The notes under the pieces: model-generated
Told to the model about the DNA's origin: nothing
Databases searched by the model: none
What the model saw: only the letters and a program-made list of their open reading frames with translations
Virus record (IMG/VR): IMGVR_UViG_3300040815_000700
Span: 1 to 44,238 of that record
Length of the DNA stretch: 44,238 nt
Source of the DNA: a virus
Reading direction: 5' to 3' (one strand)
Part shown: in pieces, positions 1-44,238 of the stretch
How positions within the stretch are numbered: position 1 is the first letter of the stretch
How the letters are laid out: each line of letters starts with the position of its first letter
Made by a program: the position numbers and the translations under genes

Positions 1-359
1 GCAATGCCTACAATTAAGTCGCCTGTATATTTAGGATTTTCTTTCTTTGTAGCTACACCTACGCCATCGCCATGACTAGGAATATGTGCTGTAGATCTGT
101 AGTTAGGATTCTCTCTTGGAACATATGCTTCAAAGCTAGATGTTTTCTTTTTGCGTGTAGTGTGTTCGCCACGTACATAAGAAAGATACTGTTCGAACGT
201 ATCGAACTGTGCCGAATGGCAGTTGTTTCTACGCATCTGCTTGTTGTGCGCTCGCCAATCTTGTTCTAGTTTAAGTCGTTGATTATCTGTGATCTTTTTT
301 GCCTTACGTTTCTTATAATTAGTAGTTGTTAGGTAAGGACCTACCAGCGACATCGTCAT
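1..359 (-). CDS. Conserved phage protein, 3' end cut by the window edge
   Basis: The reading frame runs from an ATG at 359 to beyond position 1 without a stop, so only the N-terminal ~119 residues are present. The start is supported by GGAG seven bases upstream; a second ATG lies two codons in. The N-terminus reads MTMSLVGPYLTTTNYKKRK, followed by a Lys/Arg-rich segment, and the last visible part contains YTGDLIVGIA. This combination resembles a small conserved protein of unknown function found in T4-like marine cyanophages (from memory, not searched). It lies downstream of a strong sigma70-type promoter at 394-422. No function can be assigned. Confidence 0.75.
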   Translation of the reverse strand, partial: MTMSLVGPYLTTTNYKKRKAKKITDNQRLKLEQDWRAHNKQMRRNNCHSAQFDTFEQYLSYVRGEHTTRKKKTSSFEAYVPRENPNYRSTAHIPSHGDGVGVATKKENPKYTGDLIVGI

Positions 360-393
360 AAAAAAACTCCTGCTATTGTTAAACTGTATAAAC

Positions 394-422
394 AGTATAG
401 CAGAAGTTAGTGTAGTTGTCAA
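394..422 (-). promoter_or_regulatory. sigma70-type promoter for the gene at 1-359
   Basis: On the minus strand TTGACA (417-422) is followed after exactly 17 bases by TATACT (394-399). The -35 box has the GG prefix (GGTTGACA) seen at most other promoters of this class in the window. Confidence 0.75.
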
Positions 423-427
423 CCTTT

Positions 428-763
428 TTATTCTGATATATCTTTGTCGCCAAATTCTTCTGCTATAAACTGTCCAAATGCTTCGCCTATTATCCATATG
501 AACACAAGAACGTAAGCTAGAACAATAAGAACTATTGGTATAACTATTATTTGTAACCACAAAGGTTTGTCTTTTATCCAATATATAAATTTTTTGATTT
601 TGTTCTTTATACCTTCAAGAAAGAAATGGCCAATAGTCCATCTAAGAATTCGCATAACAATTAATACAGGTGATGAGATAACTTCAAATAACAAAAGGAA
701 GGCGTCAACTGCTAAGTCAACCAAATGATCAATGTTAGCCCATTTTTTAAATTTTTGCCACAT
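428..763 (-). CDS. Small membrane protein of unknown function
   Basis: 111 residues starting MWQKFKKWANIDHL. I chose the ATG at 763 because GAGGGAG lies just upstream; an in-frame extension to 793 would cover the late-promoter element. Two hydrophobic stretches are visible (about residues 17-40, and about 73-98 with IIVIPIVLIVLAYVLVF), separated by a Lys-rich amphipathic region. The C-terminus is acidic (EEFGDKDISE). This suggests an inner-membrane protein with two membrane segments. It could be holin-like or a host-membrane modifier, but no family was recognised. It follows a perfect late-type box at 781-788. Confidence 0.7.
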   Translation of the reverse strand: MWQKFKKWANIDHLVDLAVDAFLLLFEVISSPVLIVMRILRWTIGHFFLEGIKNKIKKFIYWIKDKPLWLQIIVIPIVLIVLAYVLVFIWIIGEAFGQFIAEEFGDKDISE

Positions 764-780
764 AGTAGATCTCCCTCTAC

Positions 781-788
781 TATTTATA
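781..788 (-). promoter_or_regulatory. T4-type late promoter element (TATAAATA)
   Basis: The minus strand reads TATAAATA exactly, the consensus of T4 late promoters recognised by the gp55 sigma factor. It lies 17 bases upstream of the start at 763, leaving room for a Shine-Dalgarno sequence. Confidence 0.6.
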
Positions 789-834
789 GCCAAAAAGAAA
801 GGGGCAAGTTTCCCTGCCCCTTAATTACGTTTAC

Positions 835-2625
835 TTAATGTACGCCGTGTGGTAGTTTAGAATAGTCAACCATGTAATAGCCCGACTTGTGCATTTCAAC
901 TGCATCAGCATATTTTGTATCAAGTAATTCTTGAGCCATTGCGCCTTTTTGTACAGTTTCTTTGTCCCATACGTAGTTGTAAGTGTATGTATTAATGTCT
1001 GCAACTTTGCCTGCAAATTTAACATTCTCTTTTAACCGTACATCTGAGAACCACTTCTTAACTTTTCTGCCAGCACTCTTAGCTGCATTTGCTGTTGCAT
1101 TTGCTGCATCTGTTGCCGCCTTTTCTGCTGCTCTTGCTGCATCGTTAATTGCTTTATTAGCTGCATTAATAGCATTATTACATTGATTGATTGCACTGTT
1201 ACATGCATTAATTGTTGAATTAGCAGCATTCATTGCATTCTGTGCCGACACAACTTCTGATGTCCATTTAGCTGCTTCGTTTCCCCAATGTGCTACGGAG
1301 TTTGCTGCATTGCTAATTTCATTTGTTGCAGCATTTACTGCATCTTCAGTAGTGTGTACTGCTTGGTTAGCTGCGTTTAATCCTGCTTCTGCGGCTGCTT
1401 GCGAATCTTGTGCAATACTTAATGCCATATTTGCAGCTTTCATAGCTTCGTCGTGGGCATCATCTAAGTGGCCTGTGATATAGTCTGTTGCTTCGTCAAT
1501 TGTGCCGCCTGCATCTAAGATAGCATTAGCACCATCAATGACTGGATTCATATCAATGTTTACGTCTACATCAGCATCTAATCCAATTAATACTGCTGCC
1601 TTACCGCTAATACCAAGTGACACTGTATTATCTTCAAACGTTGCATGAGCTTCACCAGAAATACCTACTTGTGCGCCAATTGATGCACCTACTTCGCCGC
1701 TTGCTTCAACGTTACCAACGTGTGCTGTGCCACTTGCGTCAGCGCCTACATTTGCGCCTGCAATTGCGCCTCCTTCTACTGATGCACCGTGTTTACCAAC
1801 ACTTGCACTACCGCCAGCTTGTGCATATGCTTCCGCATGTACGCCAGCTTCACCTTCGGCACCTGCATCAATACTTACATCACCTAGTGGCGTATCTAAG
1901 CCTACTTCAGCATCTGCTGATCCTGATACACCTGCTTCTGCTCTTGCACTTACTCCAACTTCTGCGGCTGCTGTTGCATCGCTGCCATCCCAGCCTCCAC
2001 TAGCATTTGCATGTGCTTCTGCTTCTGCACTTGCATGTGCTTCTGCTTCCGCGCTAGTGTTTGCATGAGCTGTTCCAATGCCGCCTAAGTCTTGTTCTGC
2101 ATGTGCTTCTGCGCCTGTGCTTGCACTTGCTTCTGCGCTTGCATGTGCTTCTGCACCTGCTGCAAATGAACTGTCAGTAACTTCTGCACCGGCACTTGCT
2201 CCGGCTTCTGCTGTTGCACTTGCTTCAGCATGTGCGCTTGCACCTACTTGATCGTTTCCCGCTTTAGCACTAGTGCTAGTTTCAGCATATTGAATGACAT
2301 GCACACTATATTGTGGTTGAGCTACTTGTTGAACATTTGCTTGTGCATTTAATACTGCTTCGTGTGCAGCATCGTATTCTTCAGACTTAGCTCTTTGATC
2401 TGCTAATGCAGCATCATGATCAGCTTGTGCTTGATTATAATGTGCTTGTGCATGTTTTTGATCTTCTTGTGCTACATGCTGCTCTCTTTCAGCATTTGCT
2501 TTGTTATCGCTTGCTGATGTTTTTTGTTGAGATGCAGCTTTTAATTGATTTTCAGCATCTCTTTTTTTACTAGATTCTTGATTTTTACGATTTTGGGCAT
2601 TTGCCTTATCTTGTTCTGCACTCAT
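835..2625 (-). CDS. Tail-fibre-like protein with C-terminal S74 peptidase chaperone domain
   Basis: 596 residues. Residues 1-95 are charged, Gln/Ala-rich and probably coiled coil. The centre (about 110-350) is extremely rich in Ala, Glu, Gly and Ser with repeated AHASAEASA-like units and almost no large hydrophobic residues. Residues 385-525 are a further Ala/Asn-rich coiled-coil stretch. The last ~70 residues carry the intramolecular chaperone signature SDVRLKENV followed by YNYVWDKE and MAQELLD, as in the S74 (endosialidase-type) family, where a Ser-Lys dyad releases the chaperone after trimer folding. The Ser of SDVRLK is the expected cleavage residue. By family this should be a trimeric virion fibre or decoration. 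The low-complexity centre is unusual and may form an extended stalk. Confidence 0.8.
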   Translation of the reverse strand: MSAEQDKANAQNRKNQESSKKRDAENQLKAASQQKTSASDNKANAEREQHVAQEDQKHAQAHYNQAQADHDAALADQRAKSEEYDAAHEAVLNAQANVQQVAQPQYSVHVIQYAETSTSAKAGNDQVGASAHAEASATAEAGASAGAEVTDSSFAAGAEAHASAEASASTGAEAHAEQDLGGIGTAHANTSAEAEAHASAEAEAHANASGGWDGSDATAAAEVGVSARAEAGVSGSADAEVGLDTPLGDVSIDAGAEGEAGVHAEAYAQAGGSASVGKHGASVEGGAIAGANVGADASGTAHVGNVEASGEVGASIGAQVGISGEAHATFEDNTVSLGISGKAAVLIGLDADVDVNIDMNPVIDGANAILDAGGTIDEATDYITGHLDDAHDEAMKAANMALSIAQDSQAAAEAGLNAANQAVHTTEDAVNAATNEISNAANSVAHWGNEAAKWTSEVVSAQNAMNAANSTINACNSAINQCNNAINAANKAINDAARAAEKAATDAANATANAAKSAGRKVKKWFSDVRLKENVKFAGKVADINTYTYNYVWDKETVQKGAMAQELLDTKYADAVEMHKSGYYMVDYSKLPHGVH

Positions 2626-2637
2626 TTAAGATATCTC

Positions 2638-3123
2638 CTATTTTTTGTTTTCCATAAGCTGAACTGCTTTATCATACTCACTTCTACTTATAACTTCTTC
2701 ACGTAGTAGCTTCTCTCTATTGGCTAGATGCTTCATGGTAATTTCTTTCTTTGATCCGCCAAAGTATGCTACAGCGTGTCCTTCTTCAACTAGGATATCT
2801 GTTACTAACTTTGTCTCTCCGTTGTAGTCTACTTTAAAATCTCCTAAGATGCGTCCAAACTTGCCCTTCATGTCTTCGCCTTTGCGATCTTCAGTAGTAA
2901 TAAGTTTGCCTCCGTGTTTCATAAGTTCTTTCAAACGTGCTTTTGCTGCTTCACCAAACAAATCTTCTACTTTATCTCTTGTGCGCGACTCCGGAGTGTC
3001 GATACCCATTACGCGAACACGTTCATCTGTTAGTGTAACTCCAAATCCTAGATCAATATCTACATCTACTGTGTCGCCGTCTACTACTTTAACGACTCTT
3101 ACATCATATTCGTTTTGTTGCAT
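2638..3123 (-). CDS. Thermonuclease (SNase-like) domain protein
   Basis: 161 residues with a staphylococcal-nuclease (OB-fold) domain. KVVDGDTVDVDIDLGFG is the N-terminal SNase motif, RVRVMGIDTPES supplies the conserved Arg and Asp of the calcium-binding active site, and GKFGRILGD matches the second catalytic Arg region. LVEEGHAVAY is the C-terminal SNase signature. The family cuts single- and double-stranded nucleic acid. There is no signal peptide, so it should act in the host cytoplasm, plausibly in host DNA breakdown or nucleotide recycling alongside NrdAB. It ends 12 bases before the S74 protein gene. Confidence 0.85.
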   Translation of the reverse strand: MQQNEYDVRVVKVVDGDTVDVDIDLGFGVTLTDERVRVMGIDTPESRTRDKVEDLFGEAAKARLKELMKHGGKLITTEDRKGEDMKGKFGRILGDFKVDYNGETKLVTDILVEEGHAVAYFGGSKKEITMKHLANREKLLREEVISRSEYDKAVQLMENKK

Positions 3124-3138
3124 AATTTTTGCCCTTTA

Positions 3139-3276
3139 TTAGCTTAATTTCTTTTTGATCCATAAGATAGTAGCATAAACTACAATACCATAGACTGTTG
3201 CGAGAGCAATATCTACTACATGCTCTCGCATGTCATATATAAATTGTATCCCTGCTTGTACATCACCTTCAGACAT
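3139..3276 (-). CDS. 45-residue single-span membrane microprotein
   Basis: A short gene starting MSEGDVQAGIQFIYDM and ending WIKKKLS, with AAGGAGAA just upstream of the ATG. Residues ~21-40 (VDIALATVYGIVVYATILWI) form one membrane span followed by a Lys-rich tail, predicting a cytoplasmic C-terminus. It sits 15 bases upstream of the thermonuclease gene and behind a late-type element at 3299-3306. Function unknown. Confidence 0.6.
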   Translation of the reverse strand: MSEGDVQAGIQFIYDMREHVVDIALATVYGIVVYATILWIKKKLS

Positions 3277-3298
3277 TTGCTTCTCCTTATAACTACGT

Positions 3299-3306
3299 AT
3301 ATTTAG
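3299..3306 (-). promoter_or_regulatory. Late-promoter-like element (CTAAATAT)
   Basis: The minus strand reads CTAAATAT, a variant of the T4-type late box, 22 bases before the ATG of the 45-residue microprotein. It lies immediately after a terminator, consistent with a new transcription unit. Confidence 0.5.
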
Positions 3307-3312
3307 TCACAA

Positions 3313-3339
3313 AAAAAGCAACCCTAAAGGTTGCTTTTT
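3313..3339 (-). terminator. Rho-independent terminator after the barrel-like protein gene
   Basis: An 11-bp stem (AAAAAGCAACC with GGTTGCTTTTT) and a 5-base loop, followed on the minus strand by a T run. A/T ends on both sides mean it could also work on the plus strand. Confidence 0.75.
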
Positions 3340-3365
3340 GTTATATAAAATTTAATATATTGTTA

Positions 3366-3749
3366 TTAGAAACTAAACGTTGTCATTAATTTGATTTCAC
3401 CGCGTTCTTCTGCTTCTAGGTCATATGATGTTGTTGCTTCTAATTCAATGCTGTCTGTCAAACCATAAGTTACACCAAAATCAACCACTGGAAGATGATC
3501 GAACTCATCATCAAATGTTACTTTATTGTCATTGTCCCAAATATTCAACATTGTGCCCATTGTGAAGTTAGCCATGCCAAATGCATAACCTAATTCTGGC
3601 TCAATTGTCATTGTTGTTGTTTCTGCATCCACCATATGTGTTGCTACAACGTCTGTGTTAAGAGTAACACCAGTTGTACCTAAGTCAACTGCTCCTGCTA
3701 CTGTTGCTGATGCAGCCAACGCGGCTGCTGCGATAAATACTGTACGCAT
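3366..3749 (-). CDS. Secreted, beta-barrel-like outer-membrane protein
   Basis: 127 residues. The ATG at 3749 has AAAGG upstream, and an in-frame TTG further upstream is less likely. The N-terminus MRTVFIAAAALAASATVAGA is a clear Sec signal peptide with an A-x-A-like cleavage site. The mature part alternates polar and hydrophobic residues (TTTMTIEPELGYAF, VVDFGVTYGLTDSIELEATTSY) and ends in Phe (LMTTFSF), as outer-membrane barrel strands do. At ~107 mature residues it is short for a full barrel. It has its own terminators on both sides, so it is an isolated unit. A phage-encoded envelope protein of this kind could alter the host surface or be an acquired porin fragment. Confidence 0.65.
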   Translation of the reverse strand: MRTVFIAAAALAASATVAGAVDLGTTGVTLNTDVVATHMVDAETTTMTIEPELGYAFGMANFTMGTMLNIWDNDNKVTFDDEFDHLPVVDFGVTYGLTDSIELEATTSYDLEAEERGEIKLMTTFSF

Positions 3750-3777
3750 TATAATACCTTTCAAGTTGTAATGTCAT

Positions 3778-3806
3778 AAAAAAGGGCAAGTTCACGCTTG
3801 CCCTTT
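3778..3806 (-). terminator. Rho-independent terminator upstream of the barrel-like protein
   Basis: The stem AAAGGGCAAG/CTTGCCCTTT has a 6-base loop and a run of six T on the minus strand. It would end transcription coming from the 3897-4112 gene. Confidence 0.75.
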
Positions 3807-3896
3807 GACGTTTTATTTACACTAGTAATCTATGTTGTTGTTCGCTTTAGAGCGTATTTTGAGAAGTTAAGATATACTTGTTACTCATTTGCAACA

Positions 3897-4112
3897 CTAT
3901 CCTCCCGGTACAAATTCTTTAGGAGTATACCAAACCTTTTGATTGTGTATACGTCCTAGCAGTTCTTGTATCTCACGCATTTCTGCTCTTAACTGTTCGC
4001 TGGTATCACCTTGAGCAATGGCTAAACCTCTACGGCCAGCCTTTGCTCTTAGTGCTTGTTCGATAACCTCAATATCTCTTACTGTAAGTTCAAAGTTATT
4101 ATTAGGTTTCAA
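3897..4112 (-). CDS. Small conserved T4-like phage protein
   Basis: 71 residues with a TTG start at 4112, chosen because AGGAG lies seven bases upstream; a longer frame to 4130 would place the start inside that site. The sequence contains NFELTVRDIEVIEQALR and ends LLGRIHNQKVWYTPK. I recall very similar small proteins of unknown function in marine T4-like phages, with the same order of an ELTVRDIE helix and a C-terminal LLGRIHNQK motif. It is likely helical and cytoplasmic. It follows the tmRNA and its terminator. Confidence 0.7.
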   Translation of the reverse strand: MKPNNNFELTVRDIEVIEQALRAKAGRRGLAIAQGDTSEQLRAEMREIQELLGRIHNQKVWYTPKEFVPGG

Positions 4113-4128
4113 TCTGTGTCTCCTATAC

Positions 4129-4154
4129 AAAAGAAAGCACCCGAAGGTGCTTTC
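4129..4154 (-). terminator. Rho-independent terminator of the tmRNA gene
   Basis: The 9-bp stem GAAAGCACC/GGTGCTTTC closes a UUCG tetraloop on the minus strand, followed by TTTT. It lies directly downstream of the tmRNA coding piece. Confidence 0.85.
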
Positions 4155-4483
4155 CTGCTATGTTTGGTAACAAGGTCTAACTACCTCGTAGCTGCCCTTA
4201 GGCTGCTAATGAATAATTTGCGTTTGCAATTATTAAGTTTGTTCGCGGTAACGGCGCTTACATCCCGGTAACTCCACTCATCTAATAGTTCGCCAATCGA
4301 TCCCAACTCTACCCCATCAAAAACACACTACTTGCAGTATCTTCCTCTGCGTAACCTCTATGGTAGGAGGTAACTTAGTTTATTCGTAGCCTTGCCACTT
4401 CTAGTTCAAAGCAGTGTGTTTATGGTGGAGTAGCCGGGATTCGAACCCGGGTCTTGCTCGCCGTTCAACTTGTTTCAACGTTA
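4155..4483 (-). ncRNA. ssrA: Circularly permuted two-piece tmRNA (ssrA)
   Basis: On the minus strand the acceptor piece comes first and ends at 4423 in CTACTCCACCA, preceded by a T arm with stem CCGGG/CCCGG around TTCGAAT. About 107 bases of spacer follow, then the coding piece begins at 4315 with GGGGTAG. That heptamer pairs with CTACTCC at the 3' end (six Watson-Crick pairs and one G-U), rebuilding a tRNA-like acceptor stem. The coding piece has a D-arm-like GGGATCGATTGGC and a tag reading frame at 4198-4227. The spacer ends pair (AAACACACTGC with GTAGTGTGTTT), as expected for an excised segment. Permuted tmRNA is characteristic of alphaproteobacteria, some betaproteobacteria and cyanobacteria. 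The product rescues stalled ribosomes. The 5' end near 4483 is estimated from the promoter. Confidence 0.9.
4198..4227 (-). other. tmRNA proteolysis-tag reading frame (ANANYSLAA)
   Basis: The resume codon GCA begins at 4227 and the frame reads A-N-A-N-Y-S-L-A-A then TAA. The LAA end is the ClpXP degron, and the layout matches the E. coli tag ANDENYALAA. The stop lies in the TAAG loop of an imperfect hairpin (TAGCAGCC/GGCAGCTA), the position expected for the helix after the tag. Confidence 0.85.
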
Positions 4484-4490
4484 CATACTA

Positions 4491-4519
4491 TTTATAACAC
4501 AAGTAATACTAGATGTCAA
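4491..4519 (-). promoter_or_regulatory. sigma70-type promoter of the tmRNA
   Basis: GGTTGACA (the TTGACA at 4514-4519) is separated by 17 bases from TATAAA (4491-4496) on the minus strand. This predicts a transcript start at about 4484, just before the acceptor piece. The -35 box overlaps the 3' end of the small gene upstream. Confidence 0.8.
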
Positions 4520-4701
4520 CCTCTATTTCAATAACAGATGTTTGTTCACCTTTCTTTTTTAGTCTAGCCATTTCTGGATCTTCATCAATAAACCAGAAAT
4601 ACAAAAGTAATACTACGTTTGTGAGTATTCGCTTATAGTGATAGGAGAAGTCCTAAACACGATAAACTAACAACAAATTCAATCTTTTCAAATGTAGTCA
4701 T
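4509..4701 (-). pseudogene. Small two-span membrane protein gene with an apparent frameshift
   Basis: An ATG at 4701 with GGGAG upstream opens MTTFEKIEFVVSLSCLGLLL and stops after 22 codons at 4633. The +1 frame then continues YKRILTNVVLLLYFWFIDED and runs to a TAG at 4509 without its own upstream start. Joined, they give a ~63-residue protein with two membrane segments and a charged tail ending EIEVDI, which looks like one gene. The break falls at CTA-TAA-G. It could be a real disabling mutation, an assembly error or a programmed +1 shift; the site is not a classical slippery sequence. Confidence 0.45.
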
Positions 4702-4727
4702 ATCTATCTCCCTAATTGTTATGTTAT

Positions 4728-4756
4728 ACTATAACACAGTTTGATATTTTTGTCTA
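4728..4756 (-). promoter_or_regulatory. sigma70-type promoter before the small membrane gene
   Basis: The minus strand has GGTAGACA (TAGACA at 4751-4756), 17 bases, then TATAGT (4728-4733). It is one mismatch from the GGTTGACA class and lies just upstream of the ATG at 4701. Confidence 0.6.
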
Positions 4757-4759
4757 CCT

Positions 4760-5014
4760 TTAATCGTAGTGTCCGCCAAGTACTGCTACTTTTTGAATAT
4801 CTATTTGTAGCATCTCTGCTTCACGAGCTTTCCATGCTTGTTCAAACCCACGTTCGTATTCGCTTAAACATTGAGATTCGTTATTCCACAAACGTTTGAA
4901 ATAACTTTCATAGTAACCTTCTACAATATCGTCTGGCTCCGATATGGGGATTAGGTGACCTTTAACTAACCAAAAAAGTCTGTTGGCTTCTTTTCTCACA
5001 AATGGACTGCACAC
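4760..5014 (-). CDS. Hypothetical 84-residue protein, GTG start
   Basis: Starts with GTG at 5014 behind a perfect AGGAGG seven bases upstream, so the start is well supported. The product is acidic and rich in aromatic residues (RLFWLVKGHLIPISEPDDIV, YYESYFKRLWNNESQCLSEY, FEQAWKAREAEML). It is probably helical and cytoplasmic, with no motif I recognise. It is the last gene of the unit running from the HAD gene down to the promoter at 4728-4756. Confidence 0.6.
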   Translation of the reverse strand: MCSPFVRKEANRLFWLVKGHLIPISEPDDIVEGYYESYFKRLWNNESQCLSEYERGFEQAWKAREAEMLQIDIQKVAVLGGHYD

Positions 5015-5043
5015 TGTAGGACCTCCTTTGTTTATATCTATAT

Positions 5044-5367
5044 TTACAAATTAAGTGTAGTTAGTGCGCTAACATCTAATCCTTTTGATGCCTTTTGTTT
5101 TTCAGACTCACCCTCTGGGCGTATTGGTCGTAACCAACTATCAGCGATATATGCTCGAGGACTTGGACCTAGTTGTATATCTATATCATCTGCTTCTATC
5201 CACCAGTAGTGGTCTGCAACAGGTGCCTGACAAACTAACCCTCTAAACTGAAATTGTTCGCGTTCGCTAAACTTTCCAATATACTCTGTTACATCTACAA
5301 TTCTTCCAACATTTTTTGGATTTATTGAAAATACAATTACTGCTTTGTCGCCTTGTTGGCAATTCAT
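5044..5367 (-). CDS. Hypothetical 107-residue protein, possible small beta fold
   Basis: The ATG at 5367 overlaps the TGA of the Fe-S protein gene (ATGA), implying translational coupling. Residues 1-30 (GDKAVIVFSINPKNVGRIVDVTEYIG) resemble the start of a small SH3-like beta barrel, and the sequence continues WWIEADDIDIQLGPSPRAYIADSWLRPIRP. This pattern, a barrel followed by a W-L-R-P-I-R-P end, is common in small phage and bacterial hypothetical proteins. The function is unknown; it may assist the Fe-S protein encoded upstream. Confidence 0.6.
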   Translation of the reverse strand: MNCQQGDKAVIVFSINPKNVGRIVDVTEYIGKFSEREQFQFRGLVCQAPVADHYWWIEADDIDIQLGPSPRAYIADSWLRPIRPEGESEKQKASKGLDVSALTTLNL

Positions 5368-6230
5368 TTGATAATCCTTATCATTTGTTCTTTTGGGTCT
5401 GATCCATCATAAGGATAGTTTCCTTCCCATTTGCTGCACCGCGGCTGGCTTGTGCATTCTCTACAGTGTGGTACATAAACTATTTCACCGTCTTTACGGG
5501 TGACGTTACCATCGTAACTATAGCCATTTGTGTCCCATTTAATATCGCCTATTGCGTCTTTCATATCTTTTACAGTTTTGATATTATCAATTACTTGCTG
5601 TGGAATTTCAGGATGTACGTTTTTATGCCAATAGTTAATAACATTTGGAACATTTTCATCTTTACCAAAAAATATAAAATTTTCACATGCTCCTGAATCA
5701 ATCCACGGAGGTTCTTTGTCGTCATAGTGTATTGCTTTTGCAGGACATTTAACAATACAATCATCACAACCTTCGCAATGTTTCCAAAGTCCGTAGTTAC
5801 GTTTTTTACTTCTATCAGGATAATTTACAATAGTAGGTTGGAAACTTATCATGCATACATGACAATCAAATCCAAACTTGAAACTATAAACAAGACTATT
5901 TTTTGCTCGAACACCTAAACCTGCATGTATTACTGCCTGTTTGTAATTAGTGTAAGAAGGATACCAGCCAACAATGCCGCTATTTGACATAATGTCTTTG
6001 GCTTCGTCGTAATGACTGTAATCCCATGTATGACCTGTTTTTACTAGGACTACTGAATTAAATAGATTTTTGAAATGTGTATTATTTGTGTAGTCTACAC
6101 CATACACATGAAATTTATTCTTAACTGGTGAATGTGCGCATTGTAATAAATGTTCGGGACTAAGATATCCAACGTCCCATGTGTCGTCAAATAGTTTTCT
6201 TATATCTTCAAAGTCAATAGTTTCTTGCAT
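5364..6230 (-). CDS. QueG-like 4Fe-4S protein
   Basis: 288 residues. AGLGVRAKNSLV (103-114) and the cysteine block C152-x2-C155-x2-C158-x3-C162-P match the C-terminal half of epoxyqueuosine reductase (QueG), where this motif and a distal Cys (here C182) bind two [4Fe-4S] clusters. Extra cysteines occur at C123/C126 and C256/C259/C265, which QueG does not usually have. QueG uses cobalamin to reduce epoxyqueuosine in tRNA, but this protein is shorter and divergent in its N-terminal half, so that substrate is not assured. The gene is tightly linked to a 2OG-Fe(II) oxygenase upstream and a small partner downstream. The likely role is a cytoplasmic redox enzyme acting on RNA, DNA or a small metabolite. 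Confidence 0.65.
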   Translation of the reverse strand: MQETIDFEDIRKLFDDTWDVGYLSPEHLLQCAHSPVKNKFHVYGVDYTNNTHFKNLFNSVVLVKTGHTWDYSHYDEAKDIMSNSGIVGWYPSYTNYKQAVIHAGLGVRAKNSLVYSFKFGFDCHVCMISFQPTIVNYPDRSKKRNYGLWKHCEGCDDCIVKCPAKAIHYDDKEPPWIDSGACENFIFFGKDENVPNVINYWHKNVHPEIPQQVIDNIKTVKDMKDAIGDIKWDTNGYSYDGNVTRKDGEIVYVPHCRECTSQPRCSKWEGNYPYDGSDPKEQMIRIIK

Positions 6231-6231
6231 A

Positions 6232-6843
6232 TCATAGGTCTAAATCTAAAAGATGGAGGCCTTCTCTAATATTGCCTTTTATAAAACTATTAAATGCAAG
6301 TGTTGTTCGCAAATGTTTTCCTTGTGTTGGTGCAACACTATGAGTAATCTTAGACGGAAATAAAACTATATCTCCTGTTGCTACAGGAATATTTGCCATC
6401 TGCGCATTCCATAAGTTTGTATTTTCAGGTGCGGTTGGAATATAGATTTGCTGAAATTCTTTTTTGTGTAGAATAAGAGCATCTTGGTTTCTGTCTGCAC
6501 TAAAATAAAGACAACCTGATACTAAGCTATTTTGATGTTGGTGCTCGTGGAAATGTTGTCCAGGTGTTAGCCAGCTAAACCAACTTTGAGTAATATATAT
6601 TTCTAAGTCATTATGGGGTGCATATACTTCATGTAGATATTCATCTAATTTTTGTTGTATAAACTGTCGTATATTAGATAACTCAGGCCTATTTAAGACA
6701 TACTGATCTGATCCCATCATGTTGCCAATATTATGCATAGCAACTTCAAATTCTTGCTCGCAAAGTTTGGTTTCTTCTTCTGTAAACTCTCTGCCAATAT
6801 TATCTACTGACACAGCCGAAGGAAATACATCTACATATGGCAT
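6232..6843 (-). CDS. Putative 2OG-Fe(II) oxygenase
   Basis: 203 residues of the type widespread in T4-like marine phages. The double-stranded beta-helix core has WFSWLTPGQHFHEHQHQNS (iron ligands among H101 and H103), a Gly-rich strand LVSGCLYFSAD, and the distal HSVAPTQGKHLRTTLAFN (H168, with R179 expected to hold 2-oxoglutarate). The acidic ligand expected in the usual H-x-D/E motif is replaced by the H-x-H arrangement typical of this subfamily. The substrate is unknown; protein, nucleotide or lipid hydroxylation are all possible. GAGG lies upstream of the ATG. It abuts the QueG-like gene with one intervening base, so the two may act in one pathway. Confidence 0.75.
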   Translation of the reverse strand: MPYVDVFPSAVSVDNIGREFTEEETKLCEQEFEVAMHNIGNMMGSDQYVLNRPELSNIRQFIQQKLDEYLHEVYAPHNDLEIYITQSWFSWLTPGQHFHEHQHQNSLVSGCLYFSADRNQDALILHKKEFQQIYIPTAPENTNLWNAQMANIPVATGDIVLFPSKITHSVAPTQGKHLRTTLAFNSFIKGNIREGLHLLDLDL

Positions 6844-6844
6844 G

Positions 6845-7048
6845 TTAGTCCTCTGTCTTTTTCTTTTTCTTTCTGCCGTAGAAACCTTTTGTTACTTCTA
6901 CGTGTTCCGATCTTTGGTTGTATTCAAACTTAGTTGGCTCGTTTTTCTTTAGCCATTCGTCGATTAGTTTTTGCGTTTTTGGGCTGTGTTTCCTTGAAAC
7001 AGGATTCATTTTATTATCTTTCTTACCAAAAATTAAGTACTCGTCCAT
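6845..7048 (-). CDS. Hypothetical basic 67-residue protein
   Basis: I chose the ATG at 7048 (MDEYLIFGKKDNKMNPVSRK), which overlaps the preceding microprotein gene by 26 bases. The product is strongly basic and ends in a run of lysines (GFYGRKKKKKTED). There is no recognisable motif. The composition suggests nucleic-acid binding or disorder. Confidence 0.55.
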   Translation of the reverse strand: MDEYLIFGKKDNKMNPVSRKHSPKTQKLIDEWLKKNEPTKFEYNQRSEHVEVTKGFYGRKKKKKTED

Positions 7049-7193
7049 TACCAATAATAATCATTGAGCATGTAACAACATGCAGTAGCACCCACGCTGT
7101 ACGAATAAGTGCTACTGCATCTGCTCTATCATCCTCGTCGTATGCTTTTTGTCCTATTGCTTTACACCAATATTCCCACATACGTCCGATCAT
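7023..7193 (-). CDS. 56-residue membrane-associated microprotein
   Basis: The ATG at 7193 shares a base with the TAA of the gene before it (TAATG), a coupled arrangement. The product starts MIGRMWEYWCKAIGQKAYDE, has a charged middle (DEDDRADAVALIRTA) and a hydrophobic segment WVLLHVVTCSMIIIGNG near the C-terminus. Its stop at 7023 lies inside the next gene. The compact overlap on both sides supports it being real. Function unknown. Confidence 0.55.
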   Translation of the reverse strand: MIGRMWEYWCKAIGQKAYDEDDRADAVALIRTAWVLLHVVTCSMIIIGNGRVLNFW

Positions 7194-7375
7194 TACATTG
7201 CGTTCTTTTTTTCAATGATTTCTTTGCGGCGCTCTTTAGTAAGTTTGCCTAAATCACCTAATGCTGAACGTGCTCGTGTTGCAGCAGCTTTTACACCTTT
7301 ACCTTCAAAAGTTTCATGCTCTTTTAGATAATTGTTAAATGCTTGTACAATTTCTTCGTGTGTCGGTTGTGACAT
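7193..7375 (-). CDS. Small basic helical protein (histone-H1-like tail)
   Basis: 60 residues, MSQPTHEEIVQAFNNYLKEH followed by GKGVKAAATRARSALGDLGK and a Lys/Arg/Glu-rich end. Small proteins with this helix-then-basic layout are common in marine T4-like phages and are sometimes labelled histone-like, although the similarity is mainly compositional. The start shares a base with the HAD gene's stop region at 7375. It may bind DNA. Confidence 0.65.
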   Translation of the reverse strand: MSQPTHEEIVQAFNNYLKEHETFEGKGVKAAATRARSALGDLGKLTKERRKEIIEKKNAM

Positions 7376-7977
7376 TATTTTTCTCCTGTTATGTGATTAT
7401 AAATTTCCTTCCAGCTAACTACCTTAGTCATGCCTTTGGGAATGTCGTCGTGCATATTGAATCCATGCTCGATAAGTATCGGCTTTAGACCTAAGTCTAA
7501 ACCTGTTACTGCGTTAGATAGTTTGTCTTCAATCCAGTACAAGCCTGAATCTTTATACGGTTCTAGTGCTTCGTCTTTATCTGCACCTGTAGCTAAACAA
7601 ACTAATTCTTCAAATGCTGTTTCACCAAACAGCTTTTCCAAATTCATTTTACGAAGTTTATATGCATTTTTGTCTGTAGACAAACTTGTAATGCAACGGA
7701 ATACATATCCGTGTTCTTCGTGTAATCTTTTAACGTAATACATCGCATCACGTAATGCTGGTAGGAACCCAATTGCAGCACTCTCGTTAAATTGCTTAAC
7801 AAGTCTATGCCCCATATTATTAGATTCTAAATTAAAACGCTTACCAATGTCATATAAAAAGTTTGCGTCTTCTACTTGCGTATGTCCGTGTTGCTCCATC
7901 CAGACTGTAAATGCATACTCCCAATTAAGAAGTACGCCATCTGCGTCTGTTAATATTACTTTGTTATTGTATTTCAT
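7375..7977 (-). CDS. HAD-family phosphatase, 5'(3')-deoxyribonucleotidase-like
   Basis: 200 residues. Motif I is LTDADGVLLNWE with nucleophile D11 and acid/base D13. Motif II is CITSLS, a Lys lies in the NAYKLRKMNLEKLFG stretch, and WIEDKLSNA is the metal-binding motif III/IV. The size and order match small HAD nucleotidases, which dephosphorylate (deoxy)nucleoside monophosphates, though substrates vary. It begins the transcription unit driven by the promoter at 8005-8033 and lies first in a run of overlapping small genes, consistent with early or middle expression and nucleotide salvage. Confidence 0.75.
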   Translation of the reverse strand: MKYNNKVILTDADGVLLNWEYAFTVWMEQHGHTQVEDANFLYDIGKRFNLESNNMGHRLVKQFNESAAIGFLPALRDAMYYVKRLHEEHGYVFRCITSLSTDKNAYKLRKMNLEKLFGETAFEELVCLATGADKDEALEPYKDSGLYWIEDKLSNAVTGLDLGLKPILIEHGFNMHDDIPKGMTKVVSWKEIYNHITGEK

Positions 7978-8004
7978 ATTTTGCCTATTATTAAATTATA
8001 AACT

Positions 8005-8033
8005 ATAATAACATACAAAATAGTAGTTGTCAA
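8005..8033 (-). promoter_or_regulatory. sigma70-type promoter for the HAD gene unit
   Basis: GGTTGACA (TTGACA at 8028-8033) is followed after 17 bases by TATTAT (8005-8010) on the minus strand. It lies in the gap between the M15 fusion gene and the HAD gene. Confidence 0.75.
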
Positions 8034-8042
8034 CCATTATCA

Positions 8043-8804
8043 CTAGAACGTATAACCATTGTTTTCTAGTATAGGTTTATATTGTTGTATTTGTCCTGTA
8101 AAACTGCCATTAGGACCCCAGTGGCGCTTTGGACCTATATCAAGATGTACGAAGTTTGAATAACAACCTATTCCTGTAAATCCTGCATTTATAGCCTGTT
8201 GTATGAAATCAATACGCACTTGAACATTAGTAGTGTCCCAAAGAATATCTACCGCATTGCCCTCCATGTGTTGACTTTTCTTTGCGCCGCCTACTCGTGT
8301 ATTATAAGCGGGCGAACGATATCCGCATGTAATTCGTATAGGCCTTTTTATTTTATTCTTTGCTAAGTCATATAGTTTATCCCATACTTCATCTTTAATA
8401 GAATCACTGACATGAGGTAAAAAGTTTAACCATTCAGTAACTGGTTTTGTTGTTTCTATTGGAGGAGTGCCCTCATCTGATCCAACTCCTGCTGCGTCAG
8501 AACCTGGTGCAGCAATGACTCCTGACTCTCCAGTTGTTGGACTAACTCCGTTAGGACTTCCGCCGCCAAACGATTCTAGTTGTTCATTTATTTCAGGATC
8601 ATTTCCTTCAGCAAGTTCAGCAGAATAACCTGACAATATTGCTCTAGCGTCTTCATCCGATAAACCAACAATGTTATCAACACCTAACGTATCAGCCACG
8701 CCGCCGCCTAGCGTTGGACCACCATTTACAAAAACGCCTTCGGCACCAGTTTGTGCGCTGTCGCCTGCGCTATCAATATCACCTACTCTATGTACTGCTG
8801 GCAT
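8043..8804 (-). CDS. PAAR-like tip fused to an M15 peptidase domain
   Basis: 253 residues from the ATG at 8804 (AGGAG upstream). The N-terminus MPAVHRVGDIDSAGDSAQTG ... GVFVNGGPTLGG resembles the PAAR-type spike tip proteins of contractile tails, of which T4 gp5.4 is one. After a Gly/Glu/Asp-rich linker (~60-120), residues 150-225 form an M15 (D-Ala-D-Ala carboxypeptidase/endolysin) domain. ITCGYRSPAYNTRVGGAKKSQHMEGNAVD supplies H179 and D186, and FVHLDIG supplies H220, the three zinc ligands. A membrane-puncturing tip joined to a peptidoglycan hydrolase would open the cell wall at injection. The gene is downstream of the giant baseplate-region protein. The PAAR part is less certain than the M15 part. 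Confidence 0.7.
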   Translation of the reverse strand: MPAVHRVGDIDSAGDSAQTGAEGVFVNGGPTLGGGVADTLGVDNIVGLSDEDARAILSGYSAELAEGNDPEINEQLESFGGGSPNGVSPTTGESGVIAAPGSDAAGVGSDEGTPPIETTKPVTEWLNFLPHVSDSIKDEVWDKLYDLAKNKIKRPIRITCGYRSPAYNTRVGGAKKSQHMEGNAVDILWDTTNVQVRIDFIQQAINAGFTGIGCYSNFVHLDIGPKRHWGPNGSFTGQIQQYKPILENNGYTF

Positions 8805-8805
8805 A

Positions 8806-11800
8806 TTATACTCCTGTTGTTGAATCACCTAAAAAGTCTGTTAGTGGTTCTAGTGCGCTTGTTAACAAAGTAAGAACTCCTAATTGATTGTTGTCAGACC
8901 CTGCTATAGGCGCTGCATCTTCTGGTTGCCAAGCTATTAAATTATCTCTATTAACATCAAACGTTGTTGGGTCTAAAGCCCAGTCTAATGTGGTGCTTTC
9001 CATAACCATTGCAGTATTAATATAATAATCTTTAGTAACTACTGGAAACAGCATTGTGTCTGTACGAGCTTCTGAGACATCAAAACACTGTTGGCATTTT
9101 AACACAGTGTCAAATCCTGTAATAAACATAGGCACACCGGCTACATTAGTTTGTGGTGCTCCGCCTGGTATACTACTAATCCATATCACAGGAACAATTT
9201 CATTTCCTGCTCCGTCGGTGTTAGTTACTACTTCACCTTGAGTGGGAGTTTTTAGAGAAATTTGAAAATCAGTATTAATATTTTCTTTACCAAAGGAAAA
9301 AGGATAAACTAAGATTTTTCCATCTAATGGCAAATACCATGCTCTTGGTACATCAGTAGTTATAGGTTCTAAACTATCAAAACCTATGTCAGGACTTATA
9401 AATCCTTCTGTTACATCAGGATATCGGCTGCCTCCATAAGTAGATAGTCTTACATTTTGTGGAACTTGATTAGACCATGCTTCTCCAAGATAAGGTAACA
9501 TAGTATCTTGGCTTTTTACTGGTCCAGCTTCTTCTGCTGCATCATCGGTTGCTGCTTGATTAATGATAACAGTTTCATCTTTACCAATTACTAGCCTAGT
9601 AGCTGGTTCAAATGTTCCTTTGAATACTTTACTACCATAAAGTTGCTCAAATCCAACTTGATACACAAAGTTATTACCAAATTTGGCATACCTTATTATG
9701 TTTGCTGCTGGATACTTAGTTGCAAAGTTTGGATTTGGTACTAATGTATTTGCATTGTTAAAATATACACCATTTACAGGTGTAAATGTTGGCGTTGGAT
9801 CTGAGTAGGGAACTTCTTTTGCTATTTCCCACGGCAAGTAATCAACAGCTTCTACAGATTCTCTTGTAAAGAATCCTCCTAAAAAGTCTGTGTATTTTGC
9901 AATCTGTACATCTATTTTTTCACCAGCAAATAAAGTAGGAGTGTTAGATCCAGGTTGATATGTTATTATGTACGAGTCTGGGTATGATGTAACTACTCTA
10001 AATTTATCGACTAACAAACTAACGTCATTGTAAATAAAATTATCAAAAGCAGCAGTTCCTGGCTCTGAAGCTAAAATAGTTCCGATTTGGGAGCCGGCGT
10101 CATAGTCTGTAAATGTAGTGTTATTATTAAACACAAGAGCCATATTTACAAATCTAACTTCTGCAATATTTGTAGGTGGATTAATTAAATCTAACTTCAT
10201 TTCAACTCCGCCCGACGCAGAATTCCCTACCCAGCTTAGAGGATAATTAACATCATCAAAATAGTCATATGTGCCTTGCCAATACTTTTGATCATTAATT
10301 AAACGGACCTTATTGTAGTAAGTTGTGTTAACCTGAGTTACAATATAATTCCGTCCTGCTCCATTAGACGTTCCGCCCGGAGTATCACTTACCCACATAA
10401 CTAAACGTACATCATTTTGTGTAAATGTTGGTGAGTTGAAATTAATTGCCCTTGTATTACTGTCCCATGATACATACCCATACTGCTCAAATTTCTCATC
10501 TGAGTAAGTATCATCAGCAGATATTGGAGGTACTGTAAGTCCTATACTTATTTTAGGTGGTAAAAACACATTCTCTTGAAGTTCATCTACTATGTTCTGT
10601 GGCGTAAACGTATCTTCTAAAAGGTAATTGTGAGGATTAGTTAAAGTTGAATAACTATCTCCTAAGAATGTGTACTTATCATTATAAGAACTTCTAGGTA
10701 TAAAATCAACTTCTTTTTCTAAAAAACTATCATTGCCAAGTCCGCTAGGACCTATGCGTGACGGTGGATATCCGGCGCTGAATATCATTTTATCTACTAA
10801 TACTTGCATTGAGTTTGGTATAATATAAGATTCAAACTCACTTGTACCTGGCTGCTCTTTTATTCCGCCAGCCTCAAGAATAGTTTCTTCAACCCAAGCA
10901 GTGTTAAAGAATCTTAGTTCTCCACCTGGAGTATTACAAATTCCAGCGTTTAATATATTATTCCAAGTTTCACCTCCATACGCACCAGAGAAAACTCCCG
11001 GATCTCCACTCCAGTAAAGTCTTTCAAACCGGCCAGCCGCCCTTGCAAAAACTGTATAAGTAGAACCATTTGGTGTTGCAATTGGTGTTCCTCCTGGGGT
11101 TTCTGAAATCCAAGCTACACCTATAAAATCATTCTCAGACCCAGTGCTACCGACAAATGCTCTATTTGAACCTATTTGAAATGTTCCATATTTTTCTAGA
11201 TTGTCCCTATTAGTCGGATCACTAGGCACAACATAAGGTAAAGTAAATGGTATAGATAATCTTTGGTCAAACTCGACGTCAGTAGCATAAATGCTATTGC
11301 CATTAAAAGGATTTGTGCCTACAATCCAGCTAGGATCACTAAATCCCACTTTATCTGCTATTGTGTAATTAAACGGATTAGGAGCACTTTGGAAGGGCAG
11401 CTGATCATATGCTCCATTGTAGCTACTAGGTCCAAGACCAGTGCCGTCTGCGCCTTCCATACTAACATTATCAATTTGTTGATAAGATGGTGTTGATCCA
11501 TCTTTTGGCGTTGTGAATGTATATATAAAGAACAGCCGATACGGAGTACCTGTAGCAGAAAGATATCTCTCGCCTTGAAATTGCTCTTCTTTCCATGCGC
11601 TAGGAGTTTCACCATTACTAACATACTTCAACTTATATTTGTGTCTTCTTCCGTCTATAAAGTTTTTTGCAAAATACGATCTTTCTTCGCCGAAAGCTGT
11701 AAACTTGCTGTCAATAATACTCATGTCGATCATACGCCAGAGCTGAGAATCGTCAAAAGAATCTAGACCAAAGAAATCTATTAGTTCACTTTCATTAATT

Positions 11801-13734
11801 CTAATTGCTGTAAACGCTCTGTCTGGGAAATTTTCATCAGCTAATCCTATAATTTCTTCATTAAAAGCAACGTTTGTGAATTGGCCAAGCGCCGGCGAAC
11901 CTACTAATGTTTTTAAATCTGTAAATGGAGATTGTCCACTTGCGTTTGTAGGTAGCGCCGATGTAGGAACAGCAGATGATGTATCAATTTCAAATATATC
12001 AACATACTCTTGAAACGTCTTTAGATCATACGATCCAAAAGCATCTGGCTGACCGTCAGAACCAATTCCGTCTCTAGGTCTGTTTGACTTTGGTCCCATC
12101 GGCATTGTAACATAGTTAGGTCCTGATTCTGGCTGGGGAGGATTATTACTAGGATGGCTTTCCGAGCCGCCAACAATAGGTATGAGCTGTCCACTGTCAT
12201 TATAAATTTCAGTTGGATCAAAATTAACTAATTCTTCTAGTCTAGGAGCTCTTGGTGCTGCTGATGGAACGTCTACTCTATCGTTACAAATAAGTGCTAC
12301 CGTCTTGTTTCTAACAAGAGCTGTGTTAAAATAATAGGTTTTTGTTATAATTGGAAAGACTGTAGCCTTTGAATTAAAATCTCTGTCTGTCAAACTAAAT
12401 GCTTGGTAGTATCTTAATAAAAATCCTGTTTTACCTATTAACATAACTAATGGTACGCCATCTGCCGTAGGGTGTGGAGATCCGCCTGGTGTGGCACTAA
12501 ACCAACCAATATAACTTGCACCAAGTTTAGAGTCAATTAAACTCATAGTAGTCACAGGATTACTATCCTGTGGAGACATGTTTTGGACAAATATATTATT
12601 TACAAATTGACCATCAAGTGGTATCGGGTAACTATATACTTTGCCATTGTATGGTAAGGGAACTCCGCCGGCAAAGGCTGTAGGACCTCTGTGAGCTTGT
12701 CCCATAAAATTTGGAAACTCATCAACTGCATATGGACCTGCGCCCGAACCTGAATATTGATACTGTGGAAATTCTACCCAACTAGGTACTCCGCCTTCAT
12801 CAGCAATAGTAGAGCCAATAAATGGAATCATGTCAGGTGCGCCTGTAAAAGATTCAGGAACAGATATCTCTGCTTCAGATCCGCTATCAATTCCAAATTC
12901 TCTATCAGTAGTCATTGCAGCAAAATCTGGCAACTGTTTGACAAGTTCTTTAGCAGCCGTTGCTCCTAAAGATTGTAAAGGATTCGCAGATGCAGGAGAT
13001 GCTGCTGCATTAACTGCTTCTTGCTTTTGCTGTAGAATACTTTTTGCTACAATAGCTCCAGTAATTGGATTAATTAGATCAGCTAAAAGATTTGGAATAT
13101 CTAATGATGATTTGTATTCTGGTCTAGGTGCTGCCCATCTTTTGTTAGGTAGTGTTTTGTCTGCAATATCTACAACTCTACCTGGTCCAGCTTTAGCATT
13201 TGAAGGTTGTGCTGTAGAATAAGCTATCGATGCGTCCATACTTTTATAACCAAGATACTCTCCTAGAGCATAAGGAGTATTTTGCTTAATAGGTCCTACT
13301 TCTCCTTCGTCTTCAGATACGCCGCCATCAGCTTCCCAATAGAATTTGCCGTCTACTCGTAATAAAGCTCTTGTTTCTTCAGGATCTATTTCAAGTCCAA
13401 GTGCTTCAAGATAATATTCTCTTTGTTTTTCAACATCGCCAAGAATACCATCTTCACCTGTCATTTCCGCAGGGTTGCCTATGCCTCCGTTCAAAGGCTC
13501 AGGTGTTTCTATTAGTTTCCTTACTTCTTCAGCTTTGTTTCCACTTGCGCCGCTTAATGAAACTGCTAACTGTGCTTTTTCTAAATCATTCATTACCCAA
13601 CTGGAAACTAATCCTGTATCTGGATTTTCTGCACGTTTACGCACTAATCTAATTTCATCTCTAATATTAGTAGTAGCAGTGATGATACGATTATATTCTG
13701 GTGTTAAATCTAAATGCTTATACGGATCTGACAT
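8806..13734 (-). CDS. Giant 1642-residue virion protein with repeated modules
   Basis: The start shares a base with the stop of the M15 gene before it (TAATG). At least four copies of a module occur. Each has W(I/F)S-x-(T/I)PGG-x-(P/S) and, about 50-60 residues later, (Y/F)(Y/F/V)xN(T/M)A(W/L/M)V; examples are WFSATPGGSPHP with YYFNTALV, WISETPGGTP with RFFNTAWV, WVSDTPGGTS with RFVNMALV and WISSIPGGAPQ with YYINTAMV. The N-terminal ~110 residues are helical and charged. There is no enzymatic motif. Position between two M15 peptidases and in the structural region suggests a baseplate wedge, tail-tip or adhesin. The repeat units look like jelly-roll carbohydrate-binding modules, but that is a guess. 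Confidence 0.7.
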   Translation of the reverse strand: MSDPYKHLDLTPEYNRIITATTNIRDEIRLVRKRAENPDTGLVSSWVMNDLEKAQLAVSLSGASGNKAEEVRKLIETPEPLNGGIGNPAEMTGEDGILGDVEKQREYYLEALGLEIDPEETRALLRVDGKFYWEADGGVSEDEGEVGPIKQNTPYALGEYLGYKSMDASIAYSTAQPSNAKAGPGRVVDIADKTLPNKRWAAPRPEYKSSLDIPNLLADLINPITGAIVAKSILQQKQEAVNAAASPASANPLQSLGATAAKELVKQLPDFAAMTTDREFGIDSGSEAEISVPESFTGAPDMIPFIGSTIADEGGVPSWVEFPQYQYSGSGAGPYAVDEFPNFMGQAHRGPTAFAGGVPLPYNGKVYSYPIPLDGQFVNNIFVQNMSPQDSNPVTTMSLIDSKLGASYIGWFSATPGGSPHPTADGVPLVMLIGKTGFLLRYYQAFSLTDRDFNSKATVFPIITKTYYFNTALVRNKTVALICNDRVDVPSAAPRAPRLEELVNFDPTEIYNDSGQLIPIVGGSESHPSNNPPQPESGPNYVTMPMGPKSNRPRDGIGSDGQPDAFGSYDLKTFQEYVDIFEIDTSSAVPTSALPTNASGQSPFTDLKTLVGSPALGQFTNVAFNEEIIGLADENFPDRAFTAIRINESELIDFFGLDSFDDSQLWRMIDMSIIDSKFTAFGEERSYFAKNFIDGRRHKYKLKYVSNGETPSAWKEEQFQGERYLSATGTPYRLFFIYTFTTPKDGSTPSYQQIDNVSMEGADGTGLGPSSYNGAYDQLPFQSAPNPFNYTIADKVGFSDPSWIVGTNPFNGNSIYATDVEFDQRLSIPFTLPYVVPSDPTNRDNLEKYGTFQIGSNRAFVGSTGSENDFIGVAWISETPGGTPIATPNGSTYTVFARAAGRFERLYWSGDPGVFSGAYGGETWNNILNAGICNTPGGELRFFNTAWVEETILEAGGIKEQPGTSEFESYIIPNSMQVLVDKMIFSAGYPPSRIGPSGLGNDSFLEKEVDFIPRSSYNDKYTFLGDSYSTLTNPHNYLLEDTFTPQNIVDELQENVFLPPKISIGLTVPPISADDTYSDEKFEQYGYVSWDSNTRAINFNSPTFTQNDVRLVMWVSDTPGGTSNGAGRNYIVTQVNTTYYNKVRLINDQKYWQGTYDYFDDVNYPLSWVGNSASGGVEMKLDLINPPTNIAEVRFVNMALVFNNNTTFTDYDAGSQIGTILASEPGTAAFDNFIYNDVSLLVDKFRVVTSYPDSYIITYQPGSNTPTLFAGEKIDVQIAKYTDFLGGFFTRESVEAVDYLPWEIAKEVPYSDPTPTFTPVNGVYFNNANTLVPNPNFATKYPAANIIRYAKFGNNFVYQVGFEQLYGSKVFKGTFEPATRLVIGKDETVIINQAATDDAAEEAGPVKSQDTMLPYLGEAWSNQVPQNVRLSTYGGSRYPDVTEGFISPDIGFDSLEPITTDVPRAWYLPLDGKILVYPFSFGKENINTDFQISLKTPTQGEVVTNTDGAGNEIVPVIWISSIPGGAPQTNVAGVPMFITGFDTVLKCQQCFDVSEARTDTMLFPVVTKDYYINTAMVMESTTLDWALDPTTFDVNRDNLIAWQPEDAAPIAGSDNNQLGVLTLLTSALEPLTDFLGDSTTGV

Positions 13735-14822
13735 TAGCCTATGTTATCCCTTGTTTTCATTATGTCTGCTAGGTATAGCGGAGCATACTCTGTTTTAGTT
13801 GGTAGGCCTTCTGAGTCGCCGCCGCCCCAATATCTATTTGAAAGAATTCCTGTAATTTTTCCAGCTTGTTGCCCCTTCCAAGCAATATCAACATGTATAT
13901 CTCTATTGTTCATATATCCTCGACCTATTCCAATTCCAGTACAACCTGCATTTGCACAAGCCTGAACAAAATTCAACATTATTTCAAGGTCGTCTTTATT
14001 AGTTGCATATAATTCTTTACCGCCCATCTTGTCTAAGTAAAGTACTACATCAGCGCCATAGCCTTTGTCGTGTCTGTTTGATCCTGTTCTATTTTTACGG
14101 TTAATTCCACCTTGATTTTTTGGAACTTGGCCGCCACTAGTAATTAAAACATCAACCTTTGCTGTTGCTGCTGCACCTTCTATAATACTGTATAGTTCTT
14201 GTTGTATAGGCAAAGACCTAAAAGAACCAGCATTGCCATATTTAACTTTGCCAGTAGCACTTCCTGTTTTAACTGAAAAAGTACTAAACGGTGCATCAGG
14301 AAGGGAAACAATAGTTCCTTCTGGAGTTGTAACAACTTCTTTTCCTGCGTAACCTGTAGGTTTGTTCTGTGTTGTTCCCACTCCGCCTAGGTACCCGCCG
14401 ATGGCCGCGCCTGCTGATTGCACAGATGCATAGGTAGTAGGATTTACATTTACCCAATTTGTAGGATTTGCAAGTTCTCCGTTAATTTGATCTAATTGCC
14501 CTGAGCTCTTAAGAGCTTCCATTTTCATTGCATGTTGTGCAATGTTTGCAGGGTTGTTAGCTACAGTATCTGCTTGTCTTATATACACTCCTTTAGTGTC
14601 AGTATCTAATCTATCTGCAATGATACGCATATCATATTGGATATCTTCAAATATAGATGCTATTTCTCTAAGACATGCCTGGTGTGCTAAATCATGGTCA
14701 ATATGAACGTGATCCGGAGGACTACTACCCGGATCAGTATCAATGTCTGTATGATTAACCGTGGTTTGGCCAGTACCTTCAACGGTCGCTTCTTCAAAAA
14801 TATTGCCGGGTCTTGCAGCCAT
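13734..14822 (-). CDS. Virion-associated M15-type peptidase
   Basis: 362 residues. The N-terminal third (to ~150) is Asp/Ser-rich then helical (ACLREIASIFEDIQYDMRII) and probably structural. Residues 200-330 carry an M15-like fold: LITSGGQVPKN, then SNRHDKGYGADVVLY with H251 and D258, and RDIHVDIAW with H310 as the third zinc ligand. The fold is shared with the peptidase at 8043-8804, yet the sequences differ, so these are distant paralogues flanking the giant repeat protein. By family it should cut peptidoglycan cross-links or stems, here as part of the tail. GAGGA lies upstream of the ATG, behind the late box at 14847-14855. Confidence 0.7.
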   Translation of the reverse strand: MAARPGNIFEEATVEGTGQTTVNHTDIDTDPGSSPPDHVHIDHDLAHQACLREIASIFEDIQYDMRIIADRLDTDTKGVYIRQADTVANNPANIAQHAMKMEALKSSGQLDQINGELANPTNWVNVNPTTYASVQSAGAAIGGYLGGVGTTQNKPTGYAGKEVVTTPEGTIVSLPDAPFSTFSVKTGSATGKVKYGNAGSFRSLPIQQELYSIIEGAAATAKVDVLITSGGQVPKNQGGINRKNRTGSNRHDKGYGADVVLYLDKMGGKELYATNKDDLEIMLNFVQACANAGCTGIGIGRGYMNNRDIHVDIAWKGQQAGKITGILSNRYWGGGDSEGLPTKTEYAPLYLADIMKTRDNIG

Positions 14823-14846
14823 GGTTGTCCTCGCTCTATATTACTA

Positions 14847-14855
14847 TATATTTAG
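14847..14855 (-). promoter_or_regulatory. Late-promoter-like element (CTAAATATA)
   Basis: The minus strand reads CTAAATATA 24 bases before the ATG at 14822. It probably starts the late transcript covering the M15 gene, the giant protein and the PAAR-M15 fusion. Confidence 0.55.
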
Positions 14856-14863
14856 CCGAGGTT

Positions 14864-15154
14864 TTAGACCATTTGAATATTGCTGGTACTCGTAGTGTAT
14901 TGTTTTGCGATATCTGATTCTGTTTTAGCAATACAACTTACTGTGGATGCTAAAACGTTAAATTTAGCATCTGGTGATACACTATACATATATGGCGCCA
15001 ATCCTAGGCCTTGCTGTTGCATAACCAATACCATAGGTTTATGTAGTGTAAATTTTGTATCTGATTCATCTTCGAGACGAGCAACAATCTCTTCGCCTGA
15101 GCTTAGTTTTAGAGACACGGTGTCTCCGTTTTTGTATGGGGTTTCAATTAACAT
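14864..15154 (-). CDS. Hypothetical protein, possible Sm-like beta barrel
   Basis: I chose the ATG at 15154, one base after the glutaredoxin stop, giving 96 residues (MLIETPYKNGDTVSLKLSSG...). A frame extending to 15196 would overlap glutaredoxin by 40 bases. The pattern GDTVSLKLSSGEEIVARLED then KFTLHKPMVLVMQQQG resembles the first strands of an Sm/Hfq-like barrel, which binds RNA, but the Sm2 motif is not evident. Alternatively it is an unrelated small beta protein of T4-like marine phages. It is coupled to nrdB and glutaredoxin. Confidence 0.6.
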   Translation of the reverse strand: MLIETPYKNGDTVSLKLSSGEEIVARLEDESDTKFTLHKPMVLVMQQQGLGLAPYMYSVSPDAKFNVLASTVSCIAKTESDIAKQYTTSTSNIQMV

Positions 15155-15155
15155 A

Positions 15156-15407
15156 TTATAAAGTGTATCCTGTTCCGTTATATCCGGTGTTATCAATGTA
15201 TTCTATCATTTGTTCGTAGCCGCCTACACTTGTTCCGCTTATCTTAATTTGCGGGAATGTTCTTGCTGTAGGAAACTGTTCAAACAATTCTTCACGAGTA
15301 AAATCTGTGTCTAATGTATAGTACTCAAATTTTAGATTATACTTTTCACAAAATGCTTTTGCCTTTGTACAACTTGGACATGCTGGCTTGCCATAAATTT
15401 CAATCAT
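15156..15407 (-). CDS. Glutaredoxin
   Basis: 83 residues with the thioredoxin-fold active site C10-P-S-C13 in YGKPACPSCTKAKAFCEKY, a cis-Pro region TARTFPQIKISG and the GG of GTSVGGYEQM that binds glutathione. This is a dithiol glutaredoxin, the electron donor that re-reduces class Ia ribonucleotide reductase. The ATG overlaps the nrdB stop (ATGA), so it is co-translated with its partner. The length is normal for phage NrdC-type glutaredoxins. Confidence 0.9.
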   Translation of the reverse strand: MIEIYGKPACPSCTKAKAFCEKYNLKFEYYTLDTDFTREELFEQFPTARTFPQIKISGTSVGGYEQMIEYIDNTGYNGTGYTL

Positions 15408-16507
15408 AATGAAAAGCCTTTTAATGAGTCCTTGTCTACGTCTTGTTTGATGCCGCCAATGATATATGACTCTACTTCAGTCTCTTGTGGTGCAACTTGT
15501 AGCCCAGAGCTACTTAACCAATGTGTAGTCCATGGAAGCGGGTTAGTGTTTACTGGTTGGTCAAATATTGCATTGAAGCCTAGAGCCTTTAGTCTACGGT
15601 TAGCAATGTACTCTACATATTGATGTAACAATGTACTGTTGAGTCCAATCATGCTTCCGTCTTTGAACAGGTAGTCTGCCCAATCTTTTTCTTCTGCAAC
15701 ACACTCGCGCCACAGATCGTATACTTCTTCTTGGCATTCTTTTGCAATCTTGGCCATTTCTGGATCGTCTTTGCCTTGCGACCACAACTTCAATACGTGT
15801 GTGCTTAGTGCCAAGTGTTGTGCTTCGTCTCTAGCAATAAGACTAATAATCTTAGCTGAACCTTCCATTAGCTTTAGTTCTCCAAAGCCAAATGTACATG
15901 CAAAACTTACATAGAAACGCAAGCCTTCTAGAATGTTTACAGTCTGCATAGCAAGATACATTTTCTTTTTTACATCTCGCATACTGCCTTCGCCACGGTG
16001 TGTGTAAGCATCAGCTGCTTCTGTAAATGCATCATAGTGTTTAGTAACACTTGTTGCACGAGCAATAATCTTCTCGTCATCTAGAATAGTGTCAAACACT
16101 TCTGCAGGGTCAGCATACACGTTCTTCATAATATGTGTGTAGCTACGTGAGTGAATTGTTTCAAAGAAGTCCCAAGTAACAATACAACCTTCTAGTTCAG
16201 GAAGTGAAACATGCGGCAAAAATGCCAGGCATGGACCACGTCCTTGGACACTGTCGAGCAGTGTTTGATACTTTAAGTTAGCTGTAAAGATATGCTTCTG
16301 CTCTGGACGGAAGTTAGCAAAGTCAGCACGATCTTTTTGTAGACTTACTTCTTCTGGACGCCAAAAGTATCCAAGCATAGTTTGATTTAGTTTATCAAAC
16401 ACTGGAAACTTAAACACATCATAACGCTGTGTATTTTGATCTGCACCGAAGAACATATTCTGTTTGGTGAAGTCTACTTTTTCTTTATTAAAAACGGTCT
16501 TTGCCAT
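15404..16507 (-). CDS. nrdB: Ribonucleotide reductase class Ia beta subunit
   Basis: 367 residues. TWDFFETIHSRSYTHIM carries diiron ligands and the tyrosyl-radical Tyr (SRSY), and LIARDEAQHLALS supplies the second ligand set (ExxH). The family makes the stable radical that starts reduction of ribonucleoside diphosphates in NrdA, using O2 and iron. The length and N-terminus (MAKTVFNKEKVDFTKQNMFF) fit the T4 gene nrdB type. It is coupled to glutaredoxin downstream and has its own sigma70-like promoter at 16541-16569, which lies in the 66-base gap after nrdA. Expression of the small subunit can therefore exceed that of the large one. Confidence 0.95.
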   Translation of the reverse strand: MAKTVFNKEKVDFTKQNMFFGADQNTQRYDVFKFPVFDKLNQTMLGYFWRPEEVSLQKDRADFANFRPEQKHIFTANLKYQTLLDSVQGRGPCLAFLPHVSLPELEGCIVTWDFFETIHSRSYTHIMKNVYADPAEVFDTILDDEKIIARATSVTKHYDAFTEAADAYTHRGEGSMRDVKKKMYLAMQTVNILEGLRFYVSFACTFGFGELKLMEGSAKIISLIARDEAQHLALSTHVLKLWSQGKDDPEMAKIAKECQEEVYDLWRECVAEEKDWADYLFKDGSMIGLNSTLLHQYVEYIANRRLKALGFNAIFDQPVNTNPLPWTTHWLSSSGLQVAPQETEVESYIIGGIKQDVDKDSLKGFSL

Positions 16508-16540
16508 TTGTCTTCCTCTGTATGTCTGTCTTACTATATC

Positions 16541-16569
16541 AGTATAGTAGTTCTATGCGGTTTTGTCAA
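16541..16569 (-). promoter_or_regulatory. sigma70-type promoter of nrdB
   Basis: GGTTGACA (TTGACA at 16564-16569), 17 bases, then TATACT (16541-16546) on the minus strand, placed between nrdA and nrdB. Confidence 0.75.
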
Positions 16570-16572
16570 CCA

Positions 16573-18876
16573 TTAAATTGCACATGCTTCACATTCTTCA
16601 TCATCTTCTGTTATAGATTCTGGCTGTAATTCAACTTGCGGCTTTTCATCTTCCAATTCACTTGGATCAGTTTTGTAATCGTAGGTGTTTTGATAGTAAG
16701 ATGTTTTCCAACCATACTTGTATGTGTTTAACAAATCTTTTATCATTACACTCATTGGTACCTCATTGTTTTCAAACTGCGTAGGATTATAACTCCAATT
16801 TCCTGATATAGCTTGATCAAAAAACTTCTGCATTACTGCAACAACATTAATGTAACCTTCGTTGTTTGGCATATCCCAAAGCAAAGAATAATAATTCTTT
16901 AGCGTTTGATACTGTGGAACAATCTGCTTAAGAGGCCCTTTCTTGGACTTCTTAACGGACAAGTAGCCTCTAGGAGGTTCGATTCCATTTGTTGCGTTCG
17001 ACACAACGGAACTGCTTTCCGAAGGCATTTGTGCGGACAAAGTGCTGTGCCTAAGTCCGAATTCCAATATGTCTTTCCTAAGAGATGCCCAATCATAATT
17101 AAGTTTATTTTCTACAATAGTATCAACATCTGTCTTATATGTATCAATAGGAAGGATGCCGTCGCTGTATTTAGTGCGGTCAAAGTAGTCACAAGCGCCT
17201 CTTTCCTGCGCTAAATTGTTGCTGGCTTTAAGCAAATAGTATTGGAACGCTTCAGTTAAGTCATGTACTAACTTCCATGCTTCTTTATCACTGTATTGTA
17301 CTTTATTCTTAGCAAGGAAGTGCGCTAGTCCAATGTAGCCTATACCTAATGAACGTCTTGCTTTTGTGCTAATTTCAGCTGCCTTGATTGGATACTTTTG
17401 GTAGTCAATAATTTCTTCTAATGCTCTAACTGCTAGATCGCATAATTCTTCTAAGTCGTCTAACTGTCTAATAATACCAACGTTGATTGCTGACAAAATA
17501 CATAGAGCAATTTCACCTTCTGGATCATCAATGTGTGTCAAAGGTTTTGTTGGAAGTGTAATCTCTTGACACAAGTTGCTCATGTAAACTGTGTCCTTGA
17601 ATGAACTGTGTGTGTTACAGTGATCAACATTCATAATATAAATGCGTCCTGTTTCTGCACGTTCTTTAATTAGAGCAGAAAACAATTCCATTGCCGGAAT
17701 AGATCTTTTCTTAATACTTGTAGCACGTTCATACTTTTCATAAAGTTCTTGAAACTTGTCTGCATCACCAAAGTATGCTTCGTACAGTCCAGGCACATCA
17801 TGTGGTGAGAAAAGAGTTATGTCTCCACCGGACAACAACCTTTCATACATTGTTTTGTTAAGTTGAATCGAATAGTCTAGCTTACGTACTCTGTTGTCCT
17901 CTGTACCTTTGTTGTTCTTAAGTACAAGGATGTCTTCAATCTCTTGATGCCAAAACGGGAAGTGTGTAGTAGCACTACCACCGCGTACACCATTTTGCGT
18001 ACAACAACGTACAGTTGATTCAAACTTTTTTAAGAATGGGACTATTCCTGTGTGGGCAACTTCTCCACCCCTAATTTTTGAATTAACGCCTCTGATTCTT
18101 CCCGCGTTAATGCCAATTCCTGCTCGTTGGGCTGTATAGCGTCCAATAGCCATGTCACTGGCAAAAATACTATCGAGAGTATCGTCACTGTCAACAAGAA
18201 CACAACTAGCAAACTGGCGAACAGGGGTACGCACACCAGCCATAACGGGTGTAGGTATGTTGATCTTAAATAATGAGGTCGCATCATAATATCTCCTTAC
18301 GTAATGCATACGTGTTTCTTTTGGGTAGTTAGCAAACAATGTTGCTGCGATCATCATGTACATCATTTGAGGAGTTTCAAAAATTTCTCCAGTAGAACGA
18401 TCCTGACATAGATACTTGTCAACCACTTGACGTAGTCCAGCATAAGTAAAGTTCTCATCTCGCTTGTGACGAATGTAACTATCTAATGTTGTAATCTCGT
18501 CTGCTGTGTATGACTTTAATATAGCCGGGTCGTATACACTACGCTCAATATTACTATTAATATTTTGCTGTAATGTAATAGCATTGTACTCGCCAAAGAC
18601 CATTTTGTTTACACCATAAGATAGTAAACGTGCTGCCGCATATTGATAGTTTGGATTGTCTAAACTAATAAGATCGTTTGCGCTACGTACTAACACTTCT
18701 TGAATCTCAGCAGTACTCATGCCATCGTAAAATTGTAAATTGGCGTTCATTTCAATTTGACTTGAACTTACTCCAGCTAAGTTCTCACATGCATGTTCCA
18801 CAACTTTGTGGATCTTGTCAATGTTGAGTGATTCTTTAGTGCCGTCACGCTTGACGATCATTGTTCCATTAGACAT
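16573..18876 (-). CDS. nrdA: Ribonucleotide reductase class Ia alpha subunit
   Basis: 767 residues. The N-terminus IVKRDGTKESLNIDKIHKVV is an ATP-cone, so the enzyme keeps overall activity regulation by ATP/dATP. The barrel has FASCVLVDSDDTLDSIF with an active-site Cys, a finger loop near MSNLCQEITLPTKP, and the conserved PTASSS-like AQMPSESSSVVSNATNGIEP. The C-terminus DDEECEACAI keeps the swinging C-x-x-C pair (C762, C765) that shuttles electrons from glutaredoxin. The full length indicates a working large subunit. The enzyme supplies dNTPs for phage replication. AGAGGAAAAG lies upstream of the ATG. Confidence 0.95.
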   Translation of the reverse strand: MSNGTMIVKRDGTKESLNIDKIHKVVEHACENLAGVSSSQIEMNANLQFYDGMSTAEIQEVLVRSANDLISLDNPNYQYAAARLLSYGVNKMVFGEYNAITLQQNINSNIERSVYDPAILKSYTADEITTLDSYIRHKRDENFTYAGLRQVVDKYLCQDRSTGEIFETPQMMYMMIAATLFANYPKETRMHYVRRYYDATSLFKINIPTPVMAGVRTPVRQFASCVLVDSDDTLDSIFASDMAIGRYTAQRAGIGINAGRIRGVNSKIRGGEVAHTGIVPFLKKFESTVRCCTQNGVRGGSATTHFPFWHQEIEDILVLKNNKGTEDNRVRKLDYSIQLNKTMYERLLSGGDITLFSPHDVPGLYEAYFGDADKFQELYEKYERATSIKKRSIPAMELFSALIKERAETGRIYIMNVDHCNTHSSFKDTVYMSNLCQEITLPTKPLTHIDDPEGEIALCILSAINVGIIRQLDDLEELCDLAVRALEEIIDYQKYPIKAAEISTKARRSLGIGYIGLAHFLAKNKVQYSDKEAWKLVHDLTEAFQYYLLKASNNLAQERGACDYFDRTKYSDGILPIDTYKTDVDTIVENKLNYDWASLRKDILEFGLRHSTLSAQMPSESSSVVSNATNGIEPPRGYLSVKKSKKGPLKQIVPQYQTLKNYYSLLWDMPNNEGYINVVAVMQKFFDQAISGNWSYNPTQFENNEVPMSVMIKDLLNTYKYGWKTSYYQNTYDYKTDPSELEDEKPQVELQPESITEDDEECEACAI

Positions 18877-18902
18877 TTCTTTTCCTCTTTGTTATTTGAT
18901 AT

Positions 18903-19328
18903 TTAGTGAAGTGGCGGCATCTTATATTCAAGTTCAGAGTAGACAGTTTGTGGTAAGTCTTTTCTATGAACATAAGAGTCTCCGTTGAAACCAACAACAA
19001 AATTATCTATCATTAGTAGGTAATGAGTATCTGAGTTTTTGTTGTCTCGTGTTATGTTTATCTCAAAATTCGAGGTAGATAAACGATCTGTTAACTGTAA
19101 AGAATAACATATTGCAAGGATTTTTACAAATTTACAATAGACATTTTCCTCTAATAATTGCCAAGGATCAGGCCATGTGCTTTGTGTATATGGATCAATT
19201 GCAAGTGTAGTTAATGGTGCTTGGTTATAGAAGTCGATAGCGGTTTGTATAGGGTCATCACACACTTCTAACATGTCTCTAAACTCGCGCCAGAGAGACA
19301 TTCTATCTTCAAATTTTTTGTCAAACAT
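18903..19328 (-). CDS. Hypothetical 141-residue phage protein
   Basis: Starts MFDKKFEDRMSLWREFRDML with an ATG at 19328 and no clear Shine-Dalgarno site, 13 bases after the fibre gene. The sequence is rich in aromatic residues (DPYTQSTWPDPWQLLEENVYC, FVKILAICYSLQLTDRL) and ends SELEYKMPPLH. I recall similar small proteins next to RNR or structural genes in marine T4-like phages, without known function. No membrane segment is obvious, although CKFVKILAICYSLQL is hydrophobic. Its stop codon overlaps a late-type element (CTAAATAT, 18899-18906) that precedes nrdA. Confidence 0.65.
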   Translation of the reverse strand: MFDKKFEDRMSLWREFRDMLEVCDDPIQTAIDFYNQAPLTTLAIDPYTQSTWPDPWQLLEENVYCKFVKILAICYSLQLTDRLSTSNFEINITRDNKNSDTHYLLMIDNFVVGFNGDSYVHRKDLPQTVYSELEYKMPPLH

Positions 19329-19341
19329 TAATTTTTACACA

Positions 19342-20973
19342 TCATGCTTTTGTTTTTAATTTATAATGAAACTCTCCAATATCACTAGGCGTAGTGTTTC
19401 TTGCCTTAATTGATATAGTAGCTGTTCCATCGTCTACAGTATATTCAGCATCGAATGATAAATTATTAGCTTCGCTTTCTGTTCCTGTAAAATCAAAATC
19501 ATCGGACAAATTGTACGTGTCATTTACAGGATCAACAATAATAGTCATCTTTCCCGAACGGTATGCTTGTATTATAGCAGATTTATACAAATAGTCAACC
19601 TCTAATGCACGAATTCCTTCAGCGGGTAGCTTAAATAATTTTGTAAACTCGTTAAACTGCCCAATTGACAGTTGATGTGTGTAGTCTAGGTCAGTAATAA
19701 CTGGGCCTTTTACTTCTGGTACATATTGCATCGTTGTCCACTCTACATATGTATCATCTTGTGCCCAAGCCGGTGTACGATTGTTAGCTAAGATGTCTGT
19801 TCGTTCGAACCAATCTCCTTTTGAGGAGTTATACGAATTGGTAAAATCAATAACAGGATGAGTTATGTTAATATCTGTGCCTGCTTCATTACCAACTCTA
19901 TAAAATTTATTGTTAAGGCTTTGATTTTCTTTACCAGCAACAATTTTAATTGCGGATTGGTAGATGCTATCAAATTTACATTTTGTAATTAAGTTGTTGA
20001 TCGGTCCTGTTAATTGTCCGTCAACACCTAATATAGTATCAAGTCCAAATGCAAAACCTTGCCACAATGTTTTAAACTCACAGTTTTGCCAAACGTTATC
20101 GATAATATCATTATTAGATTTAACTGCTGTTACAAATCCTTCAACATTAACATTAGTAAATGTATTCCTTTTTGTATTAACTGTTGTGCTAAGAGCTGTT
20201 AATTCGATTCCGTTTATTGTGCCGTCTACTGTATCGCCCAAACTATATGAGCCAGTAATTTTTATGTTACTAAAGACACTGTCAACACAACTTTGTAGCG
20301 CAAGTCCTGCGCCTGCGGTTGATTGAATACTTAAACCGTCTAATGTAATATTTCTTGCTTGATTTAGTGTTGTGCTAGTTGAATCAGGTGCAGGAGTGCC
20401 CGGAATACTTGTATCGTTTACTGTTTTAAATGCTGGAAATGCACCTGATATAAAGATTGTTTTGTCAGCGCCTGCGCCTTGTATAGTACAGTACGGAGGT
20501 AAATGCAATGAATCAGATAGTGTATACGTGCCTGCTTCGATATGTAAAACTACTCTAGACTGCGAAGTGCCTTTGCTTGTTGGGTTTAAAAATAACTGAT
20601 CAATTGCTCGTTGAAGAGATGCTGTTTGATCTAACCCATCTCCTGATGCTCCAAAAGAACGTATGCTTACCCTATCATCTAATCTAGCTTGCAGGGTTCT
20701 TAATACAGGTGCATTAGTAGATAAACCTGTAGTAATATTTAAATCTTTTCTATATGTATACGTGTTTGCAAATTCAAATAAGTTATCATGTTCACTTAAT
20801 AATTTTGTATTGCCTACATACGGAGAGCCTTCTGATACTGCACCGTTTCCAATAAACAGTTCTTGTGTATCAACAGCCCAACCAAGTTCGCCGCTTGCTA
20901 ATTGCGGTAAACCCGTGCCTTGATTCTTTTGTCCTCTACGAACTTGTATTCTTGATATTTGAACAACAGCCAC
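19342..20973 (-). CDS. Tail fibre with pectate-lyase-like beta-helix
   Basis: 543 residues with a GTG start at 20973 (AGGAG seven bases upstream). Residues 1-60 (ISRIQVRRGQKNQGTGLPQL, SGELGWAVDTQELFIGNG) are a virion-attachment domain seen in many phage fibres and the major tropism determinant family. From ~100 onwards (SIRSFGASGDGLDQTASLQR) comes a pectate-lyase-type beta-helix, with parallel coils including a run of NITLDGLSIQS, SNIKITG and FTNVNVEG. The C-terminus is beta-rich (YKLKTKA). By family it should form a trimeric receptor-binding or polysaccharide-depolymerising fibre. No catalytic residues can be picked with confidence. Confidence 0.75.
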   Translation of the reverse strand: MAVVQISRIQVRRGQKNQGTGLPQLASGELGWAVDTQELFIGNGAVSEGSPYVGNTKLLSEHDNLFEFANTYTYRKDLNITTGLSTNAPVLRTLQARLDDRVSIRSFGASGDGLDQTASLQRAIDQLFLNPTSKGTSQSRVVLHIEAGTYTLSDSLHLPPYCTIQGAGADKTIFISGAFPAFKTVNDTSIPGTPAPDSTSTTLNQARNITLDGLSIQSTAGAGLALQSCVDSVFSNIKITGSYSLGDTVDGTINGIELTALSTTVNTKRNTFTNVNVEGFVTAVKSNNDIIDNVWQNCEFKTLWQGFAFGLDTILGVDGQLTGPINNLITKCKFDSIYQSAIKIVAGKENQSLNNKFYRVGNEAGTDINITHPVIDFTNSYNSSKGDWFERTDILANNRTPAWAQDDTYVEWTTMQYVPEVKGPVITDLDYTHQLSIGQFNEFTKLFKLPAEGIRALEVDYLYKSAIIQAYRSGKMTIIVDPVNDTYNLSDDFDFTGTESEANNLSFDAEYTVDDGTATISIKARNTTPSDIGEFHYKLKTKA

Positions 20974-21000
20974 TGAGTGTCTCCTACATTGTAATTACAT

Positions 21001-21008
21001 GTATTTAT
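21001..21008 (-). promoter_or_regulatory. Late-promoter-like element (ATAAATAC)
   Basis: The minus strand reads ATAAATAC 27 bases before the GTG of the beta-helix fibre gene, with an intervening TAGGAG Shine-Dalgarno site. Confidence 0.55.
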
Positions 21009-21012
21009 TCAA

Positions 21013-22446
21013 TTAGTCAACAACAATAATATCATCGTCGTCAGAAAATTGCCGTAGCGATCTATTACTCTGTTGTGTGTCTTGTAAGGTATTGTGTTCG
21101 TTGTGTATCAAACTAACAGTAAATCTAATCCTATTTAGAGCATATGCAGTATCACTCCACGATCTATCACCAGCTGGCATATCAGCAATGGATCTTTCCA
21201 TAATGTCACTACAATACTTTAAAGAGTTACTATGGAACACCCGTTCGTTACCATATGACATTAAGTCGTCATATTGTGCGCATATGTCATTGTAGCCGTG
21301 CCCAAAATCAGGAAAAATGTATCCGCGGCCTTCATTAAATTGATTCTCAGGGCCATGAGCAAGTCCTACGCTGTGTCCTATCTCATGTAAGTCTGTGTAC
21401 ACATCACATCTAGAAATAGAACCTGGTGGATACCCTTGTCTAAAATATCTCTTAACTCTAGCTACACCACATGTGCCTTGCGGTGACCAACCATGACCAA
21501 GTGCTATGTCAACATCTTTATTAGCTAACATACTTCCAATATTACCTGGGTCATGCCAATGTGCTTGTTGCAGGCGTTTGAGTTTAAACCGTATATGAAC
21601 CCCTGACTTTTCATAGATTTCATTGTATTGGTCAACTCGTTTTTGCCATTTTATCCACTCATTACTGTCTTGAGCATACTCGTCATAGAGACCTACAGTG
21701 ATGTCGTCACCGTTACGCCAATGTGAGTGATACAATAGTATTGCAAGTTCCCACACTACAATCTGCTCGTCTTCCTCGCCATAGTAAATGAGAGACTGTC
21801 CCCCGTATTGCCGGTAGCCTGCACAATCAATATTACCGTCAACTAGGCACACTGGTTCTTCCTCAATGAAAAACTGAATCTCTTGATTTCCTAATGTGAA
21901 GATTCCGTTGCCTAGCTGTCCGTCTCCATAAATTTCAACAGTGTCTCTATCAACACGTACGGCATTACCTATAGTTGAAGAACTATGCTTCATGCCCCAA
22001 GGCTCTGGCTCACCTTTGAAGTTGGTATAGTTAACCTTAACAACAACAGGTTTGAATGCATCTCCAAATTCTTCAGTCAAGGATAGTGTTAGTGTAGGCG
22101 GGCTCCATCCACATGCTGTAGATTGCGCATCCTTTTCAACATAGGTTCCACCTTCGCCGTCATTGTATACAAACCATTCAACTCCAGGATAATCAGTAGA
22201 GCATCCTGAATTAACAAGTGTACCAGCTACTGGCGGGAGTTGGATTGTGCAATTAGGAGAGTTGCGTATCTTTTCAACTTCTCCGTTACTATACAAAATC
22301 CATTCTACGCCATAAAAGGCACTAGAACATCCCGATTTTGTTATTGTTGGTTTACTTTTTGTATTAAGTAACTGATTGTATACTGTGCTTGGATCAGCAA
22401 AACTTGAAAATGAAACAAATAATAATAAGGTGGCGATATATCGCAT
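21013..22446 (-). CDS. Secreted metzincin zinc metalloprotease
   Basis: 477 residues. MRYIATLLLFVSFSSFADP is a Sec signal peptide. Two short tandem modules follow, each with S-G-C-S then GVEW and YxxG(E/D) (residues 38-60 and 80-104), probably disulfide-bearing. A middle beta domain follows, then the catalytic domain with HEIGHSVGLAHGP (H354, E355, H358, H364), the HExxHxxGxxH zinc motif, and DDLMSYG as the Met-turn. The family hydrolyses proteins. Being secreted from the infected cell it may attack periplasmic or surface proteins, aid lysis, or process virions. The C-terminal ~60 residues are acidic and disordered. A 5' hairpin may hide its ribosome binding site (22447-22497). Confidence 0.85.
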   Translation of the reverse strand: MRYIATLLLFVSFSSFADPSTVYNQLLNTKSKPTITKSGCSSAFYGVEWILYSNGEVEKIRNSPNCTIQLPPVAGTLVNSGCSTDYPGVEWFVYNDGEGGTYVEKDAQSTACGWSPPTLTLSLTEEFGDAFKPVVVKVNYTNFKGEPEPWGMKHSSSTIGNAVRVDRDTVEIYGDGQLGNGIFTLGNQEIQFFIEEEPVCLVDGNIDCAGYRQYGGQSLIYYGEEDEQIVVWELAILLYHSHWRNGDDITVGLYDEYAQDSNEWIKWQKRVDQYNEIYEKSGVHIRFKLKRLQQAHWHDPGNIGSMLANKDVDIALGHGWSPQGTCGVARVKRYFRQGYPPGSISRCDVYTDLHEIGHSVGLAHGPENQFNEGRGYIFPDFGHGYNDICAQYDDLMSYGNERVFHSNSLKYCSDIMERSIADMPAGDRSWSDTAYALNRIRFTVSLIHNEHNTLQDTQQSNRSLRQFSDDDDIIVVD

Positions 22447-22497
22447 AGCAGACTCCTTGACTTGCTATACAGCACATGATACCACCATAAGTCTGCT
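22447..22497 (-). promoter_or_regulatory. Leader hairpin that can mask the protease ribosome binding site
   Basis: On the minus strand AGCAGACT (22497-22490) is complementary to AGTCTGCT (22454-22447), which ends at the ATG and shares two bases with the AAGGAG Shine-Dalgarno site. The 8-bp stem with a long loop would block initiation until melted. Confidence 0.45.
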
Positions 22498-22502
22498 GTT
22501 TT

Positions 22503-22511
22503 TTTATTTAG
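22503..22511 (-). promoter_or_regulatory. Late-promoter-like element (CTAAATAAA)
   Basis: The minus strand reads CTAAATAAA upstream of the metalloprotease leader. A transcript starting just downstream would begin at the hairpin. Confidence 0.45.
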
Positions 22512-22536
22512 TGTCTATGAATCTTTGCGAGATATT

Positions 22537-23220
22537 TTAGCCGTGTTTCTCGTAATATTGTCTGCATCTGTTCCACCATTCTTGTTCCCATTCTGCAAAC
22601 TCGTCTGGCCATAGATCAAACTGTTGGTACTGTAAGTCTCGGCTGCACATAAAGATATGTCCTTCACGTATGTCTGTGCCATGTACTTCGTTGTGACCTA
22701 ATGCGTATGCTGTAAGTTGTAGATAGTAGTCTTCTACCCATTCAGGCTTCTTGGGTTTGTTAGTTTGCTTGAAGTCCATAATACAAGGATTGCCTTTGTA
22801 TTGTCCTACCAAGTCAGTTGTGCCTGCAAAGATACCAGGAACATAAAGTGGAACTTCACTGCCCCATATTTCATCTACATCGCCCATAGCTTCGTCACGT
22901 ATAACACATGCCATTTGATATGCTTGCTGTGCGTATGGATTGCTGCCTGCGCTTTCTGTCCATACACCATTATCAACATAGTCTTCAAGATACTTGTGCA
23001 TACGTGTACCAACGCCACTTGCTTCAGTAACAATCTCTTGTGCTTTCTTTTCACCTACACGTTTCTTCCAAGCAATGAGATGACTCATGTCTTTGGTTCC
23101 GCTAAGGATAGTTGTTACACTTGCTACTGGAGGGTGACCTGGTGCTGCATAACGGCGCTTGCCATCTACTTCAACACGTTTTAGTCGTTCGTATTTGTAC
23201 TTCTCTATAATTAAGCTCAT
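22537..23220 (-). CDS. PD-(D/E)XK nuclease (Cas4/RecB-like fold)
   Basis: 227 residues. The core motif is FAGTTDLVGQYKGNPCIMDFKQT: D136, D149 and K151 are the PD-(D/E)XK residues, with E122 (SEVPLY) upstream, the GTRMHKYLED helix near the N-terminus (H75) and YYLQLTAYALG (Q168) as motif IV. There is no Cys cluster, so it is not an Fe-S Cas4 protein. Similar nucleases are common in T4-like marine phages and may act as DNA exonucleases or in recombination. The -10 box ends only six bases before the ATG, so its mRNA may be leaderless. Confidence 0.8.
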   Translation of the reverse strand: MSLIIEKYKYERLKRVEVDGKRRYAAPGHPPVASVTTILSGTKDMSHLIAWKKRVGEKKAQEIVTEASGVGTRMHKYLEDYVDNGVWTESAGSNPYAQQAYQMACVIRDEAMGDVDEIWGSEVPLYVPGIFAGTTDLVGQYKGNPCIMDFKQTNKPKKPEWVEDYYLQLTAYALGHNEVHGTDIREGHIFMCSRDLQYQQFDLWPDEFAEWEQEWWNRCRQYYEKHG

Positions 23221-23226
23221 ACAATA

Positions 23227-23255
23227 ATTGTAACATCAAAGATCCGTTAAGTCAA
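23227..23255 (-). promoter_or_regulatory. sigma70-type promoter of the PD-(D/E)XK gene
   Basis: GGTTGACT (TTGACT at 23250-23255), 17 bases, then TACAAT (23227-23232). The predicted start falls at or next to the ATG at 23220. The promoter lies inside the 3' end of the preceding gene. Confidence 0.65.
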
Positions 23256-23478
23256 CCGCATTTTTAGCCATTTTTCCCACTGTATCGCCTGGACGTCCTG
23301 GATTTCCTTTGATTTTTTTCACATCATCTACTTCGCTTGACTTAAATTCAATCTTGTCTTGATCAAAGTTTGTAACTAACTGTTGTAGTTTAGGATCAGC
23401 ATCATACGCTGCTTTGAATGTATCATAGTCAAAGCTGCCGCGGCCTTGATTCTGCATAAATTTGTCTAGCTTATTCAT
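23236..23478 (-). CDS. Small 80-residue phage protein
   Basis: MNKLDKFMQNQGRGSFDYDTF ... DPKLQQLVTNFDQDKIEFKSSE, then a basic Gly/Pro segment KGNPGRPGDTVGKMAKNAV. It is probably a small helical protein with a flexible tail. It lies between the capsid-protein block and the nuclease gene. It resembles small hypothetical proteins of marine T4-like phages by layout only. Confidence 0.6.
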   Translation of the reverse strand: MNKLDKFMQNQGRGSFDYDTFKAAYDADPKLQQLVTNFDQDKIEFKSSEVDDVKKIKGNPGRPGDTVGKMAKNAVDLTDL

Positions 23479-23482
23479 AGAT

Positions 23483-23505
23483 AAAGCGGCAATGCCTGCC
23501 GCTTT
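23483..23505 (-). terminator. Stem-loop, possible weak terminator or leader structure
   Basis: A 9-bp stem AAAGCGGCA/TGCCGCTTT with a 5-base loop sits just upstream of the gene at 23478. The T run is better on the plus strand than on the minus, so it may serve as an mRNA leader structure. Confidence 0.4.
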
Positions 23506-23552
23506 TTGTTGACGTAATAAACGATAAATGAATTGTGAGTCTACACCTTCAT

Positions 23553-24296
23553 TTACTTTTTTTTTGAATGGTCTACGCTCTCACGCTTTTCTCTGCCAGC
23601 TTCTTCGTCGCCGCCTGATGCTGGATCTGCTGCACCAAATTCGTCGTCCATATCCATATCATCTGCAGGAGCATCCATGTCATCAGTTGGCTCCATGTCC
23701 ATGTCCATGTCCATGTCATCTGCACCCATTGTGTCCATTGGTTCAGCTTCGCCTGTTAATTGACCAACACCTGATGTTAATGAACCGCGTGTACTTTCCA
23801 TTGCTGCATACATTGCTTCAAGTGCAGGCTTAACTGTAGAAGTAAATGTTTCACTTGCTTCGCTACCCATTTCATCACGGATAGCATCTGCTAATTCTAA
23901 CATTGATTCAGTTTGCATTTCAGCTGTGTCTTCCATCCAACCAGTAACACGGTCGACCATATCTTTTGCTGCCATAACAAGCTCTGCTTTATCTTCTTCG
24001 CCTTCATTAACTTGCTCAATAGCTTCGTCAATTGCAACTGTAACATCGTCACGTTCAGAAAGTGCAGTATTTAAAACATCTAGGAATAATTTGTTTTTTG
24101 AATACTCACTTGTTTGAACACCGTCATAACTTTCAGTAGTTTCTACTTGACTAAGCGTTGTTCTTATTTTATTACGAGCATCTTGTAGTTGCTCAGTTGT
24201 AAACTGCTCGACATCAATTTTAGTGCCAAAGCGTTGTGCAAGACTCTCGTTAAGTGTCTTTGATGTTACTGGTTTGCTAAATTCTCTAATGTTCAT
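23553..24296 (-). CDS. Acidic Met/Asp-rich virion protein with tag-like N-terminus
   Basis: I chose the ATG at 24296 (MNIREFSKP..., with AGGAAAG upstream), giving 247 residues. An N-terminal helical domain is followed by a strongly acidic region with an MDMDMDM run and DDMDMDDEFGAADP, then a basic end (EKRESVDHSKKK). The N-terminal M-x-I-x-E-F is shared with several neighbours and resembles the capsid-targeting peptide of T4 internal proteins; the TLNES sequence at ~15-18 fits the (I/L)-x-E cleavage rule of the T4 prohead protease. A role as an internal or scaffold-like capsid protein is likely but unproven. Confidence 0.65.
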   Translation of the reverse strand: MNIREFSKPVTSKTLNESLAQRFGTKIDVEQFTTEQLQDARNKIRTTLSQVETTESYDGVQTSEYSKNKLFLDVLNTALSERDDVTVAIDEAIEQVNEGEEDKAELVMAAKDMVDRVTGWMEDTAEMQTESMLELADAIRDEMGSEASETFTSTVKPALEAMYAAMESTRGSLTSGVGQLTGEAEPMDTMGADDMDMDMDMEPTDDMDAPADDMDMDDEFGAADPASGGDEEAGREKRESVDHSKKK

Positions 24297-24330
24297 TGAT
24301 TCTTTCCTAGATGAATGTTTTCTATACTTA

Positions 24331-24338
24331 TATTTATC
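24331..24338 (-). promoter_or_regulatory. Late-promoter-like element (ATAAATAT)
   Basis: The minus strand reads ATAAATATA about 35 bases before the ATG at 24296, inside the 3' end of the neighbouring gene. Confidence 0.5.
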
Positions 24339-24759
24339 ATTGTCCAAAAATAAATCTATCTAAACTGTTTCTTAGTTTTGATGATTCTTCAAGTGCAATA
24401 TCTAATCTGTTTTCTCTTATCTGTATTTTAGACTGATCTTTACTTGTTTTTATAATGTGTTTAAAAAATAATGCATCATTATAATGTTTTGCCATATCAT
24501 TATCAATCTTTATAACTTTATCAAGTACATCTTTATCGCTTGCAAGGTTCTTTGCTATTGCAATTGCTGTAGATTTAAATACTGTGCGTGTAACTTGCAC
24601 GTTGTCCTTTGCATTATATATCAAATACCCATTGCGACTCTTACGAATTACGATGTGTTTAATTCTTATACTATTTCCCTTTGCATAAGGAATAGCAACG
24701 TCTTCGAGACCTTTGTTTACGATCTCATCTAAATCTTTTATTATTTTGTCAGAGTACAT
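24337..24759 (-). CDS. Hypothetical 140-residue structural-region protein
   Basis: MYSDKIIKDLDEIVNKGLED, then a beta-rich middle (SIRIKHIVIRKSRNGYLIYN) and a helical, Lys-rich end (DIALEESSKLRNSLDRFIFGQ). The pattern KDNVQVTRTVFKSTAIAIAKNL occurs in proteins of marine T4-like phages that I recall as unnamed. Its start overlaps the preceding gene's stop. There are no enzymatic residues or membrane span. Probably a virion component. Confidence 0.6.
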   Translation of the reverse strand: MYSDKIIKDLDEIVNKGLEDVAIPYAKGNSIRIKHIVIRKSRNGYLIYNAKDNVQVTRTVFKSTAIAIAKNLASDKDVLDKVIKIDNDMAKHYNDALFFKHIIKTSKDQSKIQIRENRLDIALEESSKLRNSLDRFIFGQ

Positions 24760-24964
24760 TAGGCAACACCATAACAGATCCGTTGTATAGAACTTTACTT
24801 ATTACACTTTTACGAATAAGATTGTTAATTATGACTTGCTCGCGTTCTGGAAAAGACGTTAGGGGCCTAGGCCGGCTGTCGTCTAGTGTTTCCAAAAGTT
24901 CACGCTCTTCGTTAGTCATGTAAACTTTAACATCAAAGGTTTTTATAAGTTCATTTAACTTCAT
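24749..24964 (-). CDS. Small tag-bearing protein, 71 residues
   Basis: Starts MKLNELIKTFDVKVYMTNEE, with the M-x-L-x-E-L N-terminus shared by neighbours. The rest (SFPEREQVIINNLIRKSVIS, NGSVMVLPNVL) resembles a small winged-helix-like fold, which is a guess. The gene overlaps those on both sides. Confidence 0.6.
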   Translation of the reverse strand: MKLNELIKTFDVKVYMTNEERELLETLDDSRPRPLTSFPEREQVIINNLIRKSVISKVLYNGSVMVLPNVL

Positions 24965-25323
24965 AATGTTCGTAACTGTGATTGTAATTGTTTCAACTGT
25001 TGTTGTGTTGCTTTAATTTGTGCTTGAATTTGTTTCTTTTGCTCTTGCTTGGCTCGCATAGCTTCAGGGCTCTTGTCGTCTGCAGGTGGTGTGTCACCCA
25101 TTTGTTGTCCAACTTTACTGCCTGCTGCCTGTGCTGCTGCCTGTCCTGCTGCTTGTACTCCAACCTTTGCTGCATTGCCAACACCTCGAGCTACTGCGCC
25201 GCCTACTTTTGCTGCACCTCGGGCTAATGCTCCGGCGCCTGCGGCAGCTGCTCTGCCAACGCCTGCGGCAATAGCTGGAATTACTTCGTCGGTGCGTTCT
25301 TCTGTTATTTCATCTATTCTCAT
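24961..25323 (-). CDS. Ala/Gly-rich protein with tag-like N-terminus
   Basis: 120 residues starting MRIDEITEERTDEVIPAIAAG. ITE fits the (I/L)-x-E cleavage pattern of T4-type prohead processing. Residues 15-75 are an Ala/Gly-rich amphipathic or membrane-active stretch (RAAAAGAGALARGAAKVGGA), and the C-terminus is a Gln/Lys-rich coiled coil (KQIQAQIKATQQQLKQLQSQ). GAGGTGCAAG lies upstream of the start. It could be an internal head protein that interacts with DNA or membrane on ejection; this is inferred from composition and tag only. Confidence 0.65.
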   Translation of the reverse strand: MRIDEITEERTDEVIPAIAAGVGRAAAAGAGALARGAAKVGGAVARGVGNAAKVGVQAAGQAAAQAAGSKVGQQMGDTPPADDKSPEAMRAKQEQKKQIQAQIKATQQQLKQLQSQLRTL

Positions 25324-25664
25324 CTTGCACCTCTACGCTTCCTAGGTTTAATCCTACGTCTACCTGTATTTAATCTTTTTAACTTTTGCGTAGTAGGGCT
25401 TGTTCTAGTTGTTCTACTACGTTTAATATCTATTGCAGATGCTTTTGATCTACGTGTTTTCTTTAATTGATTACTTTTCTTAACATTCATCGGAGCATTG
25501 CATGTTGCTGCCTTAGCAACAACTCGGCCTTTACGTGGACCACTAGTACAACGATACTTGCGTGATGTGTGACCTGTTCCGCTTTTAGGTGTTTTCTTTG
25601 ATCCGTGTCCAAAGACTGTAGCGACACCTTCATCCACTTCAATAAAGAGCTCTCGGAGTTGCAT
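25320..25664 (-). CDS. Very basic protein, paralogue of the next gene
   Basis: 114 residues starting MQLRELFIEVDEG. It contains RKYRCTSGPRKGRVVAKAATC, matched in the following gene by RKYRCTGGPRKNRIVSKMAQC, so the two are paralogues. The C-terminal half is almost entirely Arg/Lys/Thr (LNTGRRRIKPRKRRGAR). The two spaced cysteines may bind metal. With a tag-like N-terminus (FIE cleavage site) and extreme basicity, a DNA-condensing internal capsid protein is likely. The start overlaps the stop of its paralogue, consistent with tandem duplication. Confidence 0.65.
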   Translation of the reverse strand: MQLRELFIEVDEGVATVFGHGSKKTPKSGTGHTSRKYRCTSGPRKGRVVAKAATCNAPMNVKKSNQLKKTRRSKASAIDIKRSRTTRTSPTTQKLKRLNTGRRRIKPRKRRGAR

Positions 25665-25960
25665 TAGCGTTTCCTTTTGTTTAGAGCTTGTACTCTTTTA
25701 CTTGCTGGATTAATACGTTTTGTTTTACGTGCTTTACGTACCATTCTTCCGCCTAGTCTTGCTTTAGTCTTTTTAAGAGTCATTCTTTTCTTTATGTCAG
25801 GAGCAGCAAAACATTGTGCCATTTTTGATACAATTCGATTCTTCCGTGGACCGCCAGTACAACGGTACTTGCGAACTACCTTCTTTCCAGAACGTGCCCA
25901 AGTTTGACCTTCATCGAGGTCCTGTTCATTGTGTTCAATAAAAAACTCACGTAATAACAT
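25664..25960 (-). CDS. Very basic capsid-type protein, leaderless start predicted
   Basis: 98 residues starting MLLREFFIEHNEQDLDEGQT, with RKYRCTGGPRKNRIVSKMAQC and a C-terminus rich in Lys/Arg (RMVRKARKTKRINPASKRVQ). It is a paralogue of the preceding basic protein, and the tag-like N-terminus is shared. No Shine-Dalgarno site precedes the ATG. Instead ATAAATA ends five bases upstream, so transcription should start at or next to the ATG. Likely role: DNA-binding internal protein. Confidence 0.65.
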   Translation of the reverse strand: MLLREFFIEHNEQDLDEGQTWARSGKKVVRKYRCTGGPRKNRIVSKMAQCFAAPDIKKRMTLKKTKARLGGRMVRKARKTKRINPASKRVQALNKRKR

Positions 25961-25965
25961 ATAGT

Positions 25966-25972
25966 TATTTAT
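25966..25972 (-). promoter_or_regulatory. Late element five bases before the ATG at 25960
   Basis: Minus strand ATAAATA, then ACTAT, then ATG. T4 late promoters span about -13 to -6, so the predicted start is at the A of ATG. Confidence 0.6.
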
Positions 25973-25982
25973 CGTGAGCGGA

Positions 25983-26222
25983 TTAGAATTTCATTAATAT
26001 GACAACTACTGTGGATAGTAATCCTGCAACAACTGTTCCTGCTGTACCAATTAGTACTTTAGTAACTGAGTTTTGACCAGTTTTGATGTCTTGATGTATT
26101 TCTTTGAGGGTACCTTCGACTGTAGATAGTCTGTTGTCGAGGTTAGCGTAACGTAAGGCGCACAGATCAACGTGGGCTTCAAGGCTTGTTTTTTCTAATT
26201 CTGTTGTCGGTGCTGTTGACAT
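25983..26222 (-). CDS. Coiled-coil protein with C-terminal membrane anchor (XhlA-like)
   Basis: 79 residues. A charged N-terminal helix (LEKTSLEAHVDLCALRYANL), a heptad-like stretch DNRLSTVEGTLKEIHQDIKTG, then one C-terminal span (VLIGTAGTVVAGLLSTVVVILMKF). This order of coiled coil followed by a tail anchor resembles hemolysin XhlA-type holin partners and small proteins in T4-like marine phages. It could help lysis or anchor a complex at the inner membrane. Confidence 0.6.
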   Translation of the reverse strand: MSTAPTTELEKTSLEAHVDLCALRYANLDNRLSTVEGTLKEIHQDIKTGQNSVTKVLIGTAGTVVAGLLSTVVVILMKF

Positions 26223-26329
26223 TCATAACTCCATGTATGGTTAAAGTAAACTCGTAGTTGGCCTTTATAATGTGTTAGTTTGAATGCCTAAAAGTGTTTG
26301 TTTGTTTGTTAATTAATTCTCTTACAGTT

Positions 26330-26725
26330 TTATTTATCCAATATAATAAAATTAATATTGTTTTTGTCAGGATTTTTGGTAATAAAATGAGGTATTTCTA
26401 AAACAACACTTTCTTGTAAACCTCCAATAACCGGTATTAGATTAAAGTCATCTTCAAGTGTTTCTATGTCTAATGCTGCTTCATACTCTACATCAAACGT
26501 GTATTTCCATACAGTTTGTTTTGTTTTATATGCTTTACCTAGTCCTAATTTAGAAGGTATTTCCTTAATAGTTTCTGGTGGATTAACATATGTTGGATTA
26601 ACCCTCAATCCAATAGTTTGCATAACTGTAAGATAGTTCTGTTGTTGTCTATGCTTTATTAGATCTTCGCCACGCCGACTATTGGTTTCGGTTATGTCAA
26701 CTAGAGTATGTATTATAAAGCGCAT
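26330..26725 (-). CDS. Conserved 131-residue hypothetical protein
   Basis: MRFIIHTLVDITETNSRRGED, then LTVMQTIGLRVNPTYVNPPE, a basic loop KLGLGKAYKTKQTVWKYTFD, and EYEAALDIETLEDDFNLIPV. Proteins of this layout, with VDITETxxRR near the N-terminus, are conserved in marine T4-like phages without assigned function. No membrane span or catalytic motif. The mRNA is probably separate from the 27134 gene because a terminator precedes it. Confidence 0.65.
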   Translation of the reverse strand: MRFIIHTLVDITETNSRRGEDLIKHRQQQNYLTVMQTIGLRVNPTYVNPPETIKEIPSKLGLGKAYKTKQTVWKYTFDVEYEAALDIETLEDDFNLIPVIGGLQESVVLEIPHFITKNPDKNNINFIILDK

Positions 26726-26742
26726 ACTATACTTATGGCCAT

Positions 26743-26772
26743 AAAAAAAGAGCCCACATAAATGTGAGCTCT
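26743..26772 (-). terminator. Strong terminator after the gene at 26820-27134
   Basis: On the minus strand a 10-bp stem AGAGCTCACA/TGTGGGCTCT (one G-U pair) with a 4-base loop precedes a run of six or more T. Confidence 0.85.
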
Positions 26773-26819
26773 TTGTGTGACGCCTGTCCGCGTTTCACGA
26801 TACCTAAGGTAGTTAGGAT

Positions 26820-27134
26820 TTAGTCTACAAACGTTGCAACTAATGCTGCTGTTACGCCTGTTACGCCACGGTAGTCTGCACCAGGTGTTAGTACGCCTGT
26901 GCCTTGTACTGCAACGTGTGCAACACCTGTTGATGTGTGAGCAACGCCTGCAATAGTTACTGCATCGTCTGTGCCTGCAACGCCGCCAGCTGTCATAGCT
27001 GCTACTACTGCGTTAAGATCTGCAATTGCTGTTGTTGTGATTGCTGTTTTTGATAGCGATAAAATGCGTGTGTTTGGACCTAGTCCGTTACCTGCAATTA
27101 CGTTTACGCCGTTTACTTTTGTTACTGCTGCCAT
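26820..27134 (-). CDS. Small beta-rich, Ala/Thr/Val-rich virion-type protein
   Basis: I chose the ATG at 27134 (MAAVTKVNGVNVIAGNGLGP) because TAGGAGAA lies upstream, giving 104 residues. The composition is almost wholly small residues (ALTGV), with repeats of TG and VA (GVAHTSTGVAHVAVQGTGVL). This suggests an exposed beta structure such as a capsid decoration or tail protein. It stands as a single unit between a late box (27191-27198) and a strong terminator, so it may be made in quantity. Confidence 0.65.
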   Translation of the reverse strand: MAAVTKVNGVNVIAGNGLGPNTRILSLSKTAITTTAIADLNAVVAAMTAGGVAGTDDAVTIAGVAHTSTGVAHVAVQGTGVLTPGADYRGVTGVTAALVATFVD

Positions 27135-27190
27135 TTTATATTCTCCTATAATCTCTAATGGCAAGTTAGACCTCTTCTAACTTGTATAAA

Positions 27191-27198
27191 GTATTTAT
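27191..27198 (-). promoter_or_regulatory. Late-promoter-like element (ATAAATAC)
   Basis: The minus strand reads ATAAATAC about 55 bases before the ATG at 27134. Confidence 0.5.
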
Positions 27199-27224
27199 CA
27201 ATTTAGGATATTTTTATGGTTATA

Positions 27225-28166
27225 TTAGCGTTTTTTAGCTCGTTGTTGAAGGGCTCTTAGCTGTTGTACAAATGCAGGACCACCTTGTACAATATCATCT
27301 ATTGCTTTAATTGCTGGCATATATGCTTGAATCATACTTGCACTTGCTGCTTTATTGTTCTTAGCTTGCTCTAAAAACTTCTTAGTCAATGCTAAGTTGC
27401 CTGTGCCAACTAGATAACGATACAATGCTAATTCGTCACCTGTCGTTGCAATATCGGGTGTAGATATAGTTGGTTCTGGATCTACAACACTTGCTTTCTC
27501 TAGGTCTTTAACTGCTGCAAACTTTTCAAAGTCTTCAATTATATCTGAGTTTCTTAGTTTAGCTCTAACAGCGAATATTAAACGTGTTGATACTAGACGC
27601 TTTTCTGCTTTAGTTAAACGAGGAAAGTTGGCTATATTTCTACGTACTGCTTTGTAATCTGTATTAGATATATTAAGTGCGCCTTCGATTGCCATTAACA
27701 TCTTTCCAGGAGTTACAGGATTAGATCCTTGTGCTAATGCTCGTAGGTATCTATTAATAGCCGCAATTGGCAATCTAGTATTCTTCTTAAGAAGTTTAGC
27801 CTTGTCTGGATCTTTAAGTTTATCTTGGGCACTATCGTCCCCTACTAGGAAATAGATAAAGTTATATAGGTCAGTGCCCATTATACGATAAAATTTATAA
27901 AGATCAAAGCCAATAGTTTTCTTTGCATATCGTTGTACGTATCCTTTAAAGTCTGGATACTGGCGCATTGTTTCAAATACCAAAAGCATAAGATACATAC
28001 GTTCGCCACAGTCAGTATACGTTAGACGTTGTGAGCTGCCATTATCTTTGGTCATGCGTGACTCGTGCAAGTCTTTTAAGAAAGAAAATGCAACTTCACT
28101 ATCAGGAGTCATTTCATGACCGCCCTCAATCTCTGCCCACTGTGCTGCTGTATACTTTTCAGACAT
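27225..28166 (-). CDS. Hypothetical 313-residue helical protein
   Basis: MSEKYTAAQWAEIEGGHEMT and a largely helical body with several Lys/Arg/Leu-rich segments. The middle contains RLPIAAINRYLRALAQGSNP and TKAEKRLVSTRLIFAVRAKL; the end is basic (AFVQQLRALQQRAKKR). No enzymatic signature. It is the last of the set running from the gene at 30892, where a nucleotidyltransferase and a ligase-like protein sit, so it may function with them. Confidence 0.65.
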   Translation of the reverse strand: MSEKYTAAQWAEIEGGHEMTPDSEVAFSFLKDLHESRMTKDNGSSQRLTYTDCGERMYLMLLVFETMRQYPDFKGYVQRYAKKTIGFDLYKFYRIMGTDLYNFIYFLVGDDSAQDKLKDPDKAKLLKKNTRLPIAAINRYLRALAQGSNPVTPGKMLMAIEGALNISNTDYKAVRRNIANFPRLTKAEKRLVSTRLIFAVRAKLRNSDIIEDFEKFAAVKDLEKASVVDPEPTISTPDIATTGDELALYRYLVGTGNLALTKKFLEQAKNNKAASASMIQAYMPAIKAIDDIVQGGPAFVQQLRALQQRAKKR

Positions 28167-28168
28167 TA

Positions 28169-28597
28169 TTAGCCTTTGGCGTACATTCTTGCATCGCGAT
28201 CAATTTCATCATCGCTTGGTTCTGCAAACTCGTCGCTGCCGTCATCGTAGTCGCTTCCGGCTTCTGGATCGCCTTGACGAATATCGCCTTTTTCATCAAA
28301 AAGTTTTTGTCCAAACGCTATAATTTGTTTAACCATTTTAGTAGAACAACGGGATCTTTTAGCAATCTCATCTAAACTTTTTGCGCCAGAGTTAGTGTTA
28401 AGATTAATTAGCTGTTCTCCAACTGCTCCTATAACATTAGACAATTTAATTTGGTTCTCGTCTTTCATGTTCATAGTTTTAGTATGAACTTGCAATAAAT
28501 TACCAATAGCTGCATACTTTGTTGTTGTAGGATTGTCTTGGGTTGCATATCCCGGACGACGATCTACTGTTGCTTCTGTTACTTCATTAATTTTCAT
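28169..28597 (-). CDS. Tag-bearing protein in the ligase-like cluster
   Basis: 142 residues starting MKINEVTEATVDRRPGYATQ. VTE-A fits the prohead-protease type cleavage site and M-x-I-x-E-V the shared N-terminal tag. AAGGAA is present upstream. The middle (GAKSLDEIAKRSRCSTKMVK) resembles a helix-turn-helix, and the end is acidic (DPEAGSDYDDGSDEFAEPSD). A packaged DNA-binding protein is possible. It abuts the gene at 28166 with two bases between. Confidence 0.6.
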   Translation of the reverse strand: MKINEVTEATVDRRPGYATQDNPTTTKYAAIGNLLQVHTKTMNMKDENQIKLSNVIGAVGEQLINLNTNSGAKSLDEIAKRSRCSTKMVKQIIAFGQKLFDEKGDIRQGDPEAGSDYDDGSDEFAEPSDDEIDRDARMYAKG

Positions 28598-28609
28598 TGT
28601 TCTATTTCC

Positions 28610-29785
28610 TTAATTTGGTTGCCATCTAGTACGTGGTACTAGTTTAGTTTTACTTCCAAGAGCCACGTAACCTTCGCCACCCTTCTCGCCTTTTGTTGTT
28701 GCCTTAACGTCTGCATCAGCATCGTCTAATTGATCTATGATATGATCTTTTGCAGACATAATTTGTTTTACAAGATTAAAAATAGCAGGTAGTGCTTTAG
28801 GATTACTTTGACTCATTGCCGCTAATCTTTGCTGCTGTCCTTGACTTACTTTTGATGTTTTAAGCCAATCAAAAAAGCCTGACTCTATATTTTTTATTTG
28901 TTGTGTTCGAGTCATATGATTCATATATGTATATATGATTCCTGCAGGATTGCTTAAACCTTTTTCACCTGCTAAGAATTGATCAATTGGTTGTGCATTT
29001 TTTTCTGCGTAAGCTCTAATACCGTTTACTTCTTTTGTGTCTACTTTTGGTTGGTGCGTAACATAAGTTTGTCCTAACACTACTGCATCTTGCGAGTTAA
29101 GTTCTTTCACATCCTTAATAGGAGCACCTTGTTTGCTCCCCCAACTGTCAAATTTTGTGTGAACTACTACACCAACTTTTGAATTCGCTATGCGTCCACC
29201 GAGTTGGCCCTTTGTATCTACTGTGTATTTGACGTTGTTGGGTTCAAACTCTACTGCGCCTTTATTTACAGTAAAGGGTTTACGTGGACTGTATAACAAA
29301 TCACCGTATACATATCCTCTAAAGTTTGGAGGCGTAGCTGCTTTCATTATGTTAAAAACTTCTGCCATCTCTTCACTAAAGTCTTCGCGCCAAGGTTCTT
29401 CTTCTACACCTTTGCCTGAGTTTCTAATAAAATTCATAAGATTCTCTGCGCTTGTTGATTTATTACGGCCCCAACCGTTCTTGCCAACAAGTACAAATTC
29501 TCCATCTGGTTCACGACCCCAATAGATAGTAGGATTACCGTCCCATTTTATAGCAATGTCGCCCGAGTCACTGCCCATCTTTTCTAAGATGTCAGCAGCT
29601 TCTAATGCTCCAGCTGAACCTTTAACAAATACAAGATCCTCTAGGTGTTGGTATTCTCTACCCACCTTAGCTTCCGTAAGTTGATTACCTGTGTCTCTAT
29701 CTTTGTCCTCGCAGATGCAAGGCTCAGTGTAACACTTTTGACAGAACCAAGTTTCTTTTAATACTTTAAACTCCGACCATCTCAT
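28610..29785 (-). CDS. Ligase-like covalent nucleotidyltransferase (KxDG) with zinc motif and tag
   Basis: 391 residues. The N-terminus MRWSEFKVLKETWF has the shared tag and an LKE site. A zinc-binding-like cluster C15-x2-C18-x4-C23-x-C25 follows. GDIAIKWDGNPTIYWG (K80-W-D-G83) is motif I of the RNA/DNA ligase and capping-enzyme superfamily, with FRGYVYGDLLY and AVEFEPNNVKYTV further on as possible motif III and IV regions, and GVVVHTKFD later. The family forms enzyme-AMP or -GMP on the Lys. I recall relatives in marine T4-like phages of unknown function. The gene overlaps the upstream nucleotidyltransferase by an ATGA. It may join or modify RNA or DNA, possibly after entering the cell with the genome. 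Confidence 0.65.
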   Translation of the reverse strand: MRWSEFKVLKETWFCQKCYTEPCICEDKDRDTGNQLTEAKVGREYQHLEDLVFVKGSAGALEAADILEKMGSDSGDIAIKWDGNPTIYWGREPDGEFVLVGKNGWGRNKSTSAENLMNFIRNSGKGVEEEPWREDFSEEMAEVFNIMKAATPPNFRGYVYGDLLYSPRKPFTVNKGAVEFEPNNVKYTVDTKGQLGGRIANSKVGVVVHTKFDSWGSKQGAPIKDVKELNSQDAVVLGQTYVTHQPKVDTKEVNGIRAYAEKNAQPIDQFLAGEKGLSNPAGIIYTYMNHMTRTQQIKNIESGFFDWLKTSKVSQGQQQRLAAMSQSNPKALPAIFNLVKQIMSAKDHIIDQLDDADADVKATTKGEKGGEGYVALGSKTKLVPRTRWQPN

Positions 29786-30642
29786 TTTACAAAACTTCCT
29801 GATACCATTACAGTACTGTTTAACAATGCTCCGCTTAGTTCTTTAATACGATCGAGTTGTTTATCTTCTAGTGTTTTAGATTGCGACTCAGGAACTTCTT
29901 TACCTGCTTTCTCCATTGCTTCTTTCCACGGAGCAATCAGTTGTTCGTAGTTTGGATCTTTCTTTAAATATTTGATCATACTTTCAACAGTATGTGTATC
30001 AGTTTCTTTTGCACCCTTGCCTAACAATACTGGTGCGATTGTTTTCCATGTATCAGCAATAACTTTGTCGCCTTGCTCTGGGTCAACTAATCCAAACTTA
30101 GGACTAAATTTTAAGCCTCTTCCTCTAGCAATTGCTGATAACAAGATAGCTCTATCCTTGCCTGAATATTGTTGTGTTCCGCCACGCTTGGCTCCGCGCT
30201 GAAAGTCGGGATTAGATGTAAACATAAAGTCAGTCTGTACAAAGCCATTCTTAGAATTACCGTCGATAGGTGTGCGGAAGTGAACTTGGTCTCCTGCATT
30301 ATGTATCCAGCCGTCTGTCTTGCCTCTACCTTGATTCATAATATCTGCTTCGTCAACACCCTGTGTTGCAAGCCATGCACTTAGTTTAGCAATAAGTTTT
30401 TCTTTGCTTATTTTGTTTGAATCTGTGTTTAGATCTAGGTCACCGGAACTATTCTTTTCAAATGCTCCGTCTGGATCATTCTTCTTGCCTGTTGTGCCTA
30501 ACCAATCTTCTTCGTCAAAGGTCAAACCTGTAATCTTTTCAATAAACTGAATAGTAGGATGTACATCCTTTGTAGCAATACGTTGAGTCAAAGGACCTTG
30601 TGGTGTTTTAAATACGTTGCCGCCTTCGTTAAGTATTGTCAT
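29782..30642 (-). CDS. Pol-beta-type nucleotidyltransferase
   Basis: 286 residues. NSSGDLDLNTD (G67, D68, D70) fits the hG(G/S)xxDxD active site of the nucleotidyltransferase superfamily, and GFVQTDFMFTS gives a plausible third Asp (D138). The N-terminus MTILNEGGNV has an ILNE-G site similar to prohead cleavage sites. The family adds nucleotides to RNA, DNA, proteins or small molecules. It directly precedes the ligase-like gene (ATGA overlap), so the pair probably acts together. A region of basic residues (RGAKRGGTQQYSGKDRAILL) may bind nucleic acid. Confidence 0.65.
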   Translation of the reverse strand: MTILNEGGNVFKTPQGPLTQRIATKDVHPTIQFIEKITGLTFDEEDWLGTTGKKNDPDGAFEKNSSGDLDLNTDSNKISKEKLIAKLSAWLATQGVDEADIMNQGRGKTDGWIHNAGDQVHFRTPIDGNSKNGFVQTDFMFTSNPDFQRGAKRGGTQQYSGKDRAILLSAIARGRGLKFSPKFGLVDPEQGDKVIADTWKTIAPVLLGKGAKETDTHTVESMIKYLKKDPNYEQLIAPWKEAMEKAGKEVPESQSKTLEDKQLDRIKELSGALLNSTVMVSGSFVK

Positions 30643-30892
30643 TGTTTTTGTTCTCTATAATTTTGTTTATGCTGCGACGGAACTTGCGAGGATCGCCTGA
30701 TCTAATGCTGTTAATAAAACGTCTTTCAAGTTCAGAAGCAGTTTCCATATCAAACTGTTCGTGAATTCTGCTTAAAAGATTAATAGAGCTTTCTATAATA
30801 TTATTAGCAGTAGACTCAATCAAACGTTCATTGTCACGAGTACCGTGAACACTGTTAAGTTCTTCTAAAATTGATCTAGTACGTTTTTTCAT
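30629..30892 (-). CDS. Small helical protein starting the nucleotidyltransferase operon
   Basis: I chose the ATG at 30892 (MKKRTRSILEELNSVHGTRD) because AGGA lies about ten bases upstream; an ATG at 30901 is only two bases from that site. The product is 87 residues, charged and helical (TASELERRFINSIRSGDPRK), with no known motif. It overlaps the nucleotidyltransferase gene by 14 bases. A minus-strand late-type box CTAAATAC (30911-30918) precedes it, back to back with the plus-strand box of the lipase. Confidence 0.6.
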   Translation of the reverse strand: MKKRTRSILEELNSVHGTRDNERLIESTANNIIESSINLLSRIHEQFDMETASELERRFINSIRSGDPRKFRRSINKIIENKNNDNT

Positions 30893-30930
30893 GTTTTCCA
30901 TTCCTATGCAGTATTTAGTGTCTTAACACA

Positions 30931-30938
30931 TATAAATA
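30931..30938 (+). promoter_or_regulatory. Perfect T4-type late promoter (TATAAATA) for the lipase
   Basis: TATAAATA matches the T4 late consensus at all eight positions and lies 24 bases before the lipase ATG, with CGGAG in between. Confidence 0.65.
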
Positions 30939-30962
30939 TTATAACATCGAACGGAGAAAACA

Positions 30963-31748
30963 ATGACAAGCAGTATTAAGGACATTGACTTCAAAAAACG
31001 TTCTCTTTTATTTGCTAAACTATCCAAGATATCTTATAATAACATCAAAGTAGCTAAAAAGCAAGCGGAAAGATTAGGTTTCACTGAAGTAGAATTTTAT
31101 AACAAAGACGGTGCGCAAGCATATCGTTTTATGAATGACACAGATATAGTAATTGCGTGTCGCGGAACACAACCTACACAATTTAACGATATTGCAGCAG
31201 ATTTAAAAGCAATGCCTGTCGTTGCTGAAACTGTTAGTAGAGTTCATAGAGGATTTAAAGCAGAAGTAGATGAACTGTGGCCAAGAATAATGGCAGACCT
31301 AATGTCAAAGCAACCTAAGCAAAAACTTTGGTTCTGCGGTCATAGTTTAGGAGCTGCAATGGCAACTATAATGGCAAGTCGCTGTCACTTTAACACACGT
31401 TTGCCAAATCCAGAGGAATTATACACTTATGGTTCACCAAGAGTAGGTTGGAAAGGTTATGTTGTCCATTTAGGTGTCGTACACCATCGTTGGAAGAACA
31501 ATAATGACATTGTCACTACTGTTCCTTATAAATGGATGGGTTATACACATCATGGCGAAGAACACTATATGAATGCATATGGCAATGTTCGCAATTTGAC
31601 TAGGTGGCAGCGTGTTAAGGATCGCTGGCGTGGTATGTGGATGGGAATAAAGAGAGGAAAAATTGATAACTTTTCTGATCATTCTATAGATAATTATATT
31701 CTTTATCTTTCATTATTTGCAAAGGGTAAAGAAAATACACAACACTAG
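30963..31748 (+). CDS. Class 3 lipase-like alpha/beta hydrolase
   Basis: 261 residues. DIVIACRGTQPTQFNDIAAD is the lipase-3 oxyanion region, GHSLGAAMA (S128) the nucleophile elbow, YTYGSPRVG the following strand, NNNDIVTTVPY (D182) the acid and FSDHSIDNYI (H240) the base, so the triad is complete. The family cleaves acylglycerols or phospholipids. There is no signal peptide, so the enzyme would act from the cytoplasm on the inner membrane or be released at lysis. A basic, Trp-rich segment (RWQRVKDRWRGMWMGIKRGK) may bind membrane. It is the first gene of the plus-strand island, behind a perfect late box. It could aid lysis or recycle lipids. Confidence 0.85.
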   Translation: MTSSIKDIDFKKRSLLFAKLSKISYNNIKVAKKQAERLGFTEVEFYNKDGAQAYRFMNDTDIVIACRGTQPTQFNDIAADLKAMPVVAETVSRVHRGFKAEVDELWPRIMADLMSKQPKQKLWFCGHSLGAAMATIMASRCHFNTRLPNPEELYTYGSPRVGWKGYVVHLGVVHHRWKNNNDIVTTVPYKWMGYTHHGEEHYMNAYGNVRNLTRWQRVKDRWRGMWMGIKRGKIDNFSDHSIDNYILYLSLFAKGKENTQH

Positions 31749-31887
31749 TCATAAGATAATTTGTGTTACATACAGATTACACTCATGGTATTAACTACAC
31801 ACATATCGTCTATGCATAAAATACATACCAAAACACTCAGATATGCAGTGTGCGCATGATAAATAAAAGCGTTACGATTAGTAATGG

Positions 31888-31916
31888 TTGACATACACCC
31901 TGTAAGATGCTATTAT
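31888..31916 (+). promoter_or_regulatory. sigma70-type promoter of the alternative oxidase operon
   Basis: GGTTGACA (TTGACA at 31888-31893), 17 bases, then TATTAT (31911-31916). It predicts a ~155-base leader before the DUF1127 gene. Confidence 0.8.
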
Positions 31917-31922
31917 ATACAA

Positions 31923-32077
31923 ACGTAACAAAGAGCGGCTTCAGCTCAGAAAAAATGAATGGCACTGGGAAAGACTAGGGCGTGTCTTACGCCACACAAC
32001 AGACTGCACAGCTGGGGAAGTTCCAGGGTTGGCTGATTCCTAAAATCACACACACATATACAAAGGAGAATGTAGTA
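31923..32077 (+). promoter_or_regulatory. Structured leader of the alternative oxidase operon
   Basis: Three short hairpins are visible: GAGC/GCTC around 31933-31947, GGCGT/ACGCC around 31979-31993 and CTGG/CCAG around 32013-32027. A 7-codon open frame (ATG at 31955, TAG at 31978) lies between the first two. The Shine-Dalgarno AAAGGAG is at 32062-32068. The rest of the 31749-31887 gap holds no feature I recognise. This could be a regulatory leader or simply an untranslated region; I know no riboswitch class it matches. Confidence 0.35.
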
Positions 32078-32335
32078 ATGACTACGTTGACAATGGCGGC
32101 TGGTACCAGCCTTTCAGGAGTAGCGAACTGGATCAAAAAAATAAACGCTAACATGGCACACAGAAGAGCTGTGCGTCAAGCAGTAAAAGACCTTTCAGCA
32201 CTAACAGACTATGAACTACATGACATTGGTATTTCCCGTGGAGATATCCGTGCTGTTGCTAATGGTGATACTTCTATGAAAAGAGGTATCCAAGTCCACA
32301 CAGATGCTAACACAAACCTCAAGGGGTGGGTGTAA
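32078..32335 (+). CDS. DUF1127 family protein
   Basis: 85 residues from the ATG at 32078, with AAAGGAGAA upstream; a longer in-frame GTG lacks one. The segment LSALTDYELHDIGISRGDI (residues 39-57) is the DUF1127 signature, preceded by an Arg/Lys-rich helix (NANMAHRRAVRQAVKDL). DUF1127 proteins are small Arg-rich host regulators abundant in alphaproteobacteria, with reported RNA-related roles in carbon and phosphate metabolism. The stop shares a base with the next start (TAATG). Likely acquired from the host, it may tune host RNA or metabolism together with the oxidase. Its presence in a phage is unusual. Confidence 0.85.
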   Translation: MTTLTMAAGTSLSGVANWIKKINANMAHRRAVRQAVKDLSALTDYELHDIGISRGDIRAVANGDTSMKRGIQVHTDANTNLKGWV

Positions 32336-32520
32336 TGGAAGCTGTAGGTGACACAACTATTAAAATTAATCCTTTCAAAGCAATTGGCAAAACTATAATT
32401 GCAATTTGGATTGGCTTCATAGCATTTGGCGAGTCAGCAGGCAGAGCAAGAGCTGCTGCTGAATTAAGTCGTCAAGGCTATCACGCAGAAGCAAAACGTT
32501 TGATGTTAGAGAAACGCTAA
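32335..32520 (+). CDS. 61-residue microprotein with membrane-like segment and ARAAxEL tail
   Basis: MEAVGDTTIKINPFKAIGKT leads into a hydrophobic stretch IIAIWIGFIAFGESAG and then RARAAAELSRQGYHAEAKRL. The tail resembles that of the next microprotein (MAIRELRTKGLYKEAQRI), with the shared pattern A-x-x-E-L-x-x-x-G-x-x-x-E-A-(K/Q)-R. Microproteins ending in an ARAAxELxRxGxxxEAK tail occur beside DUF1127 genes in alphaproteobacteria as far as I recall. Both start and stop overlap neighbours, so it is translationally coupled. Function unknown. Confidence 0.65.
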   Translation: MEAVGDTTIKINPFKAIGKTIIAIWIGFIAFGESAGRARAAAELSRQGYHAEAKRLMLEKR

Positions 32521-32654
32521 TGTGGAAACGTTTTATTAAAGCAATGGAATACAGAAGTTACTGTATGGCAATTAGAGAATTGCGTACAAAAGGTTTGTAC
32601 AAAGAAGCTCAAAGAATTTCTGAGTTCAAACACAACATGTATAAAACATCATAG
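32520..32654 (+). CDS. 44-residue microprotein, soluble, related tail
   Basis: The ATG shares a base with the previous stop (TAATG). The product, MWKRFIKAMEYRSYCMAIRE then LRTKGLYKEAQRISEFKHNM, is basic and helical, and its central part aligns with the C-terminus of the preceding microprotein. It lacks the membrane segment. It appears to be a paralogue or half-copy. Confidence 0.55.
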   Translation: MWKRFIKAMEYRSYCMAIRELRTKGLYKEAQRISEFKHNMYKTS

Positions 32655-32663
32655 GAGATAGAA

Positions 32664-32789
32664 ATGAATAGGTTAAGAAATGCAATTAAGAATTGCGATG
32701 GACAATTTTGCGATCAGATTATGGAAGCGGCGCTTGCTATAACTGTATTCAGCATCATGTACATATCTATTGCGCAAATGACTGCGTAG
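32664..32789 (+). CDS. 41-residue single-span membrane microprotein
   Basis: ATG at 32664 with TAGGAGATA upstream. [20 protein letters not shown] is followed by one span [21 protein letters not shown]. It ends four bases before the oxidase gene, so it may be a small accessory subunit or membrane partner of the oxidase. Confidence 0.6.
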
Positions 32790-32793
32790 TAAT

Positions 32794-33414
32794 ATGACGC
32801 TGGTCCACTACAAGCCAACCTCTACGTCTGACTATTTTGCATACGGCTTTACTAAAAGTATGCGATGGTTTGCGGATACGTTCTTCCGTAAACGTTATGG
32901 GCATAGAGCAGTTGTATTAGAAACAGTAGCCGCAGTACCAGGAATGGTAGGCGGCATGTGGACGCATCTTAGAAGTTTGCGTAAACTACGCCCTGGATAT
33001 GGGCCACTAATCCGTACCCTACTAGCAGAAGCAGAAAATGAACGTATGCATTTGATGACGTTCATTGAAATTGCAAAGCCCAATTGGTTTGAAAGACTGC
33101 TCATACTGGTTGCACAAGTTATATTCTGGCATGTATACTTTATAGTATTTCTTATATCGCCATCTACTGCACACAGAATAGTAGGTTACTTTGAAGAAGA
33201 AGCTGTGTATTCGTACACAGAATATCTTAATGAGCTTGACGAAGGGCGCATTGAGAATGTTCCTGCACCTAGAATTGCAATTACGTATTGGAACTTAGCA
33301 GATGATGCTAGGTTGCGTGATGTAATTCTAGCTGTTAGAGATGACGAAGCAGGACATAGAGATGTTAATCATTATATTGCAACATATGGCAATGTAAAGG
33401 TTGACAAGTACTAA
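32794..33414 (+). CDS. aox: Alternative oxidase (ubiquinol:O2 oxidoreductase)
   Basis: 206 residues. All diiron motifs are present: [13 protein letters not shown] (E43), [11 protein letters not shown] (E83, H86), [13 protein letters not shown] (a Glu at 134-136) and [11 protein letters not shown] (E185, H188). Two hydrophobic helices (~101-123) fit monotopic membrane attachment. The family oxidises ubiquinol and reduces O2 to water without pumping protons. EEEAVY carries Tyr where most members have His, which is not a metal ligand. It lies last in a coupled operon after DUF1127 and three microproteins. The length is short compared with plant enzymes but normal for bacterial ones. In infection it could keep NADH oxidation going, limit oxidative stress or bypass the host chain. 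Alphaproteobacterial origin by context is inference. Confidence 0.95.
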
Positions 33415-33429
33415 ATAATACGTTATATT
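33401..33429 (+). promoter_or_regulatory. sigma70-type promoter after the oxidase
   Basis: GGTTGACA (TTGACA at 33401-33406), 17 bases, then TATATT (33424-33429). It overlaps the end of the oxidase gene and drives the gene at 33466. A CTAAATA late-type box (33411-33417) is embedded in the spacer, so the unit may be read early and late. Confidence 0.7.
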
Positions 33430-33465
33430 AATAACACTACACACAGACACACAAGGAGAAATATT

Positions 33466-33783
33466 ATGTCAAAAGTAGAAACTACCTACGGGGAAACTAT
33501 CCTCAAGCAAACACAAGAAATTGCTGACATGTTCAAGCAGGCAATGCCAAAAGTCACAACAAACAAAAATGGTTATGAGATTCGTACCAAAGTGTTAGAA
33601 ATGGCACAAAACAATATTTGGAACGACTATCATGCTAAACTAGGACAGTTTGAAACTACCGTTGCTAAAGATGGCAATGAAGTAGTAACAACTGTTTCAC
33701 TTCCAGAAGTTCCTGGTGCTGATGCAGTACTAGAAGCGGCTGAAAAGTTTTACGAATTTGTAAACGGTAAACCAACTAAATAA
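33466..33783 (+). CDS. Hypothetical 105-residue soluble helical protein
   Basis: MSKVETTYGETILKQTQEIA with AAGGAG upstream of the ATG. An amphipathic helix pair (EIADMFKQAMPKVTTNKNGY, LEMAQNNIWNDYHAKLGQFE), then a beta-like KDGNEVVTTVSLPEVPGADA and a final helix. It has no membrane span. The family is not recognised; a phasin-like helical layout is possible but weak. It has its own sigma70-like promoter and lies between the oxidase and a bidirectional terminator. Confidence 0.6.
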   Translation: MSKVETTYGETILKQTQEIADMFKQAMPKVTTNKNGYEIRTKVLEMAQNNIWNDYHAKLGQFETTVAKDGNEVVTTVSLPEVPGADAVLEAAEKFYEFVNGKPTK

Positions 33784-33849
33784 TTGTACACAAAAAAACT
33801 TAAAGAATAATGCAGCATAGCTGTAAATAACTATAAGAGAGTATTTGGC

Positions 33850-33879
33850 AAGCCCGGGTTAGGAAACTAGCTCGGGCTT
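33850..33879. terminator. Bidirectional hairpin between converging transcripts
   Basis: A 13-bp stem with G-U pairs (AAGCCCGGGTTAG/CTAGCTCGGGCTT) closes a GAAA tetraloop, between the plus-strand island and the minus-strand fibre. T runs are poor, so it may work with Rho or as an RNA 3' end stabiliser. Confidence 0.6.
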
Positions 33880-33887
33880 AATCTTGA

Positions 33888-35549
33888 TTAAAAGATAAGA
33901 CTATAAGCAAGAGCATCTTCATCTGACACGCCACTTGCTGCTGCAAGTTTACCTTGAACATCAGTTAGATCTGATATGTCAGGTTGATCTGCTAGATCAT
34001 TATAACTGCCTGACGTAGCTACTGTTGCTAAATCAGCGGTATTTGCTTTGAGTGCAATGTTGCCATTTAAGGTAGTTAGGAAGTCTGCATCATCACCTAT
34101 TGCATCTGCTAGTTCACTCAGCGTGTCTAGTACAGCCGGAGCATCGCCTACTAGATTTGATACTGCTGTTGATACTGCGCTATCTGTTTCTGTTTTAGTA
34201 TATACATCTGTAATGCCATATCCTGCTACAGTAGTAGGTGTTGTTGTTAGGTCAGCAAACGCGACTGATGTTAGATAACTTTGTAGATCACTTATTTGAC
34301 TTTCAGTTACACTAAGTGCTGCTTGGTGTGTAGTAACATCTGATTGTGTAACTGTATAACTCTGTAATGCTGTATCAGCTAATGCACCTTGTGCTGCCGT
34401 TGCCGCATCTGTTATTCCATATCCCGATAGTGTTGTAGGTTTAGAAGTTAAATCTGCAAATGCTACTGTTGTAAGATATGTACCAAAGTCACTAATTTGG
34501 CTTTCTGTTATACTTAAAGCCGTTTGATGAGCAGTTACTTGTGCTTCAGACACTGCTGTCAAATAACTTTGCAGGTCACTTATTTGACTTTCAGTTATAC
34601 TTAACGCTGCTTGATGGGAAGTTACCATACCTTCTGTAACTGTAAAACTTTGTAGTGCGCTATCTGCTAGTGCGCCCTGTGCTGATGTAGCAGCATCTGT
34701 AATCCCATAACCAGCAAGTGTTGTAGGCTTACCAGTTAAGTCAGCATATGCTCCACTGAACAATGTAGGCTTATTAGTTAAATCGTCATAGTCTTCACTA
34801 AAGGCATCTGCCGCTAGTTGATATACTGTTAAGTCTGGAAGGTTAGTTAGATCATTATAGTTTGATGTGCCGCCTCCTCCTCCGCCACCTAGTAAGCTAC
34901 CTGTGTCTGTAAGATCGCTTACGTCTGTAGGTATAGTTGGCTTGTTTGAAAGGTCAGCATATGATCCACTGAATAAAGTTGGTAAATCTGTAAGTTCGTT
35001 ATAACTTGTAACCCCGCCACTACCAGTGCCAATTGCTACGCCGCCGACTTTACTTCCAGAAGGTAAATCAATGCCGCCGCCTGAATTGCGACTTATTTCT
35101 GCTGTACCTAAAAAGATAGTATTGCCGCTAAGATATAAGTCACGGAATTTTTTAGAAGCACTACCTAAATCAATTAGTTCAGTTGTGCCAGGAATAAGAT
35201 TTGAAGTTATATTTGATGGATTAAATAGTGTAGGAGTATTAGTTAAAGAGTCATAGTCACCATCAAAAACAGTTTCATCTACAAACTCAATTGCACTTGC
35301 TTGTGCATTTACTTTTAGATATTTGCCGCCGTGTCCGCTGAAAGAGCCAGGCGTATCTAATAGCTGTCTGAATGTACTTGCACCGCCTTCGCCGCCTCCA
35401 GAACTTAGAGGTATTCCGCCTGGTGTTGCACCATCTGACAAGCGCATAACGCCATCGTCAATGTCAAAGAATATATTGCCGTCTTCTCCTACAAAATCAT
35501 TTACGCTGATTTTGACTAGACCGGCTTTGATTTTGCGGACCAATCCCAA
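33888..35549 (-). CDS. Tail fibre with GYGITDA and DLTNKPT repeats, TTG start
   Basis: 553 residues starting with TTG at 35549 behind AGGAGG eight bases upstream. The N-terminal part (MGLVRKIKAGLVKISVNDFV ... FFDIDDGVMRLSDGATPGGI) is a virion-attachment region. The body repeats DLTNKPTLFSG, TLAGYGITDAAT and ESQISDLQSYL many times, a pattern typical of phage tail fibre shafts. The C-terminus resembles a short tip (GVSDEDALAYSLIF). Host recognition is expected. Repeat-rich DNA here may recombine. Confidence 0.8.
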   Translation of the reverse strand: MGLVRKIKAGLVKISVNDFVGEDGNIFFDIDDGVMRLSDGATPGGIPLSSGGGEGGASTFRQLLDTPGSFSGHGGKYLKVNAQASAIEFVDETVFDGDYDSLTNTPTLFNPSNITSNLIPGTTELIDLGSASKKFRDLYLSGNTIFLGTAEISRNSGGGIDLPSGSKVGGVAIGTGSGGVTSYNELTDLPTLFSGSYADLSNKPTIPTDVSDLTDTGSLLGGGGGGGTSNYNDLTNLPDLTVYQLAADAFSEDYDDLTNKPTLFSGAYADLTGKPTTLAGYGITDAATSAQGALADSALQSFTVTEGMVTSHQAALSITESQISDLQSYLTAVSEAQVTAHQTALSITESQISDFGTYLTTVAFADLTSKPTTLSGYGITDAATAAQGALADTALQSYTVTQSDVTTHQAALSVTESQISDLQSYLTSVAFADLTTTPTTVAGYGITDVYTKTETDSAVSTAVSNLVGDAPAVLDTLSELADAIGDDADFLTTLNGNIALKANTADLATVATSGSYNDLADQPDISDLTDVQGKLAAASGVSDEDALAYSLIF

Positions 35550-35578
35550 CTAGGTGCCCTCCTATAATACAATTGTAT

Positions 35579-35869
35579 TTATTTGGTTAAGCCCGCTAAT
35601 GCTTTGATGTTATCGAGATTATCTTCTTGATCAGTAGTTTCTTCTGATCCTTCATCGTCATCGTCAAGCATTTTATCTATACTGGGTGAGTCTTTGCCCT
35701 GTTCGGCTTTCTTAAGTTCTAGTTCTTGTTGCTGCGGTGAAATCATCACAGGATTTTGATCTAACTCGTCGTCATCTGTAGCATCTTTGCCTGCTACGTT
35801 TACACGAGGCTTAACACCGTCTAGATCAATTGTGATCGGAATGTTTATTGTAATTTCATCTATACGCAT
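35579..35869 (-). CDS. Acidic tag-bearing protein, leaderless start predicted
   Basis: 96 residues starting MRIDEITINIPITIDLDGVK. The N-terminus is identical to that of the Ala-rich protein at 25323 for seven residues (MRIDEIT). The rest is highly acidic (DKMLDDDDEGSEETTDQEDN). No Shine-Dalgarno site; ATAAATA ends four bases upstream of the ATG. Likely an internal capsid protein by tag and context, function unknown. Confidence 0.6.
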   Translation of the reverse strand: MRIDEITINIPITIDLDGVKPRVNVAGKDATDDDELDQNPVMISPQQQELELKKAEQGKDSPSIDKMLDDDDEGSEETTDQEDNLDNIKALAGLTK

Positions 35870-35873
35870 ACTG

Positions 35874-35880
35874 TATTTAT
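35874..35880 (-). promoter_or_regulatory. Late element four bases before the ATG at 35869
   Basis: Minus strand ATAAATA, then CAGT, then ATG. Predicts a leaderless or nearly leaderless transcript. Confidence 0.55.
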
Positions 35881-35884
35881 CCTT

Positions 35885-36739
35885 CTATGGAACGCCTGCT
35901 GTATTATCTACGAGCAGGATATCGAATGTGCAGGTATAACGTCCATTGTTTGACAGTGTGTGCATTCTTGCATCAATATCTGACTTCTCTGGAAACGATT
36001 GTGGAATAGGATATTCCAACTGATATGCGCCGCCAACTCCATTTACTTCAGCAACGTGTTTTACGACAAAATTTGGTTTAGGAAACTCTTTTACAAACAA
36101 TTTGAAACTGCCTGTTGCTGTGCCTTGTGCTGTAACATCAAGACGCATTAGGTAACCTGTGAATCCTGCGGGCACTGTATAAACAGACATCAATGTTTGA
36201 CCTACACCCTCAAGTATCTTTGCTACTGTGGTTGTGCTAACTTGTATAAGAATACGTTTTGAGTTAGCAACATCTGCTGTATCAGCATAGATTGCTCTAT
36301 ACACTCTATAGAATGTGTTGGTTGTGGTTGCTGTTGCACCCGATATAGTCACTGTTTCAGTAATTACATTAAAGTTTGCATCAAGTCCTTGTATTTCAAC
36401 TGTGTCTCCATCGAGGTCTGTACTGGTGTTGTTTTCATTGTTTGGCTGTACAACTTTTACATCTAGTGTGCTACCTGCACCAATTGTACTCCAAGGATAG
36501 ATGGTATCGTTCTCGTCCCAGATTGTTCCGTTAGTGTCTTGGCTCATAGCAGGAACAGCACCAAACTTGTGTATCTGTCCAAAGCCTGCTGGTAGGTTGA
36601 TTGAGTTGTAGATGTCTCCGCCCACAGTTCTAATCACAGGTTGCCCTACACTATTATAGTCCATTGCCTTGTGTAGATTTACAAGATTAGGCTCACTCGA
36701 GTGTTCGTAGTTTGTAGAGTTTGGTATATGATTTGGCAT
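35885..36739 (-). CDS. Structural protein, beta-rich
   Basis: 284 residues starting MPNHIPNSTNYEHSSEPNLV. The composition is Thr/Asn/Val-rich with many beta strands (NFNVITETVTISGATATTTN, TFYRVYRAIYADTAD). FTGYLMRLDVTAQGTATGSF and the end RYTCTFDILLVDNTAGV resemble a head-fibre or tail protein common in marine T4-like phages. No catalytic motif. It sits in a cluster of small structural genes behind the divergent hemA promoter region. Confidence 0.7.
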   Translation of the reverse strand: MPNHIPNSTNYEHSSEPNLVNLHKAMDYNSVGQPVIRTVGGDIYNSINLPAGFGQIHKFGAVPAMSQDTNGTIWDENDTIYPWSTIGAGSTLDVKVVQPNNENNTSTDLDGDTVEIQGLDANFNVITETVTISGATATTTNTFYRVYRAIYADTADVANSKRILIQVSTTTVAKILEGVGQTLMSVYTVPAGFTGYLMRLDVTAQGTATGSFKLFVKEFPKPNFVVKHVAEVNGVGGAYQLEYPIPQSFPEKSDIDARMHTLSNNGRYTCTFDILLVDNTAGVP

Positions 36740-36742
36740 TGT

Positions 36743-36967
36743 TTATGTGGCCCACGGTCTGCCGACTTTTAGACCACCTGTATTTGCATTGTTTACTGCT
36801 GTGTTGTCCACATACTTTGTGGGTAGTTGATTAATGTCTGCTGTGACATCTGCGTAGCGTCCTGGCTGTATCACATTACGAGCCGCTCTGTCTGCATTCG
36901 CCTGTGCAAGTTTTGCTTCTTGTCTTAGCTGTTTAGTTGCTAGTGTTGATATTCCGTTAGCTGCCAT
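36743..36967 (-). CDS. Small structural-region protein, 74 residues
   Basis: MAANGISTLATKQLRQEAKL with AGGAG upstream of the ATG. A helical N-terminus rich in Ala/Arg (AQANADRAARNVIQPGRYAD) is followed by an Asn-rich end (GGLKVGRPWAT). It overlaps the previous gene. Probably a small virion component. Confidence 0.6.
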   Translation of the reverse strand: MAANGISTLATKQLRQEAKLAQANADRAARNVIQPGRYADVTADINQLPTKYVDNTAVNNANTGGLKVGRPWAT

Positions 36968-37268
36968 TGTATGCTCCTGGATCTTTTACTCTAATGTCTG
37001 CAGGGTCTTTAGGTCCATTTACTCCGCCACCTGCATCTGTTGTTACTGCGCTTACTGGTGCAACAACTTCGTTTGGCGAGTTAGCAAGAGGTCCATTGCT
37101 AGGTGCATCTAACATTGCAAATATTTGTTTGAATCGTCCTGCAATCGGTTCACCCTGTTCTGCTCCGCAAGTGTCATCGTTAGGAATAACTCCAGGTTCA
37201 ATATCATGTTGTCCTTCTACTCGATCTAGTAGGTCTAGTACTTGTCTAACTATATCTGTTGCTCGCAT
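36957..37268 (-). CDS. Hypothetical structural-region protein
   Basis: I chose the ATG at 37268 (MRATDIVRQVLDLLDRVEGQ), since ATAGGAG lies upstream. An extended frame to 37286 would overlap the late box. The product is 103 residues with a helical start, a Pro/Asp/Gly-rich disordered end (VTTDAGGGVNGPKDPADIRV) and the stretch RFKQIFAMLD. Start of the unit running down to the fibre at 33888. Confidence 0.6.
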   Translation of the reverse strand: MRATDIVRQVLDLLDRVEGQHDIEPGVIPNDDTCGAEQGEPIAGRFKQIFAMLDAPSNGPLANSPNEVVAPVSAVTTDAGGGVNGPKDPADIRVKDPGAYNGS

Positions 37269-37285
37269 CTGTAAACTCCTATACA

Positions 37286-37300
37286 ATATTTAGTTAAATA
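37286..37300. promoter_or_regulatory. Back-to-back late elements between hemA and the structural unit
   Basis: Minus CTAAATAT (37286-37293) adjoins plus TTAAATA (37294-37300). The plus box ends five bases before the hemA ATG, the minus box lies about 18 bases before the ATG at 37268. Confidence 0.6.
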
Positions 37301-37305
37301 GAAGC

Positions 37306-38493
37306 ATGATAGATAAAAAACCATTCCAACAAAAACTTGAACAGCTCAAACAGGAAGGCAAGTACCGTGTATTCAATGATATACTACGTGAACGCGGAAA
37401 GTTTCCTAAAGCTATTTGGTACGGAAAGTATGCAATCAAAGAGATTGTAAACTGGTGCTCAAATGATTACCTCGGAATGGGCCAGAACAAAATAGTCATA
37501 GATGCAATGCACACTGCATTAGATCAGACAGGCGCTGGCAGCGGAGGCACCAGAAACATAGGAGGCACTTCACACTATCATGTAGCATTAGAACACGAGC
37601 TGGCTGACTTGCATAGCAAGCAGAGTGCGCTCCTCTTTTCTAGTGCGTATGTTGCAAATGAATGGAGTTTGGTTGCTCTAAAACAAATCATTCCCGACAT
37701 TGTGTTCTTAAGTGATTCAAATAATCACGCATCTTTGATTCAAGGGATAAGACACAGTGGTGCTGACAAGATCATATGGCAGCACAATGATATGAACGAC
37801 CTAGAGGATAAGCTAAAAAATGTTTCAGGTACACCATGTATTGTGTTCGAGTCTGTGTATAGCATGGACGGAGATGTGTCGCCTATCCTCGATATTTGCA
37901 ACCTAGCGGACCAGTATGGGGCGATGACATACATTGATGAGGTTCATGCCGTAGGATTATACGGAGAACAAGGAGCAGGCTACTTACAGAAACTAAACCT
38001 GCAGGATAATGTAGATATCGTAAACGGTACGCTAGGCAAGGCCTTTGGAGTACAGGGCGGGTACATAGCAGCGGATGCTGACATCATAGATGCGATCCGT
38101 TCTGTAGCTTCAGGCTTTATTTTTACAACCAGTATGAGTCCTGTGACTTGTGCTGGTGCTCTTGCTAGTATCAAATACTTGCGAGATCATAACGAGTTAC
38201 GTGAACAGCATCAAGAACGTGCTCGTAAACTCAAACACAGGATGATCAAAGCGGGATTAGAACCAATGGGGAGTTCAACTACTCACATTGTGCCGTTGCT
38301 TATTCGTGATGCTTTACTATGTAAAGAAGTAAGTGACTCGCTTATTAATGACTACGGGATATACGTACAACCGATAAACTATCCTACAGTGGCCGAAGGT
38401 ACTGAGAGACTTCGCTTTGCTCCCACGCCATATCATACTGACGGTATGATTGAGGACTTAATTAAAGCATTAACAGAGGTAATTAATGGTTAA
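37306..38493 (+). CDS. hemA: 5-aminolevulinate synthase (Shemin pathway)
   Basis: 395 residues, nearly the length of the alphaproteobacterial enzyme. Family motifs are all present: [11 protein letters not shown] (49-59), [17 protein letters not shown] (76-92), [17 protein letters not shown] (136-152), YSMDGDVSP (185-193), [15 protein letters not shown] (211-225) and [15 protein letters not shown] with the pyridoxal-phosphate Lys at K245 (K248 in Rhodobacter). The end [20 protein letters not shown] is also typical. It condenses glycine and succinyl-CoA to ALA, the committed step of haem, and should work in the cytoplasm. No Shine-Dalgarno site is clear; TTAAATA ends five bases before the ATG. 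It overlaps ybaN by eight bases. Confidence 0.97.
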
Positions 38494-38899
38494 AAAATAT
38501 ATATGGATGGGCTTAGGCTTTCTATCCTTAGGAATGGCCTACGTAGGCGTAGTCGTACCAGGCATTCCGTTTTCAATCTTCTTAGTATTTGCAGCATATT
38601 GCTTTGCTAAGAGCAACAAAAAAATGCACGATTGGTTATACAATCACAAATACTTTGGCCCGTTCCTAACTAATTGGGTGCAAAAGAAAGTATTCCCTAC
38701 ATGGGGCAAATACGCAATGGTACTAGTAATGAGTAGTTCTCTTGCGTTTTTGTGGTTTAGTACAGGTAACATCAAAGCTGTAGTATGGAGTGGAGGCTTT
38801 ATGGCACTAGTTGCTATATGGGCTTGGCGTTATCCTGGATCAGTTGAAGAACAAGAACGCAGAGTTCGTACTGGAGAAAAGATTGCTTGGTTTAAGTAG
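38486..38899 (+). CDS. ybaN: YbaN-like inner-membrane protein (DUF454)
   Basis: 137 residues overlapping hemA by eight bases. The DUF454 pattern is visible: [40 protein letters not shown] and then a loop YFGPFLTNW, with further hydrophobic segments at ~75-92 and ~96-112. Four membrane spans are likely. The family's role is not established in bacteria. Its coupling to ALAS suggests a shared unit captured from a host, perhaps linked to haem use in the inner membrane, but this is inference. Confidence 0.85.
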
Positions 38900-39872
38900 T
38901 AGCTTGTAAAAATCGAACATAAGGTGGGCTAAACTCAGGGTTCCACTTTATCATTTCTTTTACCATATCTGGAACATGACTAGAATCACTTGCTAATACC
39001 TTTGCTCGTTGATAATTATATTCTAACTTAGGCATTATCTTTTGATTCAATGCTTCGTAGTCTTTTCCTATAATAGACTCAACTTGATCAATGATCATTA
39101 GCCCTCGTTCAATTGAATCTTCTACTTCATCAAAAGAATAATCAAATATCTCGTCGTATCTTTTAAAACCAAGTTTATCCATATCTTTGTATATACCAGC
39201 TGCTGCCATAGTTAAGAACGGACGCTTATATATAATTTGTTGAAATGTTTTTTCTGTAAGGAAAGGAACATCAGCTTGTGATTCAGCAATTAGATTCATA
39301 AATGTGCTGTTGAGTGCGCTGTGCATAAATGTTGAATATTTAAAACTGTCGACACTATCACTATTCCAATTAGGTTCTATTTTTAAAAGTTCAGGCTTCC
39401 ATGCTTTCCAATCCCAATCTACATTAGGATAATGCCAAGTTATAACTGCATGTTTGTGCATTCTGCGTCTTACTAACTCATCCATTATCATACATCTATG
39501 TATATGCGGTTGGCTATTTAAACTCATAAAGGCTTTTGTTATTTTCCCTTGTCTCGGAAATTCTGCATATTGTGTTTGATCTACTGTTGCACTTATCCAA
39601 AAAGTAGGCCAATGTATTATATTTGCTCCGTCAGGACATCTTTCAGTTTGTTGTTTACATCCACGTTGTGTACCAAACAACATATTGAGCTCTCTTGAGT
39701 GTGCTTGTACTTGAAGGTTTTTCCAACGGGCTTCTTTTTGCCAGTTGTGCGCCCATTCTTCTGGAGCAAACCAATCTACTATGTCAGGTGACCTATCTCC
39801 AATTTCTTTATAAATTCCTGCAAATCTACCTTGAACATGTGACGGCCATTGTTTATATCGGTAATGTCTCAT
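38892..39872 (-). CDS. Glycosyltransferase-like protein
   Basis: I chose the ATG at 39872, which overlaps the HNH TGA (ATGA), giving 326 residues. The C-terminal half has FMNLIAESQADVPFLTEKTF and RPFLTMAAAGIYKDMDKLGF, the segment found in marine T4-like phage proteins labelled glycosyltransferase, with an acidic FLTEKTF motif. The N-terminus (MRHYRYKQWPSHVQGRFAGI) is rich in Trp and His, different from most relatives. Possible role: glycosylating host surface or virion proteins. Converges on ybaN with overlapping stops. Confidence 0.55.
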   Translation of the reverse strand: MRHYRYKQWPSHVQGRFAGIYKEIGDRSPDIVDWFAPEEWAHNWQKEARWKNLQVQAHSRELNMLFGTQRGCKQQTERCPDGANIIHWPTFWISATVDQTQYAEFPRQGKITKAFMSLNSQPHIHRCMIMDELVRRRMHKHAVITWHYPNVDWDWKAWKPELLKIEPNWNSDSVDSFKYSTFMHSALNSTFMNLIAESQADVPFLTEKTFQQIIYKRPFLTMAAAGIYKDMDKLGFKRYDEIFDYSFDEVEDSIERGLMIIDQVESIIGKDYEALNQKIMPKLEYNYQRAKVLASDSSHVPDMVKEMIKWNPEFSPPYVRFLQATT

Positions 39873-40378
39873 TTTAAAAATGTTTCCCAACTTGGATGCT
39901 TGTTTTCAAAGCCTATCAGCTTACGATTGTTTGCAAGCTCGTAGTAAGATGGCTGGTAAGGTGCTGTCTTTGGTTTAATTAGTTTGCTACCTTTTGTGCT
40001 GTTGCATGGATTACAAGCACTCACAATATTCTCCCAAGATGTCTTGCCGCCACGGCTAATGGGTATTACGTGGTCTAGTGTTAAATCTTGTTTGGAAAAA
40101 GTGTTTGAGCAATATTGGCAGACAAATTTGTCTCTTAGGTGGCAGTTGTATTTAGAAAAGCGAGGTGTACTCCGCCGTCGATACATTTGCTTTAGCATAA
40201 TGATTGCTGGTACTCTAGTTTCCCAGCTTGCACTACTTACAATCCAATCATCATACCATTCAAGCACATTGACTTTGTCAAGCCACATATATGTGATTGC
40301 TTCTTTCCATTGAATAGTACTGGGAGGTAGTAGTGATACTGGTTGTCCGTCTGCGTTAAGTACAAGTGTGTCTGCCAC
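39869..40378 (-). CDS. HNH endonuclease, GTG start
   Basis: 169 residues. C-Q-Y-C (87-90), LDHVIPISRGG (H103), W-E-N-I (N117) and C-N-P-C-N (122-126) form a zinc-supported HNH domain of the type with C-x-x-C pairs. The N-terminal ~80 residues (LNADGQPVSLLPPSTIQWKE) resemble a leading domain seen in stand-alone phage HNH proteins. GTG start with AGGAT about ten bases upstream. It could be a homing-type or DNA-processing nuclease; no intron is visible. Confidence 0.85.
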   Translation of the reverse strand: MADTLVLNADGQPVSLLPPSTIQWKEAITYMWLDKVNVLEWYDDWIVSSASWETRVPAIIMLKQMYRRRSTPRFSKYNCHLRDKFVCQYCSNTFSKQDLTLDHVIPISRGGKTSWENIVSACNPCNSTKGSKLIKPKTAPYQPSYYELANNRKLIGFENKHPSWETFLK

Positions 40379-40407
40379 GTTAGAGATATCCTATGTTATA
40401 TTAATAT

Positions 40408-40632
40408 TTATAACTGTTTAGAATCAGTAGCTATGCAGATGGCTTGTTTGTTTGGACCATAGTATCCATTACCTAGTCCAACTTGATCACTAAGTCTTTC
40501 TCTTGCTTCAAAGCACTCGGTCATAGAATCAAATGTAACTCTTGGACCCATAGGATTGATTGCATATGGCTCTAAGCTATTAACATCTCCTACAACAAAC
40601 GGTTGTATTACGATATAAACTAGTACCCACAT
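40408..40632 (-). CDS. Small protein with hydrophobic N-terminus
   Basis: 74 residues, starting in a TAATG overlap with the gene before it. MWVLVYIVIQPFVVGDVN suggests a signal or anchor, and VTFDSMTECFEARERLSDQV plus CIATD give two cysteines that may pair. Likely periplasmic or membrane-bound. Function unknown. Confidence 0.6.
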   Translation of the reverse strand: MWVLVYIVIQPFVVGDVNSLEPYAINPMGPRVTFDSMTECFEARERLSDQVGLGNGYYGPNKQAICIATDSKQL

Positions 40633-40991
40633 TAGCCTGGTGTCTTTTGACCAATAGGTCCTGAGTAGGGTTCAAATTTTCTACCGTTTGCTACCATGCA
40701 GGCTGTGCCGTCTTCATATAAGCTGACTAGGCTCCATGTGCCCGAGTCTTGATTAACAAAAAACATCATTGAGCTTCTGTATGGTTGGCCGTTTTGTGCT
40801 GAAAATTGTAGTCCTTCGCCCTGAAACAATGGCTGTTCGCCGTACTTGTTCATCACAAGATCGCTCATCGTCACCACAGGATCACACGCCTGTGTTGTTA
40901 TAAATCTTTTACCTTGATTTTGTTCTTGAGCGAGTGCTGTAGTAGCAAGAAGTGAGATACCAACTGCAAACGCCAGTAGTAATCTGGACAT
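40632..40991 (-). CDS. Secreted hypothetical protein
   Basis: 119 residues. MSRLLLAFAVGISLLATTALAQ is a clear Sec signal peptide with A-L-A. The mature part contains ITTQACDPVVTMSDLVMNKY, QFSAQNGQPYRSSMMFFVNQ and YEDGTACMVANGRKFEPYSG, with two cysteines. Similar secreted proteins are seen in marine phages and alphaproteobacteria, as far as I recall. AAAGGAGAA precedes the ATG, after a late box at about 41005-41013. Expected in the periplasm. Confidence 0.75.
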   Translation of the reverse strand: MSRLLLAFAVGISLLATTALAQEQNQGKRFITTQACDPVVTMSDLVMNKYGEQPLFQGEGLQFSAQNGQPYRSSMMFFVNQDSGTWSLVSLYEDGTACMVANGRKFEPYSGPIGQKTPG

Positions 40992-41022
40992 ATGCCTTCT
41001 CCTTTGTATAGAGTATTTATAG

Positions 41023-41556
41023 CTAAAAAAAGGTTTTAACTTGATCTTGACTTATTTCAGCTACTGCTTTGTTCCATAAGTCGTTTGAGTTTGATTCAAT
41101 AAGACTACGTGTAGGATGTGGCAGTACTAACCATTCGGGTTTGCGTCTGCGTACTTCATGTTCTAGTTCATTTGGTGACCAACCCGAGCAACCAATAAAC
41201 AGTTTATGCCAATCAGGAAAGTCTCCCATTGCCATTTTATCTATCATAAGTTCGTCTGAGCTTATACTTAGATCATTGTTAACTTGGAGTGTATTGCGGC
41301 TGTACCAATTGTCTGAATGCAACATTACCATTGCATTTCTATTATACTGCCCGCCGTTATAGATTTTTTGATTCCATCCCCATTCTGTATTGTTTTCACG
41401 CATTACAGTTTTCATTGTTTCAGTACTGGGTTTGTTTAGAATTAGTCCTACTGTACTGTGTTCTGTGCTTTCAGTAATATAAACAACAGTTTCAGCAAAT
41501 TCATATTTTGCATGAACTGGATGGGCTACGAGAAGGCTACCGGTAATCAACTGCAA
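41023..41556 (-). CDS. YqgE/AlgH family protein, TTG start
   Basis: 177 residues with a TTG start (GGAG upstream). GSLLVAHPVHAKYEFAETVV, YITESTEHSTVGLILNKPS and NGGQYNRNAMVMLHS are hallmarks of the UPF0301 (YqgE/AlgH) family, and FIGCSGWSPNELEHEVRRRK matches the conserved GYAGWGPGQLExE region with Ser/Cys changes. The family's biochemical role is not settled; in Pseudomonas AlgH affects alginate regulation. Cytoplasmic. A phage copy could modulate host transcription or redox state, which is speculative. Confidence 0.85.
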   Translation of the reverse strand: MQLITGSLLVAHPVHAKYEFAETVVYITESTEHSTVGLILNKPSTETMKTVMRENNTEWGWNQKIYNGGQYNRNAMVMLHSDNWYSRNTLQVNNDLSISSDELMIDKMAMGDFPDWHKLFIGCSGWSPNELEHEVRRRKPEWLVLPHPTRSLIESNSNDLWNKAVAEISQDQVKTFF

Positions 41557-41560
41557 TCTG

Positions 41561-41815
41561 TTAACTCCAATCCGGTAATGGGCCGCCGTACTTCTTGCCC
41601 TTGATCTTCTTGCCGCCGACTTTTACTCTACTGCTCTTAGACTTTCCTAGTTTATGACTTTTGCCGCCTTCACGCCTGCGATAGCCTTGCGACTTGCATG
41701 AAGCGAGTGCGCTGGCGCCCAGAGCCGAGTTTGGCTTTGAGCTTTTACACAGGCTGCGACTTGCTGCCCAATCTTCTAGGTCTTGTTCACTGGTAAGGAC
41801 TTCGTCTATTCTCAT
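41561..41815 (-). CDS. Basic tag-bearing protein, leaderless start predicted
   Basis: 84 residues starting MRIDEVLTSEQDLEDWAASR, the shared M-x-I-x-E tag. The middle has CKSQGYRRREGGKSHKLGKS and the end KVGGKKIKGKKYGGPLPDWS, a tail I recall from marine T4-like phages. Very basic; probable internal or DNA-binding virion protein. CTAAATA ends five bases before the ATG and there is no Shine-Dalgarno site. Confidence 0.7.
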   Translation of the reverse strand: MRIDEVLTSEQDLEDWAASRSLCKSSKPNSALGASALASCKSQGYRRREGGKSHKLGKSKSSRVKVGGKKIKGKKYGGPLPDWS

Positions 41816-41820
41816 AAAAG

Positions 41821-41827
41821 TATTTAG
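41821..41827 (-). promoter_or_regulatory. Late element five bases before the ATG at 41815
   Basis: Minus strand CTAAATA, then CTTTT, then ATG. Confidence 0.6.
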
Positions 41828-41828
41828 T

Positions 41829-42050
41829 CTAGCGATAACGGTCAGCTGGATTTTCTAGCTGTAGTTCATCTGAGCCGCTGAATAGACTAAATGTAAGAGC
41901 CTTCCTAGGACCCTTGGTTGTGTTGATCGCAATCTCCCCACTCTTTTCATGGAATTCTATTTTTGTGATTTGTGCTTGCTCACGATTTTTCCCTACTAGG
42001 ATAGTTTGGCCTAACTCAAGGTTAAGGCTAATGTTTTTTAGTGTACTCAT
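41829..42050 (-). CDS. Small beta-rich protein
   Basis: I chose the ATG at 42050 (MSTLKNISLNLELGQTILVG), because GGAGATC precedes it. The product is 73 residues with alternating strands (AQITKIEFHEKSGEIAINTT), probably a small beta barrel like a translation- or DNA-binding fold. Function unknown. Confidence 0.65.
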   Translation of the reverse strand: MSTLKNISLNLELGQTILVGKNREQAQITKIEFHEKSGEIAINTTKGPRKALTFSLFSGSDELQLENPADRYR

Positions 42051-42134
42051 GGGAGATCTCCTGTTGATTAACAAAAATATTTATCATGTGTTGTTCGGTG
42101 ATAAGTATTAGCACATAAAGAGGAATATACCTAC

Positions 42135-42425
42135 ATGGAATTAGAAAACTGTAAACCTGGAGAGAGTTGGGGATGTCGTTTTAAAACAACAACGTTCCTA
42201 GACACGGACGGCACACCTGTTCGTGCAAAAGATCTACAATTGGGTCAAAGCCATCCAGGCAAACCCGGAGTGTACGAGTCAATCGGTGTTATTCAAATAA
42301 GAGATCTTGAAAACGGCCGAGTAAGACTAGTAGACACAGCTACACAATTTGAATTTGTAGTTGATAGAGAAAATATATGGGACATTGACACAGTGGAGTG
42401 GGTAGATAATGAACAGAAACAATGA
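42135..42425 (+). CDS. Hypothetical 96-residue protein
   Basis: MELENCKPGESWGCRFKTTT with AGAGGAA upstream. Beta-rich throughout (YESIGVIQIRDLENGRVRLV) with an acidic end (IWDIDTVEWVDNEQKQ). It overlaps the next plus-strand gene by 17 bases. The family is not recognised, but similar small Asp/Trp-ended proteins occur in marine T4-like phages. Confidence 0.65.
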   Translation: MELENCKPGESWGCRFKTTTFLDTDGTPVRAKDLQLGQSHPGKPGVYESIGVIQIRDLENGRVRLVDTATQFEFVVDRENIWDIDTVEWVDNEQKQ

Positions 42426-42774
42426 TGACAACTTGCCTGAACTTGATCCAAATGATGTAGAAGGTGTAGTCAAATACGCTGTTGGAGATCTGTTGGACAT
42501 TGCTGCGGGCGTAGCTGAACTACAGGGTACCAAACAGGGTGCTGACGACATATGGGCTATGTGTGATCTAATAGCAGAATACTTTCAAATTGAACGCACC
42601 ATGATGATTCGCAGAGAAGACGAAGAAAGTGGTGAAACCACAGTTGAAAGTGTAACATTTACAGGCACAAATCCTTACGCAGACTACTACACAGATCCTG
42701 ACGAAGTTCCTCAGTTGCCTGGACTAAAGATACGTGTGATTGATGCTGACTCAGACCCAAAAGACTCTAGCTAA
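42409..42774 (+). CDS. Hypothetical acidic 121-residue protein
   Basis: MNRNNDDNLPELDPNDVEGV, then a helical block (LDIAAGVAELQGTKQGADDI, AMCDLIAEYFQIERTMMIR) and an acidic beta end (NPYADYYTDPDEVPQLPG). It converges with the SGNH-like gene, overlapping by eight bases. Function unknown. Confidence 0.65.
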   Translation: MNRNNDDNLPELDPNDVEGVVKYAVGDLLDIAAGVAELQGTKQGADDIWAMCDLIAEYFQIERTMMIRREDEESGETTVESVTFTGTNPYADYYTDPDEVPQLPGLKIRVIDADSDPKDSS

Positions 42775-43588
42775 GCCACGCTGCTAGACCTTGTGACTCT
42801 AGGTAGTTGAGTATTTGTGTGTGTTCTGAATGCGTATAGTGTGAACGCAACTCCCATCCCCCCTTTGGGTTCACACAAACTTGTTCTTGAAAGTCAAACG
42901 CTTCAAATCGAGGGTAACATTCTGAGGTGCGCCATGTTTCAAAAGCTCTAGGCCATTTGAAGCCACTTGTGACCAACAACTTGATGCCACGTGCTGCACA
43001 CTGTGAATTTAGTAGTGCAATCTGTGCCACAGTGTTTTGTAGAGGCTGAGGTGTAGGTGTTAGGTTCATGCTGTACTTGATCCATTCCCAAGGTGCTGAC
43101 TTTTTGGTGTGAACTGAGTTGAAACGTAGGCTTGCTGCTGTGTTGCCCACACACAAGGGCATTTCATCCTCAGGATATTCAATTGCTGTACACCAATCTG
43201 AGTGATCCCAATTGTGACTCACACTCCAACGTCTACTCACATAGTCTCGCTTGTCAAAGTGTCGATCTCCTTTAGTCAAGTGATCAGTGTTGCGCTTGTA
43301 GGTTCTGTTGGGATCTGTTAGAAAGTATACACAGTGTGTGTAGGCTGTTGAGCCCATGAGTTCGCGTGTGACCATGTTGACTGCTGCTGTGTTGTCTGAG
43401 CCTCCCCAACCAACTGAATGACTCTGCACACCACGCAGCTCCGCCCATTGTTCACACCAATGCAGTGTTGACCCATCCCAACGGCGCAGAGGATCATCAT
43501 GTGTGCCTCGAGCAAGTGTGCGTGGATCTGTAGTGCCTCTGGGAAACTCAGCAAATGAATCCCCACCAACTAGTAAACGTAGCTTCAT
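42767..43588 (-). CDS. SGNH-hydrolase-like protein, leaderless start predicted
   Basis: 273 residues. LLVGGDSFAEFPRG is the GDS(F) block with the catalytic Ser at ~11, SVGWGGSDNTAAVNMV gives the Gly and Asn blocks, and SHYTHSEHTQIL near the C-terminus supplies the His. The usual D-x-x-H is altered (T-H-S-E-H), so activity is uncertain. The family includes esterases, acetyl-transfer partners and polysaccharide deacetylases. In phages similar proteins occur near fibre or surface-modification genes. GTAAATA ends five bases before the ATG with no Shine-Dalgarno site. Confidence 0.7.
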   Translation of the reverse strand: MKLRLLVGGDSFAEFPRGTTDPRTLARGTHDDPLRRWDGSTLHWCEQWAELRGVQSHSVGWGGSDNTAAVNMVTRELMGSTAYTHCVYFLTDPNRTYKRNTDHLTKGDRHFDKRDYVSRRWSVSHNWDHSDWCTAIEYPEDEMPLCVGNTAASLRFNSVHTKKSAPWEWIKYSMNLTPTPQPLQNTVAQIALLNSQCAARGIKLLVTSGFKWPRAFETWRTSECYPRFEAFDFQEQVCVNPKGGWELRSHYTHSEHTQILNYLESQGLAAWLS

Positions 43589-43593
43589 GCAGA

Positions 43594-43600
43594 TATTTAC
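43594..43600 (-). promoter_or_regulatory. Late element five bases before the ATG at 43588
   Basis: Minus strand GTAAATA, then TCTGC, then ATG. Confidence 0.55.
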
Positions 43601-43611
43601 CTGCGCGAAGC

Positions 43612-43634
43612 GTTCTAAAAAAATTTTTTAGAAC
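43612..43634. terminator. Perfect A/T-rich palindrome, probable terminator
   Basis: GTTCTAAAAAA/TTTTTTAGAAC pairs over 11 bases around a single base. On the minus strand it follows the stop of the 34-residue gene; T runs exist on both strands. Confidence 0.55.
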
Positions 43635-43732
43635 ACGTAGAGAAATAATCCTATGATGAGTCCAATGTTGAAACCCACTGAACAGTATACCAAAAAGTCT
43701 CGACCAAACGATCGTGTTTGTAGTTGTATCAT
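43628..43732 (-). CDS. 34-residue single-span membrane microprotein
   Basis: ATG at 43732 with GAGGG about eight bases upstream. MIQLQTRSFGRDFLVYCSVG is followed by FNIGLIIGLFLYVF, one likely membrane span. It ends inside the palindromic terminator. Function unknown. Confidence 0.5.
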   Translation of the reverse strand: MIQLQTRSFGRDFLVYCSVGFNIGLIIGLFLYVF

Positions 43733-43788
43733 ACCTTGTGCCCTCGTGCGATGTATGCGTATATACGTGTATTTACACAAAACTCACA

Positions 43789-43795
43789 ATAAATA
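43789..43795 (+). promoter_or_regulatory. Late element five bases before the ATG at 43801
   Basis: Plus strand ATAAATA, then CACAT, then ATG. Confidence 0.6.
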
Positions 43796-43800
43796 CACAT

Positions 43801-44001
43801 ATGCAACTACAGTTAACACTAGATGACGGCGCAAACGCATACACACTACTAGCTGATGGAGTGTGTGTTATACGCTGTTCAAACAAACGTATAGTAGAAC
43901 ACTACTACGAACTGTTTAGTAGAACAGACTATGAGGGCAACTATAGAGTAGAGCCTTTAGCTAGTAGCATACACGTAGGTAGTAACAGTAGTAGAGAGTG
44001 A
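43801..44001 (+). CDS. Hypothetical 66-residue protein, leaderless start predicted
   Basis: I chose the ATG at 43801 (MQLQLTLDDGANAYTLLADG), because an open frame reaching back to 43714 has no start site and covers the late element. The protein has a strand-rich start (YTLLADGVCVIRCSNKRIVE) and a helical end (HYYELFSRTDYEG). Function unknown. Immediately downstream is the repeat cluster. Confidence 0.55.
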   Translation: MQLQLTLDDGANAYTLLADGVCVIRCSNKRIVEHYYELFSRTDYEGNYRVEPLASSIHVGSNSSRE

Positions 44002-44044
44002 CTATACAGTAAGGCCCCGCTGCTAACGTGTGCGTGTAGACTAC

Positions 44045-44236
44045 TGTGAAGAAACCGTACTAATCTCCACACACTGTAAAGAAACTCGTCAAAAGTGTAC
44101 GTACAGAATCTCGTGGTTTCTCAACGGTTTAGAGTCAAAAGTATTTGAACTATGCCTCTCTTCACCTCGAGAACCGTTAAGAAATCGCCTATTATGTTAC
44201 ACCCAAAGTGTTAAGAAATCAATGGTTTCTTTACAC
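44045..44236. repeat. Cluster of six copies of a 12-bp motif YGTNRAGAAAYY
   Basis: Copies on the plus strand start at 44045 (TGTGAAGAAACC), 44075 (TGTAAAGAAACT), 44175 (CGTTAAGAAATC) and 44209 (TGTTAAGAAATC). Copies on the minus strand read CGTTGAGAAACC (about 44115-44126) and TGTAAAGAAACC (about 44225-44236). Six copies in under 200 bases in both orientations, within gene-free DNA, suggest protein binding sites, a replication origin or a regulatory array. The set may continue past the window end. I see no gene in 44002-44238. Confidence 0.65.
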
Positions 44237-44238
44237 CA

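What the first reader, a model, noticed from the sequence alone, without database searches (positions are those of the whole stretch)
32078..33414. Complete alternative oxidase in a phage, in a coupled operon with a DUF1127 regulator and three microproteins
The protein at 32794-33414 keeps all diiron motifs of a ubiquinol alternative oxidase (seen in sequence). Cyanophages carry the related plastoquinol oxidase PTOX (established), but here the setting is heterotroph-like: a DUF1127 gene and three microproteins joined by TAATG overlaps or very short gaps, behind a strong sigma70-type promoter. The operon reads as a captured host respiratory-control unit. It could let infected cells oxidise NADH without building excess proton motive force, limit reactive oxygen, or bypass the host chain (inference).
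Basis: partly seen in the sequence, partly recalled or inferred. Interest (0 to 1): 0.9.

Follow-up and report, generated by a model that had tools for sequence, protein, structure and literature searches.

The report
Respiratory cargo slot in marine phages
A marine T4-like phage, probably of an alphaproteobacterium, carries a complete alternative oxidase gene in an operon of phage small proteins where related phages carry a copper electron carrier, an ATP-synthase ring subunit or none of these, so these viruses seem to rewire the respiration of the cells they infect.

Summary
Window 32794-33414 encodes a full-length alternative oxidase (AOX, Pfam E 1e-80). All six diiron ligands are kept in the window and in 44 of 45 non-redundant viral rows; the predicted fold matches trypanosome AOX (TM 0.90); dN/dS is 0.08-0.10. 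The window is phage DNA, T4-like, with an alphaproteobacterial-type permuted tmRNA. It is a ubiquinol-type AOX, not cyanophage PTOX. In IMG/VR 563 stretches encode relatives, but only 1 of 50,697 INPHARED records does (E 1e-5). I found no paper on it in the open library searched.

The DUF1127-mp1-mp2-mp3 small-protein cassette is a phage module. It is beside 0 of 80 bacterial AOX genes, and mp1 is in 0 of 190 alphaproteobacterial genomes. Of 26 clusters of related phages found through another gene (ALAS), 3 carry AOX next to the cassette, 7 a pseudoazurin-like cupredoxin, 2 an ATP-synthase c subunit, and 14 none of these. AOX sits at three or more junctions. I read this as a swappable respiratory-cargo slot, parallel to the cyanophage PTOX-plastocyanin cassette. 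Likely function (inferred): a non-pumping quinol oxidase that keeps NADH and quinol turning over during infection.

The parts
31888..31916 (+). sigma70-type promoter-like site TTGACA-17-TATTAT, TG before the -10, upstream of the operon
   Evidence: 11 of 12; the same site is found in 6 of 16 scanned cassette loci, all close relatives
32078..32335 (+). DUF1127 small protein, 85 aa
   Evidence: PF06568 E 3.1e-10; adjacent to mp1 in 21 of 80 AOX and 40 of 80 ALAS viral loci
32335..32520 (+). mp1, 61 aa, hydrophobic stretch plus conserved GESAGRARAA.EL motif; phage-specific as far as tested
   Evidence: TAATG overlap; alignment; 0 of 190 alphaproteobacterial genomes, 12 of 12 phage records
32520..32654 (+). 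mp2, 44 aa, conserved MEYRxYCMAI motif
   Evidence: TAATG overlap; relatives in 17 of 81 AOX loci, motif
32664..32789 (+). mp3, 41 aa, one hydrophobic stretch
   Evidence: relatives in 11 of 81 AOX loci and in AOX-less phages
32794..33414 (+). alternative oxidase (ubiquinol-type diiron oxidase), 206 aa
   Evidence: PF01786 E 1.1e-80; PDB trypanosome AOX E 4.8e-49; AF2 model pLDDT 86, Foldseek TM 0.90 to 9m2a/3vv9; ligands kept
33401..33429 (+). promoter-like site of the next gene; its TTGACA lies in the last codons of AOX (VDKY)
   Evidence: 11 of 12; the same TTGACAA element follows mp3 directly in AOX-less L168 and L169
33466..33783 (+). p105, 105-aa protein of unknown function, distal border of the slot in many relatives
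   Evidence: relatives in 24 of 81 AOX loci; order
33850..33879 (+). intrinsic-terminator-like hairpin after p105
   Evidence: 13 pairs, 7 GC
30963..31748 (+). class-3 lipase-like gene, upstream neighbour of the slot in many relatives
   Evidence: PF01764 E 2.6e-19; synteny
37306..38493 (+). 5-aminolevulinate synthase (phage alaS)
   Evidence: TIGR01821 571.9 bits, cutoff 338.55
38486..38899 (+). DUF454 membrane protein overlapping ALAS
   Evidence: PF04304 E 3.5e-28
4143..4535 (-). permuted (alphaproteobacterial-type) tmRNA, tag ANANYSLAA
   Evidence: RF01849 58.7 bits (gathering 50) and RF04321 91.1 bits; ARAGORN 4107-4517
33888..35549 (-). tail-fibre-like protein next to the operon (phage hallmark)
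   Evidence: PHROGs tail families E down to 3e-10
8043..8828 (-). endolysin-like protein (phage hallmark)
   Evidence: phrog_894 E 1.9e-20

Best explanation
The gene is most likely a working, phage-owned ubiquinol alternative oxidase. It is carried as exchangeable cargo in a conserved operon of phage small proteins (DUF1127-mp1-mp2-mp3 | cargo | p105) in T4-like phages, probably phages of marine alphaproteobacteria. Shown: the gene is intact, under purifying selection and keeps its ligands; the small-protein operon exists without it; other electron-transport or bioenergetic genes (pseudoazurin-like cupredoxin, ATP-synthase c subunit) occupy the same place in sister phages. Inferred: it is transcribed early by host sigma70 polymerase and translated by coupling to mp3 (4-nt gap, no clear Shine-Dalgarno by eye). 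The protein docks on the inner membrane, oxidises ubiquinol and reduces O2 to water without pumping protons. That lets NADH oxidation and central carbon flow to nucleotides and amino acids run at full speed when the host bc1/oxidase branch is limiting, damaged or no longer renewed during infection, and it limits over-reduction of the quinone pool and ROS.
For: Identity and integrity. Purifying selection: dN/dS 0.075 (window-L010), 0.093 (window-L011/L012), 0.100 (L011-L013); the other five pairs are saturated at synonymous sites. Phage setting; terminase relatives in 7 of 50 AOX contigs and 3 of 16 (L258 is in both sets). Breadth: 393 and 563 IMG/VR stretches encode relatives; the first 80 loci fall into 47 clusters at 95% DNA identity. 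AOX type: 25-33% identity, best E 3e-3, to cyanophage PTOX; PTOX separate in the tree. Slot: of 80 ALAS-found viral loci, 40 have DUF1127 and mp1 adjacent, in 26 clusters, with next to the cassette AOX in 3, cupredoxin in 7, ATP-synthase c in 2, none of these in 14; all 14 have a far border on the same contig (p105 in 12, reversed DUF454-ALAS in 2; read), so they are not cut off at the slot. Cargo families: PF00127 56.5-60.5 bits (cutoff 21.2), PF00137 47.6 bits (cutoff 24); copper ligands H, C, H, M (recalled set) in all 11 distinct full-length cupredoxin rows. The cupredoxin match starts 34 and 26 nt after the AOX match in L022 and L048, and 223-224 nt after it in L028, L040 and L042. Junctions: AOX after mp3 (window), between mp2 and mp3 (L023), after DUF1127 (L226 group). 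Known phages with a DUF1127-like match (6 INPHARED records, weak, E 2e-3 to 1e-2) have alphaproteobacterial hosts.
Against: No activity, expression or infection data exist here. The host is unknown, so it is not known whether it makes its own AOX. 14 of 26 cassette clusters carry none of the three cargo types within 2.5 kb, so the cassette itself need not be about respiration. One of 45 non-redundant viral rows (L334) lacks a ligand. 43 of 50 AOX contigs gave no match to the one terminase used as probe; most are fragments, and some IMG/VR contigs could be misassigned. The promoter is kept only in close relatives (6 of 16 loci). COX-IV-like and DoxX-like slot genes score below Pfam cut-offs, and the cupredoxin and c subunit fall below NCBIfam cut-offs. 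One window protein (DUF6267) also has relatives in Methylophilales phages (4 of 72 records), whose hosts are not alphaproteobacteria. The trees are quick ones with SH-aLRT support only and many weak forks. The loci are the best 80 hits to each query, not random samples.
Confidence: 0.7

Rival explanations
1. A captured host respiratory-control operon: DUF1127, microproteins and AOX were taken together from a bacterium.
For: Tight gene packing and a sigma70-like promoter. DUF1127 proteins in Agrobacterium and Rhodobacter act in metabolism and RNA processes (PMC11707872, abstract and section 33).
Against: 0 of 80 bacterial AOX loci have any of the five neighbour genes; mp1 in 0 of 190 alphaproteobacterial genomes (control); DUF1127 in 0 of 60 Pelagibacteraceae-family genomes; no AOX next to the cassette in 23 of 26 phage clusters.
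Confidence: 0.05
2. AOX serves mainly as an oxygen, ROS or poison valve (scavenging O2, tolerating NO, sulfide or cyanide that block haem-copper oxidases), not as a driver of biosynthetic flux.
For: AOX enzymes are insensitive to inhibitors of haem oxidases (established knowledge; the title of 3vv9 calls the enzyme cyanide-insensitive). The enzyme is diiron, not haem.
Against: No inhibitor-related genes were recognised beside it (no dedicated search). Co-occurring cargo (cupredoxin, ATP-synthase c, ALAS) points to electron transport in general.
Confidence: 0.2
3. AOX compensates for loss of the haem-based branch because phage ALAS/tetrapyrrole metabolism diverts haem; AOX and ALAS form one functional module.
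For: ALAS and DUF454 lie 4 kb downstream in the window; ALAS is in 7 of 50 AOX contigs.
Against: AOX is present in only 8 of 80 ALAS loci and ALAS in only 7 of 50 AOX contigs; many contigs are fragments. The link may only reflect one phage lineage that carries both.
Confidence: 0.1
4. A passenger gene or bacterial contamination without a role in infection.
For: Sporadic distribution: 3 of 26 cassette clusters carry it. One viral row of 45 lacks a ligand.
Against: Purifying selection, ligands kept in 44 of 45 non-redundant viral rows, many contigs, phage neighbours on both sides in the window.
Confidence: 0.03

Closest known systems
Cyanophage PTOX (plastoquinol terminal oxidase), with petE plastocyanin, zwf and gnd in a hypothesised mobile cassette (PMC3037559, passages); beside an NAD(P)H oxidoreductase in S-N03 (PMC7472177, passages; record)
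   Same: T4-like marine phages; a diiron quinol oxidase as auxiliary gene; accompanied in some phages by a blue copper protein (here pseudoazurin-like); sporadic, cassette-like distribution
   Different: Ubiquinol-type AOX, only 25-33% identical with best E 3e-3, tree apart; alphaproteobacterial-type tmRNA; slot defined by DUF1127 and microproteins; ATP-synthase c as a further cargo
Proteobacterial AOX (PF01786)
   Same: Same family, full length, 63-74% identity to the best 80 bacterial loci
   Different: No shared neighbours; viral rows mostly fall in virus-rich clades that also hold freshwater Polynucleobacter and one Lake Baikal Pelagibacteraceae row
Phage C48C1 (OQ984149, Kyanoviridae)
   Same: The one INPHARED record with an AOX relative at E 1e-5, 57% identity, annotated hypothetical protein
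   Different: AOX lies between a tRNA-Thr gene and a clamp-loader gene, without the small-protein cassette nearby
Viral alaS (valaS) phages, Wegner et al. 2024, PMC11480375 (abstract and passages)
   Same: The window's ALAS is of this published kind; aquatic phages
   Different: 'alternative oxidase' and 'DUF454' occur 0 times in that paper's text; the respiratory slot is not described in the passages seen

Membership tests
Alternative oxidase (AOX, PF01786) | Pfam AOX model over gathering score, full length | tested here: met
   270.7 bits against 22.7, profile 10-215 of 216
Alternative oxidase (AOX, PF01786) | Six diiron ligands (four Glu, two His in E, ExxH, E, ExxH) | tested here: met
   present in the window; 83 of 83 rows (56 distinct); 44 of 45 non-redundant viral and 64 of 64 bacterial rows; aligned to trypanosome AOX; ligand assignment recalled
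Alternative oxidase (AOX, PF01786) | Quinol-pocket residues (Arg38, Leu42, Ala137, Tyr141 here) | tested here: met
   invariant in 45 of 45 non-redundant viral rows; assignment to the pocket recalled
Alternative oxidase (AOX, PF01786) | Monotopic four-helix diiron fold | tested here: met
   AF2 pLDDT 86, pTM 0.85; TM 0.90, rmsd 1.8 to 9m2a/3vv9
Alternative oxidase (AOX, PF01786) | Cyanide-resistant ubiquinol:O2 oxidoreductase activity | not testable with these tools
   needs expression and respirometry
Cyanophage PTOX (phrog_4235) | Close sequence relationship with phage PTOX | tested here: not met
   phrog_4235 E 1.9e-4 only; three PTOX rows apart, 100* (long branches)
DUF1127 small protein | PF06568 over gathering score | tested here: met
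   40 bits against 23.3
Captured host AOX operon | Same gene order in bacterial chromosomes | tested here: not met
   0 of 80 bacterial AOX loci
Phage auxiliary metabolic gene | Host-type metabolic gene inside a phage genome, flanked by phage genes, under selection | tested here: met
Phage auxiliary metabolic gene | Benefit during infection | not testable with these tools
   needs a cultured phage

The most novel reading that the evidence does not exclude
A widespread group of T4-like phages of heterotrophic, alphaproteobacterial marine hosts carries a dedicated respiratory-cargo slot. It is a conserved operon of phage-specific membrane microproteins and a DUF1127 protein into which an alternative oxidase, a pseudoazurin-like copper carrier (with COX-IV-like and DoxX-like partners) or an ATP-synthase c subunit is swapped. 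It rewires the host respiratory chain at the quinol, cytochrome-c or ATP-synthase level, and so arrives independently at the cyanophage PTOX-plastocyanin solution. The microproteins may act as assembly or tuning factors on host respiratory complexes.
Probability: 0.5. Interest if true: 0.82.

Novelty: new variant of a known kind. Interest (0 to 1): 0.7.

Why it matters
Phage control of host energy metabolism is best documented for cyanophages and photosynthesis (my general knowledge). Here respiration in heterotrophs appears to be the target, with a recurrent set of exchangeable parts. If true, infected ocean bacteria may consume O2 and NADH without making the corresponding ATP, which bears on respiration and carbon budgets of infected cells. 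The locus also gives a testable handle: naturally occurring sister phages differ in which bioenergetic gene sits in one place.

Tried and rejected
Captured host operon: rejected. PTOX: rejected. Bacterial contamination of the window: rejected. One origin of viral AOX: one search gave one 48-row set (40 viral, 8 bacterial, SH-aLRT 99), but wider sampling found a second viral set (6 rows) beside Pelagibacteraceae AOX (95) plus single rows elsewhere, with at least 6 changes of label forced by starred branches; the split that corresponds to the first set is at 92 there and now includes a very long row (L270). So several exchanges took place; direction is open because the trees give no sure root. 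Gain or loss of AOX at the L023/L169 junction: AOX-less L169 shares the last codons and stop of the L023 AOX with the DNA downstream. I first noted this as a deletion scar (note), but an insert that borrowed flanking DNA as its C-terminus explains it as well, as the window's VDKY end over the p105 promoter suggests; left open. SAR11 as host is neither shown nor excluded (DUF1127 in 0 of 60 of that family). tblastn of the 1642-aa protein against phages: no match. The claim that phage ubiquinol AOX is not in print rests in an open-access library only. They listed seven distinct papers; I looked at passages of five (cyanophage PTOX, or unrelated) and judged PMC8382173 and PMC9260272 by title.
Full report
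What is there. The window is a 44,238-base virus record. Frame 32794-33414 (+) encodes 206 aa that match the Pfam AOX model almost end to end at E 1.1e-80 and trypanosome AOX in the PDB at E 4.8e-49. A model built from 35 aligned proteins has mean pLDDT 86 and pTM 0.85 and matches the crystal structures with TM 0.90 and rmsd 1.8. The six iron ligands, and the Arg, Leu, Ala and Tyr positions that I recall as the quinol pocket, are invariant in 83 of 83 rows of the first viral set. Those rows hold only 56 distinct sequences, with the window counted twice. In the wider non-redundant set five ligands are kept in 45 of 45 viral rows and the sixth in 44 of 45 (L334 has Ala), and all six in 64 of 64 bacterial rows. 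Between the window and L010, L011 and L012 dN/dS is 0.075-0.093, and 0.100 for L011 against L013; five further pairs were saturated at synonymous sites. The gene is intact and under purifying selection.

The setting is phage. Window proteins match phage endolysin, tail-fibre, virion-structural, exonuclease, HNH and ribonucleotide reductase families. NrdA is 72% identical to cyanophage T4-like phages, p284 up to 46%, and the DUF6267 protein has distant relatives mostly in cyanophages and in four Methylophilales phages. No terminase, portal or major capsid match came up among the 30 window proteins scanned against PHROGs; the window is a fragment. The RNA scan finds an alphaproteobacterial, permuted tmRNA at about 4.1-4.5 kb (ARAGORN). 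A second AOX phage, L026, has a permuted tmRNA directly upstream of its AOX. The six INPHARED records with a weak DUF1127 match infect alphaproteobacteria.

The operon. DUF1127 (32078-32335), mp1, mp2 and mp3 precede AOX, with two TAATG overlaps and gaps of 9 and 4 nt. A promoter-like TTGACA-17-TATTAT with TG lies at 31888. It recurs in 6 of 16 scanned cassette loci, all close relatives; two further loci have a 10-of-12 site and eight have none. After AOX comes p105, with its own 11-of-12 site at 33401, then a terminator-like hairpin at 33850. The TTGACA before p105 is also the coding sequence for the last residues of AOX, and the same element stands right after mp3 in AOX-less relatives L168 and L169, whose ALAS proteins are 92% and 89% identical to the window's. 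AOX therefore looks set into a pre-existing phage operon.

The cassette is phage-owned. Profiles built from the window's small genes find DUF1127, mp1, mp2, mp3 and p105 beside 0 of 80 bacterial AOX genes. mp1 is found in 0 of 190 alphaproteobacterial genomes, while the same profile finds it in 12 of 12 phage records; other classes were not searched. DUF1127 is in 0 of 60 genomes of the Pelagibacteraceae family. Among 80 IMG/VR loci found by AOX, 21 have DUF1127 adjacent to mp1; the 80 loci form 47 clusters, 11 of them with the cassette.

The cargo slot. To sample phages without choosing for AOX, I searched IMG/VR with the window's ALAS and kept the best 80 of 524 relatives. Forty have DUF1127 and mp1 adjacent on one strand, in 26 clusters at 95% ALAS DNA identity. 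Within 2.5 kb of the cassette and on its strand, 3 clusters carry AOX, 7 a cupredoxin, 2 an ATP-synthase c subunit and 14 none of these. In the 14 the far side of the slot is present on the contig (p105 in 12, reversed DUF454-ALAS in 2; read). Reading nine slots directly and testing ten of their genes by Pfam gives plastocyanin/azurin family at 56.5-60.5 bits (cut-off 21.2) and ATP-synthase C at 47.6 bits (cut-off 24). NCBIfam's closest model for the cupredoxin is pseudoazurin at about 100 bits, just under its cut-off of 109.85; the c subunit's best model is at 60.8 bits, under its cut-off of 85. The copper ligands (recalled set) are kept in all 11 distinct full-length rows; a twelfth row, L178, begins at the contig end after the first ligand. 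A COX-IV-like and a DoxX-like gene follow the cupredoxin in some phages but score below Pfam cut-offs. The cupredoxin match begins 34 and 26 nt after the AOX match in L022 and L048, and 223-224 nt after it in L028, L040 and L042. AOX itself lies after mp3 in the window, between mp2 and mp3 in L023, and after DUF1127 in the L226 group. INPHARED holds no match to the c subunit of L191 at E 1e-3 and one distant match for the cupredoxin, a cyanophage petE.

Descent. A quick tree of 109 rows puts 40 viral rows and 8 bacterial rows (six Polynucleobacter or other beta-proteobacterial rows, one Polynucleobacter MAG contig, one Lake Baikal Pelagibacteraceae) in one set at SH-aLRT 99, apart from three cyanophage PTOX rows. 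I read the frames of 80 aa or more around six of the eight bacterial loci by eye; they look like bacterial chromosome, with no phage gene that I recognised, and in L084 and L085 AOX follows a gene that reads like a type II NADH dehydrogenase. A second tree with rows from two further scans keeps the window's group of five at 99. It adds a second viral group of six beside Pelagibacteraceae AOX at 95 and a few single viral rows, including one with a Halomonadaceae MAG. Of that second group L303 (218 kb) and L258 (283 kb) carry terminase relatives, as does L306 (195 kb), whose AOX is 92% identical to that of L303 and was not kept as a row. AOX has thus moved between phages and bacteria more than once. 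For tree rows I dropped near-identical sequences (165 and then 247 candidate rows to 109 each), left C48C1 and the PTOX rows out of the second tree, and used only the best 80 loci of each large scan.

How it most likely works. AOX oxidises ubiquinol and reduces oxygen without pumping protons (established for the family). In an infected cell whose own chain is no longer renewed, this would keep NADH turnover, and so carbon flow to nucleotides, from being held back by proton-motive force or by damage to the haem branch, and it would limit ROS. The parallel with cyanophages is close. There petE and PTOX commonly occur with zwf and gnd in a hypothesised mobile cassette and are thought to keep electrons from backing up (PMC3037559, passages); in S-N03 an NAD(P)H oxidoreductase gene neighbours PTOX (PMC7472177, passages). 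DUF1127 proteins have divergent roles, from RNA-related processes to membrane association (PMC11707872, abstract and one section), and small membrane proteins can stabilise terminal oxidases (PMC12719787, passages). The small proteins here could therefore tune host complexes, but nothing here tests that.

What is known. Phage ALAS is published (PMC11480375, abstract and passages). Cyanophage PTOX is published. Seven searches of the open library listed no paper that, by title or by the passages I read, reports a ubiquinol AOX in phages; subscription papers and preprints are outside that library.

Noticed in passing
window 37306-38899 (+): 5-aminolevulinate synthase overlapping a DUF454 membrane protein; the pair recurs in many relatives. 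Phage ALAS is published, and the DUF454 partner is not named in that paper's text.
   Followed up: partly
window 4143-4535 (-): Permuted alphaproteobacterial-type tmRNA in the phage, tag ANANYSLAA.
   Followed up: partly
L026 5519-5910: Another AOX phage has a permuted tmRNA (tag ANENFAPVAYALAA) directly upstream of AOX.
   Followed up: no
L191 5804-6022 and the L227 group: Phage-encoded ATP-synthase c subunit in the slot, with the AEALG motif kept in both distinct sequences; L191's is over the Pfam cut-off and has no INPHARED match.
   Followed up: partly
L258, contig of 282,855 bases: Large virus with a Pelagibacteraceae-like AOX (70%) and terminase matches in three pieces.
   Followed up: no
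L334 4001-4585: The one non-redundant viral AOX row with a ligand position changed (Ala at E185); real loss, sequence error or misalignment not decided.
   Followed up: no
window 41023-41556 (-): AlgH/YqgE-like (DUF179) protein in the phage, PF02622 E 5.5e-29.
   Followed up: no
L084 and L085: In beta-proteobacterial genomes AOX follows what reads like a type II NADH dehydrogenase gene, a likely NADH-quinone-O2 pair, and this AOX lies in the virus-rich clade.
   Followed up: partly
L024: AOX inside an array of nine tRNA genes in another phage lineage, one called tRNA-Pyl(cta) by ARAGORN.
   Followed up: no
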